NCBI RefSeq assembly: GCF_026586665.1
Contig: NZ_JAODIY010000009.1
Location: 310,001-374,000, forward strand
Length of the DNA: 64,000 nucleotides
Reading direction: 5' to 3'
From: Halovenus rubra
Lineage (GTDB): Archaea > Halobacteriota > Halobacteria > Halobacteriales > Haloarculaceae
The translations under genes and the position numbers were made by a program. This document shows, one piece after another, positions 1 through 64,000 of this stretch. Below the pieces are notes generated by a model. The model worked only from the letters and a program-made list of their open reading frames with translations, was not told the DNA's origin and did no database searches. The number at the start of each line of letters is the position of its first letter. The stretch's first letter is position 1.

Positions 1-107
1 GACATCGCACCACCACCAATCAGGTATACCGTGAGCGGTTCAGATAGCCCGCCCCCGATTCGCTGGAATTCGTTCTCGATGTACTCACGTCCGAATGTTG
101 GTCTCAT
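1..107 (-). CDS. Nucleotidyltransferase-like protein (AbiEii/DUF6036-like), 5' part only
   Basis: Only the first 36 codons are in the window; the gene continues past base 1. The N-terminus starts MRPTFGREYIENEF and reaches a V-Y-L-I-G-G-G-A-M stretch. This hydrophobic strand followed by GGG/A resembles the start of minimal nucleotidyltransferases of the AbiEii/DUF6036 kind, where GG/GS precedes the catalytic Asp residues; those residues lie outside the window. The ATG (105-107) overlaps the TGA of the regulator upstream in an ATGA arrangement, so the two are very likely translationally coupled. The family call is an inference from about 36 residues and the gene context. Confidence 0.55.
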   Translation of the reverse strand, partial: MRPTFGREYIENEFQRIGGGLSEPLTVYLIGGGAM

Positions 108-1030
108 TGTGGTAGTGGCACCTCGTAGTCAGCCGCCAGCTCCTCGAACTCGTCCCACTCTGGGAGCCGGTCGTCATCAACCTCGCCGCCCGTCTCGAGG
201 TAGCGGAGCAAGGCGTCGATTTCGTCTTCGAGGCCATACTTCGCCGCCTGCTCTCGGAGGTCCGCCTCGTCGACGTCGACGTGGCTGAGTAGGAGGAGAC
301 AGTACGAGCGGTGGCGGCTTCCGTCGTCGATCAACAGCGTGTGACAACACAGCTCCGCCGGCGAGACGGCGTCGATCTCCTCGGAGTAGATGTAGTATCG
401 ATGGCCGGTGAGCAGGAACTGGAGGTCGAAGGCCGCGAATTGAGCGAGGCCAGTTTCGTGGAACGTCTCCGCGTCGATCTCCGTCTCGGTCTGAGCGAGG
501 AATTCGTCGTAGTCTTCCCAGAGAATCGTGCCCTTCGGGGCGACGGCTTCGAGGCGGTGACGATGTAGATGATGTGCGAGTTCACGTGCGAACTTGTGGA
601 GGCGGTCGAAATCGGCGTTGAAGTCATAGCAGCCGTCGGCCGTCCGGACGAGACCACGGTCACGAAACCGCTTGAGGACGCGGCTGACCGTGTTGCGGTA
701 GTTGTCGCTCCGGGCGGCGATCTCGGAGACGGTTCGGGGCTTGTCGAGGTAGTACAGCACCTCGAGTGCTTTTCCGGTCAGCAGCCCGGGGAACTCGATG
801 TGGGAGTGCTGGCGGACGAGGTCCCGATAGAGTTCGACGGCGCGAGCATCCGATGGGACGGCTCGTTTTCGACGGCCATCGCGTTCCGTGTAGACGAGCC
901 CCTTCTCGACGAGGTCACCGACGGCACGAGAGAGATAGCTCTCGCTGTGGTCGAGCTTCGTCGCGAGTTCGGAGATCGTGTCGCCGCGGTCGACCGTTGC
1001 GAGGACTTCGAGTTCGATGCGCCGGAGCAC
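104..1030 (-). CDS. Double winged-helix transcriptional regulator, candidate antitoxin
   Basis: 308-aa haloarchaeal regulator with no membrane segment. A first winged-helix DNA-binding domain spans about residues 1-60 (ISELATKLDHSESYLSRAV recognition region). A second spans about 85-135 (VSEIAARSDNYRNTVSRVL). A C-terminal half of unknown fold follows. The GTG start at 1030 fits a TATA element about 30 bases upstream, giving a nearly leaderless mRNA. Its stop overlaps the start of the nucleotidyltransferase-like gene by four bases. A wHTH protein directly upstream of an NTase is the arrangement of AbiEi-AbiEii type IV toxin-antitoxin pairs, in which the wHTH protein represses its own promoter. 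The DNA-binding role is well supported; the antitoxin role is inferred from context. Confidence 0.75.
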   Translation of the reverse strand: MLRRIELEVLATVDRGDTISELATKLDHSESYLSRAVGDLVEKGLVYTERDGRRKRAVPSDARAVELYRDLVRQHSHIEFPGLLTGKALEVLYYLDKPRTVSEIAARSDNYRNTVSRVLKRFRDRGLVRTADGCYDFNADFDRLHKFARELAHHLHRHRLEAVAPKGTILWEDYDEFLAQTETEIDAETFHETGLAQFAAFDLQFLLTGHRYYIYSEEIDAVSPAELCCHTLLIDDGSRHRSYCLLLLSHVDVDEADLREQAAKYGLEDEIDALLRYLETGGEVDDDRLPEWDEFEELAADYEVPLPQ

Positions 1031-1044
1031 AGTGTAACTCAGTA

Positions 1045-1070
1045 CGAAACTACTGTATAAATAAGTTTCG
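1045..1070 (-). promoter_or_regulatory. TATA box inside an inverted repeat, likely autoregulatory site
   Basis: On the minus strand a TATA element (1054-1064) lies about 27-30 bases upstream of the GTG at 1030. It is framed by a perfect 7-base inverted repeat, CGAAACT at 1045-1051 and AGTTTCG at 1064-1070, centred on the TATA box. A protein bound here would block TBP. The wHTH regulator just downstream is the obvious candidate ligand (inference). Confidence 0.5.
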
Positions 1071-1113
1071 AGTAATGTTACAGCTAGCAGGTGCGAGAAC
1101 CGTCTCCACCGAC

Positions 1114-1154
1114 TTAACCAACAAAGCTATGGACTCGTGGGTCGTGTTGGTTAA
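1114..1154. promoter_or_regulatory. 10-base inverted repeat upstream of the DUF6788 gene
   Basis: TTAACCAACA (1114-1123) and TGTTGGTTAA (1145-1154) form a perfect 10-base inverted repeat separated by 21 bases. It lies directly upstream of the DUF6788 start at 1169 and about 80 bases upstream of the divergent regulator. It could be an operator or a stem in a 5' leader. No protein can be assigned from sequence alone. Confidence 0.4.
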
Positions 1155-1168
1155 CACGAGAGTAGCCG

Positions 1169-1492
1169 ATGTCCTACGAACCCCCGACCCCACCGGCGAA
1201 CCTCCCGACGGAGATCGTCAACAGGCTCAACGAGTCAGACCCGGAGCAGCTCCGAGAAGTTGCGACGTACGCTGAGGCGCTCGCCGAGCATAAGGAACGA
1301 GAGGCCCGTCTCGAGAAGTCACCAGATCAAGAAGAGGTCGAAGAGCGACCAGATGATCTTCCGGACGACGTCCCTGCCAAAGCGACAATCACGATCAAGG
1401 AGATCAACGACAATCGCTACTACTACTGGCAGTGGCGGGAGGGAGAGAAGATTCGTTCTCAGTACAAGGGCCCGGCCGACCCGGACGAGTAA
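1169..1492 (+). CDS. DUF6788 family small protein
   Basis: 107-aa acidic protein typical of a small haloarchaeal family often found on mobile or accessory DNA. The N-terminal half is Pro/Glu-rich and helical (residues 1-65). The C-terminal signature is a beta-rich stretch N-R-Y-Y-Y-W-Q-W-R-E-G followed by I-R-S-Q-Y-K-G-P, the recognisable part of the family. There are no cysteines and no membrane segment. It stands alone between the divergent regulator and a decayed IS element. Function is unknown; the aromatic strand suggests nucleic-acid or protein contact, but that is speculation. Confidence 0.7.
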   Translation: MSYEPPTPPANLPTEIVNRLNESDPEQLREVATYAEALAEHKEREARLEKSPDQEEVEERPDDLPDDVPAKATITIKEINDNRYYYWQWREGEKIRSQYKGPADPDE

Positions 1493-1533
1493 AACTCGAT
1501 GAGGGAGGACACCCACCCCCGCGTTTCCGTCGT

Positions 1534-1553
1534 TTCTCCACGACGGCGTAGGG
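1534..1553. terminator. Hairpin downstream of the DUF6788 gene
   Basis: CCGTCGT and ACGACGG form a 7-base stem with a 6-base loop about 40 bases after the DUF6788 stop. It may act in transcription termination or be a leftover mobile-element end. There is no clear T-tract, so confidence is low. Confidence 0.3.
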
Positions 1554-1681
1554 AGAGGCTACGATTAGTAGTAGGCAGTTACTAATTCTGTTGACCTAGA
1601 ACCAATCTAGGGATGAACCAACTTCTGGGGCGGTGTTCAGATAAGGATGGAAGAGTGAGACGTAGCGTTTTCTGAGTTATC

Positions 1682-2369
1682 ATGCCCGAAAACGCTCGCC
1701 TCAGCGGTAGTATCGACCAGATCGACTTAGAGTTTATTGAACACGAAGCGACACCGCGATTGCTGATGAAACTCAGTATTCAATTACATCTTGCTGGACT
1801 ATAGCTTTCGAATACTGTTTCTGTTCTTGAAATATTTGGTGTCGAACGTGCCCGCTCTACCGTTCACAACTGGGTTCACAAGGCAGATCTACAGCCCGAA
1901 GACGGACAAAATCCGGATCACATTGCGGTTGACGAGACTGTGATCCGACTCAATGACGAGCAGTACTAGCTGTACGCTGCTGTCGATCCTCAAACGAACG
2001 AATTACTCCATACAAAGCTTGAGCCAACAACAAATAAGGTAATTGCTCAGGGATTCTTCGCTGAACTCCGCGAGAAACATGACGTTGACGACGTCCCGAG
2101 AACTGCTCGCAGTTCTCGTGGGCTCGCAAGATGCGTCTTGCGAACGCTGTGTTTCTCATCGATGGATCGCACTCGCTACGAGCTGCGTGTTCGAAACATG
2201 GCCACGATTTCAGATATGAGCGCCATGGAAATCGGAACAGCGTCGAACGTATATTTAGAGAGTAAAAAGACGTACCTCTTCGTTTTCAAACTGTTTCAGC
2301 AATGCAGAACAAGATACTGCCAACGATTGGCTCAGAGCATTCAGCTTCGCATGGAATCAGCTAATCTGA
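1682..2369 (+). pseudogene. IS6-family transposase, inactivated
   Basis: Starts MPENARLSGSIDQIDLEF and retains family blocks such as R-S-T-V-H-N-W-V-H-K-A and the DDE-type region V-D-E-T-V-I-R-L, V-F-L-I-D-G-S-H-S and H-G-N-R-N-S-V-E-R. The frame ends at F-A-W-N-Q-L-I. Four kinds of damage are visible: an in-frame TAG after L-H-L-A-G-L near 1802; a TAG replacing the tryptophan of Q-Y-W-L-Y-A near 1968; a 53-base insertion at about 2093-2145; and a one-base loss near 2258 that turns R-E-V-K-R-R into a stop. The damage is old and multiple, so this is a relic. Confidence 0.85.
2093..2145. repeat. 53-base double-hairpin insertion inside the IS6 transposase
   Basis: Aligning the surrounding codons to the expected transposase reading (H-D-V-D-D then A-V-F-L-I-D-G) leaves 53 extra bases. 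They fold into two adjacent perfect hairpins: CGAGAACTG/CAGTTCTCG (9-base stem, 4-base loop) and TCGCAAGA/TCTTGCGA (8-base stem, 4-base loop), separated by about five bases. Paired subterminal hairpins are what IS200/IS605-type single-strand transposases recognise, so this may be a non-autonomous palindromic element. It shifts the reading frame. Confidence 0.55.
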
Positions 2370-2440
2370 ACACTGCCAACAGCTGCGTGCCAATCTATAA
2401 TAGTGTGGTATACGGACGGCACACAACGCAGTGACATCCT

Positions 2441-2460
2441 CCGCGCCGTGAACGGCGCGG
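2441..2460. repeat. Perfect GC-rich hairpin, possible IS200/IS605-type end relic
   Basis: CCGCGCCGT and ACGGCGCGG form a perfect 9-base stem with a two-base loop, preceded by CATCCT. Haloarchaeal tnpB-carrying elements commonly end in a TCCTCC-plus-GC-hairpin motif of this shape. No tnpA or tnpB gene is adjacent, so it would be an orphan end. It could also be a plain stem-loop before the SDR gene. Confidence 0.35.
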
Positions 2461-2547
2461 TACAAGCCAGCTACCGCAGGGATAAACATATGCGGGTGGA
2501 ATGTGAGTGACTAACATGTCACGTCTAACGGCGTGGCGGTTGATATC

Positions 2548-3303
2548 ATGAACGGAATACAAGACGGAGTTGCGGTCGTCACTGGTGGTGGATCTGGAAT
2601 CGGCCGACAGTCGTCGCTGCGGTTTGCCGAGGCGGGAGCGAACGTCGTTGTTGCTGATGTGGATAAAGAAGGCGGCCACAGGACAGTCGATTTGATCGAG
2701 AGTAACGGCGGCGAAGCGACGTTTGTCAAGACAGATGTCACTGACTCAGAGGAAGTCGCCGCGATGGTACAGACAGCAGTTGACGAGTATGGTGGGCTAG
2801 ACTTCGCACACAACAACGCCGGCATCGCCGAAGAGGGCGCCCGCCTCGCGGAGTACGACGAGGCGGAGTGGGATCAGATGATCGACGTAAATTTGAAGGG
2901 AGTCTGGCGGTGTCTGAAAGCTGAAATACCGGAGATGATCGAACGGGGAGGGGGAGCAATCGTCAATACCTCCTCAGTCGCCGGTGTGAGCGCGAACGGG
3001 AGCGCACACTACGCTGCCAGTAAACACGGTGTAATCGGGCTGACTCGACGGGCGACGGTCGACTATGCTGACGATGGAATCCGCTTCAACGCAGTCTGTC
3101 CGGGTGTTATCGACACGCCAATGGTCCAGCAGGCGGGGGAAGACAACACTGAGGAGTTAGAGCGTATCACTGCAGGGATCCCTGCGGGACGGCTCGGTGA
3201 GCCAGAAGAAATTGCCGACACCGTCGTCTGGCTCTGTTCAGAAGACGCCTCGTACGTAATGGGACAACCAATCATCATCGACGGTGGATTGCTGGTGCAG
3301 TAA
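2548..3303 (+). CDS. Short-chain dehydrogenase/reductase (SDR, FabG-like)
   Basis: 251-aa classical SDR, the usual length. It should catalyse NAD(P)H-dependent oxidation or reduction of a carbonyl or alcohol in the cytoplasm; the substrate cannot be read from sequence. Cofactor motif T-G-G-G-S-G-I-G is at residues 12-19, D37 after the second strand suggests NAD preference, NNAG is at 89-92, and the catalytic Ser142/Tyr155/Lys159 set appears in S-S-V-A-G and Y-A-A-S-K. The C-terminus I-I-I-D-G-G is typical. I chose ATG 2548; an in-frame GTG at 2533 would add five residues. The gene is isolated between IS relics, so transfer is plausible. Confidence 0.85.
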   Translation: MNGIQDGVAVVTGGGSGIGRQSSLRFAEAGANVVVADVDKEGGHRTVDLIESNGGEATFVKTDVTDSEEVAAMVQTAVDEYGGLDFAHNNAGIAEEGARLAEYDEAEWDQMIDVNLKGVWRCLKAEIPEMIERGGGAIVNTSSVAGVSANGSAHYAASKHGVIGLTRRATVDYADDGIRFNAVCPGVIDTPMVQQAGEDNTEELERITAGIPAGRLGEPEEIADTVVWLCSEDASYVMGQPIIIDGGLLVQ

Positions 3304-3680
3304 ACTACCCTACCCTACTTCGCCCGGAGGCAATGGCCCCGCTCGCTCGTTGAGGGTAGGGCCTCTGCCTCGAGTTAGGCTGAACCGCCTCGGACAGTAG
3401 CCCCGAGCAGTTCACGTCACCATACCTTCCTCCAGACGGTCACTCTTTACTAACCGCTACGTAGTCGAGATACAACCTCTTGCGCGGGCAGCCTCAGCGT
3501 GAGTCTATCGGTAAGCCCTAGAATGTACTGGGTTTATTCGTGTTCACTTAGGAGACAAACCGCGTGACAGTAGCGGCTTATCGGGGCTACTCTTCGGAAG
3601 GAATACGCAGGTGTCGAATGTGCACAGCGATACCTCCTCTTAGAAGGCCGATGAAACATACAGAGTGGATCCATCACTAG
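3304..3680. other. Intergenic region with one long inverted repeat, no gene
   Basis: No coding sequence is supported in these 377 bases. Immediately after the SDR stop, CCCTACCCT (3308-3316) and AGGGTAGGG (3353-3361) form a 9-base inverted repeat with a 36-base spacer that could terminate the SDR transcript. The next bases resemble the non-coding flank of a haloarchaeal IS200/IS605-type element, but no transposase or TnpB fragment could be confirmed on either strand. Confidence 0.4.
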
Positions 3681-4188
3681 CTACTGACATTTCTCGAACG
3701 CGAGAACGAACAACTCACTGTCGAGACAGCAATCAGTGCCAACAAAGCACTGGAACGGATCGACGACTCTCCCCCCGATTGCATCGTTTCGGACTACAAT
3801 ATGCCCGGTATAGATGGCCTCGAATTCTTGCAGGCCGTCCGGGAGAGGTATCCTGACCTCCCGTTTATTCTTTTCACCGGTGAGGGCAGCGAAACAGTCG
3901 CAAGTGACGCCATTGCTGCTGGTGTGACCGATTATCTCCAGAAGGGGAGCGGTACCGAACAGTACGAACTCTTGGCCAACCGGATCCGCAACGCCGTTCG
4001 GGCCCGTCGCGAGGACGAGCGGGCAGACAGACAGGAACAACTGATGCGGTTGACAGAATTTGCAGGCGACACCGACGGGTTCGAACTGGACAGAGAGATC
4101 AACACCATCCTGCTGACCGCTGGCACCCGGCGAATCATCGGCCGTCCCGAGATGTTCGAAATCACTCTGCAGGAGGCGCTTGAGTCGT
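3681..4188 (+). pseudogene. Truncated response-regulator receiver plus start of a sensor domain
   Basis: In frame after a TAG at 3678, the sequence reads as the last two thirds of a haloarchaeal receiver domain: F-L-E-R-E-N-E-Q-L, then D-C-I-V-S-D-Y-N-M-P-G-I-D-G with the phospho-acceptor Asp, F-I-L-F-T-G-E-G-S, and D-Y-L-Q-K-G with the conserved Lys. A linker and the beginning of a PAS-like segment (L-T-E-F-A-G-D-T-D-G-F, then I-I-G-R-P-E) follow. The first acidic pocket is missing at the 5' end. Similarity stops at about 4188, where a pair of hairpins begins. The frame stays open to 4340 with unrelated residues. An in-frame ATG at 3801 could start a 179-aa product, but it would lack half the receiver. 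Confidence 0.75.
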
Positions 4189-4234
4189 GCGGGAACGAAG
4201 GTCCCGCTGACCTGAACGGGCGCTTCGCGCCCGT
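4189..4234. repeat. Paired hairpins at the breakpoint of the receiver pseudogene
   Basis: GCGGGA/TCCCGC (4189-4194 and 4202-4207, 7-base loop) is followed eight bases later by ACGGGCGC/GCGCCCGT (4216-4223 and 4227-4234, 3-base loop). The pair begins where the sensor gene loses similarity to its family. The layout, two stems in under 50 bases, matches the insertion in the IS6 transposase near 2.1 kb although the sequences differ. Confidence 0.5.
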
Positions 4235-4395
4235 GAGCAGAAACCGACATGGTCCGACACAACCGGCACACTGCGGCCACCCGACTCTCGAATGCTTGAG
4301 AACCGTCAACTTTACATCTGAAATATATACCATCCGCTGACGAGTTCGGTTGCTCTCGTCACAACGAGGATGAGGTTTCAGTCTCGAAGCGAGCC

Positions 4396-5367
4396 CTATT
4401 CCGAATCGTCCGACGTCCCGTTCTCGACATCCGTCCCGCACGCCATCCTCGTCGAGACCGTCGACATCGTCAGCGCGCCCTCATCGTCGATTTCGGCGCG
4501 GGTTGAGGACTCGTTACAGTCGAAGTCTTCGGAAGCAATCTGTGCGGTCTCGACCGAGTCAGTTTCGAGGACCTCAACTTCCATGTCGTACGTGTCGCTC
4601 TCAGTGAGTGTGAGGAGGACGGTTCCGTTAGGTGCTATCGTGTAGAGGCCATCGAATCGCGGTGTGGTGGCTTGGTCGAGGAGAACTCGGGCCGTCCACG
4701 ACTGGTTCGACGGATTGTGAACGAGCACGTTATGCACTTCGGCCCCCGTATCCTGTGGAACCGGTTCGTCGCCGAGCGTGTGCGAGACTGACTCATCGGC
4801 GTCAACCGTGGCCGTGACGACACCCGGGCAGGCCATCTTGGTCGAGACTGCCGCCGAATCGACCGAACCGTCAGCCTGTACGCTCATCGTCGTGCGGACC
4901 ACGTTACAGGTGAACTGTGCGGGATCGATTGTGACCGTTTCAGTCGTTTCTGTAGCGGCAACGGTCACCTCGGCGTCGTAGGTATCGAGATCCGTCAGCG
5001 ACACGTCGACGGTCGCGTCTACTGTGAGTTCGAATCGCTCGTCGAGTACGGTGCTTTCCGCCCGCTGAATGGTGAGCGTAACCGTCTGTGTCTGCTCCGA
5101 CTGGTTACTGAGAGCGACGTGGTGTGGTTTACGAAGGCCACTCTCGTCAAGTGACCCCGATCCAAGGGTCCGTTTCGCGGTTTCACCACTCTTGAGTCTG
5201 GTACTCTCCGGCGTCGTGTTGGTTTCCGTTGTCGGTTGGTCACGCGTCGGCGTAGAATCTTCCATGTCCGGCTCTGAGGAACCGGTCGAACTTGCCTGGG
5301 AGAGACAACCCGTTACTGCGGTCGTTATGCCGATACTAGCTGTCGTCAGGAATTCTCGTCGTTCCAT
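4396..5367 (-). CDS. Tat-exported lipoprotein with two tandem beta domains
   Basis: 323-aa secreted protein. The N-terminus M-E-R-R-E-F-L is a twin-arginine signal and A-V-T-G-C at about residues 17-21 is a lipobox, so the mature protein would be a lipid-anchored cell-surface protein. A Ser/Thr/Glu-rich linker follows to about residue 70. Two related domains then repeat (about 80-200 and 208-315). Each begins H-x-V-x-(L/V)-x-N-x-S, has a D-T-Y-D-(A/M)-E-V-(T/E)-V strand and ends with a Cys pair in (F)-x-C-N and M-A-C, likely a disulfide. No catalytic motif was recognised. A TATA-like sequence about 25 bases upstream supports the ATG at 5367. Confidence 0.7.
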   Translation of the reverse strand: MERREFLTTASIGITTAVTGCLSQASSTGSSEPDMEDSTPTRDQPTTETNTTPESTRLKSGETAKRTLGSGSLDESGLRKPHHVALSNQSEQTQTVTLTIQRAESTVLDERFELTVDATVDVSLTDLDTYDAEVTVAATETTETVTIDPAQFTCNVVRTTMSVQADGSVDSAAVSTKMACPGVVTATVDADESVSHTLGDEPVPQDTGAEVHNVLVHNPSNQSWTARVLLDQATTPRFDGLYTIAPNGTVLLTLTESDTYDMEVEVLETDSVETAQIASEDFDCNESSTRAEIDDEGALTMSTVSTRMACGTDVENGTSDDSE

Positions 5368-5436
5368 ACAACTTCGTTATAGTGGGGGATGTATTGCCCT
5401 ATGCTAGGTTCAAAGGCGCCTTTGAGTTTGCTGTGG

Positions 5437-6075
5437 TTACACTGTTCGTTGGAATTCTCGCGTCGGTCGGTACGCTCGCCAGTACCAGGCCACGAACAGA
5501 CAGAGAACCGAAAGCAGTCCGAGCCCGAGGATGAGTCCACCCGGACCGGTTCCGAATGAGACGAGTGACTCCCAGAGGGTCGGCTCCGGTTGGTTCATGG
5601 GGGTACGAGCCGCTCGAGCAGGTGGCTGGGTAGCGGTCCATCGTGAGTGAACGAGTACACTCATGAGCCCGATGACTCCGACTGCTCCGAACACTCGACG
5701 CAATGCAGTCGTCAATGATGGTGTCGCCCGCTCGGCCCCGGCGTACAAGACGAGTGTACTGTTCGTCGGGGCGTACACGTCCATCTCGCGCCCCTGTTTG
5801 GAGTACCACGTCTCGACGACTTCGACCAGTTCCACGTCCACGAGCCGATCGAGATGATAACTGACGTTTTGTACTGACGAATCGAGCTCGGCCGCGATGT
5901 CGGAGGCTGTCTGCGGTTCGTCGTAGAGTATTCCAAGGATACGACGTGCGGTCGTCGACGAGATAGCGGAGAGAATCCGGTCGGAGTCGGCGTCCTCTAA
6001 CCCAACGAGTTTCGGTTCGAGGTCGGCCTCCGCAGGACCTTCGACCGAGGGCTTGAGTGGCAGCAGTGAGGTCAT
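5437..6075 (-). CDS. ArsR-like winged-helix regulator with C-terminal membrane segments
   Basis: 212-aa membrane-tethered regulator. A wHTH of the ArsR/HTH_20 type occupies about residues 30-105 (I-L-S-A-I-S-S-T-T-A-R-R-I-L, then T-A-S-D-I-A-A-E-L and V-S-Y-H-L-D-R-L). A hydrophobic stretch lies at about 128-142 and a strong transmembrane helix at about 174-197, followed by basic residues. Such haloarchaeal proteins are thought to sense a membrane or surface signal and bind DNA directly. A TATA element about 25 bases before the ATG suggests a leaderless mRNA. It is co-oriented with the downstream Tat lipoprotein (70-base gap), which could be its target. Confidence 0.7.
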   Translation of the reverse strand: MTSLLPLKPSVEGPAEADLEPKLVGLEDADSDRILSAISSTTARRILGILYDEPQTASDIAAELDSSVQNVSYHLDRLVDVELVEVVETWYSKQGREMDVYAPTNSTLVLYAGAERATPSLTTALRRVFGAVGVIGLMSVLVHSRWTATQPPARAARTPMNQPEPTLWESLVSFGTGPGGLILGLGLLSVLCLFVAWYWRAYRPTREFQRTV

Positions 6076-6180
6076 TGTGTGGCGTTTGGGACAGTATTAC
6101 TATACCGCTACGGTACACTGAAAGGGTCGTTTGAGTCTCCCAGTGCAGACGTGCTGGCGATAACAAGCGTGTCAATCAAG

Positions 6181-6516
6181 CTATCTTTCGATTTGCTGCT
6201 GAAGAGGAGACTGACTGTGGCGGTGCATATCCACCCCATTTGCAGGTAAGTTCTCCGACGGACGTGGGGCCGTCTCGACGACGTCGAGGATGTCGTCTCG
6301 CGTCAGTCCAACGGCCTGCATTGATTTCTTGCAGGCGACGAACTGGACAGCTCCCTCGGATAGTTCGGCGATTTCCTCGGCGTAGTCGGAGTCCGACCGA
6401 ACAAGTTCGATACCGGATGCGTTGGCGACGACTGCGACAGCATCCATCTCGACGGATTCGTCATCGAAGAGAGGAGTTGCCACTTGAACACGGCAGTGGC
6501 ATGGGGCTGTGGGCAA
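6181..6516 (-). pseudogene. DsrE-like protein fragment
   Basis: The frame is open for 111 codons, but only about residues 15-84 (bases 6474-6265) look like a DsrE/DsrF-like haloarchaeal protein: D-D-E-S-V-E-M-D-A-V-A-V-V-A-N, G-I-E-L-V, then V-Q-F-V-A-C-K-K-S-M and L-T-R-D-D-I-L-D-V-V-E-T. The usual N-terminal strand and C-terminal end (about 15 residues rich in aromatics) are missing. The first 14 codons overlap, antisense, the kinase fragment next door. I read it as a gene cut at both ends by rearrangement. Confidence 0.6.
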
Positions 6517-6605
6517 TCAACTGGGTCACCGACAACGCAGAGGCATCTGTCGACTTCGAAACAGAGACTGACGGCACCACAATCGTCATCAGAATTCCGG
6601 AGTGA
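6480..6605 (+). pseudogene. C-terminal HATPase fragment of a histidine kinase
   Basis: The + strand reads P-L-E-H-G-S-G-M-G-L-W-A-I-N-W-V and ends V-I-R-I-P-E-stop. This is the G2 box and last strand of haloarchaeal histidine kinases (consensus LEHGSGLGLW...NW). Nothing upstream on the + strand continues the kinase; similarity starts at 6480, six bases from the end of the antisense DsrE fragment. It may be the far end of the sensor gene whose front half lies at 3681-4188, on the same strand. Confidence 0.7.
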
Positions 6606-6813
6606 ACGGTCAAGTCTGAGCATTGCGACGGAGTTGAGTCACGTACAGTGTGGAGGCTGACTAAGCGCGCTGTAGCTCGTACGCGACACTGTATATCACC
6701 CGATTCTGGCAGAATCACCAGCTGTCAGTCCGCAGGCGCACTGGCCAGGGGGTCATCCCAACAATCCGTGAAAACAACCACATTAAGAACAGTTGTATGA
6801 CGACCTGAACAAA

Positions 6814-6821
6814 GTATATAT
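6814..6821 (+). promoter_or_regulatory. TATA box for the 177-aa protein gene
   Basis: GTATATAT lies about 25-28 bases before the ATG at 6846, the spacing of a leaderless haloarchaeal promoter. This decides against the ATG-like start at 6822. Confidence 0.55.
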
Positions 6822-6845
6822 GTGGCTGTATTATTGACTCACATG

Positions 6846-7376
6846 ATGGCACAGTTCAAGACATTCGAGGACGGCGTCGAGGTGAAAGGGGAGACAGTCC
6901 TCGCGTTCATCAACGGCACTCCAATGGAGCGGACGGCCCGGCAGATGCTAGCCGAAAACGGTATCGAAGACCCACAGCCTGAGGAGTGGTACTTACAGCA
7001 GTCCTATCTTGATGCCTTCGCGGAGGTTGCAGACTCCGTGGGTGAGAATACCGTGAACCGGATCGGGAAGAAAATTCCGGAAGACGCCGACTGGCCACCG
7101 GGCATCGATTCGGTCGTGGGCGGTCTGGAATCAGTCAACGAAGCCTACCAGATGAACCATCGTGGTGGCGAAATCGGTTCTTACGACGCCGAAGCGATCG
7201 ACGAGACGACCGTCCAGATAACCTGCAACAATCCATATCCGTGTGTGTTCGATCGGGGACTTCTCAAAGCGACCGCTGAGCAATTCGTGGACAGGGGTGT
7301 GGCCAGGGTTGACGAGGTCGGCGACAGCTGCCGGAACGAGGGCGGCACCGACTGTGTGTACGAGGTCACCTGGTGA
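6846..7376 (+). CDS. Conserved protein with V4R/heme-NO-binding-like C-terminus
   Basis: About 177 aa, cytoplasmic. The pattern is that of a sensory or scaffold family shared by haloarchaea and some bacteria: an N-terminal helical part (residues 1-60) with E-E-W-Y-L-Q-Q-S-Y-L-D-A, a middle part with N-R-I-G-K-K-I-P and A-Y-Q-M-N-H-R-G-G-E-I-G-S-Y, then C-N-N-P-Y-P-C-V-F-D-R-G and a closing C-x7-C-V-Y-E-V-T-W. The four Cys residues in the last 55 residues could bind a metal or form disulfides. The ending resembles V4R small-ligand-binding domains, but I cannot prove membership. ATG 6843 is an equally possible start. It is monocistronic. Confidence 0.6.
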   Translation: MAQFKTFEDGVEVKGETVLAFINGTPMERTARQMLAENGIEDPQPEEWYLQQSYLDAFAEVADSVGENTVNRIGKKIPEDADWPPGIDSVVGGLESVNEAYQMNHRGGEIGSYDAEAIDETTVQITCNNPYPCVFDRGLLKATAEQFVDRGVARVDEVGDSCRNEGGTDCVYEVTW

Positions 7377-7464
7377 CGGCTCCTTGGGAGCGTATCATAG
7401 ACTAGTTTTTATGGCTTTCTGAGTCAGCTCTGACGAACTGATAACACCGTACAGTTCGTGAACG

Positions 7465-8630
7465 ATGCTCTCAGCTTGTTATAGATATGGCGAAGAGATG
7501 TTCGGCGTCGCTGTTGACGAGGGGACTTTCCCCTAGCGGTTCGCCAGCGAGCGACTGGACCACTACACCGTCGCATTCCACCGTTTCGAAGTGCCGGTCG
7601 TCTTCTACCGCGAGAAACTGCTCGGTGCCGACCCGTTCCCCACGAAATACGCCGTACTGGAACTCGGTCTCCTGTCTGGGGACGCTGACCCCATCGCGGA
7701 GTGCAAGCAGCGCATCTGGGAGACTGACGTCGACGGCCTAGTCAAGGACCGTGCTGGGTTCGTCCGCGAGAGCGCTCGCGCCACTCATCGGAGGGGAACG
7801 CCATCCTGCACGCTCTCGGTCAGCACCTCGATCCCGAGACGCACTCGGTGGTATCGGCCAGTCACGGTGTCTTCGTGCCCGGTCAGTTCGGGACCTTCCC
7901 GGAGGAACATACGCAGTCGGGTATCCGCCCCTACCTCGGGAGTGGCCTACCAGACGTAGAGAGCTACGACGACCTCTTCCTACAGCGGGAAGCGATACAC
8001 CCGTGGCTGCTGGACACCCGCGCTCGAGACGCGCTGAACACGCACGATCTCCGCGTCCACGGCGGCCACCCGGCACTCGCTCACGAGACCATCATGGGCC
8101 GCCGGGAGGACCAGCGAAAGCAACAGCAGACCACGAAATGGTACGTTCACGCCTACCTGCACGCCGATGACCCGACGGTACTACCGCTCGGTGAGGATGT
8201 GCTGGAAGGCCTCCAGTTCGGCGGCAAGCGCAACTACGGCTATGGCGAGGTCCAGTTGAAGGACACGCAGATGGTGGACCTCGATGAACTGGACTACTCG
8301 CGGCTCGAAGGCGCGGAGACGCACCTCATCGAACTCGTGACGCCGTTCGTGGTGGAGTCGGAGTATCCCAACGCGGACGACCGGCCTGTACCGTGGTGGT
8401 GGGCTGAGAACCGCGACGATCTCCGGCTTCGTGAGGAGAAGATCCTCGAACAGCGCGAGGTATTCAGACTGGAGGCGGCCGACCACGGGCAGGTCGTGAA
8501 GTACCTCGACGACCGTCCGGTGGAGACCGCGAAGAACGGCCTCACGCGGGTCGGCACTCACTCCCGATACGGCTTCGGTGAACTGCGACTGAAGCCCCTT
8601 GGTGAATATTATCAAGAAGCAGATAAGTAA
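7465..8630 (+). pseudogene. Broken gene for a protein with RAMP-like glycine loops
   Basis: From ATG 7465 the frame reads through M-F-G-V-A-V-D-E-G-T-F-P, hits TAG at 7534, continues in frame (V-V-F-Y-R-E-K-L-L-G-A-D-P-F-P-T-K-Y) to about 7745, then must shift frame near 7745-7785 to continue (S-S-E-G-N-A-I-L-H-A-L-G-Q) to the stop at 8628-8630. The shifted part alone has an open frame of 260 codons from 7848. Two glycine-rich motifs, F-G-G-K-R-N-Y-G-Y-G-E-V and T-H-S-R-Y-G-F-G-E-L, look like the G-rich loops of RAMP proteins (Cas5/Cas6/Csm3 type). No other cas gene or repeat array is nearby. The family is otherwise unknown to me. Confidence 0.6.
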
Positions 8631-8729
8631 CGACTAACAGGCTACCAATGCAACATCAAAATCAGGCCGAATCGGGCGAGATAATTACAGCGGTGCTGCT
8701 GAATAAAGAAATCGTATTACCAACAACTG

Positions 8730-9845
8730 TTACACGAGTTTCATTGCTTGATCAGTCAGCCGGTATCGATATGCCGGCCGGACGAATACAATCTGTCCGT
8801 AATTCTCTGACTTCGTGACTTCTTCCGAGGACTCAATCGCTTCGACAGCCGTATTCAGTCGATCCACTGGATCACCGGACTGCAGAAAATCCACTACCTG
8901 TTCTGGCTTGATGCCAAATTCCGCAGCTAAAATACTACGAATTGTTCGACCAGCACCATCGGCGACGGCGACGGACGGCTCTGACGTTCGGGCCGGTGGT
9001 CCGTCCCGCTCCGCGGCGTCCTCAGCGAGCGCCGTGACTTGTAGTTCATCGTCGATATGCGCGATCAAGGCATCCAGATTCGCTTTCGCTTCCTCGGTCA
9101 CCTGCCCATTTACGATCTCGTCAAGCCGTTCGCTGATCGCAAAGACGTCCGGCCCGGACGGTGCTGTTCGGGCAAGCACTCCAGCATCAACAAGGTGGTT
9201 CAGCACTGTTCTCCGTTGGTATTCGATATCGACATCGAACGAGTCGAGCAGCTCCGCCTGCTTGATTCCCTCTTCCTCAGGATCGATACCGGCATTGTAG
9301 AACGCCTTCGCAACGGTCACCTGATCGTCGACACTGCGCGTGTTCCCCTTTTGTTCTCGAATGTACCTCTCCAAGCGGTCGAAATTAGTATCGTTATCCT
9401 CGCCAATCGTGAGCGCGTCTATAACTTGAGCCGGGAGTTGGGGACGCGGTGCGTCACGATGCCGTTGGGCTTTCTCCGAAAGACGCGTGTTCTCGTACAG
9501 TGCACGCGCTACGGGGAGTCCACGGAGATAATTATACTCGTAAAGAATCTCCACACCGCGTTCAGTCAAGCCGTAGAACTGCGACGGGAGATCGCGTGCG
9601 TCCTCATTTGGCGGGTACCGGTAGCAGACGATGATGTCGTTATCACTGAGAACCTCCAATTGGTCTCGGATTGCGGCCTTGTTCTTCGGCATCATGTGCG
9701 CTAACTCATCGAGTGACGGGAGATGCTCTGGGTGCCCGAGGATGAACTGCAAAATCAAATGCCGCGTCTCCTGAGAGAGAAGACCGTAGATCTGCCGCTG
9801 TTCTTCGAACGGGCCGTCATTCTTTGCGGCAGGCGCGTCACTCAT
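8730..9845 (-). CDS. Winged-helix protein of unknown function
   Basis: 371 aa from ATG 9845. The N-terminal part (about residues 15-95) is an ArsR-like wHTH: Y-G-L-L-S-Q-E-T-R-H-L-I-L-Q-F-I-L-G-H-P, L-D-E-L-A-H-M-M-P-K-N-K-A-A-I, ending F-Y-G-L-T-E-R-G. A second wHTH-like unit is around 185-235 (K-Q-A-E-L-L-D-S-F, T-V-L-N-H-L-V-D-A-G-V). The C-terminus has no known motif. An ATG at 9893 would add 16 residues, but a TATA-like AGTATTATTC lies about 30 bases before 9845 and favours the shorter form. It diverges from the 252-aa gene at 9967. It may regulate that neighbour (inference). Confidence 0.65.
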   Translation of the reverse strand: MSDAPAAKNDGPFEEQRQIYGLLSQETRHLILQFILGHPEHLPSLDELAHMMPKNKAAIRDQLEVLSDNDIIVCYRYPPNEDARDLPSQFYGLTERGVEILYEYNYLRGLPVARALYENTRLSEKAQRHRDAPRPQLPAQVIDALTIGEDNDTNFDRLERYIREQKGNTRSVDDQVTVAKAFYNAGIDPEEEGIKQAELLDSFDVDIEYQRRTVLNHLVDAGVLARTAPSGPDVFAISERLDEIVNGQVTEEAKANLDALIAHIDDELQVTALAEDAAERDGPPARTSEPSVAVADGAGRTIRSILAAEFGIKPEQVVDFLQSGDPVDRLNTAVEAIESSEEVTKSENYGQIVFVRPAYRYRLTDQAMKLV

Positions 9846-9873
9846 GATCTTACCTGAGAGTTCCTCGGCGACA

Positions 9874-9945
9874 CGAATAATACTTTGGGTCAACCAATGT
9901 GGTTAAATTCCGTAATAGGCATACTAGTTAACAATCTATTTATTT
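9874..9945. promoter_or_regulatory. Divergent promoter region with AACCA dyad
   Basis: Two opposed promoters share this stretch. The minus TATA-like element (9874-9884) serves the gene starting at 9845. The plus element CTATTTATTT (9936-9945) sits about 26 bases before the ATG at 9967. Between them AACCA-ATG-TGGTT (9892-9904) is a perfect 5-base inverted repeat that could bind a dimeric regulator. Confidence 0.5.
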
Positions 9946-9966
9946 GTTCGCTAAAGAGCACACAAT

Positions 9967-10725
9967 ATGGCTGACCCTGGTCCGCCTCCGAATGCAACAG
10001 AGATCATGGAGAGTGTGAACGATGCTCTCCAGGATCTCGAATTAGAACCACACGAAGCATCCGAAATACTGGGGTTCGCCAATCGAGAACTTCCGCACCT
10101 CCACACTCCCGAAGACTCGTATTTTATCCTCGGCAGCTACCGAGGCCCATACCTTCGACGGCTCCGCATTGTCCAGAACGAACTGGACAAGCGACTCGGT
10201 ACGTACCCGTTCCTGCTGGCCGATCTCTCAGAATTGAATATCGACCGCCTCCCCGTCTTCCGTATTCGATTTACCCTCCTCGCCGCGCATGTCGACACTA
10301 TCGTCGCCGTGTATGAACAAGACGCTGGCGGCGAAGTCACCGAACTCGGGAAAATCAGCACGACACCATATTTCGACAAATCGTACGTGCTCCCGCGGGA
10401 CTACGCGTGGATGACCGAACAAAACCTCGACACGGAAACGGATGTCATCGCTGCTGCCGCGACGATCTACTTCAACGACGACCTCGACGACGCTACTACC
10501 GAAGACGAACTCGACTTGCTCCTCACAGCTGCCCACAAGAACGACATCCGACTCACGAAAGCAGAAGTCATCGACCGACTGGAGGATCGAGAAGACAGCG
10601 AACACGCACCCGTCTCATACAGTTGGGTCCATCTCAACGAATTCCGCCTCTTCGAACTCCACGATCAGTGCTTCGCCTGGTCCAGCCCCGATGACCTACG
10701 TGACATCGTCGATGAAATTCCGTAA
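9967..10725 (+). CDS. Haloarchaeal protein of unknown function, 252 aa
   Basis: Soluble acidic protein, not recognised as a named family. Residues 1-60 are helical (M-E-S-V-N-D-A-L-Q-D-L-E-L-E-P-H-E-A-S-E-I-L-G-F-A). A mixed beta segment follows (F-I-L-G-S-Y-R-G-P-Y-L-R-R-L, V-F-R-I-R-F-T-L-L-A-A-H-V), then Y-F-D-K-S-Y-V-L-P-R-D-Y-A-W-M. The C-terminus is rich in Asp/Glu and aromatics. There are no cysteines near any metal motif, no signal peptide and no membrane helix. It is read from a leaderless promoter divergent from the wHTH gene at 8730-9845. The start is fixed by the TATA spacing. Confidence 0.6.
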   Translation: MADPGPPPNATEIMESVNDALQDLELEPHEASEILGFANRELPHLHTPEDSYFILGSYRGPYLRRLRIVQNELDKRLGTYPFLLADLSELNIDRLPVFRIRFTLLAAHVDTIVAVYEQDAGGEVTELGKISTTPYFDKSYVLPRDYAWMTEQNLDTETDVIAAAATIYFNDDLDDATTEDELDLLLTAAHKNDIRLTKAEVIDRLEDREDSEHAPVSYSWVHLNEFRLFELHDQCFAWSSPDDLRDIVDEIP

Positions 10726-10957
10726 TACCGGATTGCTGATGATCGAAGTATAGGAACGAATCAGCCATCCTAGTTGGATTAGGGGTTTAGGGCTGGGAAA
10801 GCATTAGTTTCCGAGCAAGGACCCTATCCGACTGCCTTCTTGCGAATTTCGGTATCCATTTTTAATTGGATTTAAGTTGTCCAGTGACAGCCATTCGTCG
10901 TGATCCCAGAGACCTCACTCGATTCAGGAGAAGTTGTTTCTGCGCCGGCGGTGATCG

Positions 10958-11475
10958 ATGCCGACACGAAGTCAACTCCGATTCATCCAACGGAGCGAGC
11001 CCGCAGACGAACAGTCTGAAACCGACCGCATCGCACAAATCTACCGACACTCGGACGGCTATCCCGACAGCGTCCTCCGTGACCTTGTCCAACTGAAGAA
11101 GTTGCTCGACGAGACACGTGATCTCGTAGCGCTGGTGTACGAGGCGATCAAACCACAGTATGTGCTCGGGGTGGTCAGCTACCAGTACGAAGCGCTGGGA
11201 ATCGAAACCCCGTACCCAATTGACGAGGAGCGACTGGCGAACGGGCGGATCGATAATCCGACGTGGTTGATGATTTTCCCGTCCAACATGGTTGCGGAGT
11301 ACGGCCGCGAGTGGCTACTGGATCTCCCAGCCGAGCGGATTGAAGAACTCGACGACGGTGCAATCCTCATCTGTGCGACCGACCAACTGGCAACGAAAGC
11401 CACGAAGCGTGGGAAGAGACGTTCATCGAGCCCATGGAACAACTCGAAGATGTCTTCGAGCACCGTAACTCCTAG
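10958..11475 (+). pseudogene. Frameshifted haloarchaeal hypothetical gene
   Basis: From ATG 10958 the frame encodes S-Q-L-R-F-I-Q-R, D-R-I-A-Q-I-Y-R-H-S-D-G-Y-P and V-L-R-D-L-V-Q-L-K-K-L-L. It then continues as Y-V-L-G-V-V-S-Y-Q-Y-E-A-L-G and W-L-M-I-F-P-S-N-M-V up to C-A-T-D-Q-L near 11388. There the natural continuation shifts frame: H-E-A-W-E-E-T-F-I-E-P-M-E-Q-L-E-D-V-F-E-H-R ends at TAG 11473-11475. The unshifted frame runs on to 11611 in Ser/Pro-rich nonsense. The two halves may also derive from two different genes, joined near codon 50. Function unknown. Confidence 0.6.
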
Positions 11476-11811
11476 TTCTGTTCCGTCCCTGCAATCTTCC
11501 TGGTTGCCCCAGGGGGTCGACGGAACGAGCGAGAGCACTCGCTCCTCAGTGGCCGGACCGCCACGAGAAACTAATCCAACTCACTACTTTGTATCTCCTC
11601 TCGCTCCCTGAACCACTCACAGAGCTGAATTGATTACAGCATACAACTGACCAATCCAGCAGTCGACCAAACTCGCGTCCACGCCAGGACTCCGACAACC
11701 CCCACTCCATTGCACTGTGAGTTGAGCAACGTTCTTGGGCGAGTCACATAGAAAACGCTGTGTCTCCGGAAAACTATTTATTGGATGGCTAAGACTAGAG
11801 GAGAAAAACCC
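11476..11811. other. Intergenic region, no gene seen
   Basis: Nothing coding is supported here on either strand. There is one short inverted repeat, GAGCGAG/CTCGCTC, near 11525-11545. At the downstream edge, a TATA-like ACTATTTATT (about 11770-11780) lies before the lipoprotein gene. Confidence 0.4.
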
Positions 11812-12390
11812 ATGCAGCGGCGAGAGATTTTGGCGAGCGGGTCGGTTGCGCTCTCTACATCCGTGAGTGATTGTCTCGGCTATTTCGGTGACGACGAGAA
11901 ACGGGGCTCGGTGCGAATCACAGAAGTCAGTCCCGACCCGCAGCCCACCTTATCTGTGTCCCCAGAGGTCTCTATCACCGATGCGGTCGGTGATAAACAG
12001 TCACCTGCAAGCATCAGAGTCGCGTGGACGAATGAAACCGACGACACTGTCACGCTCAGTGGCAAATACCAAATGATCTTTACAGCCCAAACTAGCGAGG
12101 AAGGAAATGTACGCCTCCTTGGAGAGCCAGGAAATTGGAATGTAGAGTTTGATGGCTGTTGGCATATGACTGGCCCGATTGGAACAGATGGAGCATATCC
12201 ATCAATCACATTTGAGCCAGGCGAGGTACACCAGGGGACGTCAGGCATCTATGCCAGTGACGAGAGCTGTCTCTCCAGCGGGGAGTATCGCTTTAAAATC
12301 AGTATAAACGAACAGGATTCGCCCCATACAAATGATCAAGGTGTGACTGATTGGTGGGGATTTGTTCTTGAGATTGTTGTTGATAAATAG
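11812..12390 (+). CDS. Tat-type lipoprotein, unknown function
   Basis: 192 aa. The start M-Q-R-R-E-I-L-A-S-G-S gives a twin-arginine signal, and S-V-S-D-C at about residues 16-20 acts as a lipobox (a little unusual, Asp before Cys). The mature part is a beta-rich extracellular domain with V-R-I-T-E-V-S-P-D-P, I-R-V-A-W-T-N-E-T-D-D-T-V-T-L-S-G, a Cys in F-D-G-C-W-H-M and another in D-E-S-C-L-S-S-G-E-Y-R-F, likely one disulfide. The ATG at 11812 is preceded by GAGGAG about eight bases upstream, a good ribosome site, which decides against ATG 11785. It lies between two broken mobile or hypothetical genes. Confidence 0.65.
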   Translation: MQRREILASGSVALSTSVSDCLGYFGDDEKRGSVRITEVSPDPQPTLSVSPEVSITDAVGDKQSPASIRVAWTNETDDTVTLSGKYQMIFTAQTSEEGNVRLLGEPGNWNVEFDGCWHMTGPIGTDGAYPSITFEPGEVHQGTSGIYASDESCLSSGEYRFKISINEQDSPHTNDQGVTDWWGFVLEIVVDK

Positions 12391-12432
12391 GCAGACTGAA
12401 TTGAGCTGTACAAATAACCTGTATTGACCACT

Positions 12433-12857
12433 GTAGCGGTTCTTCACCCAGGCTCTCAGTCGAACTCTCCGGGCAACGCGATTGGACGTGTCTGCTCGGC
12501 GCGATCACCGAAGACGGTGATCGCTTCTTCTCCCGGTTCACCGAGTACGTCACGGCCGACCACGCAAAACATTTGATTCTCGCGTTATGCCAAGAATTCG
12601 AAGATGACTTGATCATCGTTCTCGATGGAGCGCCGTATTTTCAGGCGTCGGCCGTCACGGACCTAGCGGCCCGTAACGACCTCGCCTTTGTGACGTTGCC
12701 GTCGTACTCACCAGACCTGAATCCTGTCGAAGAATGCTGGAAACAGCTTCAAGCATCTCTTAGCAACCGCTTCTTTGACTCACTTGACGAGCTGACGACA
12801 GCGATTGATACAGCTCTCGATCAACTTTCCACTCCAAAAGTGAGTAATTATTTCTAA
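12433..12857 (+). pseudogene. IS630-family transposase, C-terminal half
   Basis: The frame preserves the DDE domain of a haloarchaeal IS630/ISH16-like transposase: V-E-L-S-G-Q-R-D-W-T-C-L-L-G-A-I, the second catalytic Asp in I-I-V-L-D-G-A-P-Y-F, and the D-x-N-P-x-E motif S-P-D-L-N-P-V-E-E-C-W. The end T-P-K-V-S-N-Y-F is intact. The N-terminal helix-turn-helix half and the first Asp region are absent upstream of 12433, so the copy is truncated. An ATG/GTG-free front makes expression unlikely. Confidence 0.8.
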
Positions 12858-13236
12858 CTACTACTATAACTCAGTGGACGATCAACTACGACAGAGGGTT
12901 TTAGCAGAACTCTCGCCTCGATACCGACTATAGACACGTCGGGATCGTCTCAGCTCACATGCCACCCCGTGGGGTCGATGCTACAGAATTCTGTGTTTTG
13001 TCAATAGGTTCTGTTCGCTGGAAGCCCTTCGAGCAAAGCCTCACTATCCCCCACCGCCGCGCCTTTATATGCGGTTGCGTTTTAGCGTCTGAAACGGCTT
13101 ATATCGACACTCTTAAAACCAAGATACTCCATATTTTCACGAGAATCCATCATGGATTTCAGCTACCTGAACAAGGTCGAACAACGCGAGACACGGTAGC
13201 GGACTCTTTTTTATTACCGCCGCCGTGGGTCCGCAC
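12858..13236. other. Intergenic region before the dehydrogenase gene
   Basis: No gene is supported. Promoter-like sequences are visible: CTTTATATG near 13065 with no gene suitably placed, and TTTTTTATT at about 13207-13217, which is correctly spaced for a leaderless start at 13237. A 14-codon frame from 13152 (MDFSYLNKVEQRETR) is too short to judge. Confidence 0.4.
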
Positions 13237-14283
13237 ATGCAAGCCGTCCAGTTCAGCGACCACGGCGACAGAGACGTTATCGAGTACGGCGAGTACGAGA
13301 CGCTGGAACCGGGCCGGAACGAGGTACGAATCGATATCCATGCGGGTGCACTGAACCACCTCGATATCTGGACTCGACGAGGACTTCCCGGTGTCGAGTT
13401 GAAGATGCCACACATCCCTGGGAGTGACGGTGCAGGAATCGTCGAATCGACCGGGGAGGCAGTCTCCAGGTTCGAGCCGGGCGATAAGGTGGCTGTCTCG
13501 GCTGGGGTCAGCTGTGGCGAATGTGAGTTCTGCCGGGACGGTGAGCCGACGCTCTGTGTCAACTATCACCTTCTGGGCGAACACGTCCGAGGCGTCCATG
13601 CAGAACAGGCGGTCGTCCCTGCCGACAATCTCGTCACAGTTCCAGACCACGTCGACTGGGAAACTGCGGCAGCCGCGCCCCTTGTGTTTCAGACGGCCTG
13701 GCGGATGCTGCTCACCCGTGGTGAGCTTAAACCGGGCGAATCAGTTCTTGTCCTCGGAGCCAGCGGCGGCGTCGGTCACGCGGCGGTGCAGATTGCTGAC
13801 TACGCGGGTGCGGAGGTGTACGCTACTGCTAGCACCGACAAAAAGCTAGAGTATGCCCGCGAAATCGGTGCGGACCACGTCATCAACTATGAAGATGATG
13901 ACTTTGTGGCACAGATTAGTGAGAAAACCGGCAAACGTGGTGTCGATATGGTTGTCGACCATGTCGGCGCTGCCACGTGGCAAGACTCACTCAAAAGTCT
14001 CGCTCGTGGTGGGCGCGTCGTCACCTGTGGTGCGACAACTGGTGGGCAACCCGAAACCAATATTGATCGCATCTTCTGGAACCAGCTTGAGGTTATCGGG
14101 TCAACAATGGCAACACCCGGCGAGGTAGACGATGTGCTTGAACTGGTCTGGGACGGGACATTCGAGCCACGTATCAGGGCGACACTTCCAATGAGCGAGA
14201 CAGCCAAAGCACACCGCCGCCTCGAAGAACGCAACGGTTTTGGAAAGGTAGTCGTAATTCCAGATGAACGATATGACAGATAG
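13237..14283 (+). CDS. Zinc-lobe alcohol dehydrogenase / quinone reductase-like (MDR family)
   Basis: 348-aa medium-chain dehydrogenase/reductase. The structural zinc lobe is complete: C93, C96, C99 and C107 in C-G-E-C-E-F-C. The catalytic zinc ligands are not: the usual Cys is Asn40 (A-L-N-H-L-D-I-W) and the G-H-E motif is G-S-D-G at 62-65. It therefore probably works like a zinc-free quinone oxidoreductase or enoyl reductase in the cytoplasm. The Rossmann motif G-A-S-G-G-V-G binds NAD(P)H. ATG 13237 is preferred over GTG 13225 because it fits the TATA spacing. It overlaps the start of the small membrane protein gene downstream. Confidence 0.85.
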   Translation: MQAVQFSDHGDRDVIEYGEYETLEPGRNEVRIDIHAGALNHLDIWTRRGLPGVELKMPHIPGSDGAGIVESTGEAVSRFEPGDKVAVSAGVSCGECEFCRDGEPTLCVNYHLLGEHVRGVHAEQAVVPADNLVTVPDHVDWETAAAAPLVFQTAWRMLLTRGELKPGESVLVLGASGGVGHAAVQIADYAGAEVYATASTDKKLEYAREIGADHVINYEDDDFVAQISEKTGKRGVDMVVDHVGAATWQDSLKSLARGGRVVTCGATTGGQPETNIDRIFWNQLEVIGSTMATPGEVDDVLELVWDGTFEPRIRATLPMSETAKAHRRLEERNGFGKVVVIPDERYDR

Positions 14284-14623
14284 TACTAACGCGGATGCGG
14301 ACGTATCCGCTGACGAGCCAGCCAAGGAGTCGAGAACCGATGGTGGCAAATCGGCAGCGAATCTGGGGAGCGACGGTTCTAATTACGCACCACCACGACA
14401 CAATGAGTTTGACTGGCGAGGGTGGACGCTTGTGGGTATGACTATCTTTGCGTTTTTGATTGTTCCGGCTGCTATTCTCTACGTCCCACAGGCACAAAAC
14501 CTCATTTCTAGAGTTGGGTTTTCTTGGCGGCAGGCCTACCTGACGCTTCCAATGCTCTCAGCGACACTGCTGGGTGCAACAGCAATTTGGGCTGCAGTGA
14601 CATCGCGGCGGTCGTCTGAATAA
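14264..14623 (+). CDS. Small two-helix membrane protein, unknown function
   Basis: 119 aa (116 if translated from ATG 14273). The first 48 residues are hydrophilic and disordered-looking. Two transmembrane helices follow, about residues 55-75 (L-V-G-M-T-I-F-A-F-L-I-V-P-A-A-I) and 92-110 (T-L-P-M-L-S-A-T-L-L-G-A-T-A-I-W). It overlaps the end of the dehydrogenase gene by 20 (or 11) bases, so the two are co-transcribed. Haloarchaea-specific; no function is known to me. Confidence 0.65.
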   Translation: MNDMTDSTNADADVSADEPAKESRTDGGKSAANLGSDGSNYAPPRHNEFDWRGWTLVGMTIFAFLIVPAAILYVPQAQNLISRVGFSWRQAYLTLPMLSATLLGATAIWAAVTSRRSSE

Positions 14624-14637
14624 AAGAACCCGTCCAG

Positions 14638-16584
14638 TTACTCTTCGTTGTCTTCGTCTTCGTTCTCGTCGTCTACGTCCTCAAAGTCAGCATCGACGTA
14701 TTCCTCGCCCGCACCAGCCTGACCAGCGCCGGGTCCGCCGGCAGCACCGGCTCCAGGACCTGCAGCGCCTGCACCGGGGCCTGCTGCGCCGCCCATACCG
14801 CCCGGACCACCTGCTGTGGCTCCGTCGGCAGCCTGTTCAGCCTGTCCCTGATACATCTGCTTGCCGATTTCCTGCAGCTCATCTGAAAGGTCTTCGGCGG
14901 CTTCCTCTAATTCTTCTTTTGTGGCTTCTTCGTCGTCGACAACCGCTTGCAGGTCCTCGATACCGGCTTCGATTGTTTCGCGAATGTCGTCATCTACCGC
15001 GTCCTCATTTTCGTCCAGAAGCGTCTCGGCGCGCTGAATTGTCGCTTCTGCATCGTTGCGTGCTTCAATACGCTCGCGGCGCTTCTGGTCTTCTTCGGCG
15101 TGTTTCTCGGCTTCTTCCTGCATCTCTTCAATCTGGTCATCAGAGAGACCTGCCCCACCCTCGATGGTAATATCTTCTTTGCTACCGGAGGCCTTGTCCT
15201 CGGCACTGACGTTGACGATACCGTTCTCGTCAATTTCGAATGTGACCTCGATTTGTGGGACACCAGCCGGCGACGGCGGGATCCCTGTCAGGCTAAACTC
15301 GCCGAGTAGTTCGTTTTCCTCGGCGATTTCGCGCTCACCCTGGAAGACGCGAATCTGGACCATTGTCTGATTCCCTTGCGCAGTGGTGAAAATCTTTGAT
15401 TCTTCGGTCGGAATGGAGGTGTTTTTCTCGATGAGACGCTCGAAGAGACCTCCTTTGACCTCAACACCGAGCGAAAGCGGTGTCACGTCGACCAGTACGA
15501 TATCGTCAACGTCGCCGGAGAGGACGCCACCCTGGATTGCAGCACCAAGGCCAACTGCTTCGTCAGGATTGACGTTCTTTTTTGGCTCCTGACCAGTCAT
15601 CTCGTCGACTTTCTCCTGAATCATCGGCATCCGGGTAGAGCCACCGACGAGGAGCACTTCGTCAATATCACTTTCGGTCAGCCCAGCGTCGTCAAGTGCT
15701 GTTTCTGTCGGACCGACTGTCCGCTGTGCGAGGTCACTCGCTAGAGACTCGAATTTTGCGCGTGTAAGTGAGGCTTCGAGGTCTTTTGGCCCTTCGTCGT
15801 CAGCAGCGATAAACGGCAGATTGATTGTTGTCTCTTTGCGGTTCGAGAGTTCGACTTTGGCCTCTTCGGCGGCTTCAGTGAGCCGTTGGAGGGCCTGTCG
15901 GTCTTCACGGAGGTCGATGCCGTGTTCGTCCTCGAAGTCGTCAGCCAGCCAGTCGATGATTACTTGGTCCCAGTCGTCGCCACCGAGGTCGTTGTCACCG
16001 TTGGTAGAGACAACCTCGTAAACGCCACCACCGAGTTCGAGAATAGAGACGTCGAAGGTACCACCACCGAGGTCGTACACCAGCACAGTCTGGTCGGACT
16101 CATCGTCGAGACCGTACGCCATTGCTGCAGCCGTCGGCTCGTTAATTATGCGTTCGACCTCGAAACCAGCAATTTCGCCAGCATCCTTAGTCGCCTGACG
16201 CTGTCGGTCAGAGAAGTATGCTGGAACCGTGATGACTGCTCTCTCGATGTCCTCACCGAGGTAGTCTTCGGCGTCCCGTTTAATCTTCTGAAGAGTCATC
16301 GCCGACACCTGCTCAGGCGTATACTCCTCGCCGTCGATGTCGACGCTGTAATCGTCTTCACCCATGTGACGCTTGATAGACTGAATCGTGTCTTCTGGGT
16401 TCTGGACGGCCTGGTTTTTCGCCGGTTTGCCGACGAGCTGTTCACCATCGGAGAACGCGACAACGGAGGGTGTCGTTCGTTCACCCTCGCTGTTGACGAT
16501 AATCTCCGGGTCGCCACCTTCCATGACCGCGAACGCGCTGTTCGTGGTCCCGAGGTCGATGCCGAGAATCTTGTTGCTTGCCAT
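14638..16584 (-). CDS. dnaK: Chaperone DnaK (Hsp70)
   Basis: 648-aa cytoplasmic ATP-dependent Hsp70 chaperone that folds and protects proteins with DnaJ and GrpE. The nucleotide-binding domain shows [11 protein letters not shown] near the start, [10 protein letters not shown] and [10 protein letters not shown]. The substrate-binding domain has [10 protein letters not shown]. The tail is a Gly/Ala-rich linker and an acidic end E-D-V-D-D-E-N-E. The start is the ATG at 16584, giving M-A-S-N-K-I-L-G; upstream in-frame ATGs would place 22 extra residues across the promoter. grpE is 164 bases upstream with its own promoter. No dnaJ is present in the window. Confidence 0.97.
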
Positions 16585-16610
16585 GTTATCCATAACTATC
16601 TGATTCCACC

Positions 16611-16620
16611 GCTTAAAAGT
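16611..16620 (-). promoter_or_regulatory. dnaK promoter
   Basis: ACTTTTAAGC on the minus strand lies about 30 bases upstream of the dnaK ATG, giving a TSS within a few bases of the start codon. An internal promoter allows dnaK to be expressed independently of grpE. Confidence 0.5.
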
Positions 16621-16748
16621 TGCTAGATGCGGCGAATATGTGTTGCCCACACACGCCGTTATCTCCCGAATTTGGGGGACTCGGTTGGGCTAGCCCCAAA
16701 CTTTATCATTGCACCGCAAATCCACCGATAGTACCGATTCTGCGGGGG

Positions 16749-17597
16749 TTATTCGTCATCGACAAGCGACCCATCGCTGACAGCAACTTGCGCGGGGCGC
16801 AGCACTTTCTCACCCATGACGTATCCAGGGCGGTGAACCTGTGCGATGGTATCTTCGGGCTGGTCTGCGGCGATAGTTGCAAGGACTTCATGCCGGCGCG
16901 GGTCCGTCTCTTTGCCAACGTCGGGATGAATCGTCTCGACGTTTTCGCGTTCTAGTTGCTGGTCGAACTGGTCCAGCGTCGATTCGACACCGCCACGGAT
17001 ATCGGCGTCTTCGTCCTGGTCAAGTGCTCGTTCAAGATTGTCCCGCACATCGAGTAAACGAGTTACGAAGTCTTCTGTTGCCCGTTCTTTTTCGTCTTCA
17101 AGCCGTTTTTTCTGCCGTTTCTTGTAGTTCTGGAAGTCCGCTTGCTTGCGGGCCAATCGAGATTCGAGGTCGTCTGCACGCTCTTGTTCTTTTGCCAGTT
17201 TTGTCTCGAGACGGTCCGTCTCTGTCCGTAACACAGCTAAAGTCTTCGCAAGCCGTTCTTCCGGAATCTCTGCAAGTTCCGTCAGGAGAGCGTCGTCGAC
17301 TCGGACGTCTGCTGGGTCAACTGACTGGCCCCTCTCCGTGCTTGAGTCCGTGTCTGAGGTTTGTCCAGAGGCTCTGTCTGAAACGATATCGGCAAGCACA
17401 GCATCGACATCCTCGTCAGGCGCTGTGGCAAGGTCCGACAGAAATTCAGTTACGGATTCTTCTGTTCGTTCATTGGAGTCTGCATCGGCTGGTATTTCGG
17501 TTTCTTCGTCTGTTCGTTCTTCAGCATCGCGCTCGTCGTTTTGTTCGTCAGCAGATGCTGAATCCATATTTTTGTCATCCGCGTCCTGCGCGGTCAT
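16749..17597 (-). CDS. grpE: Nucleotide exchange factor GrpE
   Basis: 282 aa, longer than bacterial GrpE (about 200) because of an acidic low-complexity N-terminus (about residues 1-110, many Asp/Glu/Ser). A coiled coil at about 130-170 (E-T-K-L-A-K-E-Q-E-R-A-D-D-L-E-S-R-L) leads into F-Q-N-Y-K-K-R-Q-K-K-R. The C-terminal beta domain has T-I-H-P-D-V-G and V-H-R-P-G-Y-V-M-G-E-K-V-L-R-P-A-Q-V, the DnaK-contacting part. It releases ADP from DnaK. I chose ATG 17597, matched by a TATA element about 27 bases upstream. It is divergent from the HFX_2341-type regulator. Confidence 0.93.
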   Translation of the reverse strand: MTAQDADDKNMDSASADEQNDERDAEERTDEETEIPADADSNERTEESVTEFLSDLATAPDEDVDAVLADIVSDRASGQTSDTDSSTERGQSVDPADVRVDDALLTELAEIPEERLAKTLAVLRTETDRLETKLAKEQERADDLESRLARKQADFQNYKKRQKKRLEDEKERATEDFVTRLLDVRDNLERALDQDEDADIRGGVESTLDQFDQQLERENVETIHPDVGKETDPRRHEVLATIAADQPEDTIAQVHRPGYVMGEKVLRPAQVAVSDGSLVDDE

Positions 17598-17619
17598 ATC
17601 CGGTATAAAGCTATTGGAC

Positions 17620-17666
17620 AATAAAAAGTGCGCGACACTAACTGCGATACGGGGGGATATTTATTT
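17620..17666. promoter_or_regulatory. Divergent promoters of grpE and the CARF-like regulator
   Basis: Minus: ACTTTTTATTG (17620-17630), about 27 bases before the grpE ATG. Plus: ATATTTATTT (17657-17666), about 27 bases before the ATG at 17688. The two TATA boxes are only about 27 bases apart, so a bound regulator could affect both genes. Confidence 0.5.
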
Positions 17667-17687
17667 GTACCTCACGAGTTATCAGAC

Positions 17688-18638
17688 ATGCAAACACACA
17701 TCGTTCCGGTCGGGTTTGATTATGACCGGGTTATCGCGCCGCTCGTGCGCGAGCAGATGGATGTTGACCACGTCATCCTGCTCAAGGGTGATGTAGGAAG
17801 TCAGGCAAATGTCGAGTACTCCCGCCAACTTGCCGAAAAACTCGAACAGGACTTTCGGAGTCTTCTCGGTGCAGAGACTGAACAGTACGTCATCGGAGAC
17901 GTCTACGACTACGACAGCGCATTCGAACAGGCCTTCGCCCTTATTCTTCAGGAACTCGACCACAGTGGTCCCGCCGAAGACAGTGAAGTGTGGGTTAATG
18001 TTTCGGCAATGCCACGAACTGTCTCGTTTGCCTTTGCGACCGCTGCTCACTCTATTATGGTTGAGCGCGAATCGGACAGAGACCGGATTCACACGTACTA
18101 CACAGTTCCGGAGAAATATCTCGAAACGGAACTCGCAGAGGAACTGCGTGCACAGCGGGACCTCCTCGAAGAACTGCAGTCGTCAGCGGTTGGCTCAGAG
18201 ACAGAAAAAGCAGAACGAATCGAACAGCGACTGCAAGGTGCACAGGACCTCCTTTCAGAGTTCGACGAGCGGGGGACGACAATCGGAGCCAAAGAAATTG
18301 ACGGGAGTCATATCGTCGAGTTACCAGTTGCGTCCTTTTCGAACGTCAAGCCCTTCGAGGAAGTCATCCTGTTTACCCTGGGTGAACACGAGGAGTTCGA
18401 TTCGGTATCAGAGTTGGCTCAACAGCTCGCACGGGAGCTGGGCGAAGAGTACACCGACTCCTTCCGCTCGAAGGTGATATACACTGTCGACAGGCTCGGG
18501 CCGGGTGGGAAGGGGTATATCGAACAGGAATCACACGGCAAATCCTATCACACCAAGCTATCGCGGATTGGCCGCCTGTGGGTTCGCGCACACTCCAGAC
18601 GTGACGATGACCACGAACTCGAATATCTATCACAGTAA
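17688..18638 (+). CDS. HFX_2341/DUF6293-type regulator, CARF-like domain plus HTH
   Basis: 316 aa. The first 150 residues form an alpha/beta Rossmann-like domain of the CARF kind: V-P-V-G-F-D-Y-D-R-V, V-I-L-L-K-G-D-V-G and W-V-N-V-S-A-M-P-R-T-V-S-F-A, a ligand-binding loop. A charged coiled coil follows (about 155-200). The C-terminal winged helix (about 235-316; F-E-E-V-I-L-F-T-L-G, V-S-E-L-A-Q-Q-L, ending I-G-R-L-W-V) should bind DNA. CARF domains bind cyclic oligonucleotides or other nucleotides in CRISPR systems; whether this one does is unknown. It is leaderless from 17688 and divergent from grpE. Confidence 0.75.
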   Translation: MQTHIVPVGFDYDRVIAPLVREQMDVDHVILLKGDVGSQANVEYSRQLAEKLEQDFRSLLGAETEQYVIGDVYDYDSAFEQAFALILQELDHSGPAEDSEVWVNVSAMPRTVSFAFATAAHSIMVERESDRDRIHTYYTVPEKYLETELAEELRAQRDLLEELQSSAVGSETEKAERIEQRLQGAQDLLSEFDERGTTIGAKEIDGSHIVELPVASFSNVKPFEEVILFTLGEHEEFDSVSELAQQLARELGEEYTDSFRSKVIYTVDRLGPGGKGYIEQESHGKSYHTKLSRIGRLWVRAHSRRDDDHELEYLSQ

Positions 18639-18774
18639 GCGTCGATAAAGAACTGTCCGCGTTTGCGTCGAGGCTCTGTGGACAGAAAACCGAAGGCATT
18701 AATCCGAAGGACATTCGATACATCGATACTGATGGGTCGAGTACAGACGACTCTGGTTTTCGTCTCTCACGTAG

Positions 18775-18849
18775 TAGGGCCGTCTTGGCCCTAGTATTAC
18801 CTCAACTCGACGCCGGCACAGTATTCGACTACCCGTCCATCATGGACGG
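18775..18849 (+). promoter_or_regulatory. Two stem-loops upstream of valS
   Basis: TAGGGCC/GGCCCTA (18775-18781 and 18787-18793, 5-base loop) and CCGTCCAT/ATGGACGG (18833-18840 and 18842-18849, one base apart) occupy the 249-base gap before valS. The second lies about 40 bases before the start codon. They may be an operator, a terminator for the upstream gene, or structure in the valS leader. Confidence 0.35.
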
Positions 18850-18887
18850 CCACAACAGTTACCGAGCAGGTTCGGTCACATTTACCA

Positions 18888-21581
18888 ATGAGTGAGTCAG
18901 AGCCACCATCGAGCGACGAATCGTCCGCAAACAACGACCACGAAGGTTTAAGCGATGAGTACGACCCAGAAGCAGTCGAACCAGTCTGGCAGGACTACTG
19001 GGTTGAACAGGATACCTATGCCTACAGCGGAAATACCGATACACAGTACACTATCGACACGCCGCCGCCGACTGTCTCGGGCGGGTTGCACATAGGCCAC
19101 CTCTATGGGCTGACACTGATGGACTTCGTTGCCCGTTTCAAGCGGATGTACGGCGACGATGTTTTCTTCCCGTTTGGGTACGACGACAACGGCATTGCCT
19201 CCGAGCGTCTTACTGAGCGTGAACTCGGTGTCAACCACGGAGACTTCACCCGCCGCGAGTTCCAAGAAAAGTGTCGTGGAGTCTGTAAGGATTATGAGGC
19301 AGAGTTCACCGACAACGTCCAATCGCTTGCTATCTCCGTGGACTGGGACCAAACCTACAAGACCATCTCGCCACAGGTACAGCGAACCTCGCAGCTGTCG
19401 TTTATCGACCTCTACGACCAAGGGCGAGAGTACCGACACCATGCTCCCACTATCTGGTGTCCGGAGTGTGAGACTGCAATTTCACAGGTCGAACAGGAAG
19501 ATCTCGATAAGCAGACCAAGTTCAACGATATCGACTTCGACATTGTCGAGTTTGGGGAAGGCGAGGGTGACGAAGAAACGTTTACTATTTCGACGACACG
19601 ACCGGAGTTACTGCCAGCGTGTGTCTCAGTGTTCGTCCATCCGGACGACGACGAGAATCAGCATCTCGTCGGCGGGACGGCGCGAGTGCCGCTGTTCGGA
19701 CAGGAAGTTCCCATTCTCGAAGACGACAGAGTCGACCTTGAGACCGGAAGCGGGCTGGTGATGTGTTGTACCTTCGGAGACCAGACTGACATCGAGTGGT
19801 ATCAGGCTCACGACCTCGAGCTTCGTATCGCTATCGACGAGTCAGGGACAATGACTGACCTCGCCGACACGTACGAAGGAATGAGCACCGCCGAAGCACG
19901 CGAGGCAATTATCGAGGACCTCGACAAGCAAGGGCACTTGCTCGAATCGAGAGACCACCACCACACAGTACAGGTTCACGAGCGGTGTGACGAGGAAGTT
20001 GAGTATCTCGTGACCGAACAGTGGTATATCGAGATTCTTGATAAAAAAGAGGAGTACCTCGAAGCCGGGCGGCAAATTGACTGGCAGCCCGAGAAGATGT
20101 TTACCCGGTACAAACACTGGATAGAAGGTCTCGAATGGGACTGGTGTATCTCCCGACAGCGTGACTCTGGGATTCCGTTCCCCGTCTGGTATTGTCAAGA
20201 TTGTGACGAAACAATCCTTGCAGACCGAGAGCAGTTGCCAGTCGACCCACTTGTGGATGAACCGTCGACCGATGCCTGTCCCGAATGTGGTCACGAGGAG
20301 TTCGTTGCTGACGAGGATGTTTTCGATACGTGGGCCACATCGTCACTGACCCCGCTCGTTAACGCTGGCTGGGACTGGAACAGCGAAGCGGGTGCCCTGA
20401 ACATGGAGCGCCCGGAAGTCTACCCGATGAACCTCCGCCCACAGGGCCACGACATTATCTCGTTTTGGCTGTTCCACACTATCGTCAAATGCTACGAACA
20501 CACTGGCGAAGTTCCCTTCAAAGATGTCATTATCCACGGCATGGTACTCGACGAAAACCGGGAAGCCATGTCCAAATCAAAGGGGAACATCATCCCCCCA
20601 CGGGATATCATCGATGAGTACCCAACCGACGCGACGCGGTACTGGACAGCGAGTGCCTCTATCGGCGACGACTTCCCTTACCGTGAGAACGCCCTTGAGG
20701 CAGGCGAACGACTTCTGCAGAAACTCTGGAATGCTTCCCGGTTGGTCGACCAGTTGACCGAAGATATCGACCGTTCGATTACTGACGACGAGATGGTCGA
20801 ATCAGAGCTAGCAGATATCGACCGCTGGTTCCTTGCACAACTTGATGAGATGACCGAGACGCTGACCGAACGGTTCCACAACTACGAGTTCGCGAAGGCC
20901 CGTGACGAACTCCGAACGTTCTTCTGGTCGACGTTCTGTGACGATTACCTCGAAATTGCCAAGCAGCGTCTCTCTGATGGCGGCAACGCTTCAACTCAGT
21001 ATACCGTCCTCCGTGCACACCAGACGTTCCTCAAGCTGTGGGCTCCGCTGTTGCCCCACGTCACTGAGGAACTGTATCAGCGCCTCTATAGCCCAGAAGA
21101 GTCGTTACATTTAGAAGAGTGGCCAGAGCCAGTCGGATACGATGCAGACCTCGAAGCTGGCGAGACAGCAATGGAGGTCATCGGGGCACTCCGACGGTAC
21201 AAGACTGAATCAGGCCTACCGCTAAACCAACAGCTTGAGGAAGTAGACATCTACGGCCACGTCGGCGGGTTTGCGGATGCCGTCGCGGACGTGATGCACG
21301 TCGAGAGCATCGACTCCTTCACAACGGAGCCAGACATTACCACAGAAATCAGCGATGTGAATCTGGACTACTCAATCGTCGGTCCAGAGTTCGGTGGTGA
21401 AGTGAGTGCAATCGATGATGCCATCGAAGCCGGAAACTTTGCCGTTACCGGCGAAACCTTGGAGATTGCTGATGGTACGTTCGAGCTCAACAGCGAAATG
21501 TTCGAAATCCAGAAATCACGGACCTACTCTGGCGACGGAGAGATGCTCGAAACAGAACGAGCCGTGGTCATTGTCCGGTAG
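18888..21581 (+). CDS. valS: Valyl-tRNA synthetase
   Basis: 897-aa class I aminoacyl-tRNA synthetase that charges tRNA-Val in the cytoplasm. H-I-G-H is at residues 68-71. The second signature is A-M-S-K-S-K-G-N (Lys of KMSKS replaced by Ala, as I recall from other haloarchaeal copies). Zinc-binding knuckles C-P-E-C near residue 190 and C-Q-D-C...C-P-E-C near 430-465 are visible. The editing domain (CP1) has T-T-R-P-E-L-L-P. The anticodon-binding domain lies around 640-780. Length is normal. It is a single gene with stem-loops upstream. Confidence 0.96.
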   Translation: MSESEPPSSDESSANNDHEGLSDEYDPEAVEPVWQDYWVEQDTYAYSGNTDTQYTIDTPPPTVSGGLHIGHLYGLTLMDFVARFKRMYGDDVFFPFGYDDNGIASERLTERELGVNHGDFTRREFQEKCRGVCKDYEAEFTDNVQSLAISVDWDQTYKTISPQVQRTSQLSFIDLYDQGREYRHHAPTIWCPECETAISQVEQEDLDKQTKFNDIDFDIVEFGEGEGDEETFTISTTRPELLPACVSVFVHPDDDENQHLVGGTARVPLFGQEVPILEDDRVDLETGSGLVMCCTFGDQTDIEWYQAHDLELRIAIDESGTMTDLADTYEGMSTAEAREAIIEDLDKQGHLLESRDHHHTVQVHERCDEEVEYLVTEQWYIEILDKKEEYLEAGRQIDWQPEKMFTRYKHWIEGLEWDWCISRQRDSGIPFPVWYCQDCDETILADREQLPVDPLVDEPSTDACPECGHEEFVADEDVFDTWATSSLTPLVNAGWDWNSEAGALNMERPEVYPMNLRPQGHDIISFWLFHTIVKCYEHTGEVPFKDVIIHGMVLDENREAMSKSKGNIIPPRDIIDEYPTDATRYWTASASIGDDFPYRENALEAGERLLQKLWNASRLVDQLTEDIDRSITDDEMVESELADIDRWFLAQLDEMTETLTERFHNYEFAKARDELRTFFWSTFCDDYLEIAKQRLSDGGNASTQYTVLRAHQTFLKLWAPLLPHVTEELYQRLYSPEESLHLEEWPEPVGYDADLEAGETAMEVIGALRRYKTESGLPLNQQLEEVDIYGHVGGFADAVADVMHVESIDSFTTEPDITTEISDVNLDYSIVGPEFGGEVSAIDDAIEAGNFAVTGETLEIADGTFELNSEMFEIQKSRTYSGDGEMLETERAVVIVR

Positions 21582-21642
21582 GGTCGCAAGTACTGTCGCC
21601 GTTGTCACCCTTTTTGTTCAACGACGGGAATAACGAGACAGC

Positions 21643-22608
21643 ATGGTGACCGTCGAGACAGGGGCACGATTGCATTTTGGGTTTCAGAACCTCTCACTGG
21701 CCTACGACAGACTCTATGGCGGTATCGGCGTCGGTCTCGACGAGCCAGCACTTCGTATCGAAACAACAGCGGCCCAAGAAGTGCGGTGTGCCGACTCCGA
21801 ACTCAGGTCCTACGTTGAGACCGCTGTCGACGTGCTTGATGTCCCCGGAATAGCTATTACCGTCAAGGAACGGTTTGGCAGGCATATCGGACTGGGCAGT
21901 GGGACACAAATTGCGCTGGCGTGTCTCGTTGGAATCGCAGACACGTACGACCTCAGTATCGACCCGAGACAGACGGCGCCACGACTCGGAAGAGGGGGTC
22001 GAAGTGGAGTCGGCGTCGCGACGTTTGAAGATGGCGGCTTTATTATCGATAGTGGTCATCGCTCGACAAAGTTCACCACAGACCCACCCAACCCAGGCAA
22101 TTGGAGCGTTCCGGAACCAATTGTCCAGCAACCGTTGCCGGCTGACTGGCGCTTTCTGGTTGTCACCCCTGAAACAAGCCCCGGAAATAGTGGTGAGGCT
22201 GAAACATCGAGTATGGAGGCAACCGTAGAGAGTGCGAATCCCGGTATCGCAGACGACATCGCAGCCGTACTCACCCGTTCACTGCTCCCATCGATTGCCG
22301 AACAGAACATCCAGCAGTTCGGGGAGGCGCTCGAGCGGATTGGTCGACTCAACGGTGCCTGGTACGCTGATGAGCAAGGCGGCGTCTATCGGCCCCCAGT
22401 CGGGACACTCATCGAGGAGCTCTGTAAGAGTCGGACAGTTTTTGGAGCCGGTCAATCTTCATGGGGCCCGACTGTCTACGGAGTGACTAATAAAGCACAG
22501 GCACAGGAAGCAAAAGACGCAGGAGAAACTGCAGTAAAATCATCCGGGCTAGACGGCCGTGTCAGCATTCATACACCAAGTACTGATGGGTATATTTCCA
22601 CTGAGTAG
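21643..22608 (+). CDS. Beta-RFAP synthase-like GHMP family protein
   Basis: 321 aa. The sequence matches beta-ribofuranosylaminobenzene 5'-phosphate synthase: start T-G-A-R-L-H-F-G-F, G-G-I-G-V-G-L-D, the GHMP ATP-binding-type loop G-L-G-S-G-T-Q-I-A-L, and C-terminal G-A-G-Q-S-S-W-G-P-T-V-Y-G. In methanogens it joins p-aminobenzoate and PRPP in methanopterin biosynthesis. In haloarchaea, which use folates, the pterin role is unsettled. It lies 61 bases after valS and converges on the DUF5820 gene five bases away. Confidence 0.85.
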   Translation: MVTVETGARLHFGFQNLSLAYDRLYGGIGVGLDEPALRIETTAAQEVRCADSELRSYVETAVDVLDVPGIAITVKERFGRHIGLGSGTQIALACLVGIADTYDLSIDPRQTAPRLGRGGRSGVGVATFEDGGFIIDSGHRSTKFTTDPPNPGNWSVPEPIVQQPLPADWRFLVVTPETSPGNSGEAETSSMEATVESANPGIADDIAAVLTRSLLPSIAEQNIQQFGEALERIGRLNGAWYADEQGGVYRPPVGTLIEELCKSRTVFGAGQSSWGPTVYGVTNKAQAQEAKDAGETAVKSSGLDGRVSIHTPSTDGYISTE

Positions 22609-22612
22609 GTTC

Positions 22613-22993
22613 CTAGTTGCCAGTCAATTCGTCTAGCTTATCGAAATAGTCCGGCCGTGGCACCTGATAGAGGTCGTGATACGCGATTTCGCCGCGGGTA
22701 AACTCGGTTGCAACGGATTTGGCACCCGAGACCGCTTGTTCCTGTGACTCATACTTTCGTGGGTCGAGGTTGACATCGGGCTCAAGATACAAGGTGACGT
22801 ACCACGGGTCGTCGGGGTCAGGAATATCACGGCCGGGACGCCGGTCTCGCTTGCCTTTCGTGACGTATATCGTCGGGAGACACTCGGGTGGAAACTCGTG
22901 ACTGTCAAACACATCCGGTCGAAACCCGAGTACTGCCTTTGTGGTTTCGACGCTCCAGACTTCCCACCCTTCAGCCAGTCCCTCAAACTCCAT
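22613..22993 (-). CDS. DUF5820 family protein
   Basis: 126-aa haloarchaeal protein beginning M-E-F-E-G-L-A-E-G-W-E-V-W-S, with C-L-P-T-I-Y-V-T-K-G-K-R, a P-x-x-P-W-Y-V-T-L-Y-L-E-P-D-V strand and an aromatic C-terminus. No catalytic motif and no membrane segment. A TATA-like TTTATATC about 20-25 bases upstream on the minus strand supports the ATG at 22993 (leaderless). Function unknown. Confidence 0.7.
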   Translation of the reverse strand: MEFEGLAEGWEVWSVETTKAVLGFRPDVFDSHEFPPECLPTIYVTKGKRDRRPGRDIPDPDDPWYVTLYLEPDVNLDPRKYESQEQAVSGAKSVATEFTRGEIAYHDLYQVPRPDYFDKLDELTGN

Positions 22994-23370
22994 ACACCTC
23001 ATTAATAAGCCCGAGATATAAATCACCCCATCACGACTGTGTCTCCCGGTTTAGTTGTTCTGTGAAAATAATTACGCCTGAATGAGTCGAAACGGAAATA
23101 TCATAAAAGGCTGATAATACGGGCCTATATCCCGGGTGAATTGTACGCACTCCACAGTAAATTACCTTACGATAAACGAGTTTATATATTCCAAGAAATT
23201 CTATCGTATAAGTGTGTGGAAATCGTCCTCAGAAATTGATCCCTGTAGCGGTGACAGAGTAAGCGACCAATCAGGACAACAGGTATCACCACGAGGCTGG
23301 TTGCTCGTCCAACAGACCGACGATAGCGTACACATGTCCACCCCTGTGTCACAGTTTAACAGAGCCAACA
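22994..23370. other. Promoter region and long leader of the prkA operon
   Basis: No gene is supported in this 377-base gap. TTTATATATT at 23181-23190 is the best TATA box on the plus strand. It would start transcription near 23215 and leave a leader of about 155 bases before prkA, unusual in a genome where most genes look leaderless. A second candidate, CGTATAAGT, lies near 23205. No clear riboswitch or uORF was found. Confidence 0.45.
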
Positions 23371-25443
23371 ATGAGTGAACAAGAACGCACACTACAGTCG
23401 TTGAGCGAGGAGTACAGACAAACCATTCCAAGTGACCTCCGGAAACCCCAGTCGTTCAGTTGGTACCTCGAAGAACTCTACGATGGGCCGCGTATCGCGC
23501 GTAGTGCCCACCAGCGTGTCGCTGACATGTTCGATTTCTATGGTACCTCCTACGACGAAGATCGCGGCGTCGTGGAGTACGAGCTCGCCTCCAAGGACCC
23601 GCTCAATGACGGTGAGAATACGTTCTACGGTCGCGTTGTTCACGAGGCGATGCACGAGTTTGTCAATAAGGTAAAGTCTGGGGCGCGAGGGTTGGGCCCA
23701 GAGCGACGGATTCTCCTCTTGCTCGGCCCTGTTGGCTCCGGTAAGTCCGCATTTGACTCACAAATCCGTGAATACTTCGAGGATTACACGAGCCGTGAGG
23801 AAGGGCGGATGTACACCTTCCGCTGGACAAACCTTTGTGATGTTATTACAGACCAAGATCCTGCGGATGACATCGTCCGCTCGCCGATGAACCAAGACCC
23901 AATCGTGTTGCTCCCTCATGAGCAACGCCAGAGTGTCATCGACGATGTCAACGAGAACCTCGATGCGCCATACACAATCAGAAACGAGCAGGCACTGGAC
24001 CCAGCAAGCGAATTCTACATGGACCAGTTGCTTGCTCACTACGATGACGATCTTCAGGCGGTACTTGACAACCACATCGAGATTATTAGACTGCTCGCCG
24101 ATGAGAACAAACGGCAGGCAATCGAGACCTTCGAGCCAAAAGACAAGAAAAATCAGGACGAAACTGAGCTCACGGGGGATGTTAATTACTCGAAAATCGC
24201 TATCTACGGTGAGTCAGACCCCCGAGCATTCGACTACTCCGGTGCATTTTGTAACTCCAACCGTGGCATCTTCTCGGGTGAAGAATTACTCAAACTCCAG
24301 CGGGAATTTCTCTATGACTTCCTGCATGCAACCCAAGAGAAGACGATCAAGCCAAAGAACAATCCTCGCATTGACATCGACCAAGTCATCGTCGGGCGAA
24401 CGAATATGCCCGAATACCGAGATAAAAAAGGCGATGAGAAAATGGAGGCGTTCAACGACCGGACCAAGCGTATCGACTTCCCGTATGTCCTCTCGTATGA
24501 AGACGAGGGCAGCATCTATCAAAAGATGCTCCAGAACGCTGATCTCCCGGATATCGGCGTCGAACCACATACCTTGGAGATGGCAGGATTATTCGGTGTG
24601 TTAACGCGTATTGAGGAGCCTGACGAAGGAAGCGTCGACCTTCTTCAGAAAGCAAAAGCCTACAACGGTGAGATTGATGAAACAGAAGATGTCGACGTAA
24701 AGAAACTTCGCGACGAAGCAGCGGAGAAAGTGGATATCGGAGAAGGGATGGACGGCGTTTCACCGCGGTTCATCGGCGATGAAATCGCCGAGGCCATTAT
24801 GGACTCAATGCACCGGTCGCGGTCGTTTCTCTCACCGTTGACGACGTTCAAACATCTCGAAGAAAATCTAGAGAGCCACGGCTCTATCTCGCCGGAGATG
24901 TTCGAGACGTACTACAGATATATCGAACTCGTCCGCGAGGAGTACAAGGAACGCGCCATCGAAGACGTGCGCCACGCACTTGCGTACGATGTCGACGAAA
25001 TCCAGCGTCAGGGTGAAAAGTATATGGACCACGTTATGGCCTACATCGATGACGATACCGTTGAAGACGATATTACGGGCCGCGAACAGGAACCAGACGA
25101 ACAGTTCCTCCGGAGTGTCGAAGAAAAACTCGACTTACCCGAGGACCGGAAAGACGATTTCCGACAGGAGGTTGCAAACTGGGTATCGCGGCGCGCACGC
25201 GAGGGAGTGTCGTTCAATCCACAGGATAACGACCGCTTGCGCCGGGCTCTAGAGCGAAAGCTGTGGGAAGACAAAAAACACAACATCAACTTCTCGGCAC
25301 TCGTGACCAGTGGCGATATGGACGACGACGAGCGCAACGAGTGGATTGAGGCGCTCATCGAGCAGGGCTACTCCGAAGAGGGCGCAAAGGAAGTCCTTGA
25401 GTTCGCCGGTGCCGAGGTGGCAAAAAGCGAGATGGAGGACTAA
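23371..25443 (+). CDS. prkA1: PrkA-family serine protein kinase / AAA+ ATPase, copy 1
   Basis: 690-aa cytoplasmic protein of the PrkA (bacterial YeaG) family, an AAA+ ATPase fold with a kinase-like C-terminus. The Walker A loop G-P-V-G-S-G-K-S is at about residues 118-125. The AAA+ core has F-C-N-S-N-R-G-I-F-S-G-E-E, T-Q-E-K-T-I-K-P-K and I-V-G-R-T-N-M-P-E-Y, matching the PrkA sensor region. The C-terminal third is helical and acidic. Bacterial PrkA is induced in stress and stationary phase and phosphorylates a 60-kDa protein; the archaeal target is unknown. It is first in the cluster prkA1-prkA2-yeaH-spoVR, with 53 bases to prkA2. Confidence 0.9.
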   Translation: MSEQERTLQSLSEEYRQTIPSDLRKPQSFSWYLEELYDGPRIARSAHQRVADMFDFYGTSYDEDRGVVEYELASKDPLNDGENTFYGRVVHEAMHEFVNKVKSGARGLGPERRILLLLGPVGSGKSAFDSQIREYFEDYTSREEGRMYTFRWTNLCDVITDQDPADDIVRSPMNQDPIVLLPHEQRQSVIDDVNENLDAPYTIRNEQALDPASEFYMDQLLAHYDDDLQAVLDNHIEIIRLLADENKRQAIETFEPKDKKNQDETELTGDVNYSKIAIYGESDPRAFDYSGAFCNSNRGIFSGEELLKLQREFLYDFLHATQEKTIKPKNNPRIDIDQVIVGRTNMPEYRDKKGDEKMEAFNDRTKRIDFPYVLSYEDEGSIYQKMLQNADLPDIGVEPHTLEMAGLFGVLTRIEEPDEGSVDLLQKAKAYNGEIDETEDVDVKKLRDEAAEKVDIGEGMDGVSPRFIGDEIAEAIMDSMHRSRSFLSPLTTFKHLEENLESHGSISPEMFETYYRYIELVREEYKERAIEDVRHALAYDVDEIQRQGEKYMDHVMAYIDDDTVEDDITGREQEPDEQFLRSVEEKLDLPEDRKDDFRQEVANWVSRRAREGVSFNPQDNDRLRRALERKLWEDKKHNINFSALVTSGDMDDDERNEWIEALIEQGYSEEGAKEVLEFAGAEVAKSEMED

Positions 25444-25496
25444 CGGATGTACCAGCTGAATCGGCAACAAACTATCGACCCTAGAGGAGTAACACA

Positions 25497-27779
25497 ATGA
25501 GCGGGGACCAGTACATCGAAGCCGCAGACCGTACGCTTGATGCGACATACGAGGAGCCAATGAGTCTCGATACATATATCGAGACACTCCTCTCGAAGCC
25601 AGGTATTGCCGCCCATGCTCCAAAATATTTGCTTGCAGCTATCGAAGCAGCCGGGACCCGGACGGTCATCGAGGAAGGTGAAGAAAAACAGCGCTACCGC
25701 TTTTTTGACGACCCCTGGAATGACGGGGAACACGCCATCCTCGGGAACACCGAAGTCCTCAATCGGTTCGTCGATGACCTGCGCTCGATAGCAGCAGGTC
25801 GCGGAAAGGAAGAAAAAATTCTCTGGCTCGATGGCCCTACGGCGACCGGAAAGTCTGAACTTAAACGATGTCTCGTTAACGGCCTTCGAGAGTACTCCAA
25901 AACGGAGGATGGGCGTCGGTACACAATGGAGTGGAACGTCGCCGGAGTCGAAGGGTCTGCTGGCCTTACTTACAGTGACGAGCCCGCAACGGCCGACGAA
26001 GACGACTGGTACGAGAGTCCAGTCCAATCTCACCCACTCACTGTGTTCCCAGAGTCAGTTCGAAAAGACCTCCTGACGGAGCTGAATGAACGCCTCGACG
26101 ACCACATCCCGGTGAGGGTGGAGGGTGAGCTTGACCCGTTCTCCCGTGAAGCATACGAGTATCTCGAAGAACAGTATCGCAGACAGGGTGTCGAAGACTT
26201 GTTCTCGGAGGCTACTGCTCGTCAACACTTACGCATCAAGAACTTCGTCGTCGATATTGGGCAAGGAATTGGTATTTTGCACTCCGAAGATGAGGGAAGC
26301 CCCAAAGAGCGACTTGTTGGTTCATGGATGCATGGAATGTTACGCGAACTAGACTCGCGGGGACGAAAGAACCCACAGGCGTTCTCGTATGATGGCGTTC
26401 TTTCACAGGGAAACGGCCTGCTAACTATCGTCGAAGATGCCTCTCAACACGCCGACTTGCTCCAGAAGCTTCTGAACGTTCCGGACGAGGGGCGCGTCAA
26501 ACTCGACAAAGGAATTGGGATGGATATCGACACGCAGTTGATTATCATCTCGAATCCAGACCTACAAGGCCAGTTGAACAAACACGTCGAACGTGAAGGA
26601 CAGGACCCGCTGAAAGCCCTCAAGCGACGGCTTGACCGCCACCGGTTCACCTACTTGACAAACCTCTCGCTGGAAGCAGAACTGCTCCGCCGGGAGCTAA
26701 CTGACGAAACAAGCGTCTGGGATGCATCGACGTGGGACCAACTTGAAGAGTGGATGCGAGCACCACTAACGATTCAGGTCCGTGGGGCAGACGATATTGT
26801 CCGCGACCGCGAAATTGCGCCACACAGTATCGAAGCGGCAGCTCTGTACGCAGTCGTCTCACGGCTCGACACAACAAATCTACCAGAAGAGCACTCAATT
26901 GTCGATAAAGCATTGTTGTTCGACCGCGGCTACATTCGTGATGGCGAGGAGCGTATTGACATTGAGGATGTGGAGTTTGAGGGTGAAGGCACAAACGGTG
27001 AACACGGAATACCAGTCACATACACACGAGATATCATTGCCGACCTGCTACATGAAGAATCCGAGCGGTTCCACGAGGAGTTGGCAGTTGAGTCGGTCAT
27101 CATGCCCCGGGATTTATTGGACACGATGGCCGAACGGCTGACTGACGCGCCGGTGTTCTCGACAACTGAAGCAGCGGAGTTCGAGCAACGAATTGCGCCG
27201 GTCAAAGAGTATGCATTCTCCCAACAAGAAGAGGATGTTCTCAACGCGATGATGCGTGACAAGCGCGTCGACGAAGCGACTGTTGCGGAGTACGTCGAGC
27301 ACGTCTATGCGTGGTCGCAGGGAGACAAAATCGAAAATGAGCGCGGCGAGCGAGTGGAGCCGGACCAGCTCAAGATGAAGCTGTTTGAGATTGAGCACCT
27401 CGGACGGTTCGAAGAAGACGATTACAGCGGTAACCAACCCTCTGATGCGGTGACAGCGTTCAGAACAGAACAGATAATCACTGCGCTGAACCGGCATGCA
27501 TGGCGCAACCGCGACGAAGAGTTCCGTGTGGCTGCTGTCAACCCCAAAGAGATTCCAGTTATCAAAGCTGTGCTTGGAAACTATAGCTGGGCCGATATCG
27601 AGCGGACATACGAGGATTTCGATCCAAACCAGTGGGATAACCCCCCGAGCGGGACGGAAACAGAAACTCTCAAAGAAGCGACAATCCAGAACATGCAGGA
27701 GCTGTACGATTACAGCGAGGCAACGGCCGAGTTGACCAGCAGGCACGTTATGAGCCAGGTGAGCTACAAATGGGACTGA
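25497..27779 (+). CDS. prkA2: PrkA-family serine protein kinase / AAA+ ATPase, copy 2
   Basis: 760-aa paralogue of the upstream gene, clearly diverged. Walker A is G-P-T-A-T-G-K-S at about residues 112-119. Other AAA+ blocks are [15 protein letters not shown] and L-I-I-I-S-N-P-D. It is longer than copy 1 by about 70 residues, mostly in the middle and C-terminal part. Both P-loops look intact, so the two may form a mixed oligomer or act on different substrates. Its stop overlaps the start of yeaH by ten bases, indicating co-translation. Confidence 0.88.
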
Positions 27780-29095
27780 AAGACGACTTAGAGCGGTATA
27801 GGGAAGTCGGTGAACAACGCCGACAGGACCTTGCCGATTTCATTCAGTACGGTGACCTGGGACAGAGCCGCCGCGACGAGGTCAGAGTCCCCATCAAAAT
27901 CATCGACCTTCCCGAGTTCGAGTACGACCAACGCGAAATGGGCGGAATTGGGCAGGGACAGGACGGTACCCCGGAGCCGGGTGACCCGGTCGGCCAACCA
28001 GAGCCGGGAGACGGTGACGAGGAGGGTGACCCCGGAGAAGAAGGTGGTGACCACGAGTACTACGAGATGGACCCCGAAGAGTTCGCCGAAGAACTTGATG
28101 AGCGACTCGGGCTAGATCTCGAACCAAAAGGGAAGAAAGTCGTCGAAGAAAAAGAAGGCGATTTCACCGATATCACCCGGTCAGGCCCGACCGGAACGCT
28201 GGATTTCGAACGGCTGTTCAAAGAAGGATTAAAACGCAAGCTGGCGATGGATTTCGACAAGGATTTCGTCAGAGCTGCGCTCAAAATCGAGGGCTGGGGT
28301 CCCACGAAAGTATTCGAGTGGGCACGAAGCGAAGAGAATCTACCAGTCTCACGTAGTTGGATAGAGAACGCATACGACGACATACCCAACGGAGACAGAA
28401 CACAGTACGGGAGTCTTGCCGAGATGACAGCCTCTGTCGAACGTGAAGAGACTGCTCGACGAATTCGACGGGAAGGTGTTGACCAGATTCCGTATCGGCG
28501 TGAAGATGAGCGGTATCGATACCCCGAGATTATCGAGGAGCGTGAGCGGAATGTTGTCGTCGTAAACATCAGGGATGTATCGGGAAGCATGCGGCAAAAA
28601 AAGCGCGAGCTCGTCGAACGAACGTTCACACCGTTAGACTGGTATCTCCAAGGGAAATATGATAACGCTGAGTTCGTCTATATCGCCCACGACGCCGATG
28701 CCTGGGAGGTCGAGCGCGACGAGTTCTTTGGTATCCGGTCGGGTGGTGGAACTCGTATCTCAAGTGCCTACGAGGTGGCGATGGAGCGACTCGACGAGAA
28801 GTACCCTTGGACTGACTGGAACCGGTATGTCTTCGCTGCAGGAGACTCAGAGAACTCCTCGAACGACACAGAAAAAAACGTCATCCCGTTGATGGAGCGG
28901 ATAGACGCTAACCTCCACGCGTACGTCGAAACCCAACCATCTGGGAACGCAATCAACGCGACACACGCCGAAGAAGTTCAGCAGCATTTCGACGGAAGTG
29001 ACAACGTCTCAGTTGCTTACGTTACCAGCCCGGATGATGTTACCGACGCGATTTATGACATTCTAAGCACCGAAGAGGGCGACAATGAAAGATAA
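27770..29095 (+). CDS. yeaH: YeaH/YhbH family protein with VWA domain (DUF444)
   Basis: 441 aa. After a helical start, residues about 55-105 are a Gly/Glu/Asp-rich acidic linker. The core matches DUF444: [24 protein letters not shown] von Willebrand A domain shows the MIDAS motif D-V-S-G-S-M at about residues 268-273, [10 protein letters not shown] and [12 protein letters not shown]. Pairs of an AAA+ ATPase and a VWA protein often work together (as in MoxR-VWA systems), which suggests that PrkA remodels or signals through it. In bacteria yeaG-yeaH are co-expressed under starvation. Confidence 0.9.
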
Positions 29096-29116
29096 CCAAC
29101 AGGAGGGAATCGACAG

Positions 29117-31114
29117 ATGAAACCAACAGATGATGTTCACATGCAACGAGAGGCAAAACAGCTCGAAGAACCAGTCACTGAGGCAAGTGTACTGGCCAAA
29201 AAGCTCGGGCTTAAACCCTACGACGTGAACTACTGGATTGTTGATTACGACGATATGAACGAACTCATTGCTTACGGTGGGTTCCAGAATCGATACCCAC
29301 ACTGGCGATGGGGGATGACCTACGACCGCCAGCAAAAACAGGGACAGTTCCTAGGTGGCAAGGCATTCGAAATTGTCAACAACGACAAACCAGCCCACGC
29401 ATTCCTCCAAGAGTCGAACGCTCTCTCGGACCAGAAGGCAGTCATCACTCACGTAGAGGCCCATTCGGACTTTTTTGCGAACAACGAATGGTTCGCAATG
29501 TTCAGCCGCGACCCTAACGCCGCGGCAATGCTTTCGCGTCACGGGGAGACAATCGACGACTTCATCCAAGATACTGATATCGAGCGTGCAGAGGTCGAGC
29601 GGTTTATCGACCACATTCTCTGTCTTGAGGACAATATCGACCAGTACCAGCCATACGAACCACTCATGCGAGATGAGCCATCAGAGACTGATGTCGACTA
29701 CGGCGAGGTAAGTGACGAACTTGACGAGTTAGATCTCTCTGAAGAGGTACAAAGGCAGGTCTTCGACGAAGAGTGGCTCGAAGGACAACGAGAGAATGAC
29801 GACTCGACAACTTTCCCCGAGGAACCCGAGAAAGATATCCTTGCCTTCCTCCGGAGACACGGCAAGCAGTACGACGAGACTGCCGAGAAGGCAATCGAGC
29901 TCGAAGATTGGCAAAAAGAAATCCTCGAGATTCTGCGTGCCGAGTCGTACTACTTTGCACCCCAGAAGATGACGAAGATTATGAACGAGGGGTGGGCATC
30001 GTACTGGGAGTCACTGATGATGGCTGACGAGAACTTTGCCGGTGCCGACGAGTTCCTGACGTATGCCGACCACATGTCGAAAGTGCTTGGCTCCGGTGGG
30101 ATGAACCCCTACAGTCTCGGGCTAGAGCTTTGGGAATACATCGAGAACACTGAAAACCGGCGACATGTCGTCGAGCGCTTGCTCCGCGTTGAGGGTATCT
30201 CTTGGCGGAACTTCCACGACACTATTGATTTCACGCACGTTCTTAACCAGCTTGAGCCGGACCCGCTAGTAGCGTCAGTAGAGCGCGAACAGCTCGACGA
30301 TATCGAGGTGTCGGACCCACGAATTGATGAGGAGACGCTGGCCAAAGCTCGCGAGGGTACTGTTGACCTCGACAGCTATCCATGGAAGCTGTTTACGTAT
30401 GAGGGTCTCGCCGAACGACACTACTCGCTGGTCAAACCAGCAAACAAAGGGTATCTTGGACGAATCTCTCGGGAAGAACTCGAACGGATATCAAGATACA
30501 TGTTCGATACTGAGCGGTACGACAGCGTCGAAGATGCACTTGCCGGTGTCGAGTACACCGTTGGCTGGGACCGAATGCGAGAAATCAGAGAGAGTCACAA
30601 CGACGTAACCTTCGTTGACGAGTTTTTGACTCAGGAGTTCGTTGACGAGAACAATTATTTCACCTACGAATATATGCACTCTTCAGGTGATTACCGCGCT
30701 ACCTCGACAGATTATGAGGCTGTAAAAAAGAAACTGATGCTAGAACTGACCAATTTTGGCAAGCCGACCATCGTAGTCGCAGATGGGAACTTCCAGAACC
30801 GAAACGAACTTCTGCTCGAACACCAGTACAACGGCGTCGCACTGGATATTGAACAGGCAAAAGACACGTTGGAACGAATTTTCGAGCTCTGGGGCCGTCC
30901 AGTTGTCTTGCGTACTATCGATACAGTGTACGATGACCACGACCTAGAGGTTGCTCGTCGCAGAGATAGCGAACCTGAGCCAGAGGAAACCGGTGTCGAG
31001 ATTCGTTTCGATGGCACAGCGTTTGAAGAGGAGGAACTTGACTGGGAAGATGTGAACCATCTGGCCGCGACAGATGTCGATTACGACACCAAACCCGAGG
31101 ACTGGCTGGCATAG
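29117..31114 (+). CDS. spoVR: SpoVR family protein
   Basis: 665 aa, about 150 longer than bacterial SpoVR (YcgB). Family blocks are clear: Y-D-V-N-Y-W-I-V-D-Y-D-D-M-N-E-L-I-A-Y-G-G-F, P-H-W-R-W-G-M-T-Y, V-E-A-H-S-D-F-F-A-N-N and M-N-E-G-W-A-S-Y-W-E-S. The His and acidic residues in these blocks could hold a metal, but no enzyme activity is established for the family. The extra length is an acidic insertion near residues 190-265. It is 21 bases after yeaH, the fourth gene of the cluster; in enterobacteria ycgB belongs to the same stress regulon as yeaGH. Confidence 0.92.
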   Translation: MKPTDDVHMQREAKQLEEPVTEASVLAKKLGLKPYDVNYWIVDYDDMNELIAYGGFQNRYPHWRWGMTYDRQQKQGQFLGGKAFEIVNNDKPAHAFLQESNALSDQKAVITHVEAHSDFFANNEWFAMFSRDPNAAAMLSRHGETIDDFIQDTDIERAEVERFIDHILCLEDNIDQYQPYEPLMRDEPSETDVDYGEVSDELDELDLSEEVQRQVFDEEWLEGQRENDDSTTFPEEPEKDILAFLRRHGKQYDETAEKAIELEDWQKEILEILRAESYYFAPQKMTKIMNEGWASYWESLMMADENFAGADEFLTYADHMSKVLGSGGMNPYSLGLELWEYIENTENRRHVVERLLRVEGISWRNFHDTIDFTHVLNQLEPDPLVASVEREQLDDIEVSDPRIDEETLAKAREGTVDLDSYPWKLFTYEGLAERHYSLVKPANKGYLGRISREELERISRYMFDTERYDSVEDALAGVEYTVGWDRMREIRESHNDVTFVDEFLTQEFVDENNYFTYEYMHSSGDYRATSTDYEAVKKKLMLELTNFGKPTIVVADGNFQNRNELLLEHQYNGVALDIEQAKDTLERIFELWGRPVVLRTIDTVYDDHDLEVARRRDSEPEPEETGVEIRFDGTAFEEEELDWEDVNHLAATDVDYDTKPEDWLA

Positions 31115-31189
31115 CGACGACGCTATACTTCAGTTTGCTGAACGTATGATGATCGTCGGACTCTTTGGTGAGCGAAGCGAGAGGCCGAC

Positions 31190-31573
31190 ATGAACCGCTT
31201 TGAGGTACTGACTGAGGACCATCAAGAGGTCCAAGAGATAACCAACAACGTCTCTAAACAGATTCCGGCAGGCATAACAGGAACAGTAACGGTGTTTGTC
31301 GAACATACAACCGCGGGCGTCATCGTCAACGAGGCTGAATCGCGATTGCTCTCGGATTTTGAACAGGCGCTCTCGGATATTGTCCCGGAAAATGGATGGC
31401 AACACGATCAGATAGATGACAACGCTGACTCACATATTCGGGCGATGCTTCTTGGCCCGAGCGTGACGATTCCTGTTCATGACGGAGAGTTACAGCTTGG
31501 AACTTGGCAATCAGTGCTGTTCGTTGAGTGCGATGGCCCTCGAACCAGACAGGTAACTGTCGTCGTTGAGTGA
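31190..31573 (+). CDS. YjbQ family protein (UPF0047)
   Basis: 127 aa, full length for this family. Characteristic blocks are G-T-V-T-V-F-V-E-H-T-T-A-G-V-I-V-N-E, H-I-R-A-M-L-L-G-P-S, and the closing L-G-T-W-Q-S-V-L-F-V-E-C-D-G-P-R-x-R. YjbQ proteins can make thiamine phosphate as a secondary activity; the primary role is unknown. The gene follows spoVR by 75 bases on the same strand, so it may be read with that cluster, and converges on the acyl-CoA ligase gene eight bases away. Confidence 0.88.
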   Translation: MNRFEVLTEDHQEVQEITNNVSKQIPAGITGTVTVFVEHTTAGVIVNEAESRLLSDFEQALSDIVPENGWQHDQIDDNADSHIRAMLLGPSVTIPVHDGELQLGTWQSVLFVECDGPRTRQVTVVVE

Positions 31574-31581
31574 GCGACAAC

Positions 31582-33633
31582 TCAGTCGTCCTCAGCGTAT
31601 ATTTTGTTGACCCGGTCCTGGTATACATCAAGAATCGAACGCCGCTTTTTTTTCATCGATGGGGTCAACAGATCGTTTTCTGGCGTCCACTCTTCGGGAA
31701 TGAGTGCGAATTTCTTGATGCGTTCGTGTTTCCCGAACTGTTCGTTTCCGTCGGCTATTGTCTCTTGAATCCAAGAGATGACGTGTTCGTCGTCGACCAT
31801 CGCTGCCCGCGAATCAGGAATATCGACACTGTTAGAGTCAGCCCATTCTTCGAGTCGTTCGAAGTTTGGTACCACGAGCGCGCCCACGAACTTCCGATTA
31901 TCTCCGAGGACCATAATCTGCTCAATGCGGTCATTGGTAGCAAACGTGTCTTCAATTGGCTGTGGAGCAACGTTTTTGCCAGTATCGAGAACGAAGACCT
32001 GCTTAAGACGGTCGTGGAAAGCAAGGAATCCGTCCGAGGTCTGTTCGACAAGGTCACCCGTCCTGAACCATTTGCCGCTTCCGTCGGCACGTAGCCCCAG
32101 AGGGGCTATCACATCGCTATCCTCATCAAATGGGTCGTCCGTGAATGCTCGCTCTGTCGCCCCGGGCTTGTTCAGATAGCCACTCGTGACGTTGTCTCCG
32201 CGTACCAGCAACTCGCCGATAACCGAATCTTTGTCTTCGTACTCTTCGTCAACATCTCGTGATTCATCGATTGCAATATCGACATCGGCAACCGGAACGC
32301 CAAGTGTACCCGGGCGGATGTCATCTGGTGAGTTGACAGATGCAACTGGAGCGGTCTCCGTGAGTCCGTATCCTTCTAGAATTGTGATTCCCATTCCATT
32401 AAATATCAGACACAGCTCTTTACTGAGGCTGCCTCCTCCAGAAACCATTTGATTGATGTTTCCGCCTAGGTTCTCTTTGACATCTGAATAGACGAGCGTG
32501 TCCGCGAGTGCATGCTTAAGATTCAACACTGGTCCCGGAGAGTTGGCTTTCTGATACTCTTTTGCAACTTCAAGTGACCAGTTGAAAATCTTCTTTTTTA
32601 ATGGACCTGCTGGGCCGCCGTTGGCCTGTTCGCGCATGCTGTCGAAGATTCGCTCGTAGACGCGCGGAACGCTCGCACCTGTCGTTGGTTCGAGCGTAAC
32701 AATATCCTCTGAAATTGTATCACTACTCTCAGCATACCCGACTGACGCACCTGAGCCAAACATCAAAAAGTGGCCAGCCAACCTTTCAAAGACATGAGCT
32801 AGTGGGAGAAAAGAAATCGAACGTGTTTCTGAGTCAATAGAAAGTCGGTCCGGTTCGTCATCACGCGGGCCAATCCGTCGACGAATCTGATGGACATTCG
32901 AACGGAAATTCCAGTGTGTGAGTTGGACTCCTTTGGGCTTGCCAGTCGTTCCTGATGTGTAAATAAGGCTAGCGAGGTCGTCTGGCTGTGTTTCATCTAG
33001 CCACCCCTGATAGGTTTTCTCCTCGTAACTGTCTGCCCCTAGTTCGTGGACCTCTCCGAGCGTACTGATGTCATCACGGTCGAATGGTTGTGTCGGCTCA
33101 TCAAGCAAAATGATTTCGTCAAGGTCAAGATCGTCTTCGACCTCAAGAACTCGTTCGAGTAAGGATTCGTTTTCGACAACAACCGCCGACGCATCAGGAT
33201 CAGAAAGCAAATACTCTACTTGAGTAGGCGAGGAGTCGGTGTATACTGTCGTCACGACACATCCAGCTGCAAGGAGGCCAAAATCAACCTGTGCCCACTC
33301 CATCCGTGTATTCGAAAGAATGCCAACACGTGTGTCAGGACCGAGGCCCATCTCCCGAAACCCCGTCGCCAGATTCCTGACGATATTTCGCATCTCACGA
33401 TATGTCAAGGCAGCATATTCGCCGGGTGGGGCAGAGGAAACCACATCTGCTGTGACAAGTGAGCGAGTATAGATATCTCCTTTATATAACTGTGCGTTTT
33501 TGTCGAGGTTCCGCCCTGCACTGCGTTCAAACAACTCCGGAAGTGTTCCGTACTGCTCTAACTCGTCTTCGTACTCACGCTCGCGTTGTAGCCAATTAGG
33601 CTCCTGTATCTTGCTCATACGTGTGCTCCCCAT
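31582..33633 (-). CDS. Long-chain acyl-CoA synthetase (AMP-forming)
   Basis: 683 aa (678 from ATG 33618). An ANL-superfamily ligase that activates fatty acids to acyl-CoA with ATP. The AMP-binding loop Y-T-S-G-T-T-G-K-P-K-G-V is present, as are E-G-Y-G-L-T-E-T-A-P, the W-F-R-T-G-D hinge region, and the end region with K-K-K-R catalytic lysines near the C-terminus. The layout is that of FadD15-type ligases (long N-terminus, N-G-M-G-I-T-I-L-E-G-Y). The start is uncertain: a TATA-like TTTTTTAAGA at about 33657-33669 spaces well with ATG 33633. Confidence 0.9.
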   Translation of the reverse strand: MGSTRMSKIQEPNWLQREREYEDELEQYGTLPELFERSAGRNLDKNAQLYKGDIYTRSLVTADVVSSAPPGEYAALTYREMRNIVRNLATGFREMGLGPDTRVGILSNTRMEWAQVDFGLLAAGCVVTTVYTDSSPTQVEYLLSDPDASAVVVENESLLERVLEVEDDLDLDEIILLDEPTQPFDRDDISTLGEVHELGADSYEEKTYQGWLDETQPDDLASLIYTSGTTGKPKGVQLTHWNFRSNVHQIRRRIGPRDDEPDRLSIDSETRSISFLPLAHVFERLAGHFLMFGSGASVGYAESSDTISEDIVTLEPTTGASVPRVYERIFDSMREQANGGPAGPLKKKIFNWSLEVAKEYQKANSPGPVLNLKHALADTLVYSDVKENLGGNINQMVSGGGSLSKELCLIFNGMGITILEGYGLTETAPVASVNSPDDIRPGTLGVPVADVDIAIDESRDVDEEYEDKDSVIGELLVRGDNVTSGYLNKPGATERAFTDDPFDEDSDVIAPLGLRADGSGKWFRTGDLVEQTSDGFLAFHDRLKQVFVLDTGKNVAPQPIEDTFATNDRIEQIMVLGDNRKFVGALVVPNFERLEEWADSNSVDIPDSRAAMVDDEHVISWIQETIADGNEQFGKHERIKKFALIPEEWTPENDLLTPSMKKKRRSILDVYQDRVNKIYAEDD

Positions 33634-33787
33634 CTGCCTACTCAATAGCGCACGTTCTCTTAAAAAACATACGTAACGTTTGATTCTTATGTAGATTTAA
33701 CAACCATTTATTAATAATTCTGCTGTCATATATTCCGATTCACAAAAACGCTGACAAAGACCTCAACAGCGAATAGTTGGTAGCGCG

Positions 33788-34198
33788 TTATTGGTCTTCA
33801 AGTGCGTCGGCGATACGGTCGAGAGAACGACGGACATCGTGAACTTCGTCACGAAGTTTACGCATTTCTCGAACCATCTCCTCGTTGTCTTCGCTCTCCT
33901 CGCCACGGCTTGGTGAGCCACCCATTGGGCTGCCACCCATCGGGCCGCCACCCATACCACCGCCGCCGCCACCTCCACCCATCATACCGCCCATCATCTG
34001 TGCAAACGGGTTTCCACCCATGCCACCGCCGCCACCCATCATCTCTTCTGGGGGCTCAGGACGGCCTTCTCCGTCTTCATCTTCGCGCTCGGCGCGCTGC
34101 TGTCGAATTTCTTCAACTCGCTCACGGAACGATTTTTCGTCTCCCTCGCCGGACTGTTCAGGTTCGTCACTGGCGCTTGTTTCGTTGTCGTCTGCCAT
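33788..34198 (-). CDS. Gly/Met-rich acidic protein of unknown function
   Basis: 136 aa. Residues 1-50 are highly charged and helical (F-R-E-R-V-E-E-I-R-Q-Q-R-A-E-R). Residues about 53-96 are a low-complexity Gly/Met/Pro run with repeated M-M-G-G-G and G-G-S-P-M units. The last 35 residues form a predicted coiled coil (M-R-K-L-R-D-E-V-H-D-V-R-R-S-L-D-R-I-A). The central tract resembles those of chaperonin tails or gas-vesicle accessory proteins but is not diagnostic. Codon use in the flanks is regular, so I believe it is a real gene. Confidence 0.6.
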   Translation of the reverse strand: MADDNETSASDEPEQSGEGDEKSFRERVEEIRQQRAEREDEDGEGRPEPPEEMMGGGGGMGGNPFAQMMGGMMGGGGGGGGMGGGPMGGSPMGGSPSRGEESEDNEEMVREMRKLRDEVHDVRRSLDRIADALEDQ

Positions 34199-34264
34199 AC
34201 GACGGAATTTTCGGTCGTGACCGAAAAGGCTTCCGCCACAGTTCGACCAAATTAAACCGTTCGG

Positions 34265-35539
34265 TCAGGGTTCGCCGACAATAATCACGCCGTACATGCC
34301 GTCTTCCTCGTGTGGCTCCGAGACAAACTCATGGGTGCCTTCCTGTTCGAACGTAAACTCATGGACGTACCCTTCCTCTTTAGTTTCTGGAACGCCACCC
34401 CACTCTGCATCACTTGGCTGTTGGTTCGTGGGAACAATGTTGTGTCCGCTGGAGTTCCAGACGAACTTCACTGTTGTGCCGGGCTTGATTTCTGTGACCT
34501 CAGGAGAGAATCGGTTTTCTCCGTCAGGGCCAACCTCGATAGTAATCGATTCGGTTTCTTCCTCGCCTTTTTCAGTGTTGTTGTCTCCGACATCCCGGTC
34601 TGCCTCGACAAGGTAGTCGGCAATGTTACCCACCAGAACGTCGTTATCTGCACGTTGTGTATTCTCCGGGGTGAGGAAATCAGTGTCTCCGATAAGAGCC
34701 ACATTCTGATCACGGACGAGAACTGGCTTCTCGGTTTTCTCACGTGTTACGGACAGTTCGCTTCCCTCGATTGGGAGCATCGTCTCATCTTGGTTGCTCG
34801 CCTGAACGGGGGTTGCCGAAGGGAACACGACCCGCTCGACATCTTCTGTCAGCAACTCGGTCCCAGACGGTTCAGTGAAGATACGCTGATAGTTCAGGTC
34901 GTTTTCCGCGAGGTTGTAAACGTATCCCGGCTCGGTGAAGACGCCGAGGTTGCTATAGGTCTGAGAATGACCGGCACCGAATCCGAACTCTTGGGTCGGT
35001 TCGACGCCCATAACTATTCGTCCATTCTCTTCGACAAAAGTATCGATTGCGTTGAGGTCTTGGTCAGTGTACGTCGTGACACCGAGGCTGACAAGCCCCT
35101 GTGCACCCTCAAGGTTGCCCGTTAGCTGGGACCCATCGTCACCCGTCGGTGGAGCGATCTGGTCGACAGTTCCTTTCGCAAACGTGATTTGTCCGCCGCC
35201 AAACTGCCTGCCCTCCTGTGCGAGAACCGTAACTTCATGGCCGTTCTCGATAAGCGTGTTAACCAATGGTGCGATATCACGCTGTGTATAGGCCGCCCCA
35301 ACGTGGACAACAACCTTCTTTTGGAACGCAGTACTGTCCATTTCAACGCTTGCTTCTCCCGGTGAGCTGTCCGAAGCGACCCGTTCAGCGTCAAATTGTG
35401 GGTTCTCAACTTCGATGTGGTCTGGGCCGGTCGTACTTTCACCGTCATCGATAACAACGCTTGCGACGCCACCGACAGCAACAACCACAACGAAGACCGC
35501 AATAAACGACACAATCGCTGTTCGTGGTGCCTTACTCAT
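34265..35539 (-). CDS. Membrane-anchored DUF4350-like protein with cupredoxin domain lacking the copper Cys
   Basis: 424 aa. An N-terminal transmembrane helix (about 8-30) anchors it. Residues about 70-320 form a GATase-like/DUF4350-like alpha/beta domain (V-V-V-H-V-G-A-A-Y-T, V-T-V-L-A-Q-E-G, V-A-L-I-G-D-T-D-F-L). Residues about 335-424 are a plastocyanin/halocyanin-like domain with His366 (S-S-G-H-N), His410 and Met415. The copper Cys position is Ser407 (F-V-S-E-P-H where F/Y-x-C-x-P-H is expected; codon TCG), so a type 1 copper site should not form. The start overlaps the S49 protease stop in an ATGA. Confidence 0.75.
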   Translation of the reverse strand: MSKAPRTAIVSFIAVFVVVVAVGGVASVVIDDGESTTGPDHIEVENPQFDAERVASDSSPGEASVEMDSTAFQKKVVVHVGAAYTQRDIAPLVNTLIENGHEVTVLAQEGRQFGGGQITFAKGTVDQIAPPTGDDGSQLTGNLEGAQGLVSLGVTTYTDQDLNAIDTFVEENGRIVMGVEPTQEFGFGAGHSQTYSNLGVFTEPGYVYNLAENDLNYQRIFTEPSGTELLTEDVERVVFPSATPVQASNQDETMLPIEGSELSVTREKTEKPVLVRDQNVALIGDTDFLTPENTQRADNDVLVGNIADYLVEADRDVGDNNTEKGEEETESITIEVGPDGENRFSPEVTEIKPGTTVKFVWNSSGHNIVPTNQQPSDAEWGGVPETKEEGYVHEFTFEQEGTHEFVSEPHEEDGMYGVIIVGEP

Positions 35540-36579
35540 GAGTCGTCACCTCCGTTTTCTTCGACTGCCTTGGCAACCACTTCCTCAATATCCGGCGACG
35601 ATACCGTTTCGAGTTCCTCAAGGCGTGGTACTGCCGGGCGGTAAACCAGCGCGTGGTCAACCGGCTTAATATCAGCTATCGATGGGTCTTCATCGTAGAT
35701 TGCGACGATTCCCGAATCGGTCTGTGCGAAAATCGGAATACTCTGTGCGCCCCCGACCTCGCGCTCGGTAATTTGATACTCTTCGAGATCAGCCCTGCTG
35801 GCGGCATCTTCGATAGCATCATCGAGTGAGCCGATTTCGTCTGCGTATCCATTTTCGACACTCGTGACGCCCAAGAAGACTTTCGCCGTCGAGACTTCTT
35901 CGCGGCTGAGTTCGATCCGGTCACCGCGCTGTTCCATCACTGTCTCGATGAAGTTGTTTCCGAGTGCTTCTAGCTGTGCCCACTGCTGAATGGTGTTCGA
36001 ACCGCGCTTGTCCGGACCGCTTGGGCCCTGAACAGGTGGGGTTGGTTGTGGGGCACTCGCGGCAAGGCCAACACTCCCAATCTGGGATGACGGGAGCGCA
36101 TAGATGTCCTCGGCAGGCGTCATCATGTAGTACCCTGCGGAGGCACTCAGTCCCTGAACGCTCGCAAGAACAGGCATCTGCTTATTTGTTCGCTGTATCG
36201 AGAGATACATTCGTTCCGTGGGCGCAGGGGCACCACCGGGTGTGTTCATTTTCAGAACAACGGCGTCAATAGATTCGTTACCGCGAATCTCACGGAGTTC
36301 ATCTTCCAAGTTTTCACCAATTGGTTCCATTATTGGGCCCTCTATCGAGACAACAGCGACCGTCCCGTCTGCATCAGAAGCCGCTGAGCTACCAGCAACA
36401 CCAAACGCCAGCGATACAACGGCGACACCAGCAACGACCGCTGCGACCGCAGCCAGCAAGATTATCGCGTACCGCTGGCCGCTGGTAGTCTCGGAGGGAG
36501 TTCTCTGCCCAGTACTCGAAGAGCCGTTTACGCCTTCGCTACTCTCCGTAGCTGGACTGTCGGTTTCTTCGGAGCTCAT
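35536..36579 (-). CDS. Membrane S49-family peptidase (SppA-like)
   Basis: 347 aa. A disordered N-terminus is followed by one transmembrane helix (about 38-62), leaving the protease domain outside the cytoplasm or on the membrane surface. SppA/ClpP-fold motifs are V-A-V-V-S-I-E-G-P-I, V-L-K-M-N-T-P-G-G-A-P, and the nucleophile region S-V-Q-G-L-S-A-S-A-G-Y-Y-M; the Lys of the Ser-Lys dyad is probably in P-D-K-R-G-S. SppA cleaves signal peptides or membrane protein remnants. It is translationally coupled to the cupredoxin-like gene. A minus TATA (TATATATACGG, about 36603-36614) lies about 28 bases upstream. Confidence 0.85.
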   Translation of the reverse strand: MSSEETDSPATESSEGVNGSSSTGQRTPSETTSGQRYAIILLAAVAAVVAGVAVVSLAFGVAGSSAASDADGTVAVVSIEGPIMEPIGENLEDELREIRGNESIDAVVLKMNTPGGAPAPTERMYLSIQRTNKQMPVLASVQGLSASAGYYMMTPAEDIYALPSSQIGSVGLAASAPQPTPPVQGPSGPDKRGSNTIQQWAQLEALGNNFIETVMEQRGDRIELSREEVSTAKVFLGVTSVENGYADEIGSLDDAIEDAASRADLEEYQITEREVGGAQSIPIFAQTDSGIVAIYDEDPSIADIKPVDHALVYRPAVPRLEELETVSSPDIEEVVAKAVEENGGDDS

Positions 36580-36602
36580 TACATCGGTTGGTTTGACTGT
36601 AC

Positions 36603-36614
36603 CGTATATATATG
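36603..36614 (-). promoter_or_regulatory. Promoter of the S49 protease operon
   Basis: A TATATATA element on the minus strand, about 28 bases upstream of the ATG at 36579, implies a short or absent leader. Confidence 0.5.
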
Positions 36615-36701
36615 TTGATGGAGCGACTTTTTAGCTATTATTTATCGATCGTCTTGGGGGAGTCGAACCGTTTTTCAGTCGAACACCCTCACCTGAGGAG
36701 T

Positions 36702-37460
36702 ATGGAGGTACTCGTCGTCGGAGCCGGTTCAATGGGTCGATGGCTCGGACAGGTGTTTGTGGCGGATGTTGGTCCCTCATTGCCAGCCACAGCACGCGAC
36801 GAGTGCACTGTCACCTATTACGACCGCAGTAACGCAGCCGCAACGCAAGCCGCAAAAGCAACCGGCGGTCATACTGTAACATCGGTGACACAGGAGTATG
36901 ATGTGGTTGCAATAGCAGTACCAATATCAGCAGCCCCTACGGCTATCGCGTCCCACGCAGGAAACGCAACCTGTGCAGTTGTCGACGTGACAGGGACAAT
37001 GAAAAAGCCGGTCGAAGCGCTCAGGTCGAACGCCTCAGCGGTTGAACGGTGTAGTCTGCACCCACTCTTTGCCCCACCAAACGAGCCGGGGAACGTGCCT
37101 GTTGTCACCGACAAAGATGGACCAGTGACGACATTCATCCAGGAAACACTCGAAGCACGTGGTAACAACGTCTTCGAGACGACACCTGAAGAACACGATA
37201 GCGCGATGAAGACAGTACAGGCAAGCGCTCACGCAGCGATTATGGCGTACAGTCTTGCCGGTGAAAGCGTCCCTGACAGGTTCCAGACAGCCGTTTCAAA
37301 AGAGTTGTCAGCACTTGTCGAACAGGTCGGAGGCAACGAACCAAGCGTGTATGGCGAGATTCAGGCAGCCTTTGAGGGTGCAGAAGACGTAGCGGCAGCC
37401 GCAAACAAGCTCGCGGTGGCGAGTGAATCGGAGTTTGAGCAATTGTACGACAAAATCTAA
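36702..37460 (+). CDS. tyrA: Prephenate dehydrogenase
   Basis: 252 aa, haloarchaeal TyrA, which oxidatively decarboxylates prephenate to 4-hydroxyphenylpyruvate in tyrosine synthesis. The N-terminal NAD(P) site is V-L-V-V-G-A-G-S-M-G-R-W. V-V-D-V-T-G-T-M-K and the catalytic region S-L-H-P-L-F-A-P follow; the latter provides the conserved His. The C-terminal helices form the dimer domain. The start ATG 36702 is preceded by GAGGAG, so this gene uses a ribosome site. It is 11 bases upstream of the Rsm22-like gene. Confidence 0.88.
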   Translation: MEVLVVGAGSMGRWLGQVFVADVGPSLPATARDECTVTYYDRSNAAATQAAKATGGHTVTSVTQEYDVVAIAVPISAAPTAIASHAGNATCAVVDVTGTMKKPVEALRSNASAVERCSLHPLFAPPNEPGNVPVVTDKDGPVTTFIQETLEARGNNVFETTPEEHDSAMKTVQASAHAAIMAYSLAGESVPDRFQTAVSKELSALVEQVGGNEPSVYGEIQAAFEGAEDVAAAANKLAVASESEFEQLYDKI

Positions 37461-37471
37461 GAGACAGACCA

Positions 37472-39001
37472 ATGAACGAAACACAGCGCCAACAAGTGCG
37501 CGAGAACGCGAAGTATCTACGCGAGGTCCGGCCCATAGAGCCCGAAGAGATTAACGAATATATCGAAGGAACACCACATCCCGCCGCGGTAAGACAGGTG
37601 TTACAAGAGCAAGCCCCGGAGCTTGGAGTAATCGAACGAGAAGATGGGGCGTTTGAGCCGGTTGATGAAAGTCCAGTTTCCGTACGGTTTGACGGCGTCG
37701 ACGAACTTCCGGAACAACTCAGCCGGAAAGTTGAGAATCTGGTTATCGACCGGTTTGGGCCCGGCTGGCCGGATGGCGAGTCTGGTGAGCAACTCCGGCG
37801 GCTTATCCGAGATTTTAAAGAGCGGTATCTCGCCGGTGCAACAGTTACCTACGATGAAGAGACGGCAGTTGGGTACATGCTGTATCATCTGTCGGCCTAC
37901 TTCGCAGCAACGCAGTACGTTCTTGCTGACCTCCTCGAAGATAATCTCATTCCCGGACATCTTCGTGTCCTCGATGTGGGCGCGGGTGTTGGCGGGCCAG
38001 CCCTCGGGCTGGATGCGCTCTTACCGGGTGATGTCCTCGTCGAATACCACGCCGTGGAGCCAAGTGATGCGACGAGTGTTCTGACTGGCCTCCTCGAAAC
38101 AACAGGCCGGAACTTCCATCCCACTGTTCACGCTACTGAGATTGAAGCGTTTGACCCTGATGGTGCGGTCAAATCACCAGCCGACGAGAGCGGCGTGTTT
38201 GACCTTGTGCTGTTTGGGAACGTGCTCTCTGAACTAGATGACCCGGCGTCAGTCGTCAAGGAGAGTCTCGGGTGGCTCACGTCGGATGGAACAGCAATGG
38301 TTCTCGCCCCAGCAGACAAGAATACAGCGGGACAACTTCGAGAGGTTGAACGAACGGTCGAGCGCGAAGTTGGAGCGAGCGTCTACGCACCAGGGGTTCG
38401 TCTCTGGCAAGACGAACAGCCCGAGAGTGAATCGTGGTCGTTCCGTCGCGATAATGACTTGATTACACCGAGTTTCCAACGCCAGTTGGATGATGGCAAA
38501 CGCACAGTCGCCGAGCGGGAAGCTGTGACAAAAGGCTCCAGTAGCGAACAATCCAAAGCCACTGACCAGCACACAACGACTGACGGGAGAATCCAGCCGG
38601 CTGGCTCCGGAGAGTTCGTCAATGTGGATGTCCAGTACGCGTACTCTCTGTTGCGGCGAGACGGGCAAACGGCTGTCGATATTCGAGCGGACCGTTCCCG
38701 GGTAGCAAAACTCAAAGAAACAGAACGGCACGTCACTGACCGTGTGGACTGTCTCGTCCTCAAGTTGAGCCATGACCTGACGGAAGCAGGGAATCCGCTG
38801 TATCTCGTCGGCGATGGGAGTCAAAAGGTCGACCACTTCGCCGTCCTGACCAATGAGACGACCCTCAACAACGACATCGTGAGCGCGTCGTACGGCTCCC
38901 CACTCCTGATGGAGAATGTCCTTGTTCTCTGGAACGATGACGAACAGGCCTACAATCTGGTTATCGACGAAGAGACCATTATCGACCGGATACCTGAGTG
39001 A
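37472..39001 (+). CDS. Rsm22-like SAM-dependent methyltransferase
   Basis: 509 aa. The central methyltransferase fold has motif I V-L-D-V-G-A-G-V-G-G-P at about residues 169-180, V-E-P-S-D at the end of strand 2, and F-D-L-V-L-F-G-N-V-L-S-E-L, matching the small ribosomal subunit Rsm22 family (mitochondrial Rsm22/METTL17 relatives). A hydrophilic linker (about 345-385) precedes a C-terminal beta domain of unknown role. The four Cys of iron-sulfur-binding family members are not present here. The role in ribosome assembly is inferred from the family. Confidence 0.75.
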   Translation: MNETQRQQVRENAKYLREVRPIEPEEINEYIEGTPHPAAVRQVLQEQAPELGVIEREDGAFEPVDESPVSVRFDGVDELPEQLSRKVENLVIDRFGPGWPDGESGEQLRRLIRDFKERYLAGATVTYDEETAVGYMLYHLSAYFAATQYVLADLLEDNLIPGHLRVLDVGAGVGGPALGLDALLPGDVLVEYHAVEPSDATSVLTGLLETTGRNFHPTVHATEIEAFDPDGAVKSPADESGVFDLVLFGNVLSELDDPASVVKESLGWLTSDGTAMVLAPADKNTAGQLREVERTVEREVGASVYAPGVRLWQDEQPESESWSFRRDNDLITPSFQRQLDDGKRTVAEREAVTKGSSSEQSKATDQHTTTDGRIQPAGSGEFVNVDVQYAYSLLRRDGQTAVDIRADRSRVAKLKETERHVTDRVDCLVLKLSHDLTEAGNPLYLVGDGSQKVDHFAVLTNETTLNNDIVSASYGSPLLMENVLVLWNDDEQAYNLVIDEETIIDRIPE

Positions 39002-39004
39002 ACC

Positions 39005-39061
39005 GTTCTCTGTAAGGAATCACTGTCACTGAGACGCAGCGTCCGAAACAGAACAGAGAAC
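39005..39061. terminator. Inverted repeat after the Rsm22-like gene
   Basis: GTTCTCTGT (39005-39013) and ACAGAGAAC (39053-39061) are perfect 9-base inverted copies spaced by 39 bases, just after the stop codon. They may form a 3' end structure; there is no T-tract. Confidence 0.3.
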
Positions 39062-39153
39062 CGTCGACACACTACAGTTCATCGGTTGTACAACTCGGTG
39101 CAATACAATTGCTTAACAGCAGGTTTTTTGCACTCAGTTGGCCTACCCGTGAC

Positions 39154-39723
39154 ATGGACAAACTCAGCGAATCGTTGCTTGATGCGCCAATTATTGAGAA
39201 AGACGGCTACCACTATTTTGTACATCCGGTTAGCGACGGGGTGCCGATGCTCGAACCTGCACTCATGCGTGAGATTGTCGTCCGCATTGTTCGCAAAGCA
39301 GACCTCACGGACGTAGACAAGATTATCGCCCCTGAAGCAATGGGAATCCATATTTCGACGGCCGTCTCGCTTGCAACAGATATTCCCCTGGTCGTCGTTC
39401 GGAAACGCGAATACGGGCTTGAAGGTGAGGTCCCAATTTCGCAGGTGACGGGATACTCCGAAAACGAGATGTATATCAACCGTGTGTCAGACGGAGATCG
39501 CGTGCTGGTGTTAGACGACGTACTGTCGACAGGTGGAACGCTCTCGGCACTGCTCACCGCGCTTGAAGGACTGGGTGCTGAAGTTGCTGATACTGTTGCG
39601 GTCATCAAGAAAGTTGGGGGAGAGAACAAAGTCGAAGAGACCAGCTTCGACGTGAAGACACTGGTCAACGTTGATGTCATCGATGGTGAGGTCGTAATTG
39701 AGGATACGGAAGGGGATGGCTAA
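39154..39723 (+). CDS. hpt: Hypoxanthine/guanine phosphoribosyltransferase (HGPRTase-like)
   Basis: 189-aa type I phosphoribosyltransferase for purine salvage. The PRPP-binding motif [13 protein letters not shown] is clear, with an upstream hood [12 protein letters not shown] and [10 protein letters not shown]. The start M-D-K-L-S-E-S-L is the standard haloarchaeal N-terminus; an earlier ATG at 39109 adds 15 atypical residues. The stop TAA overlaps the ATG of the following small gene (TAATG), so they are translated together. Haloarchaeal copies are sometimes described as HGPRTase-like with undetermined base preference. Confidence 0.85.
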
Positions 39724-39989
39724 TGGACGAAATCGAGCACTTGCTGTCATCACTACAGGACCATCTAGATGCCGCCGAGGCCAAATCACTCTCAGACGAC
39801 GCCGAGTCCGACGTTGAAAAAGCACAGTCTATCGCCTCAGATATCACAGCCGACGGTGTTGACCACGAGAAAATAGACACACTGCTTGAGATCCTCGAAG
39901 AAATTAAAACGACAGGAACCGGGAACAGCGAGGCTGATAGTCATATTGATGCAGCCAAACGAGCTGGCGAGCGCGTTCTCAAACGATAG
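39723..39989 (+). CDS. Small helical acidic protein, unknown function
   Basis: 88 aa, no Cys, nearly all helix-forming (I-E-H-L-L-S-S-L-Q-D-H-L-D-A-A-E-A and I-D-T-L-L-E-I-L-E-E-I), ending in a basic R-V-L-K-R. It starts inside the stop of hpt, which implies co-translation and perhaps a regulatory or assembly partner. The family is not recognised. Confidence 0.6.
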   Translation: MDEIEHLLSSLQDHLDAAEAKSLSDDAESDVEKAQSIASDITADGVDHEKIDTLLEILEEIKTTGTGNSEADSHIDAAKRAGERVLKR

Positions 39990-40167
39990 TCTTCTAGGCT
40001 TGGCTCTTGGGGTCAGTCAGTGAGTTGCTTGCTGTAAACGGCCATTCTCAGTGCTGGTCTGGCGAGAAATAACACGAGCCACCCATCAGGTATTTGCATG
40101 CTACGCGACTACATAGATGCATCCATGAGCACACTCATGGTTTCACATTCACCATTATCATCCTTCA

Positions 40168-40174
40168 CAGGAGG
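40168..40174 (+). promoter_or_regulatory. Strong Shine-Dalgarno site before dnaG
   Basis: AGGAGG lies about nine bases before the ATG at 40183. A full anti-16S match is unusual among the mostly leaderless genes here and fixes the dnaG start. Confidence 0.6.
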
Positions 40175-40182
40175 ATTTACCA

Positions 40183-41640
40183 ATGCAAACTTCAGCGAAA
40201 TACCTCATTCACGCTACGGTCAGAACGAGCGGGGTGGTCGAACGGAGTGATGTCGTCGGCGCTATCTTTGGCCAGACCGAAGGACTGCTCGGCGACGAAC
40301 TTGATCTCCGGGAGTTACAAGACTCCTCGAAGCTCGGCCGCATCGATGTCAGTATCGAATCGGAAGCTGGTCGCTCAGTCGGCTCCATTACGATAGGGAG
40401 TTGCCTCGAACGGGCTGAAACAGCTGTCCTTGGAGCCGCACTCGAAACTATCGACCGGGTCGGTCCCTGTCGAGCCGACTGTACTGTCACAGATATCGAA
40501 GACGCAAGGGCTGCAAAGCGCAGAGAACTGGTCGAGCGCGCGACCGAACTGCTCAACGAGCTCGAATCGGATACTGTGACAAGCGAAGAAATCACCGACG
40601 AGGTTCGCAGACAAGCTCGTGTCGAAGAGATAACCGAGTACAAGGGACTCCCTGCAGGACCTCGCGTTGAGGCGACTGACGCTGTTATTGTCGTCGAGGG
40701 GAGAGCAGATGTTCGGCGACTGCTCAAGTTTGGCGTCAGAAATGCAATCGCTGTCGAAGGGACAGACGTGCCACCGGAGATTGCAGAGCTAACCTTCGAG
40801 CGCAATGCGACAGCATATCTTGACGGGGACCGCGGCGGTGACCTCATACTTCGTGAGCTACAACAGGTTGCTGACATCGATTACGTCGCCTTTGCACCGA
40901 CTGACCAGTCAGTAGAAGACCTTGACAGAGCAGCAATCCTCTCGGGACTTCGGCGGAAAGTTCCGGCAGAGCAAGTAACTGACGGAGAGACTCCCAGAGA
41001 GGCGTTCAGCCCGGCAGAGACTATCGAAGCAGACGACAAAGCAGAGACAGACGAAAAGCCCGCAGAGGGCAGTGGTGACAACGCCAAACGACAGGTAACA
41101 GAGCAAGTACACGCGAGTCAGTCTGTTTCTCCGCCAGATAGCACAAGCGGCGACAGAGGCCCGAACCAATCAGCAGAGCAAGCTGACACCGGCACGGAGT
41201 CGACTCCCGGTTCGGTTGAGTCGACTGCCACAGAAGATGATGTCGAAAAAACACCAGAGAGTGACACCGCGGCTGCCACGCTACAAGAACACGCCTCAGA
41301 TGACGGGAATAGCGAACCCGAACAACCGAAGGAACCACCACAGACGCTGGCAAGCCATACAGAGGCAATCATCGGTAGCAGTCAGAAGACAGCCCGGTTT
41401 CTCGATTCGGAGTTCAACACGATAGCGGAAGCTGGTGCTGGCGAGGCCTTCGAGACGCTCAACCAACTCGACTCAGTCCCTTCGTCGATAGTTCTCGATG
41501 ACACGCTCACACAGCGGTTACTTGACCTAGGGGCACAGCTTGGGGTCAGACAGATAATTGCGACAGAGACAGACGAGTTTGTCAAACAGCCGACCGATAT
41601 CAGAGTGAGGACAGCAAGAGACCTCGAAGCCACCGCGTAG
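40183..41640 (+). CDS. dnaG: Archaeal DnaG-type primase / exosome subunit
   Basis: 485 aa. Archaeal DnaG has a TOPRIM domain and is both a primase-like protein and a core partner of the archaeal exosome (Rrp41/Rrp42/Csl4). The N-terminus has A-K-Y-L-I-H-A-T-V. The TOPRIM domain shows I-V-V-E-G-R-A-D-V (catalytic Glu) near residue 170 and Y-L-D-G-D-R-G-G-D (DxD) near 210. Residues about 270-385 are an acidic, Ser/Thr-rich linker, and the C-terminal domain (about 395-485) closes the protein. No exosome genes are adjacent. Confidence 0.95.
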   Translation: MQTSAKYLIHATVRTSGVVERSDVVGAIFGQTEGLLGDELDLRELQDSSKLGRIDVSIESEAGRSVGSITIGSCLERAETAVLGAALETIDRVGPCRADCTVTDIEDARAAKRRELVERATELLNELESDTVTSEEITDEVRRQARVEEITEYKGLPAGPRVEATDAVIVVEGRADVRRLLKFGVRNAIAVEGTDVPPEIAELTFERNATAYLDGDRGGDLILRELQQVADIDYVAFAPTDQSVEDLDRAAILSGLRRKVPAEQVTDGETPREAFSPAETIEADDKAETDEKPAEGSGDNAKRQVTEQVHASQSVSPPDSTSGDRGPNQSAEQADTGTESTPGSVESTATEDDVEKTPESDTAAATLQEHASDDGNSEPEQPKEPPQTLASHTEAIIGSSQKTARFLDSEFNTIAEAGAGEAFETLNQLDSVPSSIVLDDTLTQRLLDLGAQLGVRQIIATETDEFVKQPTDIRVRTARDLEATA

Positions 41641-41678
41641 TCCCGGAAGATAAGTACGAGCCAGCCGCCACTGTTTGT

Positions 41679-42452
41679 ATGAAGCTCACCTTTCTTGGCA
41701 CTGGAAGTGCGATGCCAACTGGCAACCGACTCCAGACTGGTCTGTTACTGGAGGCTGAGGACAAGTCGCTCCTTGTCGACTGTGGCAGCGGCGTTGTCCA
41801 CGGGCTTGCAGCGACTGAGCACGGATACGAAGATATCGACACTGTCCTGCTCACACACCATCACCTCGACCACCTTTCAGACTTGCTCGTGTTGATTAAA
41901 GCTCAATGGCTCGCAGGGAAGGAGTCTCTAGAGATTGTCGGGCCGCCAGAGACTGAGGAAGTTGTCTCCGGACTGCTTGCTGTCCATGACTATATGCAAG
42001 GGCGGCTGGACCTGACAGTACGTGAGATAGAACCCGAAGAAACTCCGATAACAGTTGAGGGATTCGAGATTCAGGCGATGTTGACCAGGCATTCGATGGA
42101 GTGTCTCGCCTATCGCTTCGAGCAAGATGCCGAGCCGGCGTTTGTATTTAGTGGTGATAGCGAGGCGTTCGAAGAGCTGGTTGAGTTTGCTGACGGTGCA
42201 GCATTGCTCGTCCACGACTGTTCGTTCCCCGACGAGGTTGATGTCTCAAATCATCCAACCCCATCACAGCTCGGGACAGTACTGGCAGATGCTGCTGCAG
42301 ATATCGGTCGAGTCTACCTGACACACCTGTATCCACACACCGAAGGGAACTATGAACAGATGCTAGAGTCGCTTGGAGACCATTACGACGGTGAGGTCCG
42401 GTTTGCACAGGATGGGATGACTGTCAACGTAAACGAACCCGAAAAACGCTGA
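41679..42452 (+). CDS. MBL-fold metallo-hydrolase (RNase Z-like)
   Basis: 257 aa, cytoplasmic zinc hydrolase of the RNase Z / phosphodiesterase type. Start M-K-L-T-F-L-G-T-G-S-A; zinc ligands in T-H-H-H-L-D-H-L (HxHxDH), His in T-R-H-S-M-E, Asp in F-S-G-D-S, and a C-terminal T-H-L-Y-P-H. It lacks the long exosite arm of true tRNase Z, so the substrate is uncertain. It ends one base before the stop of the convergent histidine kinase gene. Confidence 0.88.
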   Translation: MKLTFLGTGSAMPTGNRLQTGLLLEAEDKSLLVDCGSGVVHGLAATEHGYEDIDTVLLTHHHLDHLSDLLVLIKAQWLAGKESLEIVGPPETEEVVSGLLAVHDYMQGRLDLTVREIEPEETPITVEGFEIQAMLTRHSMECLAYRFEQDAEPAFVFSGDSEAFEELVEFADGAALLVHDCSFPDEVDVSNHPTPSQLGTVLADAAADIGRVYLTHLYPHTEGNYEQMLESLGDHYDGEVRFAQDGMTVNVNEPEKR

Positions 42453-42453
42453 G

Positions 42454-43698
42454 CTATGCCCGGTCGAGAGTGATATGGAACTCTGCCCCACCAAACTCGC
42501 TTTCGCCAACATCGATGTATCCACCGTATGATTCGACGAGGGACTTGGCCAACCCCAAACCGAACCCAGTTCCGTCACTGTCTGGCCCTTTTTTGCCCAT
42601 CTCAAACAGGTCTTCAACTACCTCGTCGGCGATTCCAGTACCGTTGTCTGCCATAGAAATAACGATGGTCTCCTGTGTCGGTTTAACTGAGAGTCGTACA
42701 GTGACTGGTTTATCGTTGTGTACGGCTGCGTTGGAGAGAATATTTGCGAAGACGGACTCGATAAGTTCACCCATATACGCCCGGTATTCGAACTCAGCTG
42801 GGTCGTAATCGACAGTCAGCGAATCGTATTTTGTTTCGACGTTATCTATGGCTTCGGTGAGCACTGGCCGCAACTGCAGTGGCTTCGCCTTGCTTTGTTC
42901 CTGGATTGTCTTGACAGTATCCCCAACACTATCGATGAGCTCTGCCGCGCTTTTCGATGTCTCAAAAATCTTGTCGGTATACTCTTGGGCCTGTGGGGGA
43001 ACGTTTTCTTCCTCAAGCAGGCGCCGAAGCGAGTCAGAAAAGCCGGTGATGACCTGTAAATCGTTGCCGAGATCATGCCGTAACAGTCGCTCGTAGACTT
43101 CTACCATCTCTTTTCGCTTTGCGAGATCGTTTCGCGCCCGCTCAAGCCGTTCGCGGGAGCGGATATTGACGATGGCTGTGGCGACATGCTCAGCGAGAAA
43201 GTCAATCGGTCTAAGATGATGCTTTTTGACTGTCTCGAGCGAGTCCCAGTGGACGACCAACACTGCACCAAAGTTACCACCTTTGTCGGTGTACACGCTC
43301 GGTGCAGCCAGTGTGACACCGCCACTGTGACTTGGAAATGCATCCGACTGCACTCGCGTGATATCGTCGCTCACGTATTCGATAGTCAGTTCGTCGTCAG
43401 CACAGAGTAAAATTTGATTGTCGTTGTACGCCCGGTCGACTAAGTCACTGGGCTCCTGACCGACAGCCTCGCCAGGTACTAAACTCTCGATTGTCCGAAG
43501 GGTATCGGGTCGAATTTCGATAACTGCCGGGTTTGGATGTCCATCGACGATATGTGGAACAGATTCCGCGGTGATCATCGCAACTTCCTCAACTGATTCG
43601 AGGTGATACATCTCTCGGCTGTACTTAACAATCTGACCAGCGGTCTTGATTGTTTGTTCCTCGGAGTCGGCCGTACTGCTTGGATCTCGCCTTGGCAT
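42454..43698 (-). CDS. GAF-domain sensor histidine kinase
   Basis: 414 aa, no membrane helix, so a cytoplasmic sensor. A GAF-like domain spans about residues 20-180 (V-T-L-A-A-P-S-V-Y, F-G-A-V-L-V-V-H-W). A short coiled coil leads to the H-box R-L-L-R-H-D-L-G-N-D-L-Q with His208. The HATPase domain has N-box I-L-S-N-A-A-V-H-N, G1 D-N-G-T-G-I and G2 G-T-G-F-G-L-G-L-A-K. No response regulator is adjacent, as is common in haloarchaea. The ligand is unknown. Confidence 0.88.
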   Translation of the reverse strand: MPRRDPSSTADSEEQTIKTAGQIVKYSREMYHLESVEEVAMITAESVPHIVDGHPNPAVIEIRPDTLRTIESLVPGEAVGQEPSDLVDRAYNDNQILLCADDELTIEYVSDDITRVQSDAFPSHSGGVTLAAPSVYTDKGGNFGAVLVVHWDSLETVKKHHLRPIDFLAEHVATAIVNIRSRERLERARNDLAKRKEMVEVYERLLRHDLGNDLQVITGFSDSLRRLLEEENVPPQAQEYTDKIFETSKSAAELIDSVGDTVKTIQEQSKAKPLQLRPVLTEAIDNVETKYDSLTVDYDPAEFEYRAYMGELIESVFANILSNAAVHNDKPVTVRLSVKPTQETIVISMADNGTGIADEVVEDLFEMGKKGPDSDGTGFGLGLAKSLVESYGGYIDVGESEFGGAEFHITLDRA

Positions 43699-43756
43699 TA
43701 TTTTGTTGAGACGGCCACTATATCTATGTCAAACCCCAATCGGTAAACCATTTTGC

Positions 43757-44824
43757 CTATTCAACTCGGTAGCGGAGGAGAGCCGCGATGCCTCCGAGAT
43801 TCGAAAGTTGCTGCCCAGGATCGAACTCATTCGAAAAGACGGTGACGTCACCCCCCTTTTGCTCGGTTGTCTCGATGACAGTGTTTACGTCGATATCCCA
43901 GTCGCCGTCACTCGTCCGTTCACGTCGTACGTCCGAGTCCAGAACAAGTAACTGGTCGATTGCCCCAAATTCTGCCGCCTCTGCCACGTTTTGTGGTCCG
44001 TATGAGACCTTTGCACCGTCCGAGATTCGTCCCATCAGTTCATCTATCAGCTCTGATTCTTCGGCAATCCGTGTCTGTTCTTGTACTTCCTCGACTGCGC
44101 CACGTTTGAGAACCTCGTGAACACCTCTGTCACCAACACTGCTTGTATCAACTGTCTGTATTTTCTCTGCGACATCGGGAGCGTTTTGTTCAATGTTGTC
44201 AAGTGCGTCGTTCTTTGTGAACCCCGGCCCAGCAAGGATTATCGCCTCGACATCCATCCGATGCAGAATAGCAGTCAGCTCTTCGAACAGTTCCGAACGC
44301 GACCGAGCGTACTCTCCCTTGCCGGTCGGGCCGGTAATGGAAGCACGCTCTTCTGTCCCGAACTGTTCGACACTGTGGACAAAGGCTGTCCCTTCGCTTA
44401 CTGTGGCAATTGCGACATCTGGGTTATCAGTTGCCTCGACAGCCTCCTCTATTCGCTCGCGCTGGTCAGACTTCCATCGCTTTTCGATTTCAATTTCGTC
44501 GTGTTCCTCTACGTTTACCGTATGATGGAGGCCAAGCTGGTCTTCCCGCGAACACTCCTCGATGACGCCACCTACACGGAGCCGGTTTGCAAAGCGGGCA
44601 AACTCTACATCATCGACAGAGAGTCCAACCCAGAGGTGTTCTCGCTCGCCGCCTTTATCTCGAAGCTGATCGTCGTTGCGCTGGATGCGCCGTGTCGTAT
44701 CTCCGGCTACCCGGTCTTCCGGTTCAATGACGTGAGAAATGTGCCAGAGGTCGTCGACGTTCTCGGGAACAAGCGTATACCGCTCTTTCCCGCCGTCAAC
44801 CTGCTGCCTGTCGGCGATTCGCAT
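43757..44824 (-). CDS. pelA: Pelota (Dom34) mRNA surveillance protein
   Basis: 355 aa. Pelota, with aEF-1alpha or ABCE1, rescues ribosomes stalled on mRNA. The N-terminal Sm-like domain is M-R-I-A-D-R...[18 protein letters not shown]. The eRF1-like middle domain has [11 protein letters not shown] and [12 protein letters not shown], without the GGQ of release factors. The C-terminal domain ends [17 protein letters not shown]. The ATG at 44824 is chosen because the family starts with this M-R-I; 44881 would add 19 residues. It diverges from alkA. Confidence 0.93.
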
Positions 44825-44944
44825 ACGCGACAGTCCGTGCCTCTCCGGTAAGTGAGTGCTGATATCGACTTTGATGGTCACAATTGTGGGAGTGCTGACC
44901 GCTAGCCGAACCCCTGAAGAGTCCAGCTACCGTGGCGTTAATCA

Positions 44945-45583
44945 ATGGACGATGACCGCTCCACCGCACAGACCACCGCCAACGGAGCATCAACGACCGC
45001 TCAACAAGCAGCCGCATCTCTTCGGGAAGACGGTGCGCTCGAACCCCATATCGATCAGCACGGGACGCTACCGCTAAAGCCAGCCGACGACAGCTATCAG
45101 CGCCTTGTCGTCTCGCTCCTCCGCCAGCAGGTGTCTATCGCGTCCGCAGAAGCCGTCAGAGAACGGTTGTTCACACAGTTCGACGTTACTCCCGAGACAA
45201 TGTTAGCTGCCGACCCGGACCGTCTCGCGTCGGTCGGTCTTTCTGCGGCAAAAGTCGAGTACATCAAATCGACCGCACGAGCATTTCAGGAGAACGGCTA
45301 CTCCAGGGAGTCTTTCGGAGCGCTGGACGACGAGGCTGTTCGCGAGGAACTAACCGAAATCCGGGGCGTCGGTCCTTGGACCGCAAAGATGTTTCTCATC
45401 TACGCACTGGGGCGTCCAGACGTGTTCGCGGTCGAGGACCTCGGCATCCGTCGAGGCATAGAACTAGTCTGTGATAGAGAGATGACCAGAGGTGAGATGG
45501 TTGACCGAGCCAAAAAGTGGCGACCGTATCGCTCGTATGCTTCGCTGTACCTCTGGCGAGCGTACGAAGGTGACACACTGTGA
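44945..45583 (+). CDS. alkA: DNA-3-methyladenine glycosylase II (AlkA-type, HhH-GPD)
   Basis: 212-aa base-excision repair enzyme. The helix-hairpin-helix is L-T-E-I-R-G-V-G-P-W-T-A-K-M at about residues 136-149, and the catalytic Asp of the GPD motif is D165 in V-E-D-L-G-I-R-R. A conserved K-W-R-P-Y-R-S-Y-A tail is present. There is no iron-sulfur Cys set, consistent with AlkA rather than EndoIII. It is monocistronic and divergent from pelA with about 120 bases between starts. Confidence 0.9.
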   Translation: MDDDRSTAQTTANGASTTAQQAAASLREDGALEPHIDQHGTLPLKPADDSYQRLVVSLLRQQVSIASAEAVRERLFTQFDVTPETMLAADPDRLASVGLSAAKVEYIKSTARAFQENGYSRESFGALDDEAVREELTEIRGVGPWTAKMFLIYALGRPDVFAVEDLGIRRGIELVCDREMTRGEMVDRAKKWRPYRSYASLYLWRAYEGDTL

Positions 45584-45740
45584 ACCGTTTCTTGGCCTCG
45601 TAACTTGAGACTCAGCAGTTCTCGTTATCACAGGAATCTTCGGTTGCCGAACAACCCCGGGAGGTTCGCCTTGCGTATTTGCAAGGACACAGACTCGGAC
45701 AAACGTTGATACGAGGTCCGCACAAAGTAATGACTAGGTG

Positions 45741-46088
45741 ATGGCCCGGTACGAGACGGTTGTCGAAGATAATACAATCTACGTCGGCTCACCCGACGGG
45801 CTAGTCAAAGTGGGGAGTCTTCCCATCGCGCTCGATGTGGTCGGTGGGCCATCTTGGGAGATTACGTACACCGAAGACCTCAAAGAGCGTCATCCGGAAC
45901 TGGATACCTCCGATGAAGGGCTGATTGTAGACGTTGTAGACATCATGAATACAATGACACACTCAAAACGGTTTGTCAAAACACTCGCGGCACAGCCAGC
46001 CGAGCCAACGGATGAAGATAGGGTCTCGCCGCGTCTTGGGTTATTCGTCGGCAAGTTACTCGAAAATCTCGAAAGTGGTGTCTCCTAA
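45741..46088 (+). CDS. Small conserved haloarchaeal protein
   Basis: 115 aa, acidic and soluble. M-A-R-Y-E-T-V-V-E-D, I-Y-V-G-S-P-D-G-L-V-K-V-G, an L-D-V-V-G-G-P-S-W-E-I-T-Y strand and a helical C-terminus G-L-F-V-G-K-L-L-E-N-L. No function is recognised. ATG 45741 is preferred over GTG 45738. A short inverted repeat CCTTGC/GCAAGG (about 45669-45685) lies upstream. Confidence 0.6.
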   Translation: MARYETVVEDNTIYVGSPDGLVKVGSLPIALDVVGGPSWEITYTEDLKERHPELDTSDEGLIVDVVDIMNTMTHSKRFVKTLAAQPAEPTDEDRVSPRLGLFVGKLLENLESGVS

Positions 46089-46121
46089 CGCGTTGACGCT
46101 ACGTCTTCGAGTGAAAGTGGG

Positions 46122-46709
46122 CTACAATACTGTCTCGACAGCATCGAGAACCGCATCACGGACGTGTTCCTCAGACTGGGTGGCATCGATACGGATGAAC
46201 CGTTCGGGCTCGGCTTCGATAAGTCGCTCATAGTTCGACTGGACGCGCTCTAGATACTCTGCTCGCTCGAATTTGTTTGTTGCACCGCTTCGCTTTGCTG
46301 CTGTCTCCGGATCAATATCGAGATACAGCGTTGCTTCCGGTGGTCGTGTCCATGGCTCGTGAATCTCCTTGACAAAGTTGACAGCGTCGTCGAACCGGTC
46401 GGAGAGTGTAACACCCTGATACGCGTACCGAGAGTCAGAGTATCGATCAGAGATAATAGGTGTTCCCGTCTCGATGGCTGGCTCGATTGTATTTGCGACG
46501 TGGTCTGCGTGGTCGGCAGTGTATAGAAACAACTCGGCAAGCGAGTCGGCGTCGTCGTCCTGTATCGACCGGCGTACGGCTTCACCATACCAGGAGGTTG
46601 TGGGCTCGCGTGTAAACACTGTCTCCGGGGGGACTGCGTCGGCAGACTGAAGTGCGTCCATGCAGGTTGTCTTGCCGCTTCCATCCAATCCTTCGAGCGT
46701 CACCAGCAT
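46122..46709 (-). CDS. tmk: Thymidylate kinase
   Basis: 195 aa, phosphorylates dTMP to dTDP. The P-loop G-L-D-G-S-G-K-T-T is at residues 6-14, the D-R-Y motif is in I-I-S-D-R-Y-S-D-S, and the lid region is [11 protein letters not shown]. The start at 46709 gives the family-typical M-L-V-T-L-E-G; an earlier ATG at 46763 adds 18 residues with no family similarity. Confidence 0.92.
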
Positions 46710-46804
46710 ACTCGGAGATAGAGGGGGGCACATGTAAACGCGCCGGATAGCGGTCGAACTCACAAGGCAAAGAGTTCATTTCTTGTCGGGCCGCACAAAC
46801 TGAC

Positions 46805-47587
46805 ATGAGTGGAGTTCTCGACCACACGATGATGCGTGTCAGCGACCTCGAACAGTCCGTTGACTGGTACGCAACGAACCTCGAATACGAGCAAAAAGAC
46901 CGGTACGACGGTGACGGATTCAGCATCGTCTATATGGGTCCCGAGGATATGCACGATGACGGTGCGATGCTTGAACTAACGGAGAATGAAGATGAGTCTG
47001 GCCTCGAACTGGGTGACGGGTGGGGCCACATTGCGGTTCGCGTTGAAGATGTCCACGACGCCTACTACGAACTAATCGAAAACGGTGTCGACGACTACCG
47101 ACGGCCCGAAGATAATCCGGGATACGCGTTCGTCAAAGATCCCGACGGACACGAAATCGAGATTGTCGAACGTGACTTCGGCGCGCGCTGGAGTCTCGAC
47201 CACACGATGATACGTGTCGAAGATGCCGACGAGGCACTTGGCTACTGGACCCGGAAATTTGGGTACGAAACGACCGGTCGCTGGGAGTCTGACACCTTCG
47301 CTAATTACTTCATGCGACCGGCTGGTGTGGCCCAGGAGGCAATGGCACTAGAGCTTACATATAACTACGACGGTCGGAGCTACACACTGGGTGATGCCTG
47401 GGGACACCTCTGTGTTAGAGCTGACGACCTAGCAGCGGACTGGGCACAACTCCAGACAAGAGAAGCCCCCGATTACCGCGACCCGGCGTCCTGTGACGAC
47501 ATGTACGCGTTCACCAAAGACCCTGATGGGCACGAAGTCGAACTCGTTGAGCGAGACCCCGAAGCCGACTCTCTTTTCCCCTTCTAA
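46805..47587 (+). CDS. Double-module VOC protein (glyoxalase I-like)
   Basis: 260 aa of two tandem vicinal-oxygen-chelate modules (about 1-127 and 128-255). Both keep a full metal set: His (L-D-H-T-M), Glu (L-E-L-T), His (W-G-H) and Glu (E-I-E-I-V-E-R or E-V-E-L-V-E-R). Duplicated modules in one chain can form the active site without dimerising. It probably acts on a methylglyoxal-thiol adduct; haloarchaea use gamma-glutamylcysteine rather than glutathione, so lactoylglutathione is unlikely to be its natural substrate. Confidence 0.85.
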   Translation: MSGVLDHTMMRVSDLEQSVDWYATNLEYEQKDRYDGDGFSIVYMGPEDMHDDGAMLELTENEDESGLELGDGWGHIAVRVEDVHDAYYELIENGVDDYRRPEDNPGYAFVKDPDGHEIEIVERDFGARWSLDHTMIRVEDADEALGYWTRKFGYETTGRWESDTFANYFMRPAGVAQEAMALELTYNYDGRSYTLGDAWGHLCVRADDLAADWAQLQTREAPDYRDPASCDDMYAFTKDPDGHEVELVERDPEADSLFPF

Positions 47588-47599
47588 TCACCGGCGCAG

Positions 47600-48379
47600 T
47601 CAATCTGTTTGTGGAAGCGATTTTGCCGCGACAACGAACACAACAGTGGTGAACAGACAGAGAATTAGCAGGTCAAGATACGGGCCAGGATTCCCGTAGA
47701 TGACGTCGCTCTCGATACTACCCTCGTACGTGACTGCACGAATCCCACGTGTCAGGTACGTCATCGGCGAGAGTTCTAGTGGAAGCCAGCCGGGAAGCAT
47801 CTCACTAGAGACAAACGCCTCCGAGAGGAACAACAACGGAACAGCCACACCGTTGCTCGCAGCAATGACGCCGTCCTGAGAACTGGTGAAGCTACCGAGC
47901 ATCGCACCGATTGAACAGAACAGGGCAGTGCCAATGGCAACAAACGGGACGACAAGGGCCAATTCGGTCGTTACCGAGAGTGTCGCACCTGTTCCGAACA
48001 CGAGCAAGGCAAGCAACAGTAGTGATGCAACACCGATTACCGATGTATTGACGAGCGTCTGAGCGAGCAGCCATTCCCACCGTCGAAGCGGTGTCGTCGC
48101 CAACTTTTCGAACTGGCTTGTATCTCGATGGCGGCTGACTTCACTGCCGACACGCGAAAGCGGCGTAAAGAGGACGACGACTCCGAGATAGCCAGCAATG
48201 TACCAGCCCGGCTCCTCGGCGAACAAGCCGCCGCCACTGGACTGTGTCTGGACAAGCACACCAAAGATGACGACGATTATCGCAGGGAAGAAAAATGTAA
48301 AGAACACCGCTGTCCGCCGCCGGAGAAAACTGTGTCTCCCGGCTGTTGCCGTTGCAAGAATTCGTGTGAGACGACCCAT
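47600..48379 (-). CDS. ABC-2 type transporter permease
   Basis: 259 aa with about six transmembrane helices, the first at about 25-45 (A-V-F-F-T-F-F-F-P-A-I-I-V-V-I-F-G). S-E-A-F-V-S-S-E-M-L-P and L-T-R-G-I-R-A are typical of ABC-2 exporters of drugs, lipids or polysaccharides. Its start overlaps the stop of the ATPase gene (TAATG), so the pair is co-translated. The substrate cannot be told. Confidence 0.88.
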   Translation of the reverse strand: MGRLTRILATATAGRHSFLRRRTAVFFTFFFPAIIVVIFGVLVQTQSSGGGLFAEEPGWYIAGYLGVVVLFTPLSRVGSEVSRHRDTSQFEKLATTPLRRWEWLLAQTLVNTSVIGVASLLLLALLVFGTGATLSVTTELALVVPFVAIGTALFCSIGAMLGSFTSSQDGVIAASNGVAVPLLFLSEAFVSSEMLPGWLPLELSPMTYLTRGIRAVTYEGSIESDVIYGNPGPYLDLLILCLFTTVVFVVAAKSLPQTD

Positions 48380-49308
48380 TACTCTTCACCCCCAGCAACA
48401 GCGATTCTGCCGTCTGCTGTCCGCTGTGTGACTGATTGTTCAGTCAATTCGAGATAAACATCTTCGAGGTCTGGGTCAGTCCATGTCAATGAGTCGACCG
48501 TCATCTCGCTTGCTTCAAGTGTCGTCACAACCGAACCGATTTCGTTTGGCGGGACATTTCTGAGTGTGAGTTGTCCATTGCCAAGCGACCCTTCGTAATC
48601 GAACAGTTCGGCTACAGATTCCTCAAGCTCTCCACCGACGTATAGCAAGCTGTCTCCACCGTAGCTTTCGATGAGGGTTTCGGGACTGTCGAGTGCCACA
48701 ATTGCACCGTCAGCAAGCAATCCAACTCGGTCAGACAACTCCTCTGCTTCTTCCATATAGTGTGTCGTGATGAAGATTGTCGTTCCCTCAGCAGCCAGTC
48801 CCTCTAAAAGTTGCCAGAGTTGTCGTCGGCCAGCCGGGTCAATTCCAGTTGTCGGTTCGTCAAGGACGAGCATATCTGGGTCGTTGACCAGTGCACTCGC
48901 CACGCATGTACGCCGTTTTTGTCCACCTGAGAGGTTCTCGTAGTAGGTTTCGGCGTCGTCGTCCATTCCGACAGCTTCCAGCAAATCGTCGGTCGGCTCG
49001 GGGTCCTCGTAAAGACCACTGTAGTAATCCAGTATCTCTCTCGCAGTCAGGCGCTCTGGTGGGTCAAAGTTCTGGGGCAGCAATCCAATTCGTTCACCCT
49101 CCACGGATTGTGGTGGTTCGCCAAACAACTCGACCGAGCCAGTTACCTCAGTCGTCCCAGTCAGTGCTCTGACAAGCGTTGTTTTGCCCGCGCCGTTTGG
49201 GCCGACAAGTGCAAAAATTTCTCCGCTCTCAACCGAGAGCGAAACATCATCAAGCGCCACGGTGTCACCGTACTGTCTGGAGACCTCGTCTGCGACGAGA
49301 ACAGCCAT
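48379..49308 (-). CDS. ABC transporter ATP-binding protein (ABC-2 exporter)
   Basis: 309 aa. Walker A G-P-N-G-A-G-K-T-T near residues 38-46, signature L-S-G-G-Q-K-R-R, Walker B L-V-L-D-E-P-T-T-G-I-D and the H-loop I-F-I-T-T-H-Y. The last 90 residues form the regulatory domain seen in Nod/CcmA-type exporters. It partners the permease downstream. Confidence 0.9.
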   Translation of the reverse strand: MAVLVADEVSRQYGDTVALDDVSLSVESGEIFALVGPNGAGKTTLVRALTGTTEVTGSVELFGEPPQSVEGERIGLLPQNFDPPERLTAREILDYYSGLYEDPEPTDDLLEAVGMDDDAETYYENLSGGQKRRTCVASALVNDPDMLVLDEPTTGIDPAGRRQLWQLLEGLAAEGTTIFITTHYMEEAEELSDRVGLLADGAIVALDSPETLIESYGGDSLLYVGGELEESVAELFDYEGSLGNGQLTLRNVPPNEIGSVVTTLEASEMTVDSLTWTDPDLEDVYLELTEQSVTQRTADGRIAVAGGEE

Positions 49309-49378
49309 ACGTGAACCGACGGAACGACTAAAGAAAGGTAGTTCGATTGTCTGCCGCTATCGACCGAGCGAGCAGGCG

Positions 49379-49609
49379 TTACAGTGCCCCGCGAACCGCT
49401 CGAGTAATCTCGTCAACATCAAACTCGTCTTCTTCTTTGTCGAAAACCGTCGTGCCGTCGACACTGACTGTGAATACGCCGTGGTCACCCATTACCAGCG
49501 ATAGCTCGGTCAGTTCCGCTTCTACACCGTTAAGAATAGCTGCCTGTACGTCCAGTGCTCGGTCTTTGAATCCACAGGGAACGCAGTACTCGATTTCTAC
49601 GTTTGACAT
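49379..49609 (-). CDS. Rdx-family redox protein (SelT/SelW/SelH-like)
   Basis: 76 aa. A thioredoxin-like minimal fold with V-E-I-E-Y-C-V-P-C-G-F near the start: the C-x-x-C is the redox site (U or C at the second position in selenoproteins, Cys here). L-V-M-G-D-H-G-V-F-T-V and V-F-D-K complete the fold. An upstream ATG at 49684 would add 25 residues before the conserved start. Its electron partner is unknown. Confidence 0.75.
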   Translation of the reverse strand: MSNVEIEYCVPCGFKDRALDVQAAILNGVEAELTELSLVMGDHGVFTVSVDGTTVFDKEEDEFDVDEITRAVRGAL

Positions 49610-49737
49610 ACATTGAGTCGGTACAGTCCCATAGTGCAACAATGTTGTGCCCACACACTCGCCAACGAGTGTCCCGGAAGACACAGCAAAAAGAACAACG
49701 AGAAGCGTTGTTCGAAGACAGCACAGTCAGTACGTTC

Positions 49738-51168
49738 CTACAGCGCCATTGCGTCAATCACAATCGCAACGAGGAATAGCCCAAGGTAGGCGTTTGAGGC
49801 GTGAAACGCACGGAATGCAGCTGATTCAGTCTGTTCTCGGTGGAGGACGACAACCGCAGCCAGAAAGATAGCACCAAGTGAGACTGTCACACCAGCAGTC
49901 AACCAGCCGAGGTCAGTAACCCAGATAAGCCCGCTTCCACACGCTAGTGTAGCACCCAACCAGAAGAGGATGTGTTTACGCGTTGTTGTCTCACCACGGA
50001 CCACCGGCATCATCGGGAACCCACCGCGCTCATAATCGTCCTGGTATGCCAGGGCAAGGTTATAGAAGTGTGCAGGCGTCCAAACAAAAATGAACGCGGC
50101 AAGTAACAATGCTGCAACGTCAATACGACCCGTCACAGCGGTCCAGCCGATGAGTGCGGGAAGCGAGCCGGCAGCGCCACCAAGAACCGTATTTTGGACC
50201 GTGTTTGGCTTGAGCACCAGCGTGTAGATGATGCTATAGAATAGAATCGCGACGACTCCTAGTGCTGCAGCCACGAGAGTTGTCTGTAAGAAGAGCAGAA
50301 CAGATAGCCCAGTCAGGGCGAATCCGAAGACGAGTGCGTTCCGTTTTGGCACCTCGTGGGTTGCAAGCGGGCGGTCGTTCGTCCGGGACATCCGCTTATC
50401 TCTGTCGCGTTCGAGAACGTGATTGAACGTACCACTCGCACCGATAGAGAGCACCCCGCCGCCAAGTGTGTAGAGAATCGTGCCAACGTCAACGGCCCAG
50501 CCGTTAGCTGCTGCAAGTGCCATCGCTGCCGCCGCAACTAGACTGAGCAGCCACATCAGGCGTGGCTTCATTAGACGAAAGTAAGCAAAGCCTCGTGCAC
50601 GGATACGGACACCAAGTGGTTGGTCTGCAAGCGGTGTTGGACTGTCGTCCGCTGTCGAGTTGTTCTCTACTTCATCGAGCGGGGCTGGCTCGAGTTCGTT
50701 GGTTGGCGTTCTGGTATCCTGTCCGCCAGTTTCAAATTCGAGATGCCATGCGAGCGAGAGCAACAGGACGCCAAAGAGACTCACGCCAGCCAGAAGATGG
50801 ATTCCGGGAACGGCCGTGATACCGGTTGCCATAAACGCGCCTATCGCAATTTGTACGGGATACAAGAACAGCGCCAGAACGATAGCAAACTTTGCGCGTT
50901 GTGCAGTTCCAGATTTAAGCAGACTAATCCCTGCAACCAGTACCACAAGACCAACAGCGCCGGCGAGCAGCCGGTGACCAATGGCGACGACGACTGCAGG
51001 GTTCGTTAGGTCTCCCGTACACGCCGGCCAGCTCGAACAGGCCTCGGCTGCTTCGGTGAGAGAGGCTGTCGCACCCACGACGACAAGAACATAGACACCG
51101 ATGACAGCCATCGACAGCCACCCGGTCGGCGTTGGTCGGGAGAGCCGCGATGAAAACCCACTAAACAT
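49738..51168 (-). CDS. ctaB: Heme A synthase-like / protoheme IX farnesyltransferase fusion (CtaA-CtaB)
   Basis: 476-aa integral membrane protein. The N-terminal 160 residues hold four helices resembling half of CtaA/COX15 (A-C-S-S-W-P-A-C, G-H-R-L-L-A-G, I-H-L-L-A-G with likely heme His). A linker (about 150-200) leads to the CtaB prenyltransferase with the Asp-rich motif region N-H-V-L-E-R-D-R-D-K-R-M-S-R-T-N-D-R-P-L and its second partner D-Y-E-R-G-G-F-P-M-M-P. It makes heme O (and perhaps A) for terminal oxidases. The minus TATA ACATAAATAG near 51194-51204 gives a leaderless start. Confidence 0.88.
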   Translation of the reverse strand: MFSGFSSRLSRPTPTGWLSMAVIGVYVLVVVGATASLTEAAEACSSWPACTGDLTNPAVVVAIGHRLLAGAVGLVVLVAGISLLKSGTAQRAKFAIVLALFLYPVQIAIGAFMATGITAVPGIHLLAGVSLFGVLLLSLAWHLEFETGGQDTRTPTNELEPAPLDEVENNSTADDSPTPLADQPLGVRIRARGFAYFRLMKPRLMWLLSLVAAAAMALAAANGWAVDVGTILYTLGGGVLSIGASGTFNHVLERDRDKRMSRTNDRPLATHEVPKRNALVFGFALTGLSVLLFLQTTLVAAALGVVAILFYSIIYTLVLKPNTVQNTVLGGAAGSLPALIGWTAVTGRIDVAALLLAAFIFVWTPAHFYNLALAYQDDYERGGFPMMPVVRGETTTRKHILFWLGATLACGSGLIWVTDLGWLTAGVTVSLGAIFLAAVVVLHREQTESAAFRAFHASNAYLGLFLVAIVIDAMAL

Positions 51169-51232
51169 ATCTATATTCTTGGAGAGGAGCTATTTATGTA
51201 GCACGCTTCTTTCCAGTTTCCGAGATCGGGTG

Positions 51233-52414
51233 TCAGACGTCAACAACCGTCGAAACCCGCTTAATGAGGGCGGCTTCAGTTCGGACAGCAGTGGTGTTTC
51301 CACCGTCGACGCGAGCGACTTCCGTGCCGGCGCTGCCAAGGTTCGTTTCAACAGTTTTTGTGGTCTCAACCGCCCCAGCAACCAGTTTACTTCCCGGCCC
51401 TTCAGTTATGACCACTGCATCCGCCTCGCGTGCGGTGTCGATTGCAGCCCGTCTTGTCGTTTCGTCAGGCTTTGAGAACGCCGGTGCCGTTACCGTTTTA
51501 ATGTCGAGTTCTCGAGCCAGATCTGTCACAACATCACCGTTGGGTGCAGGTCCAACCGTAACATCATATCCGTCCTGCCAGAGCGACCGGACCGCCACAG
51601 CTGCTCCTTCGCCGCCACCAGCAATGTGAACGTGCTTGCTTCGGTCATCACGACCGGTGACTGCTGCCACTGTCGGCGTTCCAGTGACCGGATTCTGTGT
51701 GACAGCTGTCTCTGTTTCGAACGCCGCGGCGAGCATTGGGTCACGGAGGACCGACTCGGGCGTGCCACGGGCAGCGATGCTTCCGTTATGGAGCAAAAAA
51801 AGCCGGTCACAGTACCGAGCCGCCAAGTCGAGATCATGAATGGCTGCGAGTGCCGCCCTGCCTTCTTTGACTAACTCCTCGACGAGGCTCAACACGCGCA
51901 CTTGGTGGTTGATATCGAGACTTGCGGTCGGCTCGTCGAGCAGCAATGCTTTAGGCTCCTGTGCAAGCGCACGAGCAAGGAGTATCCGCTGTCGTTCCCC
52001 GCCACTAAGATCATCGACGTTACGCTCACGGAGATGTGTCGTCTCAGTTCGCTCAAGCGCTTCAGTCACGGGATCGCCATCATCAGACCAGTCAAGCCGT
52101 GAGCGATGTGGCGTACGTCCCATCTCGACAACATCCTCAGCACAGAACGAAAAGCCGATGTGCGTATCCTGTGGGACTGTCGCAAGTTTTCGACTCACCT
52201 CCTTTGAACCGGTGTCTCGAATCCGTTTTGTGTCCAACAGAACTTCGCCCCGATCTGGCTTGAGAATCCCGTTTATCGTTCGAAGAAGCGTAGTTTTGCC
52301 AGCTCCATTTGGGCCGACAATAGCAACGAGCTCACCGGGCTCGATTTGCATATTGATTCCATTAAGTACCTGTACGTCACCGTATGCAAGTTCGACACCG
52401 TCAACTCGAATCAT
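51233..52414 (-). CDS. btuD: Cobalamin-type ABC importer ATPase with C-terminal extension
   Basis: 393 aa. Residues 1-255 are a FecCD/BtuCD-class ATPase: Walker A G-P-N-G-A-G-K-T-T at 34-42, signature L-S-G-G-E-R-Q-R, Walker B A-L-L-L-D-E-P-T-A. Residues about 260-393 are an extra alpha/beta domain starting H-V-H-I-A-G-G-G-E-G-A-A-V with a second strand Y-D-V-T-V-G-P-A-P, like a nucleotide- or corrinoid-binding Rossmann unit; its role is unknown. Overlaps btuC by four bases (ATGA). Heme or siderophore import cannot be excluded. Confidence 0.87.
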   Translation of the reverse strand: MIRVDGVELAYGDVQVLNGINMQIEPGELVAIVGPNGAGKTTLLRTINGILKPDRGEVLLDTKRIRDTGSKEVSRKLATVPQDTHIGFSFCAEDVVEMGRTPHRSRLDWSDDGDPVTEALERTETTHLRERNVDDLSGGERQRILLARALAQEPKALLLDEPTASLDINHQVRVLSLVEELVKEGRAALAAIHDLDLAARYCDRLFLLHNGSIAARGTPESVLRDPMLAAAFETETAVTQNPVTGTPTVAAVTGRDDRSKHVHIAGGGEGAAVAVRSLWQDGYDVTVGPAPNGDVVTDLARELDIKTVTAPAFSKPDETTRRAAIDTAREADAVVITEGPGSKLVAGAVETTKTVETNLGSAGTEVARVDGGNTTAVRTEAALIKRVSTVVDV

Positions 52415-53514
52415 AGTGAGTGTACCTCCCGTTTTCGGAGTAACAACAGGAAGAATGGCGCACCGACGGCTGACGTAACAATACCGACAGGCACCTCAGC
52501 AGGACCTGCCCGGGCGAGCGTGTCAGCGAGGACGAGAAACGTTGCGCCAGAAAGCGCGCTTGTCGGTATCAGTATGCGGTGGTCTGGCCCAACGACCAGC
52601 CGCATCATGTGCGGGACAATAAGGCCGACAAACCCGATTACGCCTGCTACTGCGACGCCAGCAGCGGTAATAACGGCTGAGCCGCCAAGAAGCAACCGTT
52701 TGGTTCGTTCGACATTGATACCTAATGATTGTGCGTCTTCCTCTCCAAGAAGCATGACGTTCAGATCACGAGCGTAGGCAAGTAGCGCAATAAACAGGAT
52801 GATAGCGAATGGGAGCGTAATTTCGACCTCACTCCAGCGGCTGTTTGAGAGGTGTCCCATCATCCAGTACACGGCCTGCTCTAGACTCTCGCCAGACTGA
52901 AGCAGCATATACGAAATGATAGATCCAAGGAACGTCTGGACTGCAACCCCCGAAAGCAAGAGAGTTGCAACCGGTGTGCGTCCGTTGTTCGTCGCGATAA
53001 TATACACAGCAAACGCGGTCACAAGTGAACTGATGAACGCAGCAACCTGTAGTGGTATCGTCAACGAAAACGCGATAACAGCCACTGCACCAACCGCAGC
53101 TCCCGAAGATACCCCGATAATCGACGGGTCAGCCATCGGGTTTCGAAAGAACCCTTGCATGACTGTCCCTGCCGTCGCAAGAACAAAGCCGACGATAGCC
53201 CCAAGTAGAATCCGTGGGAGGCGGATATCGCTCACGATTATCTGTGCAGTGGTCGGCACATCAAACGTGAAAAATCCCGTATAGGCAATATCAAGCGTCG
53301 GGAACGGGATGTCAACCCCTGCCGTTGTGGCCGTATCGAACCCGACGGAGATTCCAGAGGGTACCGCCAGTGTATTGAGTGTTGCTCGAGCGACTGTAAG
53401 TATATCAATTCTAACCGGCCCCAACGCTGCACTCACAAGGACTGTCGCACACAAGAGAACAAAGAGTCCACCCGACCAGAGCAGCGTTCGGGTCGCTGTA
53501 CGCATTAATCTCAA
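52411..53514 (-). CDS. btuC: Cobalamin-type ABC importer permease
   Basis: 367 aa with about ten transmembrane helices of the FecCD/BtuC family: R-L-P-R-I-L-L-G-A-I-V-G-F-V-L-A, M-Q-G-F-F-R-N-P-M-A-D-P, G-F-V-G-L-I-V-P-H-M-M-R and D-T-L-A-R-A. Transports a chelated metal cofactor (B12 or related) into the cell with the ATPase gene that overlaps its stop. The binding-protein gene is divergent just upstream, and the shared 50-base gap contains both promoters. Confidence 0.88.
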   Translation of the reverse strand: MRLMRTATRTLLWSGGLFVLLCATVLVSAALGPVRIDILTVARATLNTLAVPSGISVGFDTATTAGVDIPFPTLDIAYTGFFTFDVPTTAQIIVSDIRLPRILLGAIVGFVLATAGTVMQGFFRNPMADPSIIGVSSGAAVGAVAVIAFSLTIPLQVAAFISSLVTAFAVYIIATNNGRTPVATLLLSGVAVQTFLGSIISYMLLQSGESLEQAVYWMMGHLSNSRWSEVEITLPFAIILFIALLAYARDLNVMLLGEEDAQSLGINVERTKRLLLGGSAVITAAGVAVAGVIGFVGLIVPHMMRLVVGPDHRILIPTSALSGATFLVLADTLARAGPAEVPVGIVTSAVGAPFFLLLLRKREVHSL

Positions 53515-53564
53515 CTCGATTTGCTTTAGGTAAATATTTGTTGCATAAGCTCCGAGCGGGTGGT
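53515..53564. promoter_or_regulatory. Divergent promoter between btuC and btuF
   Basis: The 50-base interval holds an AT-rich GTAAATATTTG usable as TATA by the plus gene. It allows coordinate control of permease, ATPase and binding protein. No cobalamin riboswitch is visible, as expected in archaea. Confidence 0.4.
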
Positions 53565-54728
53565 ATGAAGCGAACAGTTATTGTTATGTTGGTAGTTGCT
53601 CTCCTCGGTAGTGTTGTAGCTGGGGGCGTAGCTGCTACTGAAAGTGGAACAGCGACGACACAAGCATCATGTGAGTTCCCCGTTGAACTCGAAGACAACA
53701 GCGGACAGGCAATAACCCTCGAAGAGGAACCGCAAGAAGTTGTGGTCCTCGCACCGAATAACGCACAGCACATGTGGGAGATTGGTGCACAAGAGAAAGT
53801 CATCGGGATGCCGGTGAATCCGTATACGTCGTATCTCGACGGCAGTGAGGAGCGGACACACGTTGTCGACCAGCAGGGCATTCCAGTTCAAGAAGAAGTC
53901 GTCTCACTGGAGCCGGACCTCGTTATTGCAGCCAGCATTACGCCTGAAGACTCCATCCAACAGCTGCGTGATGCAGGTCTGACGGTCTACCAGACACCGC
54001 TGATGGGCTCGGTCGATGACATGCTGACCGAAGTCGAACGTATGGGACAGCTCGTCGGTGCCTGTGAGGGCGCGACCGAGACGGTCGAAGAGACGCGGCA
54101 GCGAATAACTGAAATCGAGCAGGCCGTCTCTGACGAAGAGAATCCGTCTGTGTACTACGACCTCGGATTCCCATTCACCGTTGGTGAGGGGACACTCGAA
54201 AACGAGCTCATCACAATGGCAGGCGGAGACAACATCGCACTGGAAGCTGACAAACCGAGTTACTTCCAGATCAGTGAGGAAGTTATCATCAATAACGACC
54301 CAGAATGGCTCATTCTCTCCGAAGGAGCTTCAATTCCTGATGTGACCGCGATTCAGGAGTCGACTGCAGTCAAAGAAGACCAGATTATCAGAGTTAACCC
54401 GAACTACATCAGTCAGCACGGCCCACGGAACGTTATCGCACTAGAGACAATGGCCGAAGCGCTCCACCCGGACGCAATGGCTGAACTCGACGCTACACCG
54501 ACACCGACACCATCACCGACACCGACAGCAACGTCGACCTCAGACGGGACGGCAACAGCGACGCCGACCTCAACAGAGACACCGATGGACGAGACCACCC
54601 CCGCACCGACCGAAACGATGACTCCGGAGGGTGAAGATAGCTCGGACGACGACGGAGCAGGCTTTGCAGTTGGCGCAGCCGTCGCCGCACTTGCCGTGTT
54701 TGGGCTTGTCGGGCGCTACCGGCGGTAA
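53565..54728 (+). CDS. btuF: Periplasmic-binding-type protein for cobalamin with PGF-CTERM anchor
   Basis: 387 aa. Sec signal peptide (about 1-25), then a class III binding domain (BtuF/FhuD-like): V-V-V-L-A-P-N-N-A-Q, L-E-P-D-L-V-I-A-A, A-G-L-T-V-Y-Q-T. Residues about 300-360 are a Thr/Pro-rich linker (T-P-T-P-T-P-S-P), probably glycosylated on the cell surface. The C-terminus G-A-G-F-A-V-G-A-A-V-A-A-L plus R-Y-R-R is a PGF-CTERM-type archaeosortase signal, so the protein is likely lipid-anchored. The start is the ATG at 53565, which begins the signal peptide. Confidence 0.87.
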   Translation: MKRTVIVMLVVALLGSVVAGGVAATESGTATTQASCEFPVELEDNSGQAITLEEEPQEVVVLAPNNAQHMWEIGAQEKVIGMPVNPYTSYLDGSEERTHVVDQQGIPVQEEVVSLEPDLVIAASITPEDSIQQLRDAGLTVYQTPLMGSVDDMLTEVERMGQLVGACEGATETVEETRQRITEIEQAVSDEENPSVYYDLGFPFTVGEGTLENELITMAGGDNIALEADKPSYFQISEEVIINNDPEWLILSEGASIPDVTAIQESTAVKEDQIIRVNPNYISQHGPRNVIALETMAEALHPDAMAELDATPTPTPSPTPTATSTSDGTATATPTSTETPMDETTPAPTETMTPEGEDSSDDDGAGFAVGAAVAALAVFGLVGRYRR

Positions 54729-54778
54729 CTCCTTTCCGGAGCGGTGTCTACTTGTCTTTTGCTCCCGGAGCTACTGCT

Positions 54779-55207
54779 ATGCATACCTTCGAGGACGTGA
54801 CGCCGGGTGAGACTCGTGAGTTTGGCACCTATCAAATGAGTCGTGACGAGATACTTGAATTCGCCACGCAGTACGACCCACAGCCATTCCATCTAGGCGA
54901 CGACCATCACGCGCCATACGAGACGGTCATCGCCAGTGGCTGGCACACTGCGGCTGTGACAATGCGAATGCTCGTTAAGGAGTACCTACAGGACGCCGAG
55001 ACGCTTGGCTCACCGGGTCTCAACGGGCTCCGGTGGGAAACACCAGTAACGCCGGGAGATACACTCTCGGTCCGTCTTACGTTTGGCGAGACAGAGCCAT
55101 GGGACGAGCACAGAGGAATCGTCACTCAGGAGATAGAGACACAGAACGGAGACGATGAAACTGTGATGTGGATGGAAGCCGAAGTTCTGTACAGTCGAGA
55201 CTCGTAA
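54779..55207 (+). CDS. MaoC-like hydratase
   Basis: 142 aa, hot-dog fold. F-A-T-Q-Y-D-P-Q-P-F-H-L-G carries the hydratase motif (Asp and His), H-T-A-A-V-T-M-R-M follows, and L-N-G-L-R-W-E-T-P-V is the substrate-channel strand. It probably hydrates enoyl-CoA in fatty-acid or polyhydroxyalkanoate metabolism. ATG 54779 is chosen because the family begins at F-E-D-V-T-P-G; 54752 would add nine residues. Confidence 0.85.
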   Translation: MHTFEDVTPGETREFGTYQMSRDEILEFATQYDPQPFHLGDDHHAPYETVIASGWHTAAVTMRMLVKEYLQDAETLGSPGLNGLRWETPVTPGDTLSVRLTFGETEPWDEHRGIVTQEIETQNGDDETVMWMEAEVLYSRDS

Positions 55208-55306
55208 AATCGGCTGCTCATCTGGATAACCGGGGAGACTCGCCGACATCGGGCCCGGCGCTTCGAAATCCTTTTAGGGTAAATAGTGCGAACGTAAGGT
55301 AAGACT

Positions 55307-55624
55307 ATGGACATCACGATACTCGACGAAGACGAGAATCCGATGTTGCACAGGAAAGACGTGAGCTTCGAGATGACCCACGAAGAGGCGACACCCGAGC
55401 GGTTGTCCGTCCGAGACTCCCTCGCAGCAAAGCTAAACAAGGACTCGAAAGAAGTTGTGGTCCGTGAGCTAAACACGAAGTTCGGAATGCGCAAGACCAT
55501 GGGTCAGGCGAAAGTCTATGAAGCACCGGAAATCGCCCGAGACGTCGAGCAGGACCACATGCTCAACCGGAATAAGATTGACCTTGAGGAAGGAGCAGAA
55601 GCCGAAGAAGCGGAGGAAGCATAA
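55307..55624 (+). CDS. rps24e: 30S ribosomal protein S24e
   Basis: 105 aa, archaeal/eukaryotic small-subunit protein. [19 protein letters not shown] matches the family start, followed by [13 protein letters not shown] and [13 protein letters not shown]. The tail is an acidic Glu/Ala run typical of haloarchaea. Followed directly by rps27ae. Confidence 0.95.
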
Positions 55625-55625
55625 G

Positions 55626-55760
55626 ATGGCACACTACGAGCTATACGACGACAATGGGTCGACAGAAAACGAACAGTGTCAGCGATGCGGTGACTCGTTC
55701 CTTGCAGACCACGGCGACCGACTCCACTGTGGCAAGTGCGGTTATATGGAGTGGGCATAA
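55626..55760 (+). CDS. rps27ae: 30S ribosomal protein S27ae
   Basis: 44-aa zinc-ribbon ribosomal protein: C-Q-R-C near residue 18 and C-G-K-C near residue 35, ending G-Y-M-E-W-A. It begins one base after the rps24e stop, the conserved archaeal pair. Confidence 0.93.
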
Positions 55761-55844
55761 ACCGCGTACAACCACATATTCTCTCAGTTACAGACGCTAA
55801 TCGAGAGCTGTTTCTAAACCAGGCAGAGTAACTTTGCCTCTGTG

Positions 55845-58226
55845 TTAGTCGTCGGTCGTCGATTCTTCGGAATTCATTTCCACGGACATGTCTGTTCGGT
55901 TATCTGAGCGACGCCCCAAGAGACGCTCCCGAAGCGAGCGGTTGGTGGGTCGCTCTGAAAGCATCACCGAACACTCAACATCATCAACAACATCAAAGAC
56001 CAGTGAGTTACTGACGAGACGGGTAAGCAATCCTCGACTCGTTGCCCCAATCAAGACCATGCTGTGGTCGCTTGCGTGTCGTTCGATAGCGGCTTCGGTC
56101 TCTCCGTCGGTCTCGACTAACAGATTCGCGTCGTCAAGTCCGTGGTCCGTGGCCCAGTCGCCGATGAAGTCAGTTGCCTTGTCACGTTCGGCTTCCGCTC
56201 CGACAACATGGAGAATAGACACCGTTGAATCGTGGGTTTCACGCATCGCTTTCGCCACTTCTGCACTTAGTCCGGAGTCCGGGCCACCGGCGGTCGGTAA
56301 CAGAATGTTCGCTGGGTCGAACCCACGGTCTTTGAACACGAGGAAATCACAGGGAAGGTCCATCGTGAGTTCTTCCAGTCCGCCACCAGTCCGTCCGCTT
56401 GTCCAAGGTCTGTTCGGCGACCAGCCAAGAACGACGGTACTTGCATCAAGGCGTTTTGCCGACGAGAAAATCTCGTCAAACGGGCGGTGTGAGAACACAG
56501 TATGTGTCTCGACCGAAGCATCGTAGCTTTCAGCAGTCTGTCTGGCGTTTTCAAGTAACTCCTCGGATTCGTCGCCAAGTTCTTGCAACCGGTCAGATGC
56601 GTAATCGAGCGCCGTCTGGTCTGGTACATCAACAACATGGACTGCGTGGACGACGCCGTCGTTTTGGTTTGCCAGTGTACAGGCAATGGCTAGGAGCTCA
56701 TCTTCTGTCTCAGGGTTTGAAACCGGGACCATGATGTTGTCTGTAGCGGCCGACTGCGGTGACACTGCTTTGGCGGCCGAGACAGCCAAATCCGGCATCT
56801 CATCGGAACGGTCCCGGATATACTGTCCGGCAACACCTTCGACTTCTGTTTTCCCGCGTGCATAGAGGAAATACCACGCAACGGCACCGGCAACGAACAG
56901 CCCACTCAACAGTTGGGCTTCCCACTGGATAAAGTAGATTAGCCCAAACGAGAACAGCGCCCCAAGAATCGGTGTCACAGGGTACAGTGGAACCCGGAAA
57001 TCGGGGTCGTAATCTGAGACGTTCCCCTCGCGAAACGCGATGAGAGCGAGATTCATCAACGTGTAGACGATAAGGTGAAGCACGCTTGCCGCTGTCGAGA
57101 GTACCTTGAGGTCACTGCCAAGGAAGATAATAAACACCAGTATCATCACACCCGTTACCAGAATTGAGCGGTACGGCGTGGCAAAGTTTGGATGTATCCT
57201 GTTGAGCCAGTTTGGCACAATCTCGTCTCGCCCCATTGCGAAGTTAATCCGTGCAGAAGAGAGAATCGACGCATTTGCCGACGACGCAGTCGCAAGCATC
57301 GCTGCGAATGTCATGAGAGTAACACCGACGACAGACAACACAGGCCACCCTTCGAACGTTACTTCTGCAACCTGAGAGACAGGAACTGTCTGGTCCAGTG
57401 TATCCCAAGGAACAACACCAATCATAATACCGACCAGAATCGCGTATATCGCAGTAACAATACCGACGCTACCGACGACAGCAATGGGTAAATTCCGACC
57501 GGGATTTTTCAACTCTTCAGCAACTGTCGCTATTTTTGCATACCCGAGAAACGAGACAAACACGACGCCCGTTGCCGGAAGGACTGCACCGTAACCCCCT
57601 GCCTCGTCGGGAGCCAGCCCATCCTGCGTGAGAGTTCCCCAGTCAAAGGAAAACCATCCCGTGATAGCGAAGACTGTGAGTATCGAAAGCAACGTGAGAA
57701 CAATGACTGTCTGAATCCCCCCAGTCTCTTTTGCCCCGAGATAGTTGACACCGACGAAAATAACACCTGCTATCACCGCCCCAACTTGTGTCTGTGAAAT
57801 TTCAAGGAAAACAAGGTCAAATGTCGGAATCAGGTACACCGACCCAACTGCAGGAAGAGAGAATGTTATATCACCGAGAAGGTCCGCGAGATACCCGCCA
57901 AAACCGATGCAATAAAACGCCGATGCAAAAGCGAGCCCCATCCAGTCACCCATCCCAGAAATCGATCCAAACAGTGGGCCGAGACCACGGTTGACGTAGT
58001 AGTAGCCACCACCGGCTTTTGGCATCGCAGTACCGAGTTCGGATACGGAAAGTGCATTAATCATCGCAATTACGCCGCCGATAACAAAAGAGAGAATAAC
58101 CATCGGGCCAGCTTCCTGCGAAGCAACGCCTGGCAGGACGAAGATACCAGCGCCGATCATCGTCCCGATTCCGATCATCATCGCCGATAGTAGCCCAAGG
58201 TCTTTGGCTAACTCCTCTTCGCTCAT
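55845..58226 (-). CDS. APC-family amino acid transporter with two C-terminal universal stress domains
   Basis: 793 aa. About 12 transmembrane helices (residues 10-440), with the substrate loop G-I-G-T-M-I-G-A-G-I-F in helix 1 and a family-typical A-S-S-A-N-A-S-I near helix 8. Two UspA-like domains follow (about 490-620 and 635-760), the second with G-A-T-S-R-G and a Rossmann-like S-T-V-S-I-L-H-V-V-G, likely nucleotide binding. The fusion lets a cytoplasmic nucleotide or stress signal gate transport. The start at 58226 (M-S-E-E-E-L-A) is used; 58235 is also in frame. It diverges from the Lrp-RCK gene. Confidence 0.9.
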   Translation of the reverse strand: MSEEELAKDLGLLSAMMIGIGTMIGAGIFVLPGVASQEAGPMVILSFVIGGVIAMINALSVSELGTAMPKAGGGYYYVNRGLGPLFGSISGMGDWMGLAFASAFYCIGFGGYLADLLGDITFSLPAVGSVYLIPTFDLVFLEISQTQVGAVIAGVIFVGVNYLGAKETGGIQTVIVLTLLSILTVFAITGWFSFDWGTLTQDGLAPDEAGGYGAVLPATGVVFVSFLGYAKIATVAEELKNPGRNLPIAVVGSVGIVTAIYAILVGIMIGVVPWDTLDQTVPVSQVAEVTFEGWPVLSVVGVTLMTFAAMLATASSANASILSSARINFAMGRDEIVPNWLNRIHPNFATPYRSILVTGVMILVFIIFLGSDLKVLSTAASVLHLIVYTLMNLALIAFREGNVSDYDPDFRVPLYPVTPILGALFSFGLIYFIQWEAQLLSGLFVAGAVAWYFLYARGKTEVEGVAGQYIRDRSDEMPDLAVSAAKAVSPQSAATDNIMVPVSNPETEDELLAIACTLANQNDGVVHAVHVVDVPDQTALDYASDRLQELGDESEELLENARQTAESYDASVETHTVFSHRPFDEIFSSAKRLDASTVVLGWSPNRPWTSGRTGGGLEELTMDLPCDFLVFKDRGFDPANILLPTAGGPDSGLSAEVAKAMRETHDSTVSILHVVGAEAERDKATDFIGDWATDHGLDDANLLVETDGETEAAIERHASDHSMVLIGATSRGLLTRLVSNSLVFDVVDDVECSVMLSERPTNRSLRERLLGRRSDNRTDMSVEMNSEESTTDD

Positions 58227-58390
58227 GTTCCTCAATATCCGTGGATTAATGAAAATACTTCCGGATAGATTTCCGATTCAACAATAGAGAGTGGTTTAAT
58301 TTTTGTTTAGGGAATCGCATTGCAGTATACTCAATGAAAGCGAGATATCTATAACGATTGTATAATGTAGTAGTTATAAGAAATACCGGT

Positions 58391-59137
58391 ATGGCTCACC
58401 ATCTAGATGACATCGACAAACACATTCTCTACACGCTCATGACAGATGCTCGGAGTCCATCTGCTCCCGCAATTGCAGAGGAGATGAATGTCTCGCCCGC
58501 GACAATCCGGAATCGGATTGCTCAGCTAGAGGAACAAGGTATCATTCGAGGGTACACAGCACAAATTGATTTTGAGCAGGCAAATGGACGCCTGACTAAC
58601 CTATATATCTGTACGGTCCCTGTCGATGAACGAGAGACATTGGCCCACGAAACACGTGCCATACCCGGCGTCGTGAACGTGCGGGAGCTAATGACTGGTC
58701 GGCGAAATCTTCACGTGTTGGCGGTCGGCAACGACACAGACGACCTACGGAGAATCTCTGGAACTGTTTCGAAACTCGGTATTGATATCGAAGACGAACA
58801 TCTAGTCCAGAACGAATCAGACAGTCCGTACGCGCCGTTTGGCCCCGACGACCAGCAGGTAACCAGAGATGCGACGAACTTTATCAGTCTGACTGGCAAC
58901 GCCAATGTAATCGAGATTACTGTAAGAAATGAAGCCCCAGTAAACGGACGCACCATCGAAGAACTTGCTCGGGTGGACGTTTTGCCGAGTGAGGCCCTTG
59001 TCATTGCTATCGAACGCGACGACCAGGTACTCACACCACACGGTGAGACAACAATCGAAACCGACGATATCGTGACGGTCCTTTCACGTGGTGGCGAAGT
59101 TGACAGAGTCCTTGAAGCATTCGCGGGAAAATCCTAG
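58391..59137 (+). CDS. Lrp/AsnC HTH regulator fused to an RCK_C (TrkA-C) domain
   Basis: 248 aa. The N-terminal Lrp-type HTH is L-D-D-I-D-K-H-I-L-Y-T-L-M and P-A-I-A-E-E-M-N-V-S-P-A-T-I-R-N-R-I (residues about 5-50). A ligand-binding RAM-like middle part follows, then an RCK_C domain (about 165-245): V-I-E-I-T-V-R-N-E-A-P-V-N-G-R-T-I-E-E-L, A-L-V-I-A-I-E-R-D. RCK_C in Trk/Ktr systems binds ions or c-di-AMP, so this may couple K+ status to transcription of the neighbouring transport genes. The ATG at 58391 opens this domain order. Confidence 0.85.
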   Translation: MAHHLDDIDKHILYTLMTDARSPSAPAIAEEMNVSPATIRNRIAQLEEQGIIRGYTAQIDFEQANGRLTNLYICTVPVDERETLAHETRAIPGVVNVRELMTGRRNLHVLAVGNDTDDLRRISGTVSKLGIDIEDEHLVQNESDSPYAPFGPDDQQVTRDATNFISLTGNANVIEITVRNEAPVNGRTIEELARVDVLPSEALVIAIERDDQVLTPHGETTIETDDIVTVLSRGGEVDRVLEAFAGKS

Positions 59138-59176
59138 CGTGTCGAGCAGTAAGGCGTATTACAAAACCCCACGCGA

Positions 59177-60832
59177 TCAGGTATACTGCTCGATAAATAC
59201 GTTCGTCCCCTCGTCTGTCCCGGCAATGACCAGCGTATCACTCGATTCAAACTGGAATTGTGGCTCCAGTTCTGTTATTACTGTCTCACTCCGTTCCACG
59301 GCGACGACAGTACAGCCGGTTTGTTCGCGAACATCTGCAGTAGCCAGTGTCTCACCCGAGAGTACGGGTGCCGTTGTTTTGAGTATCTGTACAGCCTGCC
59401 CTTGAGAAAGAGTTTCACTCCCTTCGAGAAGTACCGAGGCGATAGCACGTCCACTCACAGTTGAAAGCGAGAGCACGTAGTCTGCACCAGCGCGATACGT
59501 CTTTCTGACCGCTTCGGTGCTGTTTGACCGAGCGGCAACCTCGGCGGCCTCGTTTAGGTCCCGTGCGACAAGTGTGGCGAACTCAGTCGTCGTATCATCG
59601 GGCAGTGTCAGTACAACTGACTGTGCATTTGGTACACCTGCTTCTATCATTACGTCGGGGTCAGTCGCATCACCGACGATATCGACAGCGTTGCCTGGCT
59701 CTTGGTCAACTACAGTATAGGGAACGTTTGTCCTGTCAAGTGCATTCGTGACAGTCTTACCTACTTCGCCGTGTCCGATCACCACAACGTCGCTCCGAGA
59801 GTGGCTTCGGACGGGTGCGTGCAGCTCCCGTTCAAGCGTTTCAATCTGGGTTTGGTTGCCAGAAACCAACAGTACCGTCCCGCCGTCCAGTGTACGGCTG
59901 GGTGGTGGTGGCGACTCGAACGTACCACGAAACCAGGCACCGATAACGGAGACACCAAATCGCTCCCGGATATTACTTTCTGCAAGCGTTGTGCCCGCAA
60001 GGGGACTGCCATGATGAATTGGGACCTCCATAACGTCGAAATCGTCGCCGATTTCGAGGCTGTCACCGAGGTCTGTATCCAGCGCAGTAGTGAGTTTGCC
60101 AGCGAGCCCTTCTCCGAGGAGTTTGCGGGGCATGACAACCTCGTCGGCACCAGCGAGGGAGTGATAACTCTCGTGACCCGGTTCGTCGACGACACTGAGC
60201 ACGGTACAGCTTTCAGCAGCCTCCTTTGTTGCCAGAACGATGCTAGCATCGATACGGTCTGACACATCTGCAACGAGCGCGCGAGCACTGCCGATGTTTG
60301 CGCGCCTCAAATCTGAGACGGATTGTGGTTCAGCGTGAACGACCGTGTGGCCCTGCTCCTGTAACTCGAGTGCGCGCTGGTCGTCAGGTTCGACGAGGAC
60401 ATACGGGACTTCATTAGACTGGAGTTCTTCGACCAAGACTTCTGCACGAGCGGTGTACGTACAGATAACGATATGGTCTGAGAGTCCATCATCGACAGCA
60501 GTCGGAGCGGAAGGCGAGAGTGTATTCTGGAACAGTGGGACCAAAATCGCCGGTAGCGCGAGGAAAAATAACGCGACGCCTGTGAGGTCCAAAAGAACGA
60601 TCAGGATATTCATCTCAGTACTGATCCATGGCGAGTCAGAGCCATATCCTGTTGCAGTGAACGTCTCAACGACAACTTGCATTGAATGGGCAAGTGACCA
60701 CTCGACACCGGCAGGCGGGTACGGGCCGGGCTCAAACGTTTTCATTCCGACATCGTACACAACAGAGACAACAAGTATTAAGATAGATACAGAAAACAGG
60801 TAGTAGGCTGCTCTCCGCCGAAGCTTCTTCAT
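59177..60832 (-). CDS. Two-helix potassium channel-like protein with tandem RCK domains
   Basis: 551 aa. Transmembrane helices at about 9-28 and 75-100 flank a pore loop containing T-A-T-G-Y-G-S-D at residues 59-66, a K+ selectivity filter close to T-x-G-Y-G-D. Two RCK_N/RCK_C units follow. RCK1 has H-I-V-I-C-T-Y-T-A near 119, without the canonical G-x-G-x-x-G. RCK2 has D-V-V-V-I-G-H-G-E-V-G near 343, the better NAD-binding motif. Probably a ligand-gated K+ channel. Located between the Lrp-RCK gene and trkH. Confidence 0.87.
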   Translation of the reverse strand: MKKLRRRAAYYLFSVSILILVVSVVYDVGMKTFEPGPYPPAGVEWSLAHSMQVVVETFTATGYGSDSPWISTEMNILIVLLDLTGVALFFLALPAILVPLFQNTLSPSAPTAVDDGLSDHIVICTYTARAEVLVEELQSNEVPYVLVEPDDQRALELQEQGHTVVHAEPQSVSDLRRANIGSARALVADVSDRIDASIVLATKEAAESCTVLSVVDEPGHESYHSLAGADEVVMPRKLLGEGLAGKLTTALDTDLGDSLEIGDDFDVMEVPIHHGSPLAGTTLAESNIRERFGVSVIGAWFRGTFESPPPPSRTLDGGTVLLVSGNQTQIETLERELHAPVRSHSRSDVVVIGHGEVGKTVTNALDRTNVPYTVVDQEPGNAVDIVGDATDPDVMIEAGVPNAQSVVLTLPDDTTTEFATLVARDLNEAAEVAARSNSTEAVRKTYRAGADYVLSLSTVSGRAIASVLLEGSETLSQGQAVQILKTTAPVLSGETLATADVREQTGCTVVAVERSETVITELEPQFQFESSDTLVIAGTDEGTNVFIEQYT

Positions 60833-60978
60833 GCAGCTATACTGTTGGGAGAGCCACTTTACTTTCTCGGTACTTCCTTCTTTGTCGCATCACATCCGAC
60901 TTTGGGGGCCGGGTGTAGGCACCTGTCCGGACCCCATTGCTAAGCCCAACTGTCGAAAAAAGAACAGTAAAAGAGTAA

Positions 60979-62577
60979 TCAACTGGAGTCTGAGACTCCA
61001 ACCACAAACAGCGAAAGCACAGGGACGATTTCGAGTCGTCCAAACCACATGAGCCCGACCATCAGTAGTTTTGATGCGTCCGAGAAGAAGAGATAGTTCC
61101 CGAATGGGCCAAGCTTGCCAAAGCCCGGCCCGATGTTCCCAATTGTAGCGAGTGAAGCACTGACTGACTCAAGCACAGTTAAATTGACGCCGATGCGGGC
61201 GGAGTCGAGCATAATGAATACGGCTGCAAAAAGAAACAAAGCGAGATAGAGGAGTGTGAACACCAGAATGCCCCGTATTGCATCTTCGTCGACGACATCG
61301 CCTCCAAGCCGAACGGGCTGGACAACATCAGGTCGGGCACTCGTGTACAGCTCGCGACGGATAGCTTTCATCACGACGAGCCAGCGGATAACCTTGACAC
61401 CGCCACCTGTCGACCCTGCTGAACCACCGACGAACATCGCAAACAACAGGACAAACTGGGCTTCAGTCCCACCCTCAGCCCACTCTGCGAAGTCGGCAGT
61501 CGCGTATCCGGTCGAGTTCATCAACGACCCAATCTGGAACGCTGCCTGCCGGAGTGCGTTCTCGGTGGCCCCATTTGTTACACCACCGGGGTCAGTCTTC
61601 GGAACGGCACCGCCAAAGAGCAAGAATGCAAGCACTGCAAACAACGCAGCAAGAAGTCCCGCGTACGTTCGGAACTCACTGTTTTTGTACAGCAACTCGG
61701 CCTCACCCCGGATAACGTGCCAGAAGAGCGCAAAGTTTACCCCGGCAATAACCATGAATGGGATGATTACCCACTGCACAATTGCCGAGAAGGCTGCAAT
61801 GCTGTCAGCCTTTGGTGAGAAACCACCAGTTGGGAGCGTCGTAAAGGCGTGTGCAACTGCATTGTAGAGGTTCATATTGGGGGCTAACTCTATGCCCAAC
61901 GCCAAACCTGCTACGTGAAGTCCATAGAGAATGACAACAAGCAACACAGTAAATCCAAAGTAGATAATCCACAGCGCTCGGGCGGTCTCAGCAATTTTCG
62001 GCGTCAACTTCTGTAGCTCCGGGCCGGGCGCTTCCGAACGCATCAACTCGGCACCGTTGACAGCCACTTCAGGAAGAATCGCAATCATCAACACGATAAT
62101 TCCCATCCCGCCCAGCCACTGAGTGAGCTGTCGCCACATTAACACCGCATGCGAGTGTTGTTCGAGACTAATATCGCCAAGAACTGTGGCCCCTGTCGTC
62201 GTGAACCCACTCGTCGATTCGAACAATGCGTTGACAACCGATGTAGTCAAAGCGTTGAACGACCCTGTCTGCAATCCAATCGTCGAATCCGTCCCGATGC
62301 CTGCAAGCAAAAATGGAATTGTTCCCACAATTGGAGCAGCTATCCAAGCGAGAGAGACCAACAATAGTGCTTCCTGTGGCCCGAGGTCTGGATCAGGGTC
62401 AAGACGTTTGAGTCCGAGACCAATGAACACGGTAATGATAATAGAGAGAATAAAAACCCAGATATCTTCCATATATACGACCGAAACCATCAGCGGAACC
62501 AGCATCGTCAAGGCGAGATATGTGAGAATCGTCCCAAGCACGCCAAAGCTCGCTCGCCAATCAATTCGCCATGTCAT
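60979..62577 (-). CDS. trkH: TrkH potassium uptake subunit
   Basis: 532 aa with the four MPM pore repeats of TrkH/KtrB: S-T-S-G-F-T-T-T-G, T-T-L-P-T-G-G-F-S, N-S-T-G-Y-A-T-A-D-F, and N-I-G-P-G-F-G near the end, each carrying a pore-loop glycine. It imports K+ driven by the membrane potential and needs TrkA. It is transcribed after trkA with a gap of about 107 bases. High K+ uptake is central to the salt-in strategy of haloarchaea. Confidence 0.93.
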   Translation of the reverse strand: MTWRIDWRASFGVLGTILTYLALTMLVPLMVSVVYMEDIWVFILSIIITVFIGLGLKRLDPDPDLGPQEALLLVSLAWIAAPIVGTIPFLLAGIGTDSTIGLQTGSFNALTTSVVNALFESTSGFTTTGATVLGDISLEQHSHAVLMWRQLTQWLGGMGIIVLMIAILPEVAVNGAELMRSEAPGPELQKLTPKIAETARALWIIYFGFTVLLVVILYGLHVAGLALGIELAPNMNLYNAVAHAFTTLPTGGFSPKADSIAAFSAIVQWVIIPFMVIAGVNFALFWHVIRGEAELLYKNSEFRTYAGLLAALFAVLAFLLFGGAVPKTDPGGVTNGATENALRQAAFQIGSLMNSTGYATADFAEWAEGGTEAQFVLLFAMFVGGSAGSTGGGVKVIRWLVVMKAIRRELYTSARPDVVQPVRLGGDVVDEDAIRGILVFTLLYLALFLFAAVFIMLDSARIGVNLTVLESVSASLATIGNIGPGFGKLGPFGNYLFFSDASKLLMVGLMWFGRLEIVPVLSLFVVGVSDSS

Positions 62578-62684
62578 AATCGTCGGTAACTGTAGGAATT
62601 GACCAATGGGAAGGGCTTGAGTATTACGATAGACGAGTTCTTCGCTAAGCCGGCGTCTTGTTCGGATAACCCAGACTGTGCCAG

Positions 62685-64000
62685 TCAGGCCAAGCAGGTG
62701 AGATCGCTCACGTACTCTGTCTCGACGAAAACGACAATGTGGTCGCCTTCACGAAGTTTTGTCTCACCTCGGGGCGGAATGAGCCTGTTGTTACGCGTGA
62801 CAGCGCCAATGACAAAAGGGAAAGAAATCTCGGCATCCAACTCCCGAATCGGAGTCTCGTCTAGTTCGCTGTCGGCGTCTAGTTCAAATTCGAGGACCTC
62901 TGCCTGGTCGTGTTCGAGAACCGAAAGATTCTCAGCGACGCTTTCGAAACTAAATCGGATTATCTCTTCGGCTGTCACCTCGCGTGGATTGATAGCGACA
63001 TCGATGCCGATTTCTTCGAAAAGGTCGACGTACTGCAAGTTGTCCACCGTCGCGACGACGCGGTCAACGCCAAGACGTTTGGCAAGAACCGCAACGAGCA
63101 GGTCACGCTCGTCGGCATCGATTGCTGCGAGTAATACGTCGGCCTCGTCGATGTGCTCTCGCATCAGGAACTCCGTATCTGCCGGGTCGTGTTGCATCAC
63201 GAGTGTCTCAGGTAACTCCTCGGCAAGATGACGAGCGCGGTCTTTATCCTCTTCGATGAGTGTCGGTTCGAGCCCACGTTCTTCAAGCAATCTAGCGGCG
63301 TGATAGCCGATGTCGCTTCCCCCGACGATAACAATCTCGTCTGCACTGCCTGGAGTCTTGTCTGATGCAAGGTCCATGGCAAACGACTGGACACTCTCAG
63401 GGCTTCCAATGACGACGGCTCTGTCGCCCGCCTTGATACGCGTCTCCCCGCTGGGAATCAAGATATTGTCACCGCGAAATAGGCCAGCAAAGGTGAGCGA
63501 TTCGAACCGGTCTGCTTTTGCAATAGTTTGGCCGGTGATTGGGCTTTCCTCACAGATTTCGAACTCCGCCATCTGGACGATTCCTCCTGCGAACGGATCG
63601 ATGTCAATGGCTTCGGGTAACCCGATAACCCGGACAATATCCTCGGCGGTGAGCACGTCTGAACACACCATGAAATCGACGCCAAAGGCAGACCGGTTCT
63701 GTTCCCATGTCTTGAGATACTCGTTGCTTTTTGTCCGGGCTATCGTGAACGGGCTTCCGAGTGTCTTCGCGGTGCCACACGCGATAAGATTTGCTCTGTC
63801 GTCGTCAGTACAGGCAATAAAGAGATCTGCGTCTTCGGTTTCTGCGGTCTGTAATGTTTGCATTGACGTTCCATCGCCGCTCATCGTCAGCACATCGAGT
63901 TGGTATTTCAGGTCTTCAGCTCGGTCGGGGTCCTTGTCGACAATAGTAACATCATGGCTGGGAGCTAAATCCTCGGCTATCGCGGTTCCGACTTCCCCAG
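62685..64000 (-). CDS. trkA: TrkA potassium uptake regulatory subunit, 5' end outside window
   Basis: At least 438 residues are in the window; the frame stays open past base 64,000, where the sequence reads G-E-V-G-T-A-I-A-E-D-L, so the start codon lies only a few codons further on. Two RCK units, each with an NAD-binding Rossmann part and a C-terminal RCK_C subdomain. The second Rossmann motif is I-V-G-G-S-D-I-G-Y-H-A-A. It binds TrkH from the cytoplasm and gates it in response to nucleotides. An ATG at 63893 is internal and should not be taken as the start. Confidence 0.93.
   Translation of the reverse strand, partial: GEVGTAIAEDLAPSHDVTIVDKDPDRAEDLKYQLDVLTMSGDGTSMQTLQTAETEDADLFIACTDDDRANLIACGTAKTLGSPFTIARTKSNEYLKTWEQNRSAFGVDFMVCSDVLTAEDIVRVIGLPEAIDIDPFAGGIVQMAEFEICEESPITGQTIAKADRFESLTFAGLFRGDNILIPSGETRIKAGDRAVVIGSPESVQSFAMDLASDKTPGSADEIVIVGGSDIGYHAARLLEERGLEPTLIEEDKDRARHLAEELPETLVMQHDPADTEFLMREHIDEADVLLAAIDADERDLLVAVLAKRLGVDRVVATVDNLQYVDLFEEIGIDVAINPREVTAEEIIRFSFESVAENLSVLEHDQAEVLEFELDADSELDETPIRELDAEISFPFVIGAVTRNNRLIPPRGETKLREGDHIVVFVETEYVSDLTCLA

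Follow-up and report, generated by a model that had tools for sequence, protein, structure and literature searches.

Within the 64,000-nucleotide stretch of the Halovenus rubra genome that was analysed (hereafter, the window), a regulator gene (positions 104–1030, minus strand) overlaps a nucleotidyltransferase (NTase) gene that begins at positions 1–107 (minus strand), and we consider, with a probability of roughly three in four, that the two genes constitute an autoregulated toxin–antitoxin (TA) module for plasmid maintenance or defence, a reading drawn from sequences and structural models. The module resembles AbiE in its logic and MenAT in the fold of its predicted toxin, with a different antitoxin family. 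The HVO_2833_C domain of the regulator was found in 182 of the 292 sampled Halobacteria genomes, relatives of the NTase occur on at least 94 plasmid records from many genera, and no functional description of HVO_2833 or DUF6036, the NTase family, was found in the literature searched. If the reading is correct, one of the commonest gene pairs of haloarchaeal plasmids is a TA module, and it would provide a sharply defined archaeal repressor–operator system with the TATA box at its dyad, which would be a useful genetic tool.

The regulator is a 308-amino-acid open reading frame with a GTG start. It matched the Pfam model HVO_2833_C (PF24271) with 160.8 bits against a curated cut-off of 34, and two N-terminal winged-helix stretches of the MarR/IclR type precede this domain. 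The AlphaFold model (pLDDT 94) places the first winged helix–turn–helix (wHTH) at residues ~3–60, the second at ~80–137, a long helix at 139–163 and HVO_2833_C at 187–304, which confirms the divergent, double-wHTH regulator of the original prediction. HVO_2833_C was present in 47/47 members of the regulator family and no AbiEi family was among the matches listed; a single AbiEi_4 match, below threshold, was obtained in one paralogue. The pairs C229 H230 and S242 Y243 are invariant within the HVO_2833_C domain. The median dN/dS of paired regulators was 0.12 and that of the NTase was 0.11, indicating purifying selection on both.

The window edge cuts the NTase gene, and positions 1–107 hold codons 1–35, including the GG of motif I. 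The search past base 1 that had been recommended revealed an intact gene of 267 amino acids (L008:10107..9304, to G000:C48:309304; minus strand) with the catalytic motif G31G32-x13-D46ID48. The catalytic aspartates, whose absence would have spoken against the original prediction, are thus in place: D46, D48 and a third, D97, are among the residues invariant in all 45 aligned NTases (G31, G32, D46, D48, D97, K140, R145, D148 and D151), which are 29–94% identical to the window copy. A lysine precedes the first motif-II aspartate in the window NTase, and D148 is preceded by D in this protein and by R in the paralogues. The NTase matched DUF6036 with 35.5 bits (cut-off, 23.6), as did 36 of the 45 members of its family; the AbiEii Pfam model was absent among the families listed, and the AbiEii match in PADLOC reached an E value of 0.0045 at best. 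The AlphaFold model (pLDDT 91) combines an NTase core with helices and ends in a winged helix (~203–265), and HTH models also matched the family (at least 20 members). The suggested comparison by structure prediction gave matches for one protein of the two: the four best Foldseek matches of the NTase were all MenT1/MenAT1 chains (E = 2.8e-5 to 4.7e-4; a partial match, with a TM-score of 0.42 by query length), and the whole regulator had no match among solved structures at E ≤ 0.001. An NTase with 45% identity was also observed in a Nanohalarchaeota metagenome-assembled genome (L240), and this sequence suggests that the NTase spread to DPANN symbionts of haloarchaea.

The operon is bicistronic, with the regulator first and the NTase second. 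The ATGA overlap originally noticed with an NTase-like gene was verified at positions 104–107 (minus strand; TCAT on the plus strand), where the TGA of the regulator meets the ATG of the DUF6036 NTase, and it was found in nearly all paired loci, also at 43–55% identity, with a 1-nt overlap in a few. The TATA box of the operon (1056–1061; TTTATA on the minus strand, TATAAA on the plus strand) is centred ~28 nt before the GTG, and because of this distance the transcript is probably leaderless.

A nested palindrome of 50 bp (1033–1082, no strand) surrounds the TATA box and ends two bases before the GTG. Its inner arms, CGAAACT (1045–1051) and AGTTTCG (1064–1070), are separated by a spacer of 12 around the TATA box, and its outer arms, TGTAAC (1033–1038) and GTTACA (1077–1082), share the same dyad centre, 1057.5. 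The perfect 7-base repeat originally noticed around the TATA box is therefore real, and it forms the inner half of this predicted operator, the outer arms having been missed. On its own, a 7-base inverted repeat is unremarkable (the window contains 55 perfect ones with spacings of 8–16 vs. ~35 expected under uniform composition), so the significance of the operator lies in its conservation across promoters. Across the promoters of close relatives (n = 88), a mean of 14.2 of 20 arm positions were complementary, vs. 5.1 ± 2.0 at random centres, and strong conservation covered the 53 bases that precede the start codon, falling off markedly upstream of them. These promoters have the consensus TGTAACA-N5-CGAAACTT-N10-AAGTTTCG-N5-TGTTACA, with a single dyad centre that falls inside the TATA box, 27 bases ahead of the start codon. 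A subfamily with ~50% identical regulators keeps the same centre with other letters (GTTGCA...CGAA...TATA...TTCG...TGCAAC), and four symmetric positions were changed in both partners, i.e., the changes are compensatory. Among the more divergent copies, many again have their best dyad at the TATA box, and the paralogues on contigs C37 and C10 are two of them (TGTAAAC/GTTTACA in C10, by inspection); in some other members of this deep subfamily, the best-scoring dyad was away from it. With the regulator first, the overlap and a conserved, covarying predicted operator, the AbiE-like architecture proposed at the outset is supported.

The distribution of the two genes among the 292 Halobacteria genomes is asymmetric. 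The window-type regulator was detected in 141 genomes and the NTase in 134. Of the 116 close copies of the regulator, 60 were followed on the same strand by an NTase match (in a few cases, remains only), and in 56 of those 60 the match coordinates put the two genes directly next to each other, no more than 6 nt apart; the remaining 56 copies had no NTase match. Conversely, a full-length NTase without a regulator was not found among the best 70 NTase places in these genomes: six of them lacked a listed regulator, and all six were fragments or were placed at the end of a contig or record. On the circular plasmid NZ_CP053943, the two genes of one pair are separated by nothing but the point at which the record happens to begin. 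A regulator that occurs without the NTase, and not the reverse, is the pattern expected of an antitoxin and a toxin, and a predicted toxin gene that is not maintained without its regulator gene agrees with the general definition of TA systems. One locus counts against the TA reading: on the plasmid L149, an IS200/605-type TnpB gene (2682–3968) separates the regulator from an intact NTase. The same regulator–NTase spacing of 1384 bases was observed in L150, a plasmid of Halobacterium hubeiense, and a similar separation in L205.

Broken NTase remains lie behind several intact regulators, and paired and orphan regulators are interleaved in a quick tree in which most forks are weakly supported (17 changes for the pair label and 16 for the orphan label), suggesting that the NTase was lost repeatedly. 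Since the orphan regulators are intact, remain under purifying selection (dN/dS = 0.17) and still carry the operator, the regulator is of use without the NTase. Their upkeep fits an antitoxin retained against other plasmids, but it fits a plain plasmid regulator as well.

Pairing with different genes in other genomes, which the original prediction named as counter-evidence, was half borne out: about half of the close regulators lack the NTase and some adjoin convergent VapBC or Mrr-like genes, but the co-oriented overlapping partner, wherever present, is the DUF6036 NTase. Other stable co-oriented partners were sought and rejected, the genes downstream of orphans being convergent VapBC, Mrr-like, HTH or unrelated genes; the same-strand TA pairs near the orphans L022 and L032 do not overlap the regulator. 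Convergent VapBC genes adjoin orphan regulators in 11 loci (L009:3430-4164, L110, L113, L115, L118, L119, L121, L126, L127, L128 and L134); they are 88–98% identical across genera and lie at a fixed 41 nt from the regulator (52 in one). An Mrr-like endonuclease gene, so named by reading its sequence, lies in convergent orientation behind orphans of the deep subfamily, always 36 nt away (L015, L016, L017, L029, L031 and L036–L039).

The H. rubra genome itself contains a second close regulator, on contig C32, which is 90% identical, lacks an NTase and has nearly the same operator. A convergent VapBC adjoins it, with Orc1/Cdc6-like and PolB genes nearby, and this orphan might act in trans on the window pair, by repression or neutralisation. 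Contig C32 also holds a candidate HTH/NTase pair (L009:519-1885) consisting of a 224-amino-acid HTH protein and a 231-amino-acid NTase with an ATGA overlap.

The surroundings of the pair are of a plasmid type, as in Haloplanus and in Natrinema pJ7-1. Among 48 full-length loci, a small divergent gene was present in 42, an Orc1/Cdc6 homologue lay within 4 kb in 36, and genes for the anti-restriction protein ArdC and for PolB were found in 26 and 18, respectively. The window copy is intact and retains only the small gene, the regulator and the NTase, without Orc1 or PolB. The small gene (1169–1492, plus strand; 107 amino acids) encodes a protein with no Pfam or NCBIfam match. Upstream of it lies a second inverted repeat, with 10-base arms (TTAACCAACA-N21-TGTTGGTTAA, 1114–1154), which differs from the operator and was kept in the 16 relatives compared, both paired and orphan; it may be the operator of the small protein or an element of a plasmid origin. 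Past the small gene, positions 1681–2440 were seen by eye to contain apparent insertion-sequence remains, with an IS6-like transposase frame interrupted by stops, in the place that Orc1/Cdc6 occupies in relatives. There was no tRNA integration site beside the pair in L008. Because no regulator relatives were found in phages, and the search of viral contigs for the NTase gave pattern matches with no confirmed relative, a viral origin is not supported.

This neighbourhood raises the alternative that the operon serves plasmid replication and copy control, in which case the regulator would govern plasmid genes near Orc1/Cdc6 and PolB, and the NTase would be an accessory of plasmid upkeep, not a toxin. 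The frequent proximity of Orc1/Cdc6 and PolB speaks for this explanation, as does the persistence of orphan regulators with intact operators. However, a half-site search of the H. rubra genome returned only the promoters of the two close regulators, so a wider regulon was rejected; moreover, the window copy has stayed intact in the absence of Orc1 and PolB, and the lack of regulator-free, full-length NTases is at odds with a mere accessory. We therefore regard copy control as rather unlikely. A further explanation, that the NTase is a nucleotidyltransferase of the antibiotic type under a substrate-sensing repressor, agrees with an operon of one repressor and one enzyme, with the presence of drug-modifying enzymes among Pol-beta NTases, and with the weak match of another NTase on contig C32 to an aminoglycoside family; yet the window NTase matched neither the aminoglycoside nor the lincosamide nucleotidyltransferase families, and its K, R and DxxD residues, C-terminal wHTH and best fold match to MenT1 make this explanation improbable.

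According to the TA reading, the window locus would represent a plasmid-type TA operon from which the remaining plasmid backbone is missing. The two-wHTH HVO_2833_C protein would act as both antitoxin and autorepressor. Because the operator has four arms and each monomer two winged helices, we infer a regulator homodimer with one winged helix bound to each arm; by the symmetry of the site, it would cover the TATA box and block TBP. Translation of the NTase would be coupled to that of the antitoxin via the ATGA overlap. The NTase would be the toxin; by analogy with MenT1, which extends tRNA 3′ ends (PMC11375011), its activity would be the addition of nucleotides to an RNA that the cell cannot do without, most likely at the acceptor ends of tRNA. 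Once the antitoxin gene or protein was lost, the toxin would be freed, resulting in plasmid addiction and perhaps abortive infection. As a TA module, the pair could be of type II, type IV or another type. A broader proposal, which we regard as possible rather than probable, is that these pairs form a class of plasmid TA systems that spans the haloarchaea and is distinct from AbiE; in this class, a double-wHTH dimer would seal the TATA box within a four-armed palindrome, the wHTH of the toxin may tune repression, and toxin-stripped orphans beside VapBC or Mrr-like genes would serve as anti-addiction shields against related plasmids.

Among known systems, AbiE is a type IV TA system whose antitoxin binds inverted repeats in its own promoter and relieves the growth inhibition caused by the toxin with no direct contact between the two. 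It is similar in that a wHTH regulator precedes an NTase within a single operon with a long palindromic promoter repeat, and the GG..DxD, K, R and DxxD motifs, the set needed for AbiEii toxicity, are common to AbiEii and the haloarchaeal NTase (PMC3985639). The regulator-first bicistronic order, the Lys/Arg of motif III and the DxxD of motif IV are all as in AbiE. However, AbiEi has one wHTH and a COG5340 C-terminal domain, whereas the present regulator has two wHTHs and HVO_2833_C; AbiEii belongs to DUF1814 and the present NTase to DUF6036; motifs I and II of AbiE follow hG[G/S]-x15-DhD with a motif-II Arg, whereas the spacing here is x13, as is general in Pol-beta enzymes; and the arms of the promoter repeat are nested here, with an archaeal TATA box at their centre. 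Since neither the antitoxin family nor the toxin family is that of AbiE, we did not file the pair under AbiE, and that part of the original prediction does not hold; a divergent AbiE member whose antitoxin has drifted beyond recognition, although compatible with the gene order, overlap, NTase motifs and autoregulatory-type operator, is very improbable given these family and spacing differences. HEPN/MNT (type VII) systems likewise pair an NTase with a second gene, but in those systems the antitoxin is the NTase, whereas in the present module the NTase is the partner that is not found alone, and there is no HEPN protein. The haloarchaeal plasmid pairs automatically named "MarR family regulator" and "DUF6036 family nucleotidyltransferase" are the same system as the one described here. 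MenAT1 (MenT1/MenA1) of Mycobacterium tuberculosis shares with it the fold of a Pol-beta NTase toxin, the DxD motif, the catalytic lysine and the two-gene module, and by its Foldseek matches and motifs the NTase has the predicted fold and the catalytic residues of the MenAT superfamily; it differs from MenT1 by its extra C-terminal winged helix, and its partner is a 308-amino-acid, double-wHTH predicted repressor that is not MenA1-like.

Follow-up and report, generated by a model that had tools for sequence, protein, structure and literature searches.

Halocyanins are one-electron carriers of haloarchaea, and a fusion of the genes for halocyanin and an oxidase subunit (halocyanin/cbaD) is described in excerpts of PMC8305020. 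The DUF4350 proteins of arCOG01314 are presented in excerpts of Makarova et al. (2015; PMC5898192) as membrane-anchored relatives of GldG with a large extracellular domain, a signal peptide and one C-terminal transmembrane segment, and their genes are mostly located beside genes for vWA and AAA+ proteins, in a predicted secretion complex. Cupredoxin-family proteins that are unable to bind copper have been described as early nodulin-like phytocyanins (ENODL; excerpts of PMC4499708). The available excerpts of a review on haloarchaeal proteases (PMC4343526) mention no partner of the DUF4350 or halocyanin kind, and neither a DUF4350-halocyanin fusion nor a copper-less halocyanin domain was found in the titles and abstract openings listed from the open-access literature. 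The locus presented here is built from parts of known kinds, but their combination, with a conserved loss of copper, was not found in these titles and abstract openings.

The window, by which we mean the whole stretch of 64,000 nucleotides that was analysed, comes from a haloarchaeal assembly of 3.57 Mb (contig label G000:C48). It contains a gene for an S49 (SppA-like) membrane protease, followed by a gene for a DUF4350/GIFT-like protein with a halocyanin-type domain at its C-terminus (Table 1). Both open reading frames were recovered, as was the short overlap by which an earlier interpretation of the DNA letters, hereafter the sequence-only reading, had considered the two genes to be coupled. 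Our preferred explanation, to which we assign a probability of roughly 55%, is that a halocyanin domain without a copper site was gained once and works as a module for recognition or scaffolding, carried by the protein that partners the S49 protease.

Table 1. Features of the S49 protease gene and the fusion gene, in window coordinates.
Feature	Position	Strand	Remarks
DUF4350/GIFT-like protein with C-terminal halocyanin-type domain (P0001)	34265..35539	-	424 aa
S49 (SppA-like) membrane protease (P0002)	35536..36579	-	347 aa; Pfam Peptidase_S49, 1.8e-16
ATGA stop-start overlap, 4 nt, S49 gene upstream of fusion gene	35536..35539	-	
N-terminal membrane helix or signal, residues 4-25	35465..35530	-	helix in structure model (low confidence) and hydropathy
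DUF4350/GIFT-type alpha/beta domain, residues 72-314	34598..35326	-	DUF4350, ABC_transp_aux; fold matches
Cupredoxin (plastocyanin/halocyanin) domain, residues 330-424, without copper Cys	34268..34552	-	
Ser407 (TCG) at copper-Cys position	34319..34321	-	alignment and codon
His366, first His ligand position	34442..34444	-	invariant in 4/4 fusions
His410, second His ligand position	34310..34312	-	H, Y, H, A over the four fusions
Met415, axial position	34295..34297	-	invariant in 4/4 fusions
Ser147 (in SASAGYY) of the S49 protein, at the position of the active-site Ser in SppA	36139..36141	-	invariant in 9/9
Lys191 of the S49 protein, candidate general base (putative role)	36007..36009	-	invariant in 9/9

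Each of the two window proteins has one N-terminal hydrophobic stretch in the hydropathy analysis. In the fusion protein, values of at least 1.6 (19-residue windows) were confined to residues 1-34, and no C-terminal transmembrane segment was found by this measure. The likeness to arCOG01314, as far as that group is characterized in the excerpts, is a DUF4350 match at the level of the family and a membrane-anchored protein that is predicted to face outward, but the window protein differs in its single hydrophobic stretch at the N-terminus, its tail of cupredoxin type and the S49 gene next to its own. A scan of six window ORFs, namely the fusion gene and five around it, found no genes for vWA proteins or AAA+ ATPases.

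In the Pfam search, DUF4350 (PF14258) matched seven of the ten aligned family members at E ≤ 1, with a best value of 1.2e-6, and ABC_transp_aux matched nine of the ten at the same threshold. Where seen in the six proteins that were scanned singly, both profiles scored below their curated cut-offs; the orthologue G098:C19 barely exceeded the DUF4350 gathering score (30.6 versus 30.4 bits). The label "DUF4350-like", given by the sequence-only reading, thus holds for the family, given the seven members that match at E ≤ 1 and the one orthologue over the cut-off, but not for the window protein taken alone, for which no DUF4350 match was obtained from Pfam at E ≤ 1. A control search with DUF4350 also gave a match in the laboratory haloarchaeon Haloferax volcanii. 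A match to IFT52_GIFT was also obtained for three of the ten members (best E 0.061). In a structure model of middling confidence (mean pLDDT 63.8, pTM 0.54), residues 72-314 were most similar to IFT52 among the solved structures listed (Z 17.2, rmsd 2.8, 203 residues), and likewise resembled chain G of the yeast oligosaccharyltransferase (Z 15.6, rmsd 3.0, 200 residues), which we take to be subunit OST48/Wbp1. The alpha/beta fold of this middling-confidence model is shared with IFT52 GIFT and OST48/Wbp1 at a sequence identity of 13-14%, with no evidence of a shared function.

The neighbouring protein belongs with the S49 proteases of the SppA and 1510-N type: Peptidase_S49 matched all nine aligned members of its family, and the family profile matched solved SppA and 1510-N chains. 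The register of Ser147, which is found at the place of the catalytic Ser of SppA, is backed by the solved SppA chains, while those shown did not align over the region of Lys191. In a redundant set of 84 loci, 81 contain an S49 gene beside a DUF4350-type gene on the same strand, so that the proposed coupling to an S49 protease is borne out as a lasting gene pair. A stricter script counted 79 pairs, the other two being duplicates of the window locus with its overlapping genes. As for the three loci without the pair, L024 starts at the edge of a contig, and no S49 match was obtained within the stretch covered for L061 and L079. An ATGA or GTGA overlap was identified by script in 18 of the 30 first-search loci, one of which (L012) is probably spurious, and the remaining 12 showed no overlap; all four fusions described below are among the 18, and in each of them the overlap is ATGA.

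The C-terminal domain is a cupredoxin by sequence and by fold. Pfam Copper-bind (PF00127) matched residues 340-421 (E 7.5e-10, 39.6 bits, cut-off 21.2), and TIGR03102 reached 56.9 bits, which is under its curated cut-off of 93.8. Residues 331-422 of the structure model were superimposed on plastocyanin over 91 residues (Z 11.8, rmsd 2.2). In an alignment to solved pseudoazurin and plastocyanin, Ser407 falls in the column of the Cys, and His366, His410 and Met415 fall in those of the other three ligands; the His, Cys, His and Met at the aligned plastocyanin positions are the copper ligands. The domain match and the alignment to solved proteins agree in this respect with the sequence-only reading, which had proposed a cupredoxin with Ser407 (codon TCG) in place of the copper Cys. 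The fusion protein of 424 residues contains no Cys at all.

Among the matches listed for 146 genomes of the family were four full-length fusions, and none was found outside the Halovenus group among those listed for 392 genomes of the order; distant fusions with separately matching halves could escape such searches. The carriers are the genome of the window, G097 (SHR40), G108 (Halovenus sp. B1Sed10_238R1) and G104 (Halobacteriales archaeon QH_2_65_14), two of the four sequences being from metagenome-assembled genomes. The window protein is 53-54% identical to the other three. All four, including the window protein, have Ser in the Cys column, encoded by TCG, TCC, TCC and TCC, and His366 and Met415 are invariant among them. 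Conservation of Ser407 in homologues, on which the sequence-only reading had made its proposal depend, is therefore observed, and none of the four fused proteins has the Cys that would have spoken against it.

We compared the fused domains to other halocyanin-like domains from the ORFs of the fetched loci, which were selected as best matches and do not amount to a census. In the profile search, Cys was present at the ligand column in 103 of 107 distinct domains (three of 110 rows were dropped because their ligand columns were empty), and the four exceptions are the four fusions. A first-pass count of the same kind gave Cys in 81 of 85 domains, with three of 88 rows dropped. In the genome of the window, all 12 other halocyanin-like domains with filled ligand columns have Cys, one of 14 rows having been dropped for empty columns. 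Phylogenetic analysis of 83 domains placed the four fused cupredoxins in one clade (100/88) among the Cys-bearing domains, in a tree with few columns, open forks, an unplaced sister group of the fusions and a bootstrap that had not settled. The fused domains thus share fold and sequence family with halocyanin and plastocyanin (PF00127, TIGR03102) and are placed among Cys-bearing domains, but differ from them in having Ser for the copper Cys in four of four cases and in missing the second His in two of four. Of the features of a type-1 copper domain, the fold and the family sequence are present and the Cys ligand is absent throughout the group; together with the variation at the second His, this indicates that none of the four retains an intact type-1 copper site of the usual kind.

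A few observations concern the Cys-bearing domains themselves. ORFs of 656 aa (L116, G108:C11) and 642 aa (L183, G332:C16) contain five cupredoxin domains in a row, each with the full set of His, Cys, His and Met. A 553-aa ORF in the genome of the window (L113, G000:C34, about 327128-328600) contains four halocyanin domains in which Gln takes the axial position of Met. Over the domain set, the axial position is occupied by Gln in 18 domains and by His in four.

The fused domain is under marked constraint. Mean pairwise identity among the four fusions is 61% in the cupredoxin, 56% in the DUF4350 part, 44.5% in the N-terminal part and 21% in the linker, and the branch lengths of the fused domains in the cupredoxin tree fall inside the range of their Cys-bearing relatives. 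On the evidence of these sequences, the cupredoxin shows no sign of decay. The retention of the fold under strong constraint makes a copper-free recognition or scaffold role the most likely one, and the domain is probably a piece of this kind rather than an electron carrier. Such a function would be the simplest for a domain of this sort. The ENODL, as depicted in the excerpts, are a precedent for a copper-free cupredoxin, but as plant proteins of another architecture they serve only as an analogy.

According to this preferred explanation, the DUF4350/GIFT protein would be a membrane-anchored and probably outward-facing partner of the S49 protease, in a putative complex with it, and its core would be the alpha/beta domain whose genes adjoin S49 genes throughout the sampled haloarchaea. 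A normal halocyanin domain, with its Cys, may have been joined to the C-terminus via a short linker in a single Halovenus-group lineage, with the change from Cys to Ser predicted to precede the split of the four species and the second His now missing in two of them. The copper-free domain, kept for its shape or surface, could then help to bring substrates or proteins of the envelope close to the protease. On the other side, gene order alone does not show a physical complex, the invariant His366 and Met415 would also fit some remaining metal role, two relatives lack the domain at the syntenic locus, and the case is built on four sequences, two of them metagenome-derived, and on a model of middling confidence. 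The locus offers a clear-cut archaeal example of a blue-copper domain whose copper site was lost under continued strong constraint, in a protein whose gene is paired with that of a membrane protease. The wider S49-DUF4350 pair of the haloarchaea sampled, with its GIFT/OST48-type fold, is a candidate, open to testing, for a protease that has a receptor subunit of its own.

The history of the fusion bears on the best-surviving alternative, which is that the domain is a passive relict of an accidental fusion, drifting without a function of its own. In Halovenus aranensis and H. salina the neighbouring genes are the same, but the protein stops short of the cupredoxin, which must hence be dispensable there. 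The H. salina matches extend beyond the stop codon (to residue 340 or 358), and a cupredoxin remnant behind it was considered but dropped: in the same frame the score was reached by 174 of 300 shuffled copies, and in the other frames by 300 and 14 of 300, so that the stretch holds no convincing remnant. For the three frames after the stop in H. aranensis, the score was reached by 264, 91 and 32 of 300 shuffles. In the DUF4350 tree, these two species are found among the fused proteins with weak support (84/32, 93/88, 88/82), with the long-branched unfused protein of L013 unplaced beside them, and in the S49 tree the branching order was not settled. The fused four were recovered as one clade in 0% of 200 bootstrap trees for either protein, while the well-supported branches in both trees are still compatible with such a clade. 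Taken with the single cupredoxin clade, these trees make one gain of the fusion and one later loss the simplest, if not a proven, history. A drifting relict would fit the two relatives that lack the domain, their weakly supported position among the fused proteins and the variation of the ligands (H, Y, H and A at the second His). We nevertheless regard it as rather unlikely, since the cupredoxin is more conserved than the DUF4350 domain and far more so than the linker, the frames are open in all four genomes, and the branches are no longer than those of Cys-bearing relatives.

Another possibility, which we judge somewhat less probable than a relict, is that copper or some other metal is still bound by the domain in the absence of the Cys, through His366, His410 and Met415 in a type-2-like or Cu(I) site, and acts as a sensor or store for the protease pair. 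The first and third of these residues are invariant in the four fusions, and the statement of the sequence-only reading that all three remain is correct for the window and one relative. It does not extend to the group, because the second His is replaced by Tyr and Ala in the other two fusions. A metal function common to the group is therefore unlikely, though the window protein alone may still have one, and the idea that a His/His/Met set has been kept for metal is weakened accordingly.

It is also conceivable, but improbable, that the domain mimics halocyanin and docks on respiratory complexes, thereby recruiting the S49 protease to control the quality of these complexes. The ligand loop is part of the docking face in plastocyanins, and in the fusions this loop has been changed, with the His lost in two of four and with acidic triplets (EED, QDE, EEE, EEE) ahead of the Met, an objection that is softened by a few Cys-bearing relatives that are likewise acidic before the Met. 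In favour of docking are the grouping of the domain with Cys-bearing halocyanin-like domains, and the role of halocyanin as an electron carrier with a known fusion to an oxidase subunit (excerpts of PMC8305020). Finally, errors of sequencing or assembly and a strain-specific mutation, for which nothing spoke, can be rejected as the source of Ser407, since Ser is present in four different genomes and TCG is two bases away from both Cys codons. An origin of the fusion by frameshift or misassembly was likewise ruled out by the open frame in all four genomes.

Fifteen DUF4350-type places were fetched, most of which have an open frame that reaches or exceeds about 400 aa, and no cupredoxin domain was found by profile search at loci L006 to L085. 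The gene pair is far more widespread than the cupredoxin, which is known from four genomes among the matches and is missing from the syntenic loci, and the pair can evidently work without it. The DUF4350-type protein of Halovenus LUM.6 (L039:4953-6422, the same locus as L008) carries another kind of C-terminal extension, about 170 residues long, and a Pfam scan of its full length at E ≤ 0.01 yielded DUF4350 and ABC_transp_aux but no other family. As a tentative extension of the preferred explanation, doubtful as a whole, an electron-carrier domain of respiration may have been turned into a copper-free specificity module on a DUF4350/GIFT protein that is the substrate receptor of the S49 protease. 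Its C-terminus would be a lineage-specific slot for recognition domains, filled by the copper-less halocyanin in four species and by the other extension in Halovenus LUM.6. For the role of this C-terminus, the four fusions and the two fusion-free relatives constitute a natural experiment.

The gene pair is flanked by two further ORFs. Downstream of the fusion gene, a Met/Gly-rich ORF of 136 residues (33788-34198, minus strand) has no Pfam match above the cut-off; it is kept in L032, L033, L035 and L036 and was not found in L034. On the other side, the divergent gene adjoining the S49 gene (36612-37460, plus strand) matches the N-domain of prephenate dehydrogenase (29.3 bits, cut-off 26.5), and a gene of this type is located beside the S49 gene in L032, L033, L035 and L036 as well.
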